DNA from: Terriglobia bacterium
GTDB lineage: Bacteria; Acidobacteriota; Terriglobia; UBA7540
Assembly (NCBI GenBank): GCA_030041095.1
Contig: JASHON010000192.1
Span: 1-35,649 of the forward strand
Direction of reading: 5' to 3'
Length of the DNA stretch: 35,649 bases
Both the position numbers and the translations under genes were made by a program. Under the pieces are notes generated by a model. That model ran no database searches and was not told the DNA's origin. It saw nothing but the letters and a program-made list of their open reading frames with translations. Shown piece after piece: positions 1-35,649 of this stretch (within the stretch, counting starts at the first letter, position 1; each line of letters begins with the position of its first letter).

Positions 1-87
1 GCCGTCGGGCGTGCGGATCGTTTCCACCAGCGACCAGTAAGTGTGATCTTTGCCGTCCTTGGCCATACGATAAGGTCGCAGGAACAT
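1..87 (-). CDS. IS1634-like transposase, N-terminal fragment cut by window edge
   Basis: The reverse strand from position 87 reads ATG followed by 28 open codons to the window edge. The peptide begins MFLRPYRMAKDGKDHTYWS and continues with LVETIRTPDG. This matches the characteristic opening of IS1634/IS4-type DDE transposases (MFLR, then K-DGK-H-YWSLVE, then a PDG turn), recalled from family knowledge. Only 29 residues are visible, so the catalytic residues and the integrity of the gene cannot be judged. It is too short to stand out as an ORF without recognising the motif. It suggests that an insertion element lies immediately left of the window and that its end falls in the following non-coding DNA. 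Confidence 0.75.
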   Translation of the reverse strand, partial: MFLRPYRMAKDGKDHTYWSLVETIRTPDG

Positions 88-647
88 CGTTGCTGATGTT
101 GCCAGCTAACGACGGCAAAAGACAAGAGGGTAGGTTTTCACTACATCGACTTTTCAGAAAGGTCGGACTGAAAACAAGAAAGTTGGCGCTTCGGGGAACG
201 CAAAACATTATCGAAATCCTACCCGCCGTGACGAACTTGGGTTAGTCCCGAGAAACGCGCTTCTCGCCACCAACTCGCGAATTGTCGGCAACCCGGACAT
301 TGTCCGGCTACTTTGCGCCCTCCTCTGGGTGATCGGCTGCCAGATGAACGCATAGCCGGCATACCTCCCATGTGACCTGCAACTTGAAGCGACACGTCAA
401 AGCGAGGTTAGCATTGCTCACCACGACGCGTACATGCCGCCCTTTCCGTACCGTGGCGAGAAATGTAGCTTAGCCATTTAAGCCAAAGTAACTTCCTGCA
501 CAGCCTCCGCAAACCCCATTGTCCCAGCGTATTTGCGGAGAAAAAGCGTAAAATGGGTTCCGATCAATAGAGCCTTTGCCGTGAAAACTCCGGGCTGTGG
601 CGGCACGCGCCTTCCTGTGATGAAATAGACTGCATCGCCATGCCCTA
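88..647. other. Non-coding stretch between transposase start and oxidoreductase
   Basis: I see no convincing gene in these 560 bases. Just upstream of the transposase start there is a small inverted repeat, TTTTCAG at 151-157 and CTGAAAA at 168-174. It could belong to the end of the insertion element, but no matching partner or target duplication is visible in the window. The remainder is probably the promoter region of the following oxidoreductase. I could not pick out a confident -35/-10 pair. Confidence 0.5.
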
Positions 648-1844
648 GTGGCGGAATCAGGAGTCATTCGTGTACTCAACGCAAATAGGGTGAACACCGG
701 AGTGGAACGAACTGAATTCCTGGTTATCGGCGCCGGCCCGTATGGCCTGGCGACGGCGGCATACGCGAAATGGCTGGGGTTAAATGTGACGATTGTTGGC
801 AAGACGCTCGATTTCTGGAAGACCCATATGCCCCGCGGGATGCTCCTACGCTCGGGTACGGACTGGCATCTTGATGCGCGCCAGGTTGCCACCTTCGAAG
901 CCTACGTAAGCCTGCGCGGCTTGAGGCCAGCCGAAACCAAGCCTTTGCCTCTCAGTACCTTTCTCGACTACGCCAGTTGGTTCATGGGGCAATACAACCT
1001 CACGCCGCGCACGGCTCACGTCGTTCACTTGGCCAGATCAAACGGGGAATACGTGGCAACGTTGGACGACGGGTCCCGGCTGCACGCCAAGAAAGCTTTG
1101 CTCGGCCTTGGGTTTGCTTTTTTCAAACACTACCCGAAGGACCTCACCCGGAAACTGCCTCGCGACTCGTACGTACACACTTGCGACACGGTGGATTTTG
1201 ACCAGTACCTCGGGAAGCGGGTCCTGATTATCGGGGGAAGACAGAGCGCGTTTGAGTGGGCAGCGCTGATTCGGGAGCGTGGCGCCGAAGAAATTCACAT
1301 GATGTACCGGCATGCCACGCCTCGTCTGGCGCAGCCGGACTGGTCCTGGGTGCAGCCGATGGCGCGGCTGGCCCTTCAGGATCACGCCTGGTGGAGGCAG
1401 CTTGCCAGTGAAGAGCAGGAACGCATTCGAAATGACTTTTGGATGACGGGGCGTCTGATTCTTGAAGAGTGGCTTGCCACGCGAGTCGATCAACCCAACA
1501 TCCATCTTCACGAGAAGGCAAGCATCGTGTCGGTCGATACGTGCGATGACGGTACGTACGACGTTTTGCTGGAAGACAACTCAAGATGCAACGTGCATCG
1601 CATCGTTCTGGCCACGGGTTACACGCCGGTTATGAATAACGTGGCTTTCCTGGATCGCTCGTCGATTCTTGATCGCCTGGCGACAGTGAGCGGTTTTGCC
1701 GCACTCGACCCGGAATTCCAGACCAATTTTTCCAACCTGTATGTAACCGGCCTCGCCGCTACACGCGACTTCGGCCCATTCTTCGGCTTCATCGTTGGGT
1801 GTCCTGTCGCCGCCAAAATTATCGGCGATGCGGTAGCGAACTGA
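648..1844 (+). CDS. FAD/NAD(P)-dependent oxidoreductase (flavin monooxygenase-like)
   Basis: The product has up to 398 residues and two Rossmann-type nucleotide-binding sites. The N-terminal FAD site is VIGAGPYGLA at about residues 26-35. The second site, LIIGGRQSAFEWA, lies near residues 194-206 and is expected to bind NAD(P)H. A C-terminal LATGY motif near residue 325 is typical of the flavin monooxygenase / pyridine nucleotide-disulfide oxidoreductase superfamily. The absence of a CxxxxC redox pair argues against a thioredoxin reductase. A hydroxylase or N-monooxygenase-like activity is plausible, but the substrate cannot be told from sequence. The start is uncertain: the longest frame uses GTG at 648, while GTG codons at 690 or 702 lie closer to the first beta strand. 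The gene stands alone, with no operon partner visible. Confidence 0.8.
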   Translation: MAESGVIRVLNANRVNTGVERTEFLVIGAGPYGLATAAYAKWLGLNVTIVGKTLDFWKTHMPRGMLLRSGTDWHLDARQVATFEAYVSLRGLRPAETKPLPLSTFLDYASWFMGQYNLTPRTAHVVHLARSNGEYVATLDDGSRLHAKKALLGLGFAFFKHYPKDLTRKLPRDSYVHTCDTVDFDQYLGKRVLIIGGRQSAFEWAALIRERGAEEIHMMYRHATPRLAQPDWSWVQPMARLALQDHAWWRQLASEEQERIRNDFWMTGRLILEEWLATRVDQPNIHLHEKASIVSVDTCDDGTYDVLLEDNSRCNVHRIVLATGYTPVMNNVAFLDRSSILDRLATVSGFAALDPEFQTNFSNLYVTGLAATRDFGPFFGFIVGCPVAAKIIGDAVAN

Positions 1845-1925
1845 TCGCACCAGGGTAACCGCGTACGACGGGAAGTGTTGCGACTGCGGTGTCAGGATTC
1901 TTGCCAAAACAAGGTTCTGGAGGAG

Positions 1926-2084
1926 TCATCGGCAACGGGGGAAGGGATTCACATGACCGGTTTGTCCGCTACTCATCTGCTGGATGCGAAGTCCGATCCC
2001 ATAGCCGTGCATCGGCTCCAGATTCAAAGTTTTCAGGATGAGCATATCGAGCGTGCCTTGGACGATCTCGCTCTGTTTTTCCAT
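1926..2084 (-). pseudogene. Truncated PadR-family transcriptional regulator
   Basis: From ATG 2084 the reverse strand encodes MEKQSEIVQGTLDMLILKTL followed by a HGYGIGLRIQQMS segment. This is the hallmark first part of the PadR winged helix (GTLDMLIL then GYGI). After about 42 residues the homology stops, and the frame runs into unrelated residues and a stop at 1926. The recognition helix and the usual SLYPALHRLE segment are missing, so it cannot be a working repressor. An AGAGGAG ribosome site precedes the start, with 9 bases between AGGAG and ATG. In acidobacteria such padR genes usually sit before large permease genes. None remains here, so this is a decayed remnant. Confidence 0.75.
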
Positions 2085-2115
2085 GGAAGCCATCTCCTCT
2101 AGGTATTCAAGTGTT

Positions 2116-2143
2116 ATAGTACGCCGCTTCTCTAGATCGTCAA
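2116..2143 (-). promoter_or_regulatory. Candidate promoter of the padR remnant
   Basis: On the reverse strand a TTGACG hexamer (2138-2143) is followed after 16 bases by TACTAT (2116-2121), overlapping TATAAC (2113-2118). The pair is well placed about 30 bases upstream of the ribosome site of the padR fragment. PadR genes are commonly autoregulated through sites overlapping their own promoter. Whether this promoter is still active ahead of a broken gene is unknown. Confidence 0.4.
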
Positions 2144-2343
2144 GATGACGTTTGCAGCCCGATCCCGCCGGTAACCGAAGGTAATGTGTCCGCTTGTGCC
2201 ACGCCGTCGGAGGAGAGATGGAGCGGATGTTCGAAGGGAGAGAGAGCTCTCGAATGAACATAAGAAGTTCCGTGAGGACCAAGTGATCCCATGGGAGCGA
2301 TCAAAACAAGCTGGTGTGCCTCATTAACGACACGAAAACTGTG

Positions 2344-2368
2344 ACCAACAAACCCAGTAAGTTACTGA
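2344..2368 (-). repeat. Dispersed ACTTACTGGGTTTGTTGGT repeat, copy 1
   Basis: The reverse complement contains AACTTACTGGGTTTGTTGGT, the same core as the copies near 30963 and 34701 at the borders of the IS1595 unit. This copy is in the opposite orientation. The outer bases differ slightly (TCAGTAACTT in place of TCAACAACTT). Confidence 0.65.
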
Positions 2369-2430
2369 AAACAAACGACGGGGCTGAAGCCCGATACCAA
2401 CAATCCTGGGGAGTATATGAAAAATAGGGA

Positions 2431-2456
2431 GTTATACGCATGCGATGCGTCATAAC
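2431..2456. repeat. Hairpin adjoining repeat copy 2
   Basis: The arms GTTAT-ACGCAT and ATGCGT-C-ATAAC pair around a GCG loop, giving an 11-bp stem with a single bulged C. It abuts the next copy of the dispersed repeat. No T-tract follows, so it is more likely a mobile-repeat relic than a terminator. Confidence 0.5.
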
Positions 2457-2472
2457 CCAGTAAGTTGTTGAA
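2454..2472 (-). repeat. Dispersed ACTTACTGGGTT repeat, copy 2 (shorter)
   Basis: The reverse complement reads TTCAACAACTTACTGGGTT and then diverges. It has the same orientation as copy 1, which lies about 110 bp away. The pair therefore resembles, in miniature, the same-orientation pair that borders the IS1595 unit at about 30963 and 34701. Confidence 0.6.
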
Positions 2473-2596
2473 TCAAAGCGCGATATCAAAATCTAGGCAG
2501 GAGGAGCTGCGTATGATTCGAATCTGTCGTGCTGAGCCCCGTCCGCCCTTCCGCAGCGAACAGCGGTAAGCCCAGCGAAGGGGCTCAGGGGTAGGC

Positions 2597-2686
2597 CCTC
2601 AGTTTTGGGATCGTAGCGCCGCCGTCCCGGCGGCAAATGCCGGCAAGATGCCAGCGCCACAGCGACCGCTGAACCCAAAACTGAGG
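2597..2686. repeat. Nested palindromic element upstream of the nuo operon
   Basis: CCTCAGTTTTGGG (2597-2609) pairs perfectly with CCCAAAACTGAGG (2674-2686), a 13-bp stem around a 64-base loop. Inside the loop is a second hairpin, GCCGCCG (2618-2624) and CGGCGGC (2628-2634) with a TCC turn. The stretch GTAGCGCCGCCGTCCCGGCG resembles GC-rich intergenic repeats common in acidobacteria. The gap from 2085 to 3125 otherwise shows no supportable gene. Confidence 0.6.
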
Positions 2687-2933
2687 CCTTGCGCTCAGAG
2701 TAAACTCCGCGAAGCATCCCTAATATTTGCTTGAGAACAGAATGCGGAGATTCCCGGACGTTGCCCAAGATGGCAGCCGTCGTTAATCTTTTCACGCCTT
2801 CTGCAGCCTCGCTGTTGTAAGGCGTGATGATTAGGACCGGAAGAAGCGGAGGTATTCACGAAACGGACCCTCACGGGGCGGGTTGGCCTGTCATCATCCC
2901 AACCCTGATGGCGCATTCCCACGCGGCTTTTTC

Positions 2934-2962
2934 TTGCACCGGCGGCTGCGATGTGGTAACAA
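2934..2962 (+). promoter_or_regulatory. Weak candidate promoter for the nuo operon
   Basis: TTGCAC (2934-2939) and TAACAA (2957-2962) are 17 bases apart, about 165 bases ahead of nuoA. The -10 element is a poor match to consensus. An 8-bp inverted repeat, GCGGCTGC (2942-2949) and GCAGCCGC (2979-2986), overlaps it and could affect initiation. This is offered only as the best-looking site in the leader. Confidence 0.25.
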
Positions 2963-3125
2963 TATCATTTATCAAGCAGCAGCCGCGTTTGCTGGTTGCG
3001 CGTCGGAACGCTCCAGTTGTTGCCAGTCGTGGCCAGTCATGGATTGGCGGATGGGTGGCTACCCACTCCAGGCAATCCAACATTCAAGACCTGAAATCCG
3101 AATTCAATAAGGAGCCCTAGATTTT

Positions 3126-3503
3126 ATGCCAGCGGTTTGGCCTATTGGACTCTACTTCGTCCTGGTAGTCCTGCTCATTGCAGGGATGCTCGGGATCTCG
3201 TTCCTTCTAGGCCAGCGGCACGACGACCGGGCGACCAATGCTCCCTACGAAGGTGGCATCTTGTCGGAAGGCTCGGCGCATGTCCGTTTCTCAGCAAAGT
3301 ATTACTTGATCTCGATGTTCTTCGTCGTCTTCGATCTGGAAGCTGTCTTTGTCTTTGCCTGGGCGGTGGCGGCCAGGGAAGTTGGCTGGGCGGGCTATAT
3401 CGAGATTTTGATTTTCATCGGCATCCTGGTGGCCACATTGATTTATCTGTGGAGGTCGGGAGCTCTCGACTGGAACGTGCGGCGGAAGAAAGGCCCGTCG
3501 TAG
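3126..3503 (+). CDS. nuoA: NADH-quinone oxidoreductase subunit A
   Basis: This 125-residue membrane subunit of respiratory complex I has three predicted transmembrane helices at about residues 6-27, 59-82 and 86-107. It shows the family signature Y-x-GG in the first loop (APYEGGI) and the acidic helix-2 motif VVFDLEAVFVF, which helps form the quinone-chamber and proton-relay region near NuoH. The length is normal. A TAAGGAG ribosome site ends about ten bases before ATG 3126 and supports the start. It is the first gene of a complete nuo operon. A 45-bp gap separates it from nuoB. Confidence 0.95.
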   Translation: MPAVWPIGLYFVLVVLLIAGMLGISFLLGQRHDDRATNAPYEGGILSEGSAHVRFSAKYYLISMFFVVFDLEAVFVFAWAVAAREVGWAGYIEILIFIGILVATLIYLWRSGALDWNVRRKKGPS

Positions 3504-3548
3504 CCCCGGACCGGTGCGCCGGTAAGCGCGCGCGAGGGAAGGATTGAG

Positions 3549-4190
3549 ATGCAAGTTACAGTAACTCGTCCCACGATGCCTCATGAGTCGCCGAAAACGA
3601 GCGGAGGCTCTTTTGAGGAGATGGTTCGCCGCAGCGTGGTGCTGTCGCGGCTGCAGGATTTGCTGGCGTGGGGCCGAAAGAATTCAATGTGGCCCTTTGG
3701 TTTTGGCCTTTCCTGCTGCTTCGTGGAGCTGGCCACCAGCCTGACGAGCAAGTACGACGTTTCCCGATTCGGCGCTGAGGTCATTCGAGGCACGCCGAGA
3801 GAAGCGGACTTGATGATTATTGCCGGTACGTGCTTCATCAAGATGGCGCCTGTGGTGCAGCGGCTCTACGAGCAAATGATGGAGCCGCGCTGGGTGATTT
3901 CCATGGGCTCGTGCGCGAATTCAGGCGGGATGTATGACATTTACAGCGTCGTGCAGGGCGTGGACAAATTCCTGCCGGTTGACGTTTACGTCCCGGGCTG
4001 CCCGCCGCGTCCGGACGCGTTCGAACATGGCCTCACGCTCTTGCAGAAAGTCGTCGGCACGGAAAAGCGGCCGCTAAGCTGGGTGGTCGGCGATCAAGGC
4101 GTCGAGCGCATGCCGCTTCCTGCGGATCGTGACTTGAAGCGCGAGGAGCGGCGAAGCGTCACGATGCTGCGAACGCCGGACTCGGTGTGA
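3549..4190 (+). CDS. nuoB: NADH-quinone oxidoreductase subunit B
   Basis: The product has 213 residues and carries the terminal [4Fe-4S] cluster N2, which hands electrons to quinone. The expected ligands are visible: tandem C56-C57 in [10 protein letters not shown]122 in [12 protein letters not shown], and C151 in VPGCPPRP. A further cysteine, C95 in GTCFIKMAP, is the form I recall from E. coli NuoB (GTCFTKMAP), whereas mitochondrial-type homologues usually have GTVTNKMAP. This supports an E. coli-type enzyme. The first 20 or so residues before the conserved FEEMVRR helix are variable. The gene ends 7 bp before nuoCD. Confidence 0.96.
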
Positions 4191-4197
4191 CTGATTT

Positions 4198-5955
4198 ATG
4201 AATGCGACTGCAACGGCTGCGATTCTCGACGATCTAGCGGAGAAGTTTGGCGCCGATTCGATCGTCGCACAGCCGGCTCGCGATGCAATTCCTGCCTTTT
4301 GGACGCCACGCGAAAAACTGACAGAAGTGCTTCGCTATCTCAAGACTGAAGTTTCCGGTCCCTATCGGATGCTTTATGACTTGACGGCCATTGACGAGCG
4401 CGTGCGAACGCACCGGGATGGACAGCCGCCGAGCGATTTTTCCCTCGTTTACCACCTGCTTTCCTTCGATCGCAATGAGTTTTTGCGGATCAAGGTGGCG
4501 CTCAAGTCCGGCGACCTGCATGCCCCAACGATCACCGGGCTCTGGCCGGCTGCCAACTGGTACGAACGCGAAGTTTGGGACATGTTTGGGATTGTTTTTG
4601 ACGGGCACCCGCACCTGGCGCGCATCCTGATGCCGCGAACCTGGGTGGGCCATCCGCTCCGCAAGGACCATCCGGCGCGCGCGACGGAAATGGGTCCGTT
4701 TCAGTTGCCGGATGAGAAGCAGGATGCCGAGCAGGAAGCGCTTCGCTTCCGGCCGGAAGAGTGGGGAATGAAGCGGAGCAGTGAAGACACGGACTTCATT
4801 TTTCTTAATATTGGTCCGCAACATCCCGGCACTCACGGCGTGCTGAGAATCATTCTCCAGCTCGACGGCGAAGAAATTGTCGATTGCGTTCCGGAAATTG
4901 GCTTCCACCATCGCGGCGCCGAAAAGATGGGCGAGCGGCAAACCTGGCACACGTTTATTCCTTATACCGACCGGATTGATTATCTGGGCGGAGTAATGAA
5001 CAACCTCGCCTATTTGACCGCCATCGAAAAACTTGCGGGGATCACGCCGCCACCGCGCGCGCAGGTGATCCGTGTGATGCTGAGCGAACTGTTCCGCATC
5101 ATCAGCCACCTGGTGTGGTACGGCACGTTCGCCCAGGATGTGGGCCAGCTTTCGCCGGTCTTCTTCACGTTCAACGATCGCGAGCGCGCCTTTGAGATTA
5201 TTGAAGCAGTTTGCGGCGCGCGCATGCATCCCAACTGGTTTCGCATTGGCGGCGTCGCCCAGGATTTGCCCAAGGGCTGGGAGACGATGATCCGTGATTT
5301 CGTCAAGTACCTGCCGCCCCGCCTGGTGGAGTATGACAAGGAAATCATGCGCAACCGGATTTTCAAGGCGCGCACGAAAGGGATTGGCGCGTACACGGTG
5401 GATGAATGCATTGAATGGGGCGTGACCGGTCCCAACCTGAGAGCCTGCGGATATGAATGGGACTTCCGCAAGAAGCAACCGTATTCCGTCTACGATCAGT
5501 TCGAGTTTGATATTCCCACGGCGCAGCATGGAGACTGCTACGATCGGGCCGTCGTGCGCGTGGAAGAGATGCGGCAGAGCCTGCGAATCATCGAACAGTG
5601 CGTGGAGCAGATGCCGGGCGGGTCTTACAAATCTTTGCAGCCGCTGGCCGCTCCGCCGCTCAAGCCGGACAACACCATGCACGATATCGAGACGCTCATC
5701 AACCATTTTCTTGGCGTGAGCTGGGGTCCGGTGATTCCGCCGGGCGAGGCGCTCGGGACGATTGAGGCGACAAAGGGAAACAACGGCTACTACCTGGTCA
5801 GCGATGGTAGCACGGTGTCCTACCGGACGAGAATTCGCACGCCGTCTTTTCCGCATATGCAAACCCTCCCCAACCTGAGCCGGGGAATGCTGGTGTCGGA
5901 TTTGCTCGCAATCCTGGGAAGCATCGATTTCGTTTTGGCGGATATTGACCGGTAG
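4198..5955 (+). CDS. nuoCD: NADH-quinone oxidoreductase fused subunit C/D
   Basis: This is a single 585-residue protein with a NuoC domain at about residues 1-180 and a NuoD domain at about 198-585, the natural fusion known from E. coli. The NuoC signature [17 protein letters not shown] starts at residue 122. The NuoD domain opens with [15 protein letters not shown] (residues 204-218), which lines the quinone pocket, followed by [13 protein letters not shown] and [10 protein letters not shown]. The C-terminus, [11 protein letters not shown], is the normal end of NuoD. NuoD packs against NuoB, and together they form the quinone-reduction site of the peripheral arm. No frameshift is present and the linker is short. 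Confidence 0.97.
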
Positions 5956-6020
5956 CGGTTGCAGGCTAGGGTTAGGGATTGGCGTGAATTTTGGGATTGA
6001 TCGAAGCCGCAGTGCGTCAG

Positions 6021-6040
6021 GGCATGACTTCAGTCATGCC
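6021..6040. repeat. Palindrome GGCATGACT/AGTCATGCC in the nuoD-nuoE gap
   Basis: Perfect 9-bp arms flank a TC centre in the 115-bp spacer between nuoCD and nuoE. The palindrome is preceded by GCAGTGCGTCA. Near-identical palindromes occur at 34889-34904 and, degenerate, around 35223-35240, where GCAGTGCG precedes it again. It is therefore a dispersed repeat, not an operator specific to nuo. In RNA it would form a hairpin upstream of the nuoE ribosome site. Confidence 0.65.
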
Positions 6041-6070
6041 GGTTGACCAATCTCAGGAGATGGTTTTAGC

Positions 6071-6535
6071 GTGCTGAGTGCAGAAGAACGGCAGGAAATT
6101 GAAGCCGAGTTTGCGCATTACCCGAACAAAGAGGCCGTGTGCATCGACGCCATGAAGATCGTTCAGCGGCGCCGCGGCTGGGTGTCGGATGAGAGCCTTC
6201 GCGATATTGCCGCGCTGCTCGGGATGTCCGCGGACCAGTTGGACAGCGTGGCGACGTTTTACAACTTGATTTACCGCAAGCCGGTTGGGCGAAACGTCAT
6301 TTTGGTTTGTGACAGCGTAAGCTGCTGGATTACGGGTTACGATCGGCTGCGCGAGCGGCTGATGTCTGTTTTAGGCATCAAGATGGGTGAAACCACGCCG
6401 GACGGCCGGTTCACGCTGCTTCCGATCGTGTGCCTGGGGGCGTGCGATCATGCGCCGGTCATGATGGTCAACAACGACCTTCATCATGATGTCGATCCCG
6501 GGAAAGTTGAGGCAGTGCTCGATCGGTACAAATAG
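6071..6535 (+). CDS. nuoE: NADH-quinone oxidoreductase subunit E
   Basis: This 154-residue thioredoxin-fold subunit of the NADH-oxidising module holds the [2Fe-2S] cluster N1a. The four ligands are C80 and C85 (CDSVSCW) and C121 and C125 (CLGACDHAP), in the standard C-x4-C / C-x3-C spacing. The helical N-terminus (YPNKEAVCIDAMKIVQ) is typical. Translation starts at GTG 6071. An AGGAG lies 11 bases upstream, and the nearby ATG at 6059 is out of frame and closes at once. A 41-bp gap follows before nuoF, its partner in the complex. Confidence 0.95.
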   Translation: MLSAEERQEIEAEFAHYPNKEAVCIDAMKIVQRRRGWVSDESLRDIAALLGMSADQLDSVATFYNLIYRKPVGRNVILVCDSVSCWITGYDRLRERLMSVLGIKMGETTPDGRFTLLPIVCLGACDHAPVMMVNNDLHHDVDPGKVEAVLDRYK

Positions 6536-6576
6536 GGACGAATCCGCTCCCGGATTCCCGGTATTCGCTTTGCGCC

Positions 6577-7857
6577 ATGGAAAAGGTACTCACCAAGAAT
6601 ATTCGGCCTGATCTTTCTTATGTCGATGTCCAGGCCTACGAGTCGTCCGGCGGTTACGAAGGACTGCGCAAGGCGCTTGCGATGGCTCCCGGCGCGGTCA
6701 CGGAAGAGGTGAAGAAGTCCAATCTGCGCGGCCGCGGGGGCGCCGGCTTTCCAACCGGAATGAAGTGGACTTTCGTTCCGATGGGGCCCGATGCGCCAAG
6801 TCCCAAGTACCTCGTTGCGAATGCGGATGAAATGGAGCCGGGGACGTTCAAGGACCGGCTGCTGATGGAAGGCGATCCGCATCAGCTTGTCGAAGGGCTG
6901 ATCGTTGCGGCATACGCGATCCAGGCCAGCACGGCCTACATCTTTATCCGAGGTGAGTATTTCCTTTCGGAAGAGCGGTTGCGCCGCGCCATCGCCGAAG
7001 CGGAGGAAAAGCACTACCTGGGGAAGAACATTTTAGGCTCAGGGTACAACCTGGAAATGGTGGTGCACATGAGCGGCGGCCGTTACATGTGCGGCGAAGA
7101 AACCGGGCTGTTGAATGCGCTCGAAGGCAAGCGCGCGAACCCGCGCACCAAACCCCCCTTTCCTCAGGTTTCGGGACTGTTTGGCAAGCCAACCATCGTT
7201 CAGAACGTCGAGACACTTTCCAACTTGCCGCATATTCTCCGAAACGGTATCGAATGGTTCAAGAGTCTCAGCCTTAGTGTGGACGCAGGAACCAAGATTT
7301 ACGGAGTCAGCGGCAAAGTCAAACGCCCGGGTCTTTGGGAGCTTCCCATGGGTACGACCGTTCGCGAAATCTTGGAGGAGCACGCGGGCGGCATGCAGGA
7401 CGGCCTCAAATTCCGGGGTTTGCTTCCGGGCGGCGCTTCAACGGATTTTCTGGTGGAAGAGCATCTGGACGTGAAGATGGACTTCACGGAAGTGCAAAAG
7501 GCGGGCAGCCGGCTTGGCACAGGGACGATGATCGTTCTGGACGATCGAACCTGCCCGGTCGGCATGGTGAGAAATCTCGAACACTTTTTCGCTCAAGAAT
7601 CCTGTGGCTGGTGTACCCCATGCTGGAGCGGCTTGTCATGGGCGGAGAAAGCGCTGGAGGCAATTGAAGAAGGCAAGGGAAACGCGGTGGACTTGGATCA
7701 TCTCGAATACATCTGCAAACTGTGCGCTCCGGGCAATACGTTTTGCGCGCTGGCGCCCGGGGCGGTTGAGCCCTTGCAGAGCGCGCTGAAATATTTTCGC
7801 GCGGATTTTGAGCGCCACGTGGCGGACAAGCGGTGTCCGTGGAATCATCAGGCTTGA
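6577..7857 (+). CDS. nuoF: NADH-quinone oxidoreductase subunit F (NADH/FMN site)
   Basis: This 426-residue flavoprotein oxidises NADH with FMN and cluster N3. The glycine-rich NADH loop is RGRGGAGFPTGMKW from residue 51. The FMN region includes GGRYMCGEETGLLNALEG and KPTIVQNVETLSNLPHI. The N3 ligands are C343, C346 and C349 (SCGWCTPC) plus C390 (NTFCALAPGAVEPLQ). The CGWCTPC form and the APGAVEPLQSALKYF tail match what I recall of E. coli NuoF, in contrast to CGKCTPCREG in mitochondrial-type homologues. The length is close to the E. coli protein (about 445). It is followed by a 150-bp spacer carrying a repeat, unusual inside an operon. Confidence 0.96.
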   Translation: MEKVLTKNIRPDLSYVDVQAYESSGGYEGLRKALAMAPGAVTEEVKKSNLRGRGGAGFPTGMKWTFVPMGPDAPSPKYLVANADEMEPGTFKDRLLMEGDPHQLVEGLIVAAYAIQASTAYIFIRGEYFLSEERLRRAIAEAEEKHYLGKNILGSGYNLEMVVHMSGGRYMCGEETGLLNALEGKRANPRTKPPFPQVSGLFGKPTIVQNVETLSNLPHILRNGIEWFKSLSLSVDAGTKIYGVSGKVKRPGLWELPMGTTVREILEEHAGGMQDGLKFRGLLPGGASTDFLVEEHLDVKMDFTEVQKAGSRLGTGTMIVLDDRTCPVGMVRNLEHFFAQESCGWCTPCWSGLSWAEKALEAIEEGKGNAVDLDHLEYICKLCAPGNTFCALAPGAVEPLQSALKYFRADFERHVADKRCPWNHQA

Positions 7858-7859
7858 CA

Positions 7860-8000
7860 GGTTGCTGAAAAAAGCCAGGCCGTCATGCGGAGTGAAGCGA
7901 AGCATCTCGGCATTTGATCTGAAGCCAATGCGGAAATTTCTCGTTGCGCTTGGAATGACAGGCCTCGACAGGATGTCTCATCAACCTGCTAAGAGAGCGA
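7860..8000. repeat. Interspersed palindromic repeat in the nuoF-nuoG gap
   Basis: The spacer starts GGTTGCTGAAAAAAGCCAGG, continues GTCATGCGGAGTGAAGCGAA, and ends with a GGAATGACAGGCCTCGACAG segment. The pattern (TGCTGAAAA, then a GTCATnC...AGCGAA stretch) recurs in the gaps at about 22222-22328 and 34740-34835. I read it as an acidobacterial intergenic repeat that has settled inside the operon. It has no coding content. It is expected to form a partial hairpin in the nuo transcript. Confidence 0.55.
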
Positions 8001-8007
8001 GTGGCCT

Positions 8008-10728
8008 ATGGCCAAGGTGAAAGTTTACGTTGACAACCGGCCGTTCGAAGTAGCGGACGATCAAAACATGCTTCGAACGTGCTTGCAGCTTGGTTTCGAC
8101 CTGCCGTATTTCTGCTGGCATCCGGCGCTCGGCTCGGTGGGAGCGTGCCGGCAGTGCGCGGTGAAGCAATATAGGGATGCGGACGATAAGCGCGGGCGCA
8201 TTGTAATGGCTTGCATGACGCCGGCGGCGGAGGGTCTTCGCGTCTCCGTTCACGATCCTGAAGTTGTGGCCTTTCGCGCAGGCATCATCGAAGGGCTCAT
8301 GGAGAGCCATCCGCACGATTGTCCCGTATGCGATGAAGGCGGCGAGTGTCATCTTCAGGATATGACGGTGATGACGGGACATAACTATCGCCGTTATCGC
8401 TTTAACAAGCGAACTTTCCGCAACCAGGACCTTGGTCCGCTGGTCAACCACGAGATGAACCGCTGCATTCAGTGCTATCGCTGTGTGCGATATTACCGCG
8501 AATACGCGGGCGGCAACGATCTCGAGGAATTCGTGCTGCGCAATCTCGTTTACTTCGGCCGGCATCAGGATGGCGTGCTGGAGAACGAATTTGCGGGCAA
8601 CCTGGTCGAAATCTGCCCCACAGGCGTTTTTACCGATAAGACTCTGAAAAAGCATTACACGCGCAAATGGGACCTGCAATTCTCACCCTCCGTCTGTGTC
8701 CATTGCGGCGTTGGCTGCAATACCTCGCCGGGCGAGCGGTATGGCGTGTTGCGGCGCGTCGTGAACCGGTATCACGGCGACGTGAACGGATATTTTCTCT
8801 GTGACCGTGGCCGCTTTGGTTATGAGTTTGTGAACGGCGACCGCCGCGTGCGAGAACCGCTGGTTCGCCGCGACAGCCCCGGGGAGAAGTTGGAGCCTGT
8901 TTCCAAGTCCGCGGCACTCGAGCGACTACGCGGCATTTTGGACGGCGCAAAAATACTGGGCATCGGTTCGCCCCGCGCTTCGCTGGAAGCGAATTTCGCG
9001 CTGCGAGCTTGGGTGGGTCCGGAGCGGTTCCACGCCGGCGTGGGAGACGGAGAGAATTGGCTGACGGGAGCGATGCTTGGGGCGTTGAGAGATGGCAAGG
9101 CGCGCTCGCCCTCTCTTCACGACGTCGAGCTTTCCGATGCGGCGCTCGTTCTCGGCGAGGACGTCACTCAGACTGCGCCGCGTTTGGCTCTTGCGCTGCG
9201 GCAATCCGTACGCTGGCGCGGATTTGAGCTGGCAGACCGGTTCAAGATACCGCGCTGGCTCGACCACGCGGTTCGCGAGATCGCGCAGGATTCGAGGAGT
9301 CCGTTGTATATCGCCACGCCGAACTCCACGAAGCTTGACGATGTTGCCACAGAGACTTTCCGCGCTGCGCCGGGCGATCTTGCGAGGTTGGGCTTTGCGG
9401 TAGCCCATGCGCTCGATCCAGAATCGCCCGAACCGCCGGCGCTCTCCGATGCGATGCGCTCGCTCGCAGGGAGAATCGCCGAAGCGCTCAAAAACGCTCA
9501 GCGTCCGCTGGTTGTTTCGGGACCGGGCCTTTGCTCCGAGGGTGTGGTTCAAGCCGCCGTCAATGTAGCTTGGGCGTTGTGCCGCTCCGGGAAGCCGGCT
9601 GGGTTGAGTTTCACCACGCTCGAATGCAACACCTTCGGGCTTGGACTGATGGAGGCGCGCCCGCTTTCTGAATCGTTGAGCGTGCTGAAACAGGGCCTGG
9701 CGGATACGGTCGTGGTCCTCGAAAACGATCTCTATGCTCGGGCGCCGAAAGAGTTCGTGGATGAGTTGTTCGCGGCCGCGAAACACGTGATCGTTCTGGA
9801 TTCGCTGCTGAACCGCACCGGCGAGAAGGCGGAAGTCGTGCTGCCTGCGGCGACCTTTGCGGAGTGCGAGGGAACGCTGGTTTCCAGCGAAGGGCGCGCC
9901 CAGCGCTTTTTCCAAACGTTCGTTCCGGCGGGAGACATTCAAGCGAGCTGGCGCTGGATTCGCGGTCTGATGATTGCGACCGGCCGGCGTGAGGCAGCGG
10001 CGTGGGAGGGCATCGATGATGTTGTGCGGACTGCGGCGGAGACGCTTCCGGCTCTTGCCGGAGCGGCAAAAGCCGCGCCGGAGGCTGCGTTCCGCGCGGC
10101 GGGAGCCAAGATCCCGCGTGAGCCGCATCGCTATAGCGGCCGCACCGCCGTGCATGCCAACATCGACGTCAGTGAGCCTCAGCCGCCGGGCGATCGTGAA
10201 TCTGCGCTGGCGTTCTCCATGGAGGGATTTCCGGATCAGCCGCCGTCTGCGCTAACGCCGTTCTTCTGGTCGCCGGGTTGGAATTCCATTCAGGCGGTGA
10301 ATAAGTTTCAGGAAGAAATTGCCGGGCCGTTGCGTGGCGGCGACCCAGGGACGCGCCTGATCGAGCCGGGCACGAACGGCCACAAAGGCTATTGGGGCGC
10401 TGCGCCGGCCGCTTTTCAGCCCAAAAGCGATACGTGGCAGATGGTCCCGCTGTATCACATTTTCGGCTCGGAGGAGCTCTCGCAAATCGCGCCAGCCATT
10501 GCCGAGCTTATCCCCAAGCCTTACGTCGCGCTCGGCGAGCAAGGCGCGGCTCAGCTTGGATTGAAAGAAGGGGATGAGGTGGAAGTGAAAGTCAACGGCT
10601 GGGCGCGGCGGGTTGCGGTTCGCGTTCGCGCGGATTTGCCATCGGGCGTTGCGGGCTTGCCTGCGCAATTGCCGGGTATGGATTACGTCGCCTTGCCGGC
10701 CTGGGGAAGCATCGTGAAGGCCGGATGA
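8008..10728 (+). CDS. nuoG: NADH-quinone oxidoreductase subunit G
   Basis: This 906-residue iron-sulfur subunit forms the electron wire of the peripheral arm. The N-terminal ferredoxin domain binds N1b through C36, C47, C50 and C69. A His-Cys motif (H101, C105, C108, C114) binds N5. C153, C156, C159 and C203 bind N4. An additional CVHCGVGC set with C265 (C230-x2-C233-x3-C237-x27-C265) matches cluster N7, which only some bacterial enzymes keep. The remaining 640 residues are the molybdopterin-oxidoreductase-like domain, without catalytic function in this family. The size equals E. coli NuoG (908). ATG 8008 follows a GAGAG sequence. The C-terminal beta domain (residues 840-900) is intact. Confidence 0.96.
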   Translation: MAKVKVYVDNRPFEVADDQNMLRTCLQLGFDLPYFCWHPALGSVGACRQCAVKQYRDADDKRGRIVMACMTPAAEGLRVSVHDPEVVAFRAGIIEGLMESHPHDCPVCDEGGECHLQDMTVMTGHNYRRYRFNKRTFRNQDLGPLVNHEMNRCIQCYRCVRYYREYAGGNDLEEFVLRNLVYFGRHQDGVLENEFAGNLVEICPTGVFTDKTLKKHYTRKWDLQFSPSVCVHCGVGCNTSPGERYGVLRRVVNRYHGDVNGYFLCDRGRFGYEFVNGDRRVREPLVRRDSPGEKLEPVSKSAALERLRGILDGAKILGIGSPRASLEANFALRAWVGPERFHAGVGDGENWLTGAMLGALRDGKARSPSLHDVELSDAALVLGEDVTQTAPRLALALRQSVRWRGFELADRFKIPRWLDHAVREIAQDSRSPLYIATPNSTKLDDVATETFRAAPGDLARLGFAVAHALDPESPEPPALSDAMRSLAGRIAEALKNAQRPLVVSGPGLCSEGVVQAAVNVAWALCRSGKPAGLSFTTLECNTFGLGLMEARPLSESLSVLKQGLADTVVVLENDLYARAPKEFVDELFAAAKHVIVLDSLLNRTGEKAEVVLPAATFAECEGTLVSSEGRAQRFFQTFVPAGDIQASWRWIRGLMIATGRREAAAWEGIDDVVRTAAETLPALAGAAKAAPEAAFRAAGAKIPREPHRYSGRTAVHANIDVSEPQPPGDRESALAFSMEGFPDQPPSALTPFFWSPGWNSIQAVNKFQEEIAGPLRGGDPGTRLIEPGTNGHKGYWGAAPAAFQPKSDTWQMVPLYHIFGSEELSQIAPAIAELIPKPYVALGEQGAAQLGLKEGDEVEVKVNGWARRVAVRVRADLPSGVAGLPAQLPGMDYVALPAWGSIVKAG

Positions 10729-10822
10729 AAGGAAACCTAAAACGCCAAGAGAAAAGGTGAAACGGCGAAAGCGGTGCGGCCTTTGCCTTGTCATCTTTGA
10801 CTTCTGATGGGTGCTTCGCGTT

Positions 10823-11773
10823 ATGCCATGGGTCATCCACATCGTTACGGTGGTGGTGGTTCTCTTCGTGGTGCTGAACCTCGCCGCGGGCCTGATCTGG
10901 GTTGAGCGGCGCTTGCTGGCGCTTTGGCAGGACCGCTACGGGCCGAACCGCGTGGGCCCGTTTGGGCTGCTGCAGGTGGCGGCAGACACGATCAAGCTTT
11001 TCTTTAAGGAAGATTGGGTTCCTCCGTTCGCGGACAAGCCGGTGTTCATTCTGGCGCCCGCCATCGTGATGCTTACGGTGCTGATGTCCTTCACCGTGAT
11101 TCCGTTCGCGCCGGGAATCGCCGTATCGGACCTGAATATCGGCCTGCTTTTCGTTTTGGCGATGTCTTCCCTGGGCGTCTATAGCGTGGTGCTGGGAGGT
11201 TGGGCGTCGGATAATAAATATTCATTGCTCGGCGGGCTTCGCGCGGCCGCGCAGATGCTCAGCTACGAAGTGTTCATGGGACTCGCGCTCATGGGCGTCG
11301 TCATCATGGTGGGTTCGTTCAGCCTTTCGGCCATCGTCGAAGCCCAGCAGAAAATCTGGTTCGTGATTCCGCAGTTCCTGGGATTCATACTCTTTCTCAT
11401 TGCCGGCGTGGCGGAGACCCGGCGGCTCCCTTTCGATATTCCTGAAGCGGAAAGCGAGCTGGTTGCAGGTTTTCATTCGGAGTATTCCGGAATGAAGTTT
11501 GGGATGTTCTTCATCGGCGAATACGTCGGCGTTGTTTTGATCTCGGCGCTGATTACGCTTCTCTTTTTCGGCGGCTGGCTGGGGCCCGGGCTTCCGCCGC
11601 TGCTGTGGTTCATTATCAAAACGTTCGCTTTCATCTGCTTCTTCATCTTGCTGCGCGCGGGGCTGCCGCGCCCGCGCTTCGATCAATTGATGTCGTGGGG
11701 ATGGAAGATCATGTTGCCGCTTGCGCTTGCCAATATTCTGGTGACGGGAGCGGTGGTGCTCTGGGCAAGGTGA
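10823..11773 (+). CDS. nuoH: NADH-quinone oxidoreductase subunit H
   Basis: This multi-helix membrane subunit (316 residues from ATG 10823) anchors the peripheral arm and forms the quinone entry channel. Family signatures are [20 protein letters not shown] near the N-terminus (residues 27-46) and [19 protein letters not shown] in the central loop, with its conserved acidic residues. About eight hydrophobic helices are visible. The longest frame begins at GTG 10811 (MLRV), but MPWVIH at 10823 is the more natural start. Neither has a clear ribosome site. The 94-bp gap after nuoG is A/G-rich and shows no gene. Confidence 0.95.
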
Positions 11774-11791
11774 GTTTCACTGGACTGACAC

Positions 11792-12307
11792 ATGATTAGC
11801 GTATTTCGAACTTTGTGGCACATCCTGCTGCACATGTTTCGCAAGCGGGTGACGATCCAGTACCCGGAGGAGAAGCCGTACCTCGCCCCGCGCTACCGCG
11901 GGCGAATCATTCTGGCTCGCGATCCCGACGGCGGCGAGCGGTGCGTCGCGTGTTATCTCTGTGCGGTTGCATGCCCGGTGGATTGCATCGCGTTGCAGGC
12001 AACGGAAGACGATACCGGGCGGCGCTATCCGGAATTCTTCAGGATCAATTTTTCGCGCTGCATTTTTTGCGGTTATTGTGAGGAAGCGTGCCCGACGTAC
12101 GCCATCCAGCTTACGCCGGATTTCGAGATTTGTGAGCACCATCGGCAGAACCTGGTGTACGAGAAGGAAGACCTGATGATCAGTGGGCAGGGCAAGTATC
12201 CGGGATACAGTTTCTGGCGCGTCGCGGGAGTGAAGATTGGCGGCAAAGACAAAGGCGAAGCTGAGCGGGAAGATCCGCCGACTGATTTGCACTCGCTGAT
12301 GCCGTAA
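11792..12307 (+). CDS. nuoI: NADH-quinone oxidoreductase subunit I
   Basis: This 171-residue ferredoxin-like subunit has two [4Fe-4S] clusters, N6a and N6b, which bridge NuoG to NuoB. The two classical motifs are complete: C51-C54-C57-C61 ([12 protein letters not shown]) and C90-C93-C96-C100 ([12 protein letters not shown]). An amphipathic N-terminal helix ([12 protein letters not shown]) lies along the membrane, as usual. The C-terminal tail of about 50 residues is charged and variable. The start lies 18 bp after the nuoH stop, so the two are probably co-translated. Confidence 0.96.
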
Positions 12308-12405
12308 GGACAGGGCGGACATCCAAAGTCAGCAATTGGCGAGCCGGCCTGCCGGGGTGAACGGTTCATGGCGGATTGCTGATTTCTGATGACGGATTGC
12401 TGGCT

Positions 12406-12999
12406 ATGGCTTGGTTATTCTATCTTGCCGGCGTCGTGGCGATTTTCGCCACGATCATGATGCTGACGCGGCTGAACGCCGTGCACGCGCTGCTCTATCT
12501 CATCGTGTCGCTGCTGGCCGTTGCGATCGTGTTCTTTGTGATTGGGGCGCCCTTTGTGGCGGCGCTCGAGGTCATTATCTATGCCGGCGCCATCATGGTG
12601 CTCTTCATCTTCGTGGTGATGATGCTCAATCTGGGACGGCGCGCCATCGACCAGGAAAGCGCCTGGCTGAAACCGGGTATGTGGGCGGGGCCGGTGATTT
12701 TGGCGGCGATTCTTGTAGGCGAGGTCGCGTTTCTGGTTGCCGGGCGTGGTGGTCCGGTGATGGGTGGCGAAGTGATCGGACCGCGACAAGTGGGTATCGC
12801 GCTTTTGGGTCCGTATCTGATCGGCGTGGAGCTGGCGTCGTTCCTGCTGCTGGCGGCGCTGGTTGGCGCTTACCACCTCGGACGGAGGAAGCCGGGAAAG
12901 TCGGAGGATGAAAATGGCAGTGATTCCCATGAATCACGGGTTGCTGCTGGCGGGGATCTTGTTCGCGCTGGGGCTGATCGGCCTGCTGGTTCGCCGTAA
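12406..12999 (+). CDS. nuoJ: NADH-quinone oxidoreductase subunit J
   Basis: This five-helix membrane subunit has 197 residues from ATG 12406 (MAWLFYLAG). The conserved third helix, [19 protein letters not shown], contains the pi-bulge region implicated in coupling. Upstream in-frame codons from 12376 (TTG) add ten unlikely residues. The C-terminus after [10 protein letters not shown] runs about 35 polar residues into the nuoK gene, overlapping it by 86 bp because no earlier stop exists. Such a tail is unusual, but the NuoJ C-terminus is variable. The spacer before it contains two CGGATTGCTG copies about 20 bp apart. Confidence 0.93.
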
Positions 13000-13222
13000 C
13001 CTGCTGTTCATGCTGATGTCGATTGAAGTCATGCTGAACGCCGCCGGCCTCGCCTTCGTCGTCGCGGGCTCGCGCTGGGATCAGCCGGGCGGGCAGGTGA
13101 TGTTCATCTTCATTCTGTCGATGGCGGCCGCCGAGGTTGCGGTCGGCCTGGCGCTGGTATTGCAATTGTTTCATCATCACAAGTCTCTGGATGCGGATGC
13201 TGTCAGTGAGATGAGAGGTTAG
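12914..13222 (+). CDS. nuoK: NADH-quinone oxidoreductase subunit K
   Basis: This 102-residue, three-helix MrpC-like subunit has the two buried glutamates essential for proton pumping, in [11 protein letters not shown] and in [17 protein letters not shown] at 12903-12907 fixes the start at ATG 12914 (MAVIPMNHG), six bases downstream. The ATG at 12908 is too close and the in-frame codons further upstream lie within nuoJ. The start is inside the nuoJ tail in another frame, which implies translational coupling. nuoL follows after one base. Confidence 0.94.
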
Positions 13223-13223
13223 C

Positions 13224-15116
13224 GTGTATTCGTTGTTGTGGCTCATTCCCGCGCTTCCGTTTGCCGGCGCTCTGATCTTGATGATCGCCGGCCCGCGGAT
13301 TTCCCCCAGGGCGGTGAAAGCTGTGGGCGCGGGAAGCGTCTGCGTCTCCACCGTGATTTCCATTCTGTTGATGTTCCGGTTCATCGTGGCGCCGCCGCCG
13401 AATCACGCGTTTGTGCAACACCTCTGGACGTGGATCGACGTTGCCGGTTTCCATCCGCATGTTTCGCTCTATCTGGACTCTCTTTCCATGCTGATGGCGC
13501 TGGTGGTTTGCTTCGTCGGCTTTCTTATTCACCTGTATTCGACGGAATTCATGGAGGGCGACGAAGGCTACAGCCGGTTCTTCGCCTATATGAATCTCTT
13601 TGTCGGATCGATGCTCACGCTGCTTCTCGGCGCAAATCTTCTGTTGCTTTTCCTCGGATGGGAAGGAGTGGGGTTGTGCAGTTACCTGCTGATCGGTTTC
13701 TGGTATACCGATCCCGCCAACGGCCGGGCGGCGCGGAAAGCTTTTTATGTAACGCGAGTGGGCGACACGGCGTTTATCATCGGTCTTTTCCTGCTCTTCA
13801 CTCATTTGGGTACGCTCAACATTCAAGCGCTGATGCAGCGCGCGACGGCTCAGTGGCCCGTGGGAACGCCGCTGGCGATGGCAGCCGGTTTGCTGCTTCT
13901 GGGCGGCGCGGTGGGGAAATCTGCCCAGTTGCCGCTGCAAACCTGGCTTCCGGACGCGATGGCCGGCCCGACGCCGACCAGCGCGCTGATCCATGCGGCG
14001 ACCATGGTGACGGCGGGCGTCTACTTGATCGCCCGGACGCATGCGTTGTTCATGTTGTCTCCCGTGTCCATGCACGCGGTGGCCATTGTGGGCGCAGCCA
14101 CGCTGATTCTGGCCGGCTTCAGCGCGCTGACGCAGGAAGACATCAAGCGCATTCTGGCTTATTCGACCATCAGCCAGATTGGGTACATGTTTCTGGCGCT
14201 CGGCGTGGGCGCGTGGTCGGCAGGCATTTTCCACTTCATGACGCACGCGTTTTTCAAAGCCCTCCTGTTTCTGGGCGCCGGGATCGTGATCAACGCTTGC
14301 CATCACGAGCACAGCATCTTCAAGATGGGCGGGCTGCGCAAGGAGCTGCCCGTCACCTTTTGGACGTACCTCATCGCCGGCTGCTCCCTTGCCGGCGTGC
14401 CGCTGGTCACCGCCGGCTTTTACAGCAAAGGCTTGATCATCTTTCAGGCGGGCGCGTCCACGTATGGGAGTCGAGCGCTGTGGCTGGCCGCGGTAGTCGG
14501 AGTTTTTCTGACCGCGCTTTACACGTTTCGGATGATTTTCGTCGCCTTTTTCGGCGACGCTCAAACGCCCGTCTCACACAAGCCCGGCTGGAGCATGAAG
14601 ATTCCATGCATCGTTCTGGCGGCCCTCTCTATTGTGGGAGGGTTGGTGGAAACGCCGCGGTTTCTGGGTGACATCCACGCCTTCTCGAATTACCTGCACA
14701 GCGCATTGCCCGCCGCGGCCTCGGCAGCGCCGGGAGCGATGAGCGAGGGAGCTTCTGAGGCGTACGTCACGCTGGCGTTCCTGATTGGGTTCTTCATTGC
14801 CTATTGGCTCTACATCCGCAACCGGGCGCTCGTGGAGTCTCTCTCGGCGCCTGCCGTCTGCAAGGCCTTGCATCGTTTCTGGCACTCGGATTGGGCCATG
14901 GATTGGCTCTACGATCGCGTTTTTGTGCAGCCCATCATGGGGCTGGCGCGCGTGGACAAGGCAGACGTTGTGGACAGCATTTACGACGGCGCAGCTTATC
15001 TCAGCGAGGCGTTGTACCGCGGCTTGAGGCAGACGGAAACGGGCCGCGTGCGCTGGTATGCGGCCGGCATTGTGGCCGGCTCCGTCATCTTTGTAGCGCT
15101 GGTGTTGTTCTTATGA
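13224..15116 (+). CDS. nuoL: NADH-quinone oxidoreductase subunit L (antiporter-like)
   Basis: This 630-residue polytopic subunit is the distal antiporter-like proton pump, homologous to MrpA. The key helix LGWEGVGLCSYLLIGFWY carries the conserved glutamate. The lysine helix region is GKSAQLPLQTWLPDAMAGPT followed by a SALIHAATMVTAGVYL stretch. The protein is long enough for the amphipathic lateral helix and final anchor (VRWYAAGIVAGSVIFVALVL), so it is full length. It starts at GTG 13224, one base after the nuoK stop, and its stop overlaps the nuoM start as ATGA. Confidence 0.96.
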   Translation: MYSLLWLIPALPFAGALILMIAGPRISPRAVKAVGAGSVCVSTVISILLMFRFIVAPPPNHAFVQHLWTWIDVAGFHPHVSLYLDSLSMLMALVVCFVGFLIHLYSTEFMEGDEGYSRFFAYMNLFVGSMLTLLLGANLLLLFLGWEGVGLCSYLLIGFWYTDPANGRAARKAFYVTRVGDTAFIIGLFLLFTHLGTLNIQALMQRATAQWPVGTPLAMAAGLLLLGGAVGKSAQLPLQTWLPDAMAGPTPTSALIHAATMVTAGVYLIARTHALFMLSPVSMHAVAIVGAATLILAGFSALTQEDIKRILAYSTISQIGYMFLALGVGAWSAGIFHFMTHAFFKALLFLGAGIVINACHHEHSIFKMGGLRKELPVTFWTYLIAGCSLAGVPLVTAGFYSKGLIIFQAGASTYGSRALWLAAVVGVFLTALYTFRMIFVAFFGDAQTPVSHKPGWSMKIPCIVLAALSIVGGLVETPRFLGDIHAFSNYLHSALPAAASAAPGAMSEGASEAYVTLAFLIGFFIAYWLYIRNRALVESLSAPAVCKALHRFWHSDWAMDWLYDRVFVQPIMGLARVDKADVVDSIYDGAAYLSEALYRGLRQTETGRVRWYAAGIVAGSVIFVALVLFL

Positions 15117-16675
15117 TCCTTATTTGGCTCATCGCCATTCTACTCGTTGCCGGCGCGCTGGCCTGGCTTACCGGCCGCTGGAGCAAACGGGCGCCACGCT
15201 GGATCTCGCTCGTTGCCGTGTCGGCGGACTTCGTGATTGCACTGGTCCTTTGGAGCCGGTTTGGAGCCCACGTTAGCCTGGCTTCGCACGGCCCGTGGAT
15301 GGAGCAGGTGAATTGGAGCTGGGTGCCGCAGTGGGGCATTCACTTTCACCTGGCGATGGACGGCCTCAGCCTTCTGCTTCTGCTGCTCAGTTTTTTCCTC
15401 GGCATCATTTCCGTTCTCGCCTCCTGGCGCGAGATTCAGGACAAGGTGGGATTCTTTCACCTCAATCTCATGTGGATTCTCGCCGGCATCGCCGGAGTGT
15501 TCCTCGCGGTCGATCTGTTCCTCTTTTACTTTGCCTGGGAGTTGATGCTCGTCCCCATGTTTTTCCTCATCGCCATTTGGGGCCATGAGCGCCGGGTTTA
15601 CGCAGCCATCAAGTTTTTCATCTTTACGCAGCTCAGCGGCCTGCTGATGCTGGTTGCCATCCTCGCGCTCTATTTCATTCACCACGCGCAGACCGGCCAG
15701 TATTCGTTCGAATACGGCGATCTGCTCGGCACGCGCCTTCCGGTGCACACGGCGCTGCTGATCATGCTCGGATTTTTCGTTGCCTTCGCCGTGAAGCTGC
15801 CGATGTTTCCTTTTCATCCCTGGCTTCCGGACGCTCATACGGAAGCACCCACGGCCGGCAGCATCATTCTGGCGGGGCTGCTGCTCAAGACGGGCGCATA
15901 CGGCTTGTTGCGGTTCGTCATTCCGCTCTTTCCGGGCGCGGCGCATCGCTTCGCTCCGATCGCTTTGGTTCTGGCGATTGTCGGCATCATTTACGGCGCT
16001 GTTCTTGCCTTCGGCCAGACGGACTTGAAGCGCCTCGTCGCCTATACCAGCGTCAGCCATTTAGGATTCGTCCTGCTCGGCATTTTTACGTTCAATTCCT
16101 GGGCGCTGGACGGCGCTCTTATGGGAATGATCGCCCATGGAATTTCGACTGGCGCGCTTTTTATGATCTGTGGCCAGCTTCAGGAACGCACGCATACGCG
16201 CGAAGTGGGCCGCCTGGGCGGACTGTGGTCCACCGCGCCTCGCATGGGCGGCGTCGCCATGTTTTTTGCCATGGGATCCATGGGTTTGCCGGGGCTGGGA
16301 GATTTCGTGGGCGAGTTTCTGGTTTTGGTGGGCACGTACAAGGCTCACATGATCGGCTTGACCGTTGCGGCCGCCATTGGAATTCTGCTTTCGACGCTTT
16401 ATGCTTTGCGCTTTATCCAAAGCGGTTTCCACGGTCCGAATGTGAATCAATGGTCTGTGCCTGACCTTGTCCCGCGCGAGGTGGTGCAGGTGGCGCCGAT
16501 GATCGCCATCCTGCTCTGGCTCGGCCTTTACCCCCAGCCGATTTTCAATACCTTTAAGCCGACACGGGAAGCGATTGAGAAAGCGATAGCGCCGGCGCCT
16601 TCGCCGGCGTTGTCTGCGCGGGTGGTGTCGAGGCTGCAATTGCCGCGCCCTCCAGGCGTGGTCGCGCGGAGATAG
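15113..16675 (+). CDS. nuoM: NADH-quinone oxidoreductase subunit M (antiporter-like)
   Basis: This is the second antiporter-like pump subunit, with 520 residues from ATG 15113. The frame is open further upstream, inside nuoL, but MILIWLIAILL is the natural N-terminus and overlaps the nuoL stop by four bases (ATGA). Conserved features are FAWELMLVPMFFLIAIWG with the pumping glutamate, VKLPMFPFHPWLPDAHTEAP with the key lysine, and LLKTGAYGLLRF. The C-terminal 30 residues after the last helix are proline- and arginine-rich. nuoN starts 3 bp after the stop. Confidence 0.96.
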   Translation: MILIWLIAILLVAGALAWLTGRWSKRAPRWISLVAVSADFVIALVLWSRFGAHVSLASHGPWMEQVNWSWVPQWGIHFHLAMDGLSLLLLLLSFFLGIISVLASWREIQDKVGFFHLNLMWILAGIAGVFLAVDLFLFYFAWELMLVPMFFLIAIWGHERRVYAAIKFFIFTQLSGLLMLVAILALYFIHHAQTGQYSFEYGDLLGTRLPVHTALLIMLGFFVAFAVKLPMFPFHPWLPDAHTEAPTAGSIILAGLLLKTGAYGLLRFVIPLFPGAAHRFAPIALVLAIVGIIYGAVLAFGQTDLKRLVAYTSVSHLGFVLLGIFTFNSWALDGALMGMIAHGISTGALFMICGQLQERTHTREVGRLGGLWSTAPRMGGVAMFFAMGSMGLPGLGDFVGEFLVLVGTYKAHMIGLTVAAAIGILLSTLYALRFIQSGFHGPNVNQWSVPDLVPREVVQVAPMIAILLWLGLYPQPIFNTFKPTREAIEKAIAPAPSPALSARVVSRLQLPRPPGVVARR

Positions 16676-16678
16676 CCA

Positions 16679-18130
16679 GTGACTGGAAATTCTCTCATAG
16701 CGTTATTGCCATTGCTCATCCTCGGCGGCGCGTCCGTCGTGGTGATGGTGGCGATTGGCATTCGCCGGAATCATCTGCTCACCCTTTGGCTCACGCTGAT
16801 CGGTTTGGCGTTGTCGTTCGCCTCGCTTTTCGTCGTGGCGCCTTACGCGCCGGAGCAGGTGACGACGCTGCTCGTCGTCGATCGCTACGCCCTGTTTTTC
16901 ATGGGTCTTGTGATTGCGGCGACCTTTGCCGTTGTCCTTCTTTGCTATTCCTATTTCACCCGTCACGACACCCAGCCCGAAGAACTCTATGTGCTTCTGC
17001 TGGTGGCGGCGCTCGGCTCGGCAGTGCTCGTAGCCAGCAGCAACTTTATTTCTTTTTTCCTTGGTCTCGAAATCCTGAGCGTTTCGCTTTATGCCCTCAA
17101 TGCTTATCACCAAACCCGCCGGGAGCCGCTCGAAGCGGGCATCAAATACCTGATCCTGGCGGCGTCTTCCGCTGCGTTTCTCCTCTTCGGCATGGCGCTG
17201 ATTTATTCGCAGCTTGGGACCATGGAGTTTGGCGAGATTGGCAGCCGGATTACGGCGTTGGGCGGCGTCGGATCGCCGGTGCTGCTGGCCGGCACGGCGC
17301 TCATCATTACCGGTTTTGGTTTCAAGCTGGCGCTGGTGCCGTTCCATCTCTGGACGCCGGACATTTACGAAGGCGCGCCGGCGCCCGTCACGGCATTCGT
17401 CGCCACAGTTTCCAAGGGAGCGATGTTCGCGCTGCTCCTGCGCTATTTCAGCGGCGCCGCCTCTCATCACTTTGGAGCTGTATTCGCGGTGTTTACGATC
17501 ATCGCCATCGCCTCGATGATTGCGGGCAATTTCCTGGCCATGATGCAGGACAACGTCAAGCGGCTTCTGGCGTATTCTTCCATCGCGCACATGGGATACA
17601 TACTGGTGGCGTTTCAGGCCGGCGGGGAAGTGGGTACGGAGGCAGTTACGTTTTATCTTACGGCCTATTTCATCACAACTTTGGCGGCCTTCGGCGTGAT
17701 CACCGTGCTTTCCACGCGGCAGCGCGATGCGGACGCGCTGGCGGACTATCGAGGGCTATTCTGGCGAAGACCCGGCCTGGCTGCGGTATTCACGGCCGCG
17801 CTGCTTTCGCTCGCCGGCATTCCGCTGACGGCGGGCTTTGTGGCAAAGTTTTATATCGTCAGCGCCGGCGCTTCGTCCGCCGTTTGGCTTCTGGTTTTTG
17901 TGCTCATCATTTCCAGCGTCTTTGGCCTCTACTACTATCTGCGAGTTGTGGTGGCTATGGCTTCCGGAATCCATGAAGAAACCGCAGCGCCGGTCTCCTC
18001 ACTCGTGCCCACGCTCTCGGCAAGCGGCGGCATCGTTCTCGCCGCGCTGACGATCCTTCTGGTATGGATCGGCGTCTACCCGACCCTCCTCCTTCGCATC
18101 ATCCACACGACCCTGGCCGGGGTACTTTAA
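16679..18130 (+). CDS. nuoN: NADH-quinone oxidoreductase subunit N (antiporter-like)
   Basis: This third antiporter-like subunit has 483 residues and about 14 helices. Signatures are GLEILSVSLYALNAY (conserved glutamate), FKLALVPFHLWTPDIYEGAP (broken-helix lysine region) and VKRLLAYSSIAHMGY. It starts at GTG 16679 directly after nuoM and is the last gene of the operon. Transcription then meets the convergent Asp-box protein gene across a 176-bp gap. Confidence 0.96.
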   Translation: MTGNSLIALLPLLILGGASVVVMVAIGIRRNHLLTLWLTLIGLALSFASLFVVAPYAPEQVTTLLVVDRYALFFMGLVIAATFAVVLLCYSYFTRHDTQPEELYVLLLVAALGSAVLVASSNFISFFLGLEILSVSLYALNAYHQTRREPLEAGIKYLILAASSAAFLLFGMALIYSQLGTMEFGEIGSRITALGGVGSPVLLAGTALIITGFGFKLALVPFHLWTPDIYEGAPAPVTAFVATVSKGAMFALLLRYFSGAASHHFGAVFAVFTIIAIASMIAGNFLAMMQDNVKRLLAYSSIAHMGYILVAFQAGGEVGTEAVTFYLTAYFITTLAAFGVITVLSTRQRDADALADYRGLFWRRPGLAAVFTAALLSLAGIPLTAGFVAKFYIVSAGASSAVWLLVFVLIISSVFGLYYYLRVVVAMASGIHEETAAPVSSLVPTLSASGGIVLAALTILLVWIGVYPTLLLRIIHTTLAGVL

Positions 18131-18227
18131 CGGTTGCGCACGATGACGGCAGCGCGTCCTGCGCGGAGATCATCAGCGCCGCGAATGGTGCGCTGGCATC
18201 TTGCCGGCTTCCGTTGAATTGAAGGAA

Positions 18228-18258
18228 GTTGCCGGCTGGAAGCCGGCGCTACGGCAAC
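18228..18258. repeat. GC-rich palindrome downstream of nuoN
   Basis: GTTGCC (18228-18233) pairs with GGCAAC (18253-18258). Alternatively GCCGGCT (18231-18237) pairs with AGCCGGC (18241-18247) across GGA. The GCCGGCGCTACGG segment resembles the GTAGCGCCG element near 2614, reversed. No U-tract follows, so a terminator role between the convergent genes is possible but not shown. Confidence 0.5.
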
Positions 18259-18306
18259 TCCCCAAAAGACTTTTGCAAGGCCGTCTGCAAACGCGCACCC
18301 GCTCGG

Positions 18307-21300
18307 CTACGAGCTCGGCTGAAGCTGAAGCGCAGGCGCGCCTGCGGCGCGAAGCTGTCGATTGAGCGCGGGAAGATCGGTTTCAATCAGCCCATGCCAG
18401 CGCGTCATGACGCTTGAAAAGTCATGCTCGACGGTCGCGAGCCCGGCCGTTTGCGCAGCCGTGGGCGCGGCGTCCGCACTGTCTACGCTGCCATAAAGAG
18501 AGCCGACCTCGCCCGCAAGGCGCCCAAGCGTAAGCTGCGTTGAAACGGGACCAAACATTCCCGATGGCCCTCCCATCAGCGCCGCCAGTTTCTTCTTGAA
18601 AGCTGCCACCGAATCCGACGCGGCTTTTGGAACCTGGCTCCCGAGCTGCTTCTGCAACGAGCGTGCCTCCTGGATGGCTTCTGTGTTCTCGGTCATCATG
18701 GAGGCAAGATGAGTTTCCATGTTGAATTGTTGTTCCAGGGCAGGGAAGGGCGTCTTCACCCGAGGATCCATCTCCACCGTGAGCGGCTGGGTGTAAGCCT
18801 TTCCGTCGACGGTCAGGCGAACGGTATATTCGCCCGGAAGCGCGCGAGGACCGCGCGGATCGCGGGGCGTATCATGCGGAACGGCTGAGATGGGATAGTC
18901 GTAGTGAAGCGCTTTGGGCGTTGTGTAGTGCAGGTCCCAAACCCAGCGATGCATTCCGGCCGTAGTTGAAAGAATTTTCGGCTTTCGCACCCAATACAGC
19001 GGAATCACGAGCGTATTCTGCAGCTCAGCCATGGTCGCGTGAGGCTTTTCGTTGCTCGAATAGCGGCGAACAAGATTGCCCTGGCTGTCGAGAATCTCGA
19101 GCGTCACGGCGCCGGCGGCCGGCTGGCGGAGATCATAGTCGAGGATAGCGCCTGCAGGAGGGTTTTTGCCGGTGGGCACATCGGGCGGAAGCGGCGTGTC
19201 CGTGTTGGTATCGCGCCGGACGCGAATCGCCGTTTCCGGCTTGAACAGCGTTGCTTCGGAAGCTTCCGTCGACGCGCTGAGCTGCTCGAGCGGAGTGACA
19301 TCGTCAAGAATCCAGAACGAGCGCCCGTGTGTGGCGACGATCAAATCGTGCCCGTGCATCCAAAGGTCGCGCATGGAAGTATGAGGCAAATTGAGCTGCA
19401 GGGACTGCCAGTGGCCGCCATCATCGAACGAGACCCACACGTCTGTCTCCGTTCCCGCAAAAAGCAAGCCCTTCCGGTAAGGATCCTCGCGCACGGTGTT
19501 GACCGGAGAATCGTCGGGTAAGCCGTTGACGATCGGCTCCCAGGTTTTGCCGCCATCGTGCGTGCGATAGATGTAGGGATGAAGGTCGTTGATGCGGAAG
19601 CGGCTGACGGAGGCGTAAGCGGAAACATCGTCGAAATGGGAGGCGGTGATTTGCGTCACTTTGCTCCATGCCGTCATGCCGGGAGGCGTGACGTTTTGCC
19701 AGTGTTCGCCGCCGTCGTGCGTCACCCAGATGAATCCGTCGTCCGTGCCCGCCCAGATGGTATCCACATTCTTGAAGGACGGCCCAAGCGCGTAAATAAC
19801 ACCTCGCTGCCGGGCTGCCCCTTTATCCTTTGCAGCCATGGCGCCGAGGCTTTCAGGGATGCCGGGATGCGGGCGCGCGAGGTCCGGACTGATTTGGCGC
19901 CACGAGTGCGCGCCGTCGGTCGTTTCGAAAAGCACGTTGGCGGCGAAATAGAGCACGTGCGGATCGACAGGTGAAAAGATGATGGGTTGCGTCCGATCCA
20001 CGCGAACTTTCGAGGAACTGAGCGGAATCGGCGTCACGTCCTGCACCTGGCCAGTGCTCCAGTGATACTTGGTGACGTCAGAGGTTCCGGCGCCGTAAAA
20101 AATATCGGGATGAAGCGGGTCCGGCGCAACGTACCCGTATTCTTCCGCTCCTACGGGGTGCCATTCGCGAACCGTCACTTCGCCATCGTTGCCGCGCTCG
20201 GCGATGCATACGGAGCCGCTCTCCTGCTGGCCGCCGCAGACCCGATAAGGAAACGTATTGGTGGCCTCAACGTGATAGAGTTGCGCTGTGGGCTGGTTAT
20301 ACCACGAGCTCCAGGTGCGGCCGTCGTTCACGCTCACGATGGCGCCTTGGTCGCTTACCAGCAGAATGATGTTGGGATTGCGTGGATTGATCCAGATATT
20401 CTGATAATCATCGCCTCCCGGCGCGCCGCGAATCCCCCGCCATGTCTTTCCGCCATCGCGCGAGCGCCACGTGACGATGCTGGTGCTGTAGACGACGTCT
20501 GGATTTTGCGGATCGACTTTTGGAATGGGCAGATCGCCGCCTCCAATGCGCGCCGCAGGCCGCAGGTCCGTAGTGGCTGAATACCAGTGCTCGCCTCCAT
20601 CGTCCGAGCGATAAATGCCCAGGCCTCGTCCTGAGCCGTAGGAGCCGAAGACTTTTGTTGCCACCGTTGCGTACAGGCGCTGCGGATCGCTTGGGGCAAT
20701 GGCCACATACGCCTGGCGTACGTCTTTGGACAAACCCATTGTAAGTTGATGCCAGGTCTCGCCGCCGTCCGTCGATTTGTAAATCCCTCCTTCACTTCCC
20801 TGATATTCGTTGCCATACTCCCACGGTCCTTGCCTCACTGCCCATAGCGTGGCATAGACGACGTTGGGGTTTGACGGATCGATTTCCACATCGTCGCCGC
20901 CCGTATTCTCATCGATGTAGAGAACCTTCTTCCACGTCTTACCGCCGTCAGTGGAGCGGTAAATGCCGCGGCGCGTGCTCGGGCCATACGGACGTCCGAG
21001 CACGGCGGCAAAGACGCGGTTGGGATCGTTTGGATCAACGGCCATGGCGGGAATCTGGGCGCCCTCGGCCGTCCACAGATGCATCCAGGTCCTGCCTGCA
21101 TCCGTGGTCTTGTAGATGCCGTCGCCCACAGAAAGATCGGGCCGCGCCAGACCCTCACCGCTTCCCACATAAATGATGTTGGGGTTTGACGGAGCCACAA
21201 CGATCGCGCCGATGGACTGTGTAGGTTCGTGGTTGAATACCGGTTTCCAGGTGCGTCCGTAATCGTCGGATTTCCACACGCCGCCGTCGACCGCGCCGAC

Positions 21301-21492
21301 GTAAAAGACGTTAGGCTCCTGAGCCACCCCACACGCCGCCCGCGTCCGGCCGCCGCGGAACGGGCCGATCATGCGCCAGCGCATGGCTTGATACATCGTT
21401 TCCGGAAATTCCTGCGCGGCCGCCCGGCGGATCAGTGGCGACGCCAGACAACACATGGCCTCAAAAACGATCAGAGTGCGAATGCGAATCAT
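18307..21492 (-). CDS. Exported Asp-box (BNR/VPS10-type) beta-propeller protein
   Basis: The product has 1061 residues from ATG 21492 (MIRIRTLIVFEAM) with a signal peptide ending near AAAQ (about residue 27), so it is probably periplasmic or secreted. The first 740 residues hold about eleven Asp-box turns of the S-x-D-x-G-x-T-W type, for example SDDYGRTWK, STDGGKTWK, SRDGGKTWR, THDGGEHWQ and THDGGKTWE. They fold as one or two sialidase/sortilin-like beta propellers. The C-terminal third has a beta-sandwich-like part (PGEYTVRLTVDGKAYTQPL) and a helical end. Such proteins are often annotated 'glycosyl hydrolase', but the catalytic residues of sialidases are not evident and the substrate is unknown. 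An in-frame ATG at 21528 would add 12 residues before the signal peptide. Confidence 0.8.
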   Translation of the reverse strand: MIRIRTLIVFEAMCCLASPLIRRAAAQEFPETMYQAMRWRMIGPFRGGRTRAACGVAQEPNVFYVGAVDGGVWKSDDYGRTWKPVFNHEPTQSIGAIVVAPSNPNIIYVGSGEGLARPDLSVGDGIYKTTDAGRTWMHLWTAEGAQIPAMAVDPNDPNRVFAAVLGRPYGPSTRRGIYRSTDGGKTWKKVLYIDENTGGDDVEIDPSNPNVVYATLWAVRQGPWEYGNEYQGSEGGIYKSTDGGETWHQLTMGLSKDVRQAYVAIAPSDPQRLYATVATKVFGSYGSGRGLGIYRSDDGGEHWYSATTDLRPAARIGGGDLPIPKVDPQNPDVVYSTSIVTWRSRDGGKTWRGIRGAPGGDDYQNIWINPRNPNIILLVSDQGAIVSVNDGRTWSSWYNQPTAQLYHVEATNTFPYRVCGGQQESGSVCIAERGNDGEVTVREWHPVGAEEYGYVAPDPLHPDIFYGAGTSDVTKYHWSTGQVQDVTPIPLSSSKVRVDRTQPIIFSPVDPHVLYFAANVLFETTDGAHSWRQISPDLARPHPGIPESLGAMAAKDKGAARQRGVIYALGPSFKNVDTIWAGTDDGFIWVTHDGGEHWQNVTPPGMTAWSKVTQITASHFDDVSAYASVSRFRINDLHPYIYRTHDGGKTWEPIVNGLPDDSPVNTVREDPYRKGLLFAGTETDVWVSFDDGGHWQSLQLNLPHTSMRDLWMHGHDLIVATHGRSFWILDDVTPLEQLSASTEASEATLFKPETAIRVRRDTNTDTPLPPDVPTGKNPPAGAILDYDLRQPAAGAVTLEILDSQGNLVRRYSSNEKPHATMAELQNTLVIPLYWVRKPKILSTTAGMHRWVWDLHYTTPKALHYDYPISAVPHDTPRDPRGPRALPGEYTVRLTVDGKAYTQPLTVEMDPRVKTPFPALEQQFNMETHLASMMTENTEAIQEARSLQKQLGSQVPKAASDSVAAFKKKLAALMGGPSGMFGPVSTQLTLGRLAGEVGSLYGSVDSADAAPTAAQTAGLATVEHDFSSVMTRWHGLIETDLPALNRQLRAAGAPALQLQPSS

Positions 21493-21725
21493 AAGATTCC
21501 CCCAGCTTGGATTAAGATGAGCCAGCATTCGAAAACAGAAAACGGATATCAGCCATCACCACGGGCGCACGCAGGTAGCGCGCAAGAACCCGGTAGCCAG
21601 CCACTGACTAAAGCAGCACAGTATAGACCAAACGGAGATTCAATGCGCTTCGTTTCGAACCCACTGCGAAGCGGGAGATTGACACCGTGGCCGGGGCGTC
21701 AGAACATGATAGTGCGGAGGTTGGA

Positions 21726-22211
21726 ATGGACAGTCAGGACAAGGCGGTGCGGGATCATCTGTGCGATTTGCTGGGCGGCGGGAACGCCCACGTTGGATTT
21801 GACAAGGCCGTATCCGGCTTGCCGACGAAGTTGCGAGGTATGAGGCCGGCCGGAGCGCCGCATTCTCCCTGGGAAATCATCGAGCATCTGCGCATCGCGC
21901 AATGGGATATCCTCGAATTCAGCCGCAATCCGCGCCACGTCTCGCCCGAATGGCCCACGGGCTACTGGCCGGCCGGGCAAGCGCCTCCGACTAAGAGCGC
22001 GTGGGATAAGAGCGTCGTATCTTTTCGCGCCGGTCTCAATGCAATGAAGAGGCTTATCGCCAAACCATCCAGCGACCTGTACGCGCGTATTCCGCACGGA
22101 GAAGGGCAAACGCTGTTGCGCGAAGCCTTGGTCCTTGCGGATCACAACTCTTACCATCTGGCCGAGTTGGTTCTGGTGCGGCGCTTGCTCGGCGCCTGGA
22201 GAGAGAGCTGA
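21726..22211 (+). CDS. DinB-like four-helix-bundle protein
   Basis: The product has 161 residues from ATG 21726, which follows GGAGG (21716-21720) with a 5-base gap. The frame is open upstream to GTG 21687, but that start lacks such a site. The likely metal triad of the DinB/YfiT superfamily is visible as H54 (SPWEIIEHL) and H140 and H144 (DHNSYHLAEL). Relatives include thiol-dependent transferases and stress-induced proteins of unknown role. No cofactor or substrate can be named here. It lies divergently from the Asp-box gene and converges on flgL. Confidence 0.8.
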   Translation: MDSQDKAVRDHLCDLLGGGNAHVGFDKAVSGLPTKLRGMRPAGAPHSPWEIIEHLRIAQWDILEFSRNPRHVSPEWPTGYWPAGQAPPTKSAWDKSVVSFRAGLNAMKRLIAKPSSDLYARIPHGEGQTLLREALVLADHNSYHLAELVLVRRLLGAWRES

Positions 22212-22221
22212 TCCCTAACTG

Positions 22222-22328
22222 AAAGGCTGCGGAAAAAGCCTGTCTGCCTTGCCGAGTGAGCCGAGAAACCTCTGCATCTCTTCGAAAACAAATACTGGGA
22301 TTCTTCGCTGCGCTCAGTAAGAGTGGAG
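22222..22328. repeat. Interspersed palindromic repeat between dinB-like gene and flgL
   Basis: The gap starts GGCTGCGGAAAAAGCC (a 4-bp stem) and ends GGGATTCTTCGCTGCGCTCA. It contains CTCTGCATCTCTTCG, related to the 34756-34833 element (GAATC, CTTCGC, GCGCTCAG pieces). It fills the space between two convergent genes and may act as a bidirectional stop, although no U-tract is obvious. Confidence 0.45.
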
Positions 22329-22329
22329 G

Positions 22330-23232
22330 TTACAGCTTCAGGTAGCTGAAGAGCGTGTCTTGCGAAATGCTCGCGAAGCCTTGGAGTGCGGCTTGTAGCG
22401 TGGTGTCGTCCTGGCTGAGATTCGAGGCAACCGTAGCGACGTTGGCTGAAATCAGATTGCTCGCCTGCGTCGAAAGCGTTTGCTGCTCCTCGGAGAGGTT
22501 GGTGTTGACTTCGTCCAACTGATCGATGGCGTTTCCGTAGAAAGTTGCCTGCGAGTTGACGTTATTGTATGCGTCCGTGAGCTCGCTCAGAGCGCCGGTG
22601 ATGTTGGTATTCGTGCTCAGCGCCTGGCTCAAATCGTGCAGAGCCTGAAAAACATCTGCGCCCGAGGCGCCAAAGATCGAGCTGCCCGGAAGATTGGTAC
22701 TCACGGTTTGTCCGGGACCCACCTGAATGCTCGTCGTTTCAGAATTGCCCTGGTACGCAACGCCGGAAGATGACGTACTGCTCGAGACGTAGGGTACGGT
22801 GGTTGAGTCAGTTCCAGAAAACAGATAGGTGCCCTGATAAGATGTGTTGGCCAGCCCCAGGACCGTTTGCTGGATGGCTTGTACCTGCTGAGCAAGACCC
22901 TGAAGCTCCGTAGTGGAGTTGGTTCCGCTCGCGCCTTCGTTCCCGATCGTCAAAGCCTGATTCAGATTGTTGACGACCGACTGGAGCGTGCTGTCGGCAG
23001 TCTGAAGGGCGCCCTGAACGGTGGAAATATTCTGCGTGTACTGATCCACCTCGCTCGATTGAGCCTGGTTTTCGATGTAGGCCGATTCGGCAGCAGGATT
23101 ATCCGACGGCTGGTTCACGCTCTGGCCAGTGGAAAGCTCCTCCAGATCGTTATTCAAGCGGGTCTGATCCGCGTTCATATTGTACAGCATCGTCGAATAC
23201 AGGTCTGGAGCGATTCGCAATCCCATGGTCAT
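22330..23232 (-). CDS. flgL: Flagellar hook-filament junction protein FlgL
   Basis: The product has 300 residues and a flagellin-like architecture: an N-terminal helix pair (TRLNNDLEELSTGQSVNQPS followed by DNPAA), a serine/threonine-rich variable centre (about residues 140-190), and a C-terminal coiled helix ending LQAALQGFASISQDTLFSYL. FlgL (HAP3) is exported by the flagellar secretion system and joins the FlgK ring to the filament. It is close to the E. coli length (317). The start could be MTM at 23232 or MGLRI at 23226. It is the last gene of the minus-strand flagellar operon, 44 bp after flgK. Confidence 0.92.
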   Translation of the reverse strand: MTMGLRIAPDLYSTMLYNMNADQTRLNNDLEELSTGQSVNQPSDNPAAESAYIENQAQSSEVDQYTQNISTVQGALQTADSTLQSVVNNLNQALTIGNEGASGTNSTTELQGLAQQVQAIQQTVLGLANTSYQGTYLFSGTDSTTVPYVSSSTSSSGVAYQGNSETTSIQVGPGQTVSTNLPGSSIFGASGADVFQALHDLSQALSTNTNITGALSELTDAYNNVNSQATFYGNAIDQLDEVNTNLSEEQQTLSTQASNLISANVATVASNLSQDDTTLQAALQGFASISQDTLFSYLKL

Positions 23233-23276
23233 CCTCGAATAAGAGATCAGAGATCAGCCAGGCGCACTCCACGAAC

Positions 23277-24647
23277 TTAAATCATGTTAATGGTCGTTTG
23301 CATGAGCTGGTCGACCACTGTGGCCACCTGGGCCGAGGCATCATAAGCCTGTTGGTACAACACGAGGTTGGTGGCCTCGTCGTCAAGGGACACTCCTGAT
23401 ACCGAAGTGAGCTGATTTTGCAGTTGCTGCAACAAGGCTGTTTCCGACTGTTGCTGGGTGTTGGCCGAAGAGATTTGGTTTCCGATGTTATCCACCATGT
23501 TGGCGTAATAGTCTGTAGGCGTTTCGCCACTTATGATTTGTTGATTCTGGAGTCCGGCGAGAGCGAGCGCGTTCCCGTTGTCTCCCGACGTTCCGTCCGA
23601 GCTTGACGCGATTTCAGACGGGTCCGTGATGGCGACCGAAATCTCTGATGCCGCGCCCGTCACCCCCGAAAGCGGAGTGAAGAAGTCGCCGCCCGCGTCG
23701 CCGGAGGTGTCGTATCCCTCCGCCGACTGGGTGTTCACCGCATTCACCAGGTTGTAGGCGAGCGTGTTGAGCGAATTCAGAGTGTCAGGGATGGACGTAT
23801 CTCTTGCCTGAATCAGCCCGCCCAATTCGCCCTGAGTGATGGAACTTGTGATGTCCTGCCCGTTGGAGTAGATATCCTGCATCCCAGTCGACGAGTTCAG
23901 TTCGGTTTGAAGAGTGAAGCTCTGGTTTCCCACCACCAAGAGCGAGCCGTTTTGGGTGGAAAGCGTGTAGTTTCCACTCACGTTGTTGGTGACGGTCAGC
24001 CCAATCAGATTTGAAAGCTGGTTCACAAGCTCCGTTCTTTGGTCTACCAGCGTCCCCGAATCCTCTCCTTGCCCCTGGAGCGACGCAATCTGACCGTTCA
24101 GGGTGGCAATCTGGGAGGTGAGCTGATTCACCTGGCTCGCATCCTGCGAAACCGATTGATCCAGTCCGGATTGTATCTGCTGAAGGTTGCTCGCCGCCTG
24201 CTGAAAGTCGTCGGTCAAATCCTGGGCCGCACTGAGCACATCCTGTTGCAAGGTCGAGCTTGTTGGATCGGTGGCAAGGGACTCAAAGCTATTGAAGAAA
24301 TTGCTCAGGTCCGATTGCAGGCCGGTACCCCCTGTTTCATTGAAGAGCGATTGAACTTGATTCATCCCGTCGAGGTAGGAATTGAGCTGGCCCTGGACGG
24401 ACGTGCCCTGCTGAATTTCCAGTTGGACGACCGGATCCTGTAAGCTTTGGACCTGCTGCAGGGAGACTCCCATGCCGAAGAGGAGATTCCCTTCAAGGAT
24501 GGGCGTTTGCTCGGTCAAGACAGCCTCTTGACGCGAATACCCCGGAGTGTTGGCATTCGCGATGTTGTCAGCTGTCACTTCAAGTGCGCCTTGATCCGCT
24601 GACAATGCGTTCGTTGCAATGCCGAGAGCGCCAGAAAGTCCACCCAC
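23277..24647 (-). CDS. flgK: Flagellar hook-associated protein 1 FlgK
   Basis: The product has 456 residues and forms the first hook-filament junction zone. The N-terminal rod/hook signature is DNIANANTPGYSRQEAVL at about residues 27-44. The C-terminus, GVSLDDEATNLVLYQQAYDA and the following helix, is the family's conserved D1 element. It is shorter than E. coli FlgK (547), mainly in the central variable domains. It starts with GTG 24647. AAAGGAGG lies inside the end of the preceding flgN-like gene, nine bases upstream, which fixes this start. Confidence 0.94.
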   Translation of the reverse strand: MGGLSGALGIATNALSADQGALEVTADNIANANTPGYSRQEAVLTEQTPILEGNLLFGMGVSLQQVQSLQDPVVQLEIQQGTSVQGQLNSYLDGMNQVQSLFNETGGTGLQSDLSNFFNSFESLATDPTSSTLQQDVLSAAQDLTDDFQQAASNLQQIQSGLDQSVSQDASQVNQLTSQIATLNGQIASLQGQGEDSGTLVDQRTELVNQLSNLIGLTVTNNVSGNYTLSTQNGSLLVVGNQSFTLQTELNSSTGMQDIYSNGQDITSSITQGELGGLIQARDTSIPDTLNSLNTLAYNLVNAVNTQSAEGYDTSGDAGGDFFTPLSGVTGAASEISVAITDPSEIASSSDGTSGDNGNALALAGLQNQQIISGETPTDYYANMVDNIGNQISSANTQQQSETALLQQLQNQLTSVSGVSLDDEATNLVLYQQAYDASAQVATVVDQLMQTTINMI

Positions 24648-24650
24648 GGG

Positions 24651-25106
24651 TCAAAACCTCCTTTGCTGAGTCAGGAAATCCGGATACACGCCCAAACAAT
24701 AGGCCACGACGTTTTGCAAGACGATGAGCGTGCAACGGGAGCGGCGCAGGAATTCAGCGTAAACCTTGTTTCGGAAGGCGACATTCGCGCACGCCGCTTC
24801 ACACTCTCGCCAGAGATGCTGGATGGCGAGCGCTGTTTCGGCTTCCAGCCCGCCGGCCTGCTCCTCAGTCACTTCGTTCGTGGGCTTCGCCGTTTTCGCC
24901 GATGAAGGTCCGAGGTGAGCGATCTCCTGATCGAGGCTGAGAATCAATTCGCAAAGGCGACTTTTCTTCCCATCTCTCATCTGCAGCTCTTCCAGGTTCA
25001 GGGCGATGCAAGCTTCCTGTCCTGCAGCGATTTCGTGAGCCAGCGCCTGGAGCGCTTCCAGGCGCCGGCGCAGAAGCGAAACGAGCGGGTGGGCTTTTGC
25101 ATCCAT
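24651..25106 (-). CDS. flgN: FlgN-like flagellar export chaperone
   Basis: This 151-residue helical protein lies directly before flgK, with only 3 bp between stop and start. FlgN proteins are helical chaperones that deliver FlgK and FlgL to the export gate. The LLRRRLEALQALAHEIAAGQ start, the central charged linker and the C-terminal helix with a hydrophobic LIVLQNVVAYCLGVY stretch fit that fold. The family is weakly conserved, so the call leans on position and predicted helicity. It begins 3 bp after the preceding small ORF, suggesting coupled translation. Confidence 0.7.
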   Translation of the reverse strand: MDAKAHPLVSLLRRRLEALQALAHEIAAGQEACIALNLEELQMRDGKKSRLCELILSLDQEIAHLGPSSAKTAKPTNEVTEEQAGGLEAETALAIQHLWRECEAACANVAFRNKVYAEFLRRSRCTLIVLQNVVAYCLGVYPDFLTQQRRF

Positions 25107-25109
25107 AAG

Positions 25110-25304
25110 CTACGCGTCCAAATCCAGCTTGTGCGGCGTTTCTTCTTCTCCGGCCTCTTCAAGTTCCACTTCGACCGGCGTCTCAACCCTGGCAACAGTG
25201 GCCCGCCTCTTCGCGGGCGTCCGCCGTTCCGAATAGGGACGGTCTTCAATCGAGTGTGCTGCCGGAGGGATGCGCATCGTTGATCCGTCGAACAGATCCG
25301 CCAT
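25110..25304 (-). CDS. Small charged protein of the flagellar operon, unknown function
   Basis: The product has 64 residues beginning MADLFDGSTMRIPP, with a proline/arginine-rich middle and a very acidic C-terminus (VELEEAGEEETPHKLDLDA). I do not recognise a family. It has a good AGAGGAG ribosome site 9-10 bases upstream of ATG 25304 and sits between flgM (36-bp gap) and flgN (3-bp gap). It is therefore very probably translated. It is likely disordered. A regulatory or chaperone-adaptor role in late flagellar export is conceivable, but nothing in the sequence proves it. Confidence 0.65.
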   Translation of the reverse strand: MADLFDGSTMRIPPAAHSIEDRPYSERRTPAKRRATVARVETPVEVELEEAGEEETPHKLDLDA

Positions 25305-25340
25305 AAACGCCTTCTCCTCTCATGCGAAATCCGCCCGCGA

Positions 25341-25661
25341 TTAAGTGTTGGACGGGGCGCCGAAGAGGTCTTCATGAATGGCGTCGGCTATCTGATGGCT
25401 ACCGGGATTATAGGTGCCGTTGGCCACGGCTTTCTGCAAAGAGCTAACCCGCTCCTGGCGAATGTCCGGCACAGTCGCAAGCTGCGACTTGAGCGCTTGC
25501 ACGCCGGTGTTGCTGAGTGAAACCTCTGCACTGGGCGATTCCGCAGCCACCTCAGCGTTTGGGGTTCCCTGGGCGACCGATTCATTGTCAACCTTACGAA
25601 CAGGCTGGCTGAGATCAGCCTGGTTGGTTGAGGACGTCGAATTCGGAAAGCTGACTGCCAT
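25341..25661 (-). CDS. flgM: Anti-sigma-28 factor FlgM
   Basis: The product has 106 residues from ATG 25661, which follows AGGAGG with a 6-base gap. The longer frame from 25679 is less likely. The C-terminal half shows the FlgM pattern (DIRQERVSSLQKAVANGTY followed by a HQIADAI segment), which wraps around sigma-28 (FliA) and holds it until the hook is complete. The N-terminal half is Ser/Thr/Asn-rich and disordered, as expected for an exported anti-sigma factor. Its location between flgJ and flgN/flgK fits the hook checkpoint. Confidence 0.88.
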   Translation of the reverse strand: MAVSFPNSTSSTNQADLSQPVRKVDNESVAQGTPNAEVAAESPSAEVSLSNTGVQALKSQLATVPDIRQERVSSLQKAVANGTYNPGSHQIADAIHEDLFGAPSNT

Positions 25662-25735
25662 TGAATTCCTCCTGGCCAAAAATCATCACGCACCATATCG
25701 GCCAGGCTTAAGAAAACTTTAATTCCCTCGCCAGG

Positions 25736-26053
25736 CTAAGAGGACAAGGCCGGCGCCAGAGAATTGTAAAGGATTCGCGCAAGCCCTAAACCCCCTGCCT
25801 TCGCAACGCCTTGCGAAGCTTCCTGGATGCCAAAGCCCTGCATCGTGGCGGACCCGGGATCGTTCCCGATATCCATACCCTGAGGTTGCATTTCTCCCCA
25901 AAGATCGGAGATCAGCAAACCCTCGAAATCCTGGCATTCCTGGAACAGTTTCCTCGTTTGCACGTTCGAGTTCGGGTTGGGCACCGATGGCGTGAACGGG
26001 TGGACGGAATACCAGTCCGCGGTGCTGCTCCCGACCGAAGAGACAGGGCTCAT
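25736..26053 (-). CDS. flgJ: Rod-binding protein (FlgJ N-terminal domain only)
   Basis: The product has 105 residues that match the N-terminal rod-scaffold domain of FlgJ: CQDFEGLLISDLWGEMQ, then a Gly-rich segment and GVAKAGGLGLARIL. The C-terminal muramidase domain of enterobacterial FlgJ is absent, as in many phyla that use a separate hydrolase. It starts 1 bp after the flgI stop, which suggests co-translation. The protein is exported and caps the growing rod. Confidence 0.82.
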   Translation of the reverse strand: MSPVSSVGSSTADWYSVHPFTPSVPNPNSNVQTRKLFQECQDFEGLLISDLWGEMQPQGMDIGNDPGSATMQGFGIQEASQGVAKAGGLGLARILYNSLAPALSS

Positions 26054-26054
26054 A

Positions 26055-27362
26055 TCAATCTACCTCCACGCTGGCCTGCAGGCATCCGTCGGACTTCATG
26101 GATTCGATAATGGCGATGATATCCCGAGCCGTCGATCCGATTCCTTGCAGGCCGTTCACCAGATCCTGCACGGTTGCTCCTTGATTGAGCTGAATCTGTC
26201 GCGCGTTGGATTCCTGCGTTCGCACGGTGGTTTGCGGGACGACCACCGTATTGCCGCCGCTCGAGAAAGGAGCAGGCTGCGAAACCTGGTACTGGGTGGC
26301 TATCTGGATCGCCAGATTTCCGTGGAAAATCGTGCAAGCGCCCAGGCTTACGCTTCCGCCCAACACCACCGTCCCTGTGCGCTCGTTGAGCACCACCTTT
26401 GCCGCCTCATGCACCACTACTGGAATCGCATCCAGACGCGCCAGCAGGTTCGGGATGGCTCCCGGCGCACCGCCGGGAAGCCGGACTTCGATGCGGCGGC
26501 TGTCGAGCGCGACGGCGATATTGACGCCGAACGTCCGATCGATGGCGTGCGCCACATTCTCTGCGGTCTGAAAGTCCGCGTCATGGAGGAGCAGGGAAAG
26601 GTTCCTGAGCTGCGTTAAGTTAACGGACGCCTCGCGCTCAATTAAGGCGCCTCCAGGGATTCGACCAGCGGTTGGCTGATTGACTGTAACGACGTTTCCG
26701 TTTGCACCAGCCATGTAACCTCCCAGCACCAGTTGCCCCTGGGCGACGGCGTAAACTTTGCCGTCGGGCCCGTAAAGCGGCGTCATCAGCAGCTCCCCGC
26801 CCTGCAGGCTGCGGGCATCACCTGCCGAGGAGACGTTGACGTCAATGTGGCCGCCTGGATCGGCAAAGGGTGGCAGTGTCGCTGTCACGAAGGCTGCAGC
26901 CACGTTCCGAGTGATCACCTGCGACGCCGGAGTCTGGACGCCCATTTTGTCCAAAATCCCGATCAGGGTCTGGATGGGAAAAACGTCCTGCTGCCCGTCG
27001 CCCGTGCCGTTGAGCCCCACGACCAGGCCGTAGCCCATAATGTAGTTGTCGCGTACCCCTTCAACGCTGCTGATATCGCCAATGGTCTGCATTCCCGGCT
27101 TCTGATAAGAGACCGACTGCTCAGGAACGGAACCGGCCGGGTCCGCCGCGCCGGTTTGGCCCGACGCGGCGAGTGCAGACGTCAGGACGAAGAAGAGGAG
27201 ACAGGAGACGAGAGGCAAGAGACCAGATGAAGCGGCCGGACGAGGCGCGCAAAAAGCTGGGAGGGTGGCCTTTACGCGCCTCACCGATGCGGAACCACTT
27301 CCGCTTGTCAATACAGTCTGGTCTCTCGTCTCCCGTCTCTCTCGATCCAATCGTCTGCACAT
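26055..27362 (-). CDS. flgI: Flagellar P-ring protein FlgI
   Basis: The mature part is a full FlgI: IGDISSVEGVRDNYIMGYGL, then VVGLNGTGDGQQ, GGHIDVNVSSAGDARSL, GGELLMTPLYGPDG, and the C-terminal ARDIIAIIESMK. The P-ring is the bushing in the peptidoglycan. The ATG at 27362, 6 bp after the flgH stop, gives 435 residues, with the hydrophobic secretion core (LLPLVSCLLFFVL) only at about residues 49-61. That gives an unusually long n-region. Both the n-region and the core are encoded by a purine/pyrimidine inverted repeat (27198-27227 and 27317-27339), so the real start may be a non-ATG codon downstream. Confidence 0.9.
   Translation of the reverse strand: MCRRLDRERRETRDQTVLTSGSGSASVRRVKATLPAFCAPRPAASSGLLPLVSCLLFFVLTSALAASGQTGAADPAGSVPEQSVSYQKPGMQTIGDISSVEGVRDNYIMGYGLVVGLNGTGDGQQDVFPIQTLIGILDKMGVQTPASQVITRNVAAAFVTATLPPFADPGGHIDVNVSSAGDARSLQGGELLMTPLYGPDGKVYAVAQGQLVLGGYMAGANGNVVTVNQPTAGRIPGGALIEREASVNLTQLRNLSLLLHDADFQTAENVAHAIDRTFGVNIAVALDSRRIEVRLPGGAPGAIPNLLARLDAIPVVVHEAAKVVLNERTGTVVLGGSVSLGACTIFHGNLAIQIATQYQVSQPAPFSSGGNTVVVPQTTVRTQESNARQIQLNQGATVQDLVNGLQGIGSTARDIIAIIESMKSDGCLQASVEVD
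27198..27339. repeat. Imperfect inverted repeat spanning the flgI signal-peptide region
   Basis: On the plus strand, GAGACAGGAGACGAGAGGCA and a following AGAGACCAGA (27198-27227) are the near reverse complement of TCTGGTCTCTCGTCTCCCGT and CTC (27317-27339). Apart from a 3-4 base insertion they differ at very few positions. They could form a long hairpin in the flgI mRNA enclosing about 90 bases. Such GAGA-rich tracts look non-coding but here lie in the reading frame. Confidence 0.6.
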
Positions 27363-27368
27363 GGTCTG

Positions 27369-28169
27369 CTAGAACCCCACAATCTTGAGAATCAGCCTGA
27401 TGATCTTGTTCGGAGGCGCTGTTTCATCTGTGATGATTCCTTTTCCGATCACCTGAACGCTCAAGTCCGCCAGGGCTGTTGATGGAATCACGTCACCGGG
27501 CTCGATGTCTGTGGGCCGGCAAATGCCGCGCACCACCACTTGTTGCTGCTCATTATCCACTGCCACGGAGCGCGTGGCCTGCACCACAAGATAGCGGTTG
27601 GGCAGGACGTCGACGACCGTAGCGGCGAGATCGGTGCTGAACTGATACGAGCTTGAAGTTTGGGCCTGGCCGTTCAGTGCACGGTTCGAGGTGGGAGAGA
27701 AAAGATTCGCTATCCCTGCGGATGAGCCGATTTCGCCCATCAGAGCGGTGATGCCCGAGCTGGCGCTGAACGAACGCGAAGTTTTCACGTTGCCGGTGGC
27801 GGCGGACGAGGTCTGCTCGATGACGTCGATCGTAAGGATGTCACCCACGCGATAGGCCTTATCATCTTTCGCCAGGTCAGCGAGAGGGCCGTTGGGATTC
27901 CACAAGCTTCCCGTGGTGTGCGCCGCGTTTGCTACCCCCTCCTGAGCCTGGCGCTCGTAGTCAAGAAGGCTCTGCTGGAAGCTCACCTGCTTTTGTTTTT
28001 TCTTCTTTCGAGCATAGCTCGCGCCGGGGCTGACGAGCAGGGCGACCATCGCGACCAAGAGAAGAGATAATCTTGGATTCCGGGATCGGCGCCTCGCCCG
28101 GCACGTCCCTTTGCCGGGATGAGGGAGTCCTTCTAACCGGCTGGTTCTCTCAACAAGCTGCCGCAGCAT
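27369..28169 (-). CDS. flgH: Flagellar L-ring protein FlgH
   Basis: The product has 266 residues. The conserved FlgH body includes YRVGDILTIDVIEQTSSAAT, the SSYQF / LPNRYLVVQ segments and the end GKGIITDETAPPNKIIRLIL. The L-ring sits in the outer membrane. The secretion signal (LSLLLVAMVALLVSPGASYA, around residues 34-53) is followed by a KKKKQKQ cluster and has no lipobox cysteine, unlike enterobacterial FlgH, which is a lipoprotein. The ATG at 28169 directly follows the flgA stop. An N-terminal extension of about 30 residues precedes the signal. Confidence 0.9.
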   Translation of the reverse strand: MLRQLVERTSRLEGLPHPGKGTCRARRRSRNPRLSLLLVAMVALLVSPGASYARKKKKQKQVSFQQSLLDYERQAQEGVANAAHTTGSLWNPNGPLADLAKDDKAYRVGDILTIDVIEQTSSAATGNVKTSRSFSASSGITALMGEIGSSAGIANLFSPTSNRALNGQAQTSSSYQFSTDLAATVVDVLPNRYLVVQATRSVAVDNEQQQVVVRGICRPTDIEPGDVIPSTALADLSVQVIGKGIITDETAPPNKIIRLILKIVGF

Positions 28170-29141
28170 CTAAAAGCCTCCGTTCCTGCGGACCAATAGA
28201 TCACGCCCGGCCACCTGGGCTTCCACCACCTGGCGAGATTCAATGTTCCGAACCCGGATTTCCTGGCCCATCACGCCCTGCTCAAGCGGCGTCACCATGG
28301 TCTTGATGTTGAATCCTCCGCCGCGGACGATGAGTGTGGCCAGCGTATCCGGTTCCACAAGGACTGCCTGGCCGAACTCATTCCGCTGAACCGGCTGACC
28401 TCGACGCACTAAAGTTCGCGGCTCCATGCCCTCGAAGTCGGCTGCGGCTGCGGGCTGCCCGGAGGCGCTGCGTGACGCGGGAGTCAGCGCTACCGTAAAA
28501 TCCGCCGCTGAAACCACTTGGCCGGGCGCCAGCGTGTGGCTTGCAATGAGCGTGGGAACTTCCACGCTGCTCTGCAACGTAACGTCAAAAGGCAAGATCC
28601 CCGGTTCTTTTGAAGTCCACAACCGAAATTGCGTCTCGCCCCGCGATGGATCGCACTCGATTCGTATCACACGCAAACCGGGATCCTTCTGCGTCACGTA
28701 GACCGGGGCAGAGAAGTGAACCTTTGCGAGCGCCGAACCGCTCATCTCGCGCGCGCCTTCGTTTCGCAGGGCCGCCTGTATGGCTTGGATGACTTCATTC
28801 CTGGTGAGGAGGCGGTAAGAGCGCTGGATGACGATTTCGTCAGGAATAACGAACCGCGCGAGCAAGCGCGGATGCGCGGCCATCAGAAACCGCAGTTGCT
28901 GGCGGTAGAGAATCCTCAAGACCGGCGGCTGCGGAGCCACTCCGAGCTTGATGCCCCGCGTGGCTTCCCGCAGCGATTCGGGCGCGGTGGCAGGGAGCAG
29001 GTCCGCAAGCGTGAGCTGGGTGGCGCTGAGGGTCACATGGCTGCGAAGAGTGATTCTGTAAGCCGCCGGCCCGTTTACCGCCGCCTGCCCGCTGCCCCCG
29101 AGTGCCAGCATGATTGCAATGAAAAGTGCCGTGTGCCGCAT
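28170..29141 (-). CDS. flgA: P-ring assembly chaperone FlgA
   Basis: The product has 323 residues and an N-terminal signal peptide (MRHTALFIAIMLALGGSGQA). The C-terminal SAF/FlgA domain includes VPTLIASHTLAPGQVVSAAD, RTLVRRGQPVQRNEF and the final MGQEIRVRNIESRQVVEAQV, a typical FlgA ending. FlgA works in the periplasm to assemble FlgI into the P-ring. The long N-terminal half (residues 30-190) is characteristic of the longer form found outside enterobacteria (E. coli FlgA about 219). It starts 4 bp after the flgG stop. Confidence 0.88.
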   Translation of the reverse strand: MRHTALFIAIMLALGGSGQAAVNGPAAYRITLRSHVTLSATQLTLADLLPATAPESLREATRGIKLGVAPQPPVLRILYRQQLRFLMAAHPRLLARFVIPDEIVIQRSYRLLTRNEVIQAIQAALRNEGAREMSGSALAKVHFSAPVYVTQKDPGLRVIRIECDPSRGETQFRLWTSKEPGILPFDVTLQSSVEVPTLIASHTLAPGQVVSAADFTVALTPASRSASGQPAAAADFEGMEPRTLVRRGQPVQRNEFGQAVLVEPDTLATLIVRGGGFNIKTMVTPLEQGVMGQEIRVRNIESRQVVEAQVAGRDLLVRRNGGF

Positions 29142-29145
29142 AGTC

Positions 29146-29934
29146 TTACGAGAGGTTATTCAAGTCCTGCAGCATCTGGCTGCCTGCCTGCAACACCTTG
29201 GAATTTGCTTCATAGGAGCGCTGCGCCATAATCATGGCCACGAATTGGTCCACGACGCTGACGTTCGATTGCTCGAGGTAGCCCTGTTGCAGGCTTCCAA
29301 AGCCTTCCGCGCTCGCCGGTTGGCCGACGAGCGGGTCTCCAGAAGCCGTGGTTGGCACGTAAAGATTGCCGCCGACATTCTCGAGTCCACCGTCGTTGGG
29401 AAACATGGCGAGCTGAATGGTGCCCACCAACGCAGCCTGCGATTGGTTCGGCTCCTGAACGCTGACCGTGCCGTCCTCGCCGATGCTGATGCTGGTGGCG
29501 TTGGTTGGGATGGTGATGGCGGGCTGGAGCGGATTACCGTCCGAAGTCACGATCTGCCGCTGCTGATTCAGGTGAAACTCACCATCGCGCGTGTATGCAA
29601 TCTCACCCTCCGGCGTCAGGACCTGGAAATATCCTTCGCCTTGAATCGCCAGGTCCAACGAATTTCCGGTGCTCGTGAGGTTGCCCTCCGTTTCAATCAC
29701 TTCCGAGCTGGCCGGCCGAGTGCCCAAACCGAGCTGCAGGCCCGCCGGTATGGTCGTTTGCTGCGTCATCGCCGAGCCGGGCGTCACCACGTTCTGGTAC
29801 ATGAGGTCTTCGAATTGAAGCTGCCGGCTGCGGAAACCAACCGTGTTGGCATTCGCCAGGTTGTTGGCGATGTTGTCAAGGTTCAGGTCCTGGGCATCCA
29901 TTCCGCTTGCGGCGGTGTATAGCGCTGTGAACAT
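29146..29934 (-). CDS. flgG: Flagellar distal rod protein FlgG
   Basis: The product has 262 residues, the standard length. The N-terminal rod motif is LDNIANNLANANTVGFRSRQ (residues 19-38). The central GEGYFQVLTPEGEIAYTRDG is conserved in FlgG. The C-terminus VSVVDQFVAMIMAQRSYEAN folds back as the second D0 helix. FlgG builds the distal rod that passes through the P- and L-rings. AAGGAG lies shortly upstream of ATG 29934. The gene starts 9 bp after the flgF stop. Confidence 0.96.
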   Translation of the reverse strand: MFTALYTAASGMDAQDLNLDNIANNLANANTVGFRSRQLQFEDLMYQNVVTPGSAMTQQTTIPAGLQLGLGTRPASSEVIETEGNLTSTGNSLDLAIQGEGYFQVLTPEGEIAYTRDGEFHLNQQRQIVTSDGNPLQPAITIPTNATSISIGEDGTVSVQEPNQSQAALVGTIQLAMFPNDGGLENVGGNLYVPTTASGDPLVGQPASAEGFGSLQQGYLEQSNVSVVDQFVAMIMAQRSYEANSKVLQAGSQMLQDLNNLS

Positions 29935-29943
29935 TCTGTCTCC

Positions 29944-30708
29944 TTATTGGACCGTCGGGATCTCATTGATCGCCGTTTGGTCGAAGTCTTTGTCAAACGT
30001 CGAGATTGCGTTTTGCAGCATTTGCGCTTGCCGCTGTACCATGATCAGGCTCACCATTTCACTCATCGGATTCACGTTCGAAGCTTCCAGCGCGCCCTGT
30101 TTGATTTGCGGATCCGCAGCCGGCTGCGCTGCCGCTGCCGGCGCCGCATACATGCTGTTTCCGTCCAGCGAGAGCGCCGTGCCGTGCGGAAAATCCACCA
30201 GCTTCAACTGGCCTGCCACTGCTCCGTTTACCGAAACCAAACCGTTGGGGCTGATGGTGATGGTTCCTTGGGGAAGCATCATCGGTCCCTCGCCCGGTTT
30301 CCCGTTCTTCTTGGGAACAATGCCCATCACTGGATCGTTGTTGGAGGTAACCAAGGTCCCTTTGGCGTTGAGATGAAAGCTGCCGTCACGCGTGTACTGG
30401 TCGCCCGCGGCTGTCTTCACCACAAAGAAGCCGGAGCCCTGCAGCGCAAGATCCAGCGGATTACCTGTCGATTGAATCGTACCGGGATCGAGATTTGTCG
30501 ATGCTCCGCCCAGCACTCCGTAGTCGTTAATTGCCAGGTTAAGCGGGTCGAGATTTTGAGAGCCCAGGGTGGTGCTGTAGGTGCGGTAAAAGTCCTCTTG
30601 AGCCTTGTATCCGGCAGTTCCCGTGTTGGCAAGGTTGTTTGCCGTCACGTCCAGGGCTTCAAACTCTGCCACAAGACCGGTAAGAGCAGCGTAGAACCCG
30701 CTCTGCAT
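29944..30708 (-). CDS. flgF: Flagellar proximal rod protein FlgF
   Basis: The product has 254 residues, with MQSGFYAALTGLVAEFEALD and the ANNLANTGTAGYKAQ rod motif at the N-terminus, GSGFFVVKTAAGDQYTRDG in the middle and VNPMSEMVSLIMVQRQAQML at the C-terminus. It is shorter and more divergent than FlgG, so it is assigned as FlgF. It is the first gene of the minus-strand flagellar operon and has a GGGAGG ribosome site. The upstream 280 bp show no recognisable sigma-28 or sigma-54 element. Confidence 0.92.
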   Translation of the reverse strand: MQSGFYAALTGLVAEFEALDVTANNLANTGTAGYKAQEDFYRTYSTTLGSQNLDPLNLAINDYGVLGGASTNLDPGTIQSTGNPLDLALQGSGFFVVKTAAGDQYTRDGSFHLNAKGTLVTSNNDPVMGIVPKKNGKPGEGPMMLPQGTITISPNGLVSVNGAVAGQLKLVDFPHGTALSLDGNSMYAAPAAAAQPAADPQIKQGALEASNVNPMSEMVSLIMVQRQAQMLQNAISTFDKDFDQTAINEIPTVQ

Positions 30709-30993
30709 GACTCAATTCCTCCCACCGAAGTGATGGCAGGTGGATTTCCAAAGTGCCGGGTTGAAAAGATTGCATTAAAATCAATGAGTTGTAAGAAGCT
30801 TGCCCGAGGGCTTGGGGCCCTGATGGGCGGATTTTGCCGGGCAAGACTGGGCAAAAGTTTGTTGCCGGTCGTTCTTTGTCCTTGGCCAGTGGTTAACTAT
30901 CGAGCTTACTTTCAATAACTTGCTGGGATAGGCGGCAACGAACATCGATAAGTTGTGTGCAGTCAACAAGTTACTGGGTTTGTTGGTAATGCC
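30709..30993. other. Non-coding region between flgF and the IS1595 unit
   Basis: This gap must hold the flagellar operon promoter (reading left) but I see no good GG-N10-GC or TAAA/GCCGATAA element. Near 30910 lies a degenerate copy of the dispersed repeat, TCAATAACTTGCTGGGAT, followed at about 30963 by a better copy. There is no credible gene. Confidence 0.5.
30963..30987 (+). repeat. Dispersed ACTTACTGGGTTTGTTGGT repeat, left-border copy
   Basis: AGTTACTGGGTTTGTTGGT with a preceding TCAACA differs by one base from the copy at 34701-34725 and lies in the same orientation. The two copies lie just outside the inverted terminal repeats of the IS1595 unit. The repeat is itself partly self-complementary (CAACAA near one end, TTGTTG near the other). 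Confidence 0.7.
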
Positions 30994-31016
30994 ACAAAAA
31001 TTTGGCATAAATATAC

Positions 31017-31045
31017 TTGACAGACCACTGCTTCTAGGCCATACT
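31017..31045 (+). promoter_or_regulatory. Transposase promoter inside the left terminal repeat
   Basis: A perfect TTGACA (31017-31022) is separated by 17 bases from CATACT (31040-31045, 4/6 to TATAAT). Transcription would begin at about 31052, on the ATG at 31051, so the mRNA would be leaderless. No ribosome site precedes this ATG. The -35 box lies in the inverted repeat, so transposase binding could repress the gene. Confidence 0.6.
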
Positions 31046-31050
31046 TAGTC

Positions 31051-32031
31051 ATGGCCAGCGCACCCAAGACCTTACAGCAAGCGATTCAGTTCTTTAGCAA
31101 TTATGAAAACTGCAAAGAGTTCATGGTCGCGTTGCGCTGGCCGGACGGCAAAGTAAAGTGCCCGCAGTGCGGCTCCGATCACGTCGCGTACCTGGAAAAG
31201 GCCCACGTGTGGAAGTGCTACGCGAAGCACTCCCAAGCCAAGTTTTCACTGAAGACTGGAACTCTGTTTGAAGACTCCCCACTCGGTCTGGACAAGTGGC
31301 TCCCTGTGATGTGGATGGTAGTCAACTGCAAAAACGGCGTATCTTCCTGGGAAATCCACCGCGCGATGGGCGTCACCCAGAAGACGGCGTGGTTTATGCT
31401 TCAGCGTTGCCGCCTCGCCATGCAGGATGATCTCACCGGCGGAACACTCGGCGGCGAAGTGGAAGTCGATGAGACCTTCATCGGCGGCAAAGTGCGCAAC
31501 ATGCACAAGGACCGAAAAGCGCGAGTAACTGCGGAACATCGCAACACTGGCAACAAAACCGTTGTGCTCGGAATCCTCGAACGAGCCAGCGAGAATAAGC
31601 CCAAGCGGGTTCGCGCGAGTGTTCTCGCGGATCGCAAGAAGGCCAGCATTCAGCCTGAAATTGCCGCTCACGTTGAGAAAGGCGCTTCGATCCACTCAGA
31701 TGAGCATGGCGAGAATTGGCGCATGGATGATTACGAGCACAACATCATCAACCATCTCGAAGGCTACGTCGAAGGTAATGTCCATACCAACGGAATCGAG
31801 AACTTCTGGAGCCTGCTAAAGCGCACCGTGGGCGGCACGTATGTGAGCGTGGAACCGTTTCACCTGTTTCGCTACGTCGATGAGCAAGCTTTCCGGTTCA
31901 ATTACCGGAAGGATCTGAATGACTCTGACCGCTTTGTGATCGCGATGAAGCAGATTGTCGGCCGACGTCTGACTTACGCCGAACTCACCGGTAAGACGGA
32001 AGAGAGTGCGAGGCAAGAGAGCATCAATTAG
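31051..32031 (+). CDS. IS1595-family (ISXO2-like) transposase
   Basis: The 326-residue protein has an N-terminal zinc-ribbon remnant (C37-x2-C40, then C56-x3-H60) for end binding, followed by KTGTLFEDSPLGLDKWLPVM and the helix-turn-helix-like WEIHRAMGVTQKTAWFMLQR. The ISXO2 nuclease domain follows, with D140 in EVDETFIGG, D217 in SIHSDEHGENW, and N247/E250 in HTNGIENFWSLLKR (third catalytic position). The C-terminal QAFRFNYRK is typical. The gene is uninterrupted and looks active. It converges on the dCTP-deaminase-like gene with a 37-bp gap. Confidence 0.93.
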   Translation: MASAPKTLQQAIQFFSNYENCKEFMVALRWPDGKVKCPQCGSDHVAYLEKAHVWKCYAKHSQAKFSLKTGTLFEDSPLGLDKWLPVMWMVVNCKNGVSSWEIHRAMGVTQKTAWFMLQRCRLAMQDDLTGGTLGGEVEVDETFIGGKVRNMHKDRKARVTAEHRNTGNKTVVLGILERASENKPKRVRASVLADRKKASIQPEIAAHVEKGASIHSDEHGENWRMDDYEHNIINHLEGYVEGNVHTNGIENFWSLLKRTVGGTYVSVEPFHLFRYVDEQAFRFNYRKDLNDSDRFVIAMKQIVGRRLTYAELTGKTEESARQESIN

Positions 32032-32068
32032 CAAACCAGGACGGCTGAAGCGCGGAAGGCGAGTAAAG

Positions 32069-32725
32069 CTAACGCCTCAGAGCAACAAGCAGAAATATAA
32101 GAATCAGTCCTAGCGCTACGATCATCGGAACAGAATATGAGAGATTCCGCACGCTCTTACGCAACTCTCCGACATCAGTTGCAAGAGCCGTGAGGGTTTT
32201 CATTACCTGTCCGAGAGTGAGACCCTCAGTCTCGACCAACTCTTGAATATCTTTGGCGGTTATTCCGTCGCCTTTTCTATCGCCGGAATACGGTTTACTG
32301 ACCGGCTCGCTGAGACGAAAGAATTGAATCGTAAGGAAGGGCTCTTGGTAGCTCAACGCTATAGAGCGGGGAGCTAAATTAACGACACGCACAACGAGAA
32401 TCCCCGGCCAGCCGGGATCAATCTGTGGACCAGACAGAAGCAGAAGCCCCTTTTGGGCGTACTGCGACCGCAATCCGATCTGGCCCGCAATTTTTGAGCT
32501 GAGCGTCACGCGTTCCCGTGTCTCGATGACGGCGAACTCACCGGGTTCGATGATGAGGACGCCCTTCTCGTTCAGAATTGTAATGTCCTTCGATGTACTG
32601 GAGAAGGCGCGTTGTCCAACGGTCAGGTCACAGCTTGCGGGCTCAACTTTTAGAAAATCAGGCGGATCAAGGACAATGTCGCGCGTTTTAAGCGCTACTC
32701 TTATCTGATCATCTGTCATTAACAT
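32069..32725 (-). CDS. Membrane-anchored dCTP-deaminase-fold protein lacking catalytic residues
   Basis: The 218-residue product aligns with Dcd over residues 1-150: MTDDQIRVAL, VEPASCDLTVG, GLRSQYAQKGL and QIDPGWPGILVVRVVN. Compared with E. coli Dcd from memory, R110-S111 are kept (R86-S87), but R115 is Q91 and the catalytic E138 is R113. Deaminase activity is therefore unlikely. Residues 150-190 form a charged helical region and 197-216 (MIVALGLILIFLLVAL) a C-terminal transmembrane helix, not part of normal Dcd. A trimeric scaffold or nucleotide sensor tethered to the membrane is plausible (inference). ATG 32725 lacks a good ribosome site. A TATAAC box (reverse of 32748-32753) and an AGGGA/TCCCT palindrome (32730-32742) lie just upstream. 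Confidence 0.75.
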   Translation of the reverse strand: MLMTDDQIRVALKTRDIVLDPPDFLKVEPASCDLTVGQRAFSSTSKDITILNEKGVLIIEPGEFAVIETRERVTLSSKIAGQIGLRSQYAQKGLLLLSGPQIDPGWPGILVVRVVNLAPRSIALSYQEPFLTIQFFRLSEPVSKPYSGDRKGDGITAKDIQELVETEGLTLGQVMKTLTALATDVGELRKSVRNLSYSVPMIVALGLILIFLLVALRR

Positions 32726-32787
32726 GGGAAGGGAATATCCCTCTCATGTTATACCGTTTCGCTATTTCGCGTTGGATAGCGCGGCTA

Positions 32788-32982
32788 TCACTTCGCGGCT
32801 TGTTTTGACTTCGATTTCGGTCCGCGCTTATTGGGGTTCTTCGCGGCCTGTTTTCGATGCTCTTCGAGACGCGCCTGAATCACCGCATGCGGAATCGAGA
32901 TCGCGGCCTTCACTGCGCTTCTGAAGCGCTCAAATGCTTCCGGGCCTTCATGCATTTCCGCGCTCGGCTTCATCGGATCCAT
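32788..32982 (-). CDS. Small basic protein paired with the HEPN gene
   Basis: The 64-residue product is MDPMKPSAEMHEGPEAFERF with a continuing SAVKAAISIPHAVI helix and a Lys/Arg-rich tail (KNPNKRGPKSKSK). The pattern EGPEAFERF...(I/V)PH...E.RKQAA...RGPK is one I recall from many short acidobacterial ORFs of unknown function. It starts 7 bp after the stop of the HEPN-motif gene, in the geometry of a toxin-antitoxin pair. An antitoxin or nucleic-acid-binding role is only an inference. A 62-bp gap with a possible promoter follows before the Dcd-like gene. Confidence 0.65.
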   Translation of the reverse strand: MDPMKPSAEMHEGPEAFERFRSAVKAAISIPHAVIQARLEEHRKQAAKNPNKRGPKSKSKQAAK

Positions 32983-32989
32983 CGTAACA

Positions 32990-33880
32990 CTATGCTCTCA
33001 GGCCGCCACGTGCTAGATGTCGCATAAACGCACAAGCGTGACTGTAGATGTTTTGCGCGCGCCCGTCATCGTAGCTGTCGCGACCATGCATAACATGGTT
33101 ACGCCATGCATCCTTGAAGAACATGAACTCGCACGCGGCCTCGGAGTAGAATTTCTGTTTGTCTCTCCAGTCGGCCCCGAAGGTGGAACTGTCGATCTTT
33201 CTGATCTTGGATTCGAGCCGCTCGATTATGTTGTGCCAATTCTCGTGAGTAAAAGGCTCTGAAAAAACGGTTGCCATCGCTGCCAGCCCATATTCGAGGA
33301 CTCGCACCAAGTGAAAGACACAGGCATCGTTGTAGCCGCAGCCATAGCAATTCCCAGCTAGATGCATGTCTCGAACGGATTGAGGAAATGCGTTGAGCGC
33401 TTCTACGCCATATGCCGGATCTTCCACGGCCGTGTCGAAAGACCGCATAAACTTCGCTTTCTCGGGCTCGATGTAAACGAAGAACTCCCGGCTCAACTCC
33501 TGCTGGTACACAGCACTAATGTGCTCAATCGAAGAACGGGCCTGCCCGTATGTATGAGGCTTGGACTCGTAATCGTCGATTGCCCACTTCAGTAGGTCCG
33601 TGGTCACGGTAAACCCTAGGAACTCGGAATCTCCGCGCAGTTGTTTCAAATGGGCGAGGATTATCTTCAGATCTTCATCCTTAATGCTTACTTGAGGTGT
33701 AACCAGATTAGGAATGGCCATAGTCAACGCTTGGAGCGTCCGACCGTTTTGAACTAAGTTGTGTGCGGCTATTCGTTTCACAATGTCCCACAACGTCACG
33801 AGCCCGTGTGGATTCTCTTTGCAGAGGCAGGCTAGTGGCGATTTCGGGCTGGCTGCGGGATTGGACACGTCCTGATGCAC
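32990..33880 (-). CDS. HEPN-motif protein (possible RNase toxin)
   Basis: The 296-residue helical protein ends with FFKDAWRNHVMHGRDSYDD, in which R260-N-H-V-M-H265 is an R-x4-H motif preceded by an acidic/aromatic helix, as in HEPN ribonucleases. A central CYGCGYNDACVFHLVRVLEY helix belongs to a widespread uncharacterised family with an AWRN-x-x-MH ending (recalled). The first 160 residues are helical, without known motifs. The start codon is GTG 33880, with no strong ribosome site; a shorter N-terminus is possible. It is probably the upstream gene of a three-gene unit with the 64-residue protein and the Dcd-like protein. Confidence 0.65.
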   Translation of the reverse strand: MHQDVSNPAASPKSPLACLCKENPHGLVTLWDIVKRIAAHNLVQNGRTLQALTMAIPNLVTPQVSIKDEDLKIILAHLKQLRGDSEFLGFTVTTDLLKWAIDDYESKPHTYGQARSSIEHISAVYQQELSREFFVYIEPEKAKFMRSFDTAVEDPAYGVEALNAFPQSVRDMHLAGNCYGCGYNDACVFHLVRVLEYGLAAMATVFSEPFTHENWHNIIERLESKIRKIDSSTFGADWRDKQKFYSEAACEFMFFKDAWRNHVMHGRDSYDDGRAQNIYSHACAFMRHLARGGLRA

Positions 33881-33954
33881 CTGTTAGGCTGAAATCAGGC
33901 GGGTTGTTCAGTGGTGGAAACACTGAGCGGTCCGTAGTAGAGTCCGAAACATTG

Positions 33955-33977
33955 AGAGGCCGGCTTGTTCGGCCTCT
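33955..33977 (-). terminator. Hairpin between cargo genes
   Basis: AGAGGCCG and CGGCCTCT form a perfect 8-bp stem with a 7-base loop in the 143-bp gap between the two outer cargo genes. The downstream U content is low on both strands, so it would be a weak or Rho-assisted terminator. It may separate the outermost gene from the HEPN unit. A second small stem, TCAGTG/CACTGA, lies 30 bp away. Confidence 0.4.
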
Positions 33978-34023
33978 TCGCATTTCCAGACTAGCAAAAG
34001 CCAACGGGACGGAGAATGTAGCC

Positions 34024-34650
34024 CTAACCCGAAGGGTCTCCGCGTAACCACAGAAACTTGTCGAGATCCTTAAAAGAAATGTCCTCCAGATGGTAGTAGC
34101 AGCGGAACCTCAGCATCAAAGCGTAAAACTCTGGATACCCCCAGTCGCCGGAAAGTTTGAAGCCACCCGAGAACGCGTCCCAATCTTTTCTATGAAGTTT
34201 GCGGAGGCACGTAAAGTAATTCTGAACGTGGCTATCCCAGATTGGATAAGCATCTTGCCGGTGCCAACTTGCGTACTTGGTGGCGAATGCAAAGCGGTTT
34301 TTCTTGCGCTTCCCAGTAAATTGCGTCGTGCTGATGGCGTTGACAATTTCGAGGGAACGAGTTTTGAAGGCCTGATCCAGATTTAGCCGAGGAATGCATC
34401 CGGCAACATCGAACACGTTAGGCTGATCGCGTGCTCGCATGGGGATCAGCGTTGAGTAAAGATCGTTGAGCGCAACCACCTTCAGCAATACCTGCGCTTC
34501 GTTCGTGTTCTCGGGATACTTGGCAAAGAGATCCAACAGAGCAGCTTCGACGATCTTAGTCTCGCTGTCGGCATCACATTCCTCGCGCGCTTTTGCAATA
34601 CCTTCCCTGCTCGGCAACTCAAACTTGGCGCAACCCATGCGCGCGATCAT
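34024..34650 (-). CDS. Unknown cargo protein with FATKYASWH / YPIWD motif
   Basis: The 208-residue soluble, mostly helical protein has no signal peptide or membrane segment. The most distinctive part is FAFATKYASWHRQDAYPIWD (residues about 122-141), which resembles the FASKY..H...YPIYD motif of poorly characterised proteins I recall from accessory islands. No fold or activity can be named with confidence. The C-terminus (YPEFYALMLRFRCYYHLEDI) is aromatic-rich. ATG 34650 lies 9 bp inside the right terminal repeat; M5 at 34638 is an alternative. Transcription probably starts within or next to the terminal repeat. Confidence 0.65.
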   Translation of the reverse strand: MIARMGCAKFELPSREGIAKAREECDADSETKIVEAALLDLFAKYPENTNEAQVLLKVVALNDLYSTLIPMRARDQPNVFDVAGCIPRLNLDQAFKTRSLEIVNAISTTQFTGKRKKNRFAFATKYASWHRQDAYPIWDSHVQNYFTCLRKLHRKDWDAFSGGFKLSGDWGYPEFYALMLRFRCYYHLEDISFKDLDKFLWLRGDPSG

Positions 34651-34700
34651 ATCACGGATGGTCAGGGAAGTATATTAACGCCAAAAATTTTCGTTTAATA

Positions 34701-34725
34701 TCAACAACTTACTGGGTTTGTTGGT
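34701..34725 (+). repeat. Dispersed ACTTACTGGGTTTGTTGGT repeat, right-border copy
   Basis: TCAACA precedes ACTTACTGGGTTTGTTGGT. It is in the same orientation as the left-border copy at 30963-30987 and the reverse of the two copies near 2344 and 2454. It lies just outside the right inverted terminal repeat. Confidence 0.7.
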
Positions 34726-34755
34726 CATGGTTTTGTAGCATGCTGAAAAGCGCCC

Positions 34756-34833
34756 GTCATTCTGAGCGTAGCGAAGAATCCCGGCATTCGTTCCCAAAGA
34801 AATGCAGAGATGCTTCGCTTCGCTCAGCATGAC
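34756..34833. repeat. Palindromic interspersed repeat
   Basis: GTCATTCTGAGCGTAGCGAA plus GAATC (34756-34780) pairs with the 25-base segment 34809-34833, whose reverse complement begins GTCATGCTGAGCGAAGCGAA. About 22 of 25 positions match. The intervening loop is 28 bases. Parts of it (TTCCAAAGAAATGCAGAGAT) return at about 35103-35123. It is non-coding, and of a type spread through acidobacterial intergenic DNA. Confidence 0.65.
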
Positions 34834-34888
34834 AGGCTGGCCTTTTCCCGCGGCGTGTTTAGCCGTTGGAGGCTGGGGTGTGCTGCGA

Positions 34889-34904
34889 CATGACTGAAGT
34901 CATG
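34889..34904. repeat. CATGACT/AGTCATG palindrome
   Basis: A 7-bp perfect inverted repeat with a GA centre, the same motif as the palindrome at 6021-6040 inside the nuo operon. A decayed copy lies at about 35223-35240. Confidence 0.6.
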
Positions 34905-35087
34905 GGTTGATACAGGGGCACTGAAGCGGCTGCCGGAGCGCCCGGGAAACGGCTTGTGAAAGGTAGAAACTCCAGGGCCGAGGCGGAGCCTCGCTTTCGA
35001 AAAAAAAGGAATGATCAGGGGGTTCAGGTCCGGAAAGGCAAGCCTTTCCGCACGTCAAGCGGCGGAGCCGCACCGTGCCTGGGCGAC

Positions 35088-35240
35088 GCTGCTGAGCATT
35101 CGTTTCCAAAGAAATGCAGAGATATTTCTCTCAGCATGACAGAGTGGCCTTTTCCTGAGGCGTGTTTAGTCACTGGTTGCGCCGGCCAGCGGCTAAAGCC
35201 GTTGGAGTCTGCGGCGCAGTGCGGCATGACTGAAGGCATG
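35088..35240. repeat. Second, decayed copy of the 34756-34904 repeat block
   Basis: CATTCGTTTCCAAAGAAATG, then CAGCATGACAGAGTGGCCTT, TTCCTGAGGCGTGTTTAG and GCGGCATGACTGAAGGCATG follow the same order as 34786-34904. This indicates a tandem-like duplication of a 150-bp composite repeat. No gene is supported between 34728 and 35383. Confidence 0.6.
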
Positions 35241-35258
35241 CTCTGTCTTGAAAATTGA

Positions 35259-35287
35259 GTAGGGGCGGGTTTGAAACCCGCCCCTAC
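35259..35287. repeat. Perfect 14-bp palindrome GTAGGGGCGGGTTT
   Basis: GTAGGGGCGGGTTT, a single G, and AAACCCGCCCCTAC form an uninterrupted inverted repeat. This sequence is a dispersed intergenic repeat known from several phyla (recalled). It lies downstream of the partial gene on the right and could also block read-through. Confidence 0.75.
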
Positions 35288-35383
35288 CCCAAACGCTTTC
35301 ATCGCTTCGTGGGTGTCGCGAAGCGGCATGACCAACTGAAACCTCCGCTCGGGGCCATTCGCCAAGGCCGCGTCTCCCGGCGC

Positions 35384-35649
35384 TTACCACTTGTCGCCTG
35401 CCACTTTTCTTATCACCCTCGGGTGCACCTGCGACCGCGCCGCGACTTGTTCCCCCATGGTTTCGGCTGCTGAGGAGAGCGAGCGAAGCGCGGAGTTCAA
35501 ATAAAGGGGTAATCGGTCCGTACGAACGTTGGAGAACATAAGAAGAAGAAAGATCGCGGGCCCAAAGAAAGCGATATTCACCAACCAAGCTCTCTGCGCG
35601 ACCGTCAGGTGGTTGCCGCAGAACCGGCTGACCATATTCAGGGCGACCA
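35384..35649 (-). CDS. 3' part of a small membrane-protein gene (partial)
   Basis: The frame is open to the window edge, with four further codons upstream of the first ATG at 35635, so the gene probably begins outside. About 87 residues are visible, with one clear transmembrane helix (AWLVNIAFFGPAIFLLLMF) followed by a polar tail ending VIRKVAGDKW. No family is recognised. The overlapping frame at 35193-35588 runs through repeats and is not favoured. Confidence 0.45.
   Translation of the reverse strand, partial: VALNMVSRFCGNHLTVAQRAWLVNIAFFGPAIFLLLMFSNVRTDRLPLYLNSALRSLSSAAETMGEQVAARSQVHPRVIRKVAGDKW

Follow-up and report, generated by a model that had tools for sequence, protein, structure and literature searches.

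Dcd and dUTPase proteins are trimers, and in the E. coli dCTP deaminase Dcd we take residue E138 to be catalytic and R115 to be phosphate-binding, with D128 and the C-terminal lid presumably acting in their generally accepted roles. The structures of the Thermococcus pacificus dUTPase (8y1w, with dUMP) and of P45 (9ln0/9ln3) were deposited as dUTPases and have Met at the position of E138. Since these archaeal dUTPases lack E138, loss of this residue argues against dCTP deamination and not against dUTP hydrolysis, and its absence is not in itself the sign of a dead enzyme. In the context of phage defence, DefensePredictor units with 5hmdU kinase and thymidylate synthase domains are described as validated in E. 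coli, and the units or domains predicted there include MazG, MazG-C, dUTPase, nucleotide-modification-associated (NMAD) and UDG (PMC13092281).

The locus considered here lies in a stretch of 35,649 nucleotides (the window) from a Terriglobia bacterium of the Acidobacteriota (assembly GCA_030041095.1, contig JASHON010000192.1). Its gene of interest encodes a DCD/dUTPase-fold protein with a C-terminal membrane tail, which we read, with a probability of roughly 0.5, as a membrane-tethered trimeric nucleotide sensor carried as IS1595 cargo. The intact ORF of 657 bases is cargo of an IS1595-family transposon of about 3.7 kb (30996-34690), where it sits between the transposase and the right terminal repeat, bearing out an early suggestion that the homologue is mobile. 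The features of the transposon and its flanks are as follows.

30904..30991, plus strand: left part of an interrupted dispersed genomic repeat (repeat comparison)
30996..31027, no strand: left terminal inverted repeat; a repeat with the TACTTGAC core also flanks related elements
31051..32031, plus strand: IS1595-family transposase, 326 aa (PF12762 132.8 bits; NF033547 162.4 bits, cut-off 75)
32069..32725, minus strand: CDS of the DCD/dUTPase-fold membrane protein, 218 aa (ORF, PF22769)
32788..32982, minus strand: 64-aa basic ORF, with tblastn matches beside IS1595 transposases at three other loci (L170, L172, L174)
32990..33880, minus strand: 296-aa cargo protein, 24% identical (E 8e-18) to cargo of another IS1595 element (L178)
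34024..34650, minus strand: cargo ORF of 208 aa, matching no Pfam or NCBIfam family
34659..34690, no strand: right terminal inverted repeat (78% over 32 nt)
34701..34729, plus strand: right part of the interrupted dispersed repeat (repeat comparison)

On either side the transposon is bordered by one half of a dispersed repeat, which stands uninterrupted at other places in the genome, and this identifies the segment as an insertion; an 8-bp target-site duplication was sought at the transposon ends, where the flanks are the dispersed-repeat halves, and no clear repeat was seen. In other Acidobacteria, most related transposases have 1.0-3.6 kb of cargo behind them and then a matching terminal repeat whose core is TACTTGAC-like. 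The 64-aa ORF recurs in some of these elements and the 296-aa protein in one; the cargo otherwise differs, and some of it resembles, by eye, DNA methyltransferases, a ParB-like protein or HNH proteins. The window element has the transposase, the inverted repeats and the placement of cargo between transposase and right end in common with other IS1595-family passenger transposons, and differs from them in carrying a DCD-fold gene. An IS1595-type transposase fragment also neighbours the gene of the closest relative of the window protein (L061, 65% identity). An Rx4H motif (WRNHVMHG) in the 296-aa cargo protein calls HEPN domains to mind; the protein has no Pfam match.

Within the gene, the following parts could be assigned; clade A in the third line is the window protein's own group of relatives.

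32285..32725, minus strand: DCD barrel, residues 1-147 (predicted model, alignment with 8y1w)
32453..32455, minus strand: codon of Q91, at the position of Dcd R115 (alignment to E. coli Dcd)
32411..32434, minus strand: SGPQIDPG signature, residues 98-105, including D103 (Dcd D128); G, Q, D, P and G are invariant in clade A
32387..32389, minus strand: codon of R113, at the position of the Dcd catalytic glutamate E138 (alignments to E. coli Dcd)
32138..32239, minus strand: heptad-patterned helix, a coiled-coil-like stalk, residues 163-196 (heptad pattern, model helix)
32072..32137, minus strand: predicted C-terminal transmembrane helix, residues 197-218 (hydropathy)

The protein scores 59.8 bits against the Pfam DCD profile PF22769 (curated cut-off 27), which places it in the DCD superfamily, and 86.3 bits against the NCBIfam equivalog TIGR02274 'dCTP deaminase', below the cut-off of 92.8. 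Of the classical dUTPase profiles, TIGR00576 gives 19.5 bits (cut-off 102.55) and PF00692 no reported match; the PADLOC antiphage profiles do not match it. Alignment with Dcd and dUTPase families upheld what the preliminary description had read from the letters: the IDPGW and GLRS motifs are kept (R86-S87 on E. coli R110-S111, D103 on D128, Y146 on Y171), and R113 (CGT, minus strand 32389-32387) aligns with E138 by both phmmer and MAFFT, so that no Glu occupies the catalytic position. R115 aligns with Q91 (CAA, minus strand 32455-32453), the lid reads DRKGDG, and the E. coli C-terminal lid residues K178/Y179/Q182 are gone; with R115 and the lid residues lost, nucleotide binding by the window copy may be poor. 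In comparison with Dcd and the bifunctional DCD-DUT enzymes (E. coli, M. tuberculosis, M. jannaschii), the window protein therefore has the fold, D128, the RS motif and Y171 in common, and differs in the replacement of E138 and R115, the lost lid and the gained membrane tail.

Having neither the Glu at E138 nor the Arg at R115 of a dCTP deaminase, the window protein is, as its sequence supports, no such enzyme. That it could be an ordinary dCTP deaminase with another residue in place of E138 is suggested by its general similarity to Dcd (86 bits to TIGR02274), and is highly improbable given that this score falls below the equivalog cut-off, that E138 is absent family-wide and that R115 is lost in the window copy. 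The earlier description of a dead homologue that is not a deaminase holds in its second part, for the deaminase reading is opposed by the missing E138 and the TIGR02274 score; catalytic deadness is not established, as P45-type dUTPases lack E138 too. More generally, annotation by DCD domain over-counts dCTP deaminases. A housekeeping role for the window gene was considered and set aside, as the host genome has a double-domain DCD protein elsewhere (L030, G000:C85).

Behind the barrel, the predicted model (25 clade members, pLDDT 88) has a short helix at 157-167 and an unbroken helix at 171-217. The heptads extend from the barrel to the membrane segment: hydrophobic residues occupy 90% of the a/d positions in the window protein (82% for the family), where other phases give 10-70%. 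Residues 192-218 form a hydrophobic segment with a Kyte-Doolittle peak of 2.86, so hydropathy supports a membrane-spanning C-terminal helix, with one TM helix predicted. A charged helix followed by a single transmembrane helix had been proposed at the outset, and the stalk and tail agree with it. The barrel of the model matches dUTPase P45, the T. pacificus dUTPase, E. coli Dcd and Mtb Dcd with Z of about 20-22, the closest structures being 8y1w (Z 21.9, rmsd 1.5 over 147 residues) and 9ln0/9ln3. With the archaeal dUTPases it shares 32-34% identity over the barrel, a TM-score of about 0.9 (target-normalised), the RS and IDPGW motifs, PYxG and the absence of Glu at E138; unlike it, they are without stalk or membrane helix and keep R115 and the YQG lid. 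By analogy with the fold, the window protein is probably trimeric.

Relatives were sought in 84,980 species genomes and in viral contigs with the scan pattern [VLS][SAT]G[FPL][QH][IV]DPG[WFY], in which the E138 column is not included. The 98 relatives counted fall into three groups: clade A (36), clade B (55) and group C (7). In the tree, clade A groups with three long-branched tailed proteins (support 97/96), the tailed sister clade B is supported at 98/91 and the canonical Dcds at 95/95, and the remaining long-branched tailed proteins (C) are scattered over several places. Clade-A relatives are 31-65% identical to the window protein over full length and occur in Acidobacteria, Actinobacteria, Chloroflexi, Planctomycetes, Nitrosotalea, Methanocellales and Mu-like phage contigs, the last so assigned from their Mu-type transposase and terminase genes. 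The clade-A DCD genes of these contigs (L141-L145) lie in some cases between the transposase and terminase genes. Among isolated phages in INPHARED, relatives of the barrel only were found, none covering 80% of the query, and the tailed form was not seen.

This census showed that the features of the window protein recur in dozens of relatives and so are not due to chance. Glu at E138 is found in 0/36 clade A, 0/55 clade B and 0/7 group C proteins (0/98 overall), as against 17/19 canonical Acidobacteria Dcds; a hydrophobic helix at the C-terminus occurs in 29/36, 50/55 and 7/7 respectively (86/98), as against 1/23 canonical Dcds. The missing Glu and the membrane tail therefore go together. Asp at D128 is kept in 36/36, 55/55 and 6/7 (97/98), and the base-loop signature is SGPQIDPG in clade A and SGFHVDPG in clade B, a conservation that is partly selected for, as the scan pattern favours the SG..DPG signature. 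This loop differs from that of Dcd and P45, and a signature that is fixed but unlike theirs is expected for a conserved, altered ligand. The window protein has the marks of clade A, namely the SGPQIDPG signature, no E138 and the C-terminal membrane helix. The replacement of R115 by Q91, also pointed out in the preliminary description, is true of the window copy and not of most of its clade, where 34/36 relatives keep Arg (3/55 in clade B). Loss of E138 is thus family-wide, while R115 to Q and the loss of the lid distinguish the window copy from most of clade A. Clade B (rhizobia, Pseudomonas, Bacteroidetes and others) shares with the window protein the E138-less DCD barrel, the stalk and the membrane helix, and differs from it in its base loop, in the loss of S111 (kept in 4/55) and R115 from most members, and in its operons with 5hmdU kinase, MazG, TS and TIR-like genes; the fold, D128, signature and tail are retained.

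The likeness to archaeal dUTPases raises the main alternative to a sensor: a membrane-anchored P45-type dUTPase that cleaves dUTP (or modified dUTP) to the monophosphate, its tail serving only to localise it. We regard this as possible but rather doubtful. The best structure and sequence matches are the T. pacificus dUTPase and P45, with Met at E138, and the window protein has the P45-type combination of an E138-less barrel with RS, D128 and Y171. Most clade-A relatives retain S111, R115, D128 and Y171, with lids of the form QG(Q/x) resembling the YQGS of P45, and no classical dUTPase (PF00692) was found in the host genome. The window copy itself, however, departs from P45 at R115 (Q91), in the C-terminal YQG lid (DRKGDG) and in the uracil-pocket loop, which is SGPQ in the window copy and GSFAW in P45. 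Clade B is tailed and yet mostly without S111 and R115, which points to selection beyond hydrolysis, and the winged-helix variants described next fit regulation better. Since the P45-type residues are kept by most of clade A and neither by the window copy nor by clade B, a dUTPase is likelier for proteins of the L061 type than for the window protein.

Most clade-A members carry a membrane helix after the barrel and stalk, and three (L084, L086, L145) carry a winged-helix-like domain there; of these, L084 is from the complete Nitrospira moscoviensis chromosome and L145 from a Mu-like phage contig. L084 and L145 give Pfam HTH matches with E of 0.0003-0.002, under the curated cut-offs, and L086 was assigned by alignment; a further homologue (L090) ends at a contig edge at the same point as these variants. 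A model of the winged-helix form built from four sequences has pLDDT 55 overall, with helices 237-279 at 70-80. Given weak HTH matches and a model reliable only locally, a swap of output domains behind one DCD barrel is likely rather than demonstrated. Sensors are usually constructed in this way, with interchangeable outputs behind a single barrel, and a DNA-binding domain is needed by a sensor and not by an enzyme, so on both counts these variants favour sensing. L084, L086, L090 and L145 are candidate nucleotide-responsive transcription regulators. For two other homologues (L087, L091) a HicB-like C-terminal part was considered, and Pfam gave no support for it.

For the tailed proteins, the favoured sensor would work as follows. 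The barrel pocket, the old active site, would hold a pyrimidine deoxynucleotide, or a modified one, without deaminating it, and pocket occupancy would be relayed to three transmembrane helices by the coiled-coil stalk. A membrane-tethered trimer acting as sensor or scaffold was the initial proposal for this gene; its membrane tail is upheld by hydropathy and its sensor role favoured by the output swap, and the trimer is probable from the fold. Here we infer the trimer, the ligand, the signalling and a role against phage or other mobile DNA.

Should the gene be transposon cargo without present function, drifting since its capture, the extra substitutions at nucleotide-binding positions of the window copy would be explained, as would a truncated, stop-containing clade-A relic in another Acidobacterium (L026, G047:C53 9323-9508). 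The window ORF, tail and signature are intact, however, which makes drift unlikely, as do the substitution rates. Between the window gene and L061, pN is 0.25 and pS 0.84 per site (synonymous sites saturated), and the clade-A pair L064 and L065 gives dN 0.048, dS 0.73 and dN/dS of about 0.07; non-synonymous changes are strongly under-represented relative to silent ones, indicating that the protein is maintained. The window gene was absent from the one same-genus genome in which it was sought.

Where the family touches on defence is best seen in clade B. The preliminary description had drawn this link through active dCTP deaminases known in phage defence, and that connection is weak: these are AvcD toxins (PMC10511110), with a zinc cytidine-deaminase fold that is not known to be related to Dcd. 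The clade-B neighbourhood is the better link. At 40/55 clade-B loci a gene for a 5hmdU-kinase/dTMP-kinase-like protein, MazG+MazG_C, Nmad2, thymidylate synthase or a ThsB-like TIR protein lies within 6 kb, and at 42/55 one of these, or either of two recurrent genes without known identity, is adjacent on the same strand. No such partner gene was found near clade A (0/36 loci) or in the window, and a Pfam and PADLOC scan of clade-A neighbours for recurrent partners gave scattered single matches, mostly to housekeeping genes. The clade-A gene stands alone among unrelated genes, so that a defence link for the window gene comes by homology to clade B only. DefensePredictor units share the domains of clade-B neighbours, and clade A and the window gene lie outside such units; the DefensePredictor main text describes no tailed, E138-less DCD protein (PMC13092281). 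A membrane-anchored DCD/dUTPase-fold family was likewise not described in the open literature searched, which for the defence papers was their main text, and the family thus appears not to have been described previously. A distant blastn search of complete E. coli genomes did not recover the clade-B gene pair.

A different role in signalling would be that of a regulator or decoy of trimeric dUTPases or Dcds, which mixes with, or is bound by, host Dcd or phage dUTPase in a Stl-like manner. Trimers of the dUTPase fold are known signalling partners, as in the induction of Stl by phage dUTPases (reviewed in PMC12524310), and one Peribacillus locus (L019) has SIR2, tailed DCD and dut genes side by side. 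No partner gene is conserved beside clade A, however, and interface mixing between distant trimers is a supposition, which leaves this reading improbable. The Peribacillus genes lie in a row on a P. frigoritolerans plasmid (6387-9440), and the tailed DCD among them is a group-C protein with two hydrophobic helices.

Returning to the sensor reading and extending it to the whole family, the tailed, E138-less DCD proteins might, very tentatively, form a large class of sensors, bound to the membrane, that recognise pyrimidine deoxynucleotides, perhaps ones modified by phages, hmdUTP for example. Clade B would then do the sensing for an immune operon centred on nucleotides, and clade A would consist of sensor-effectors acting on their own, which transposons and Mu-like phages disseminate and which disturb the membrane in response to a change in the nucleotide pool. 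Conversion of enzymes to sensors in nucleotide metabolism is a recurring theme of bacterial immunity, and the tailed DCD family is widespread, mobile and often annotated 'dCTP deaminase'. On plasmids of Rhizobium, Bradyrhizobium and Acinetobacter, clade-B proteins are annotated as hypothetical or as 'deoxycytidine triphosphate deaminase'; plasmid clade-B genes accompany UDG, ImmA/IrrE and C1-peptidase genes, and in Bradyrhizobium lie near Shedu. Of the clade-B neighbour genes tested, ThsB is the only one in PADLOC. The clade-B neighbourhood (L016-L018, L092-L140) also holds genes for a protein of ~262 aa, one of 160-200 aa, ImmA/IrrE and an AcpS-like protein.
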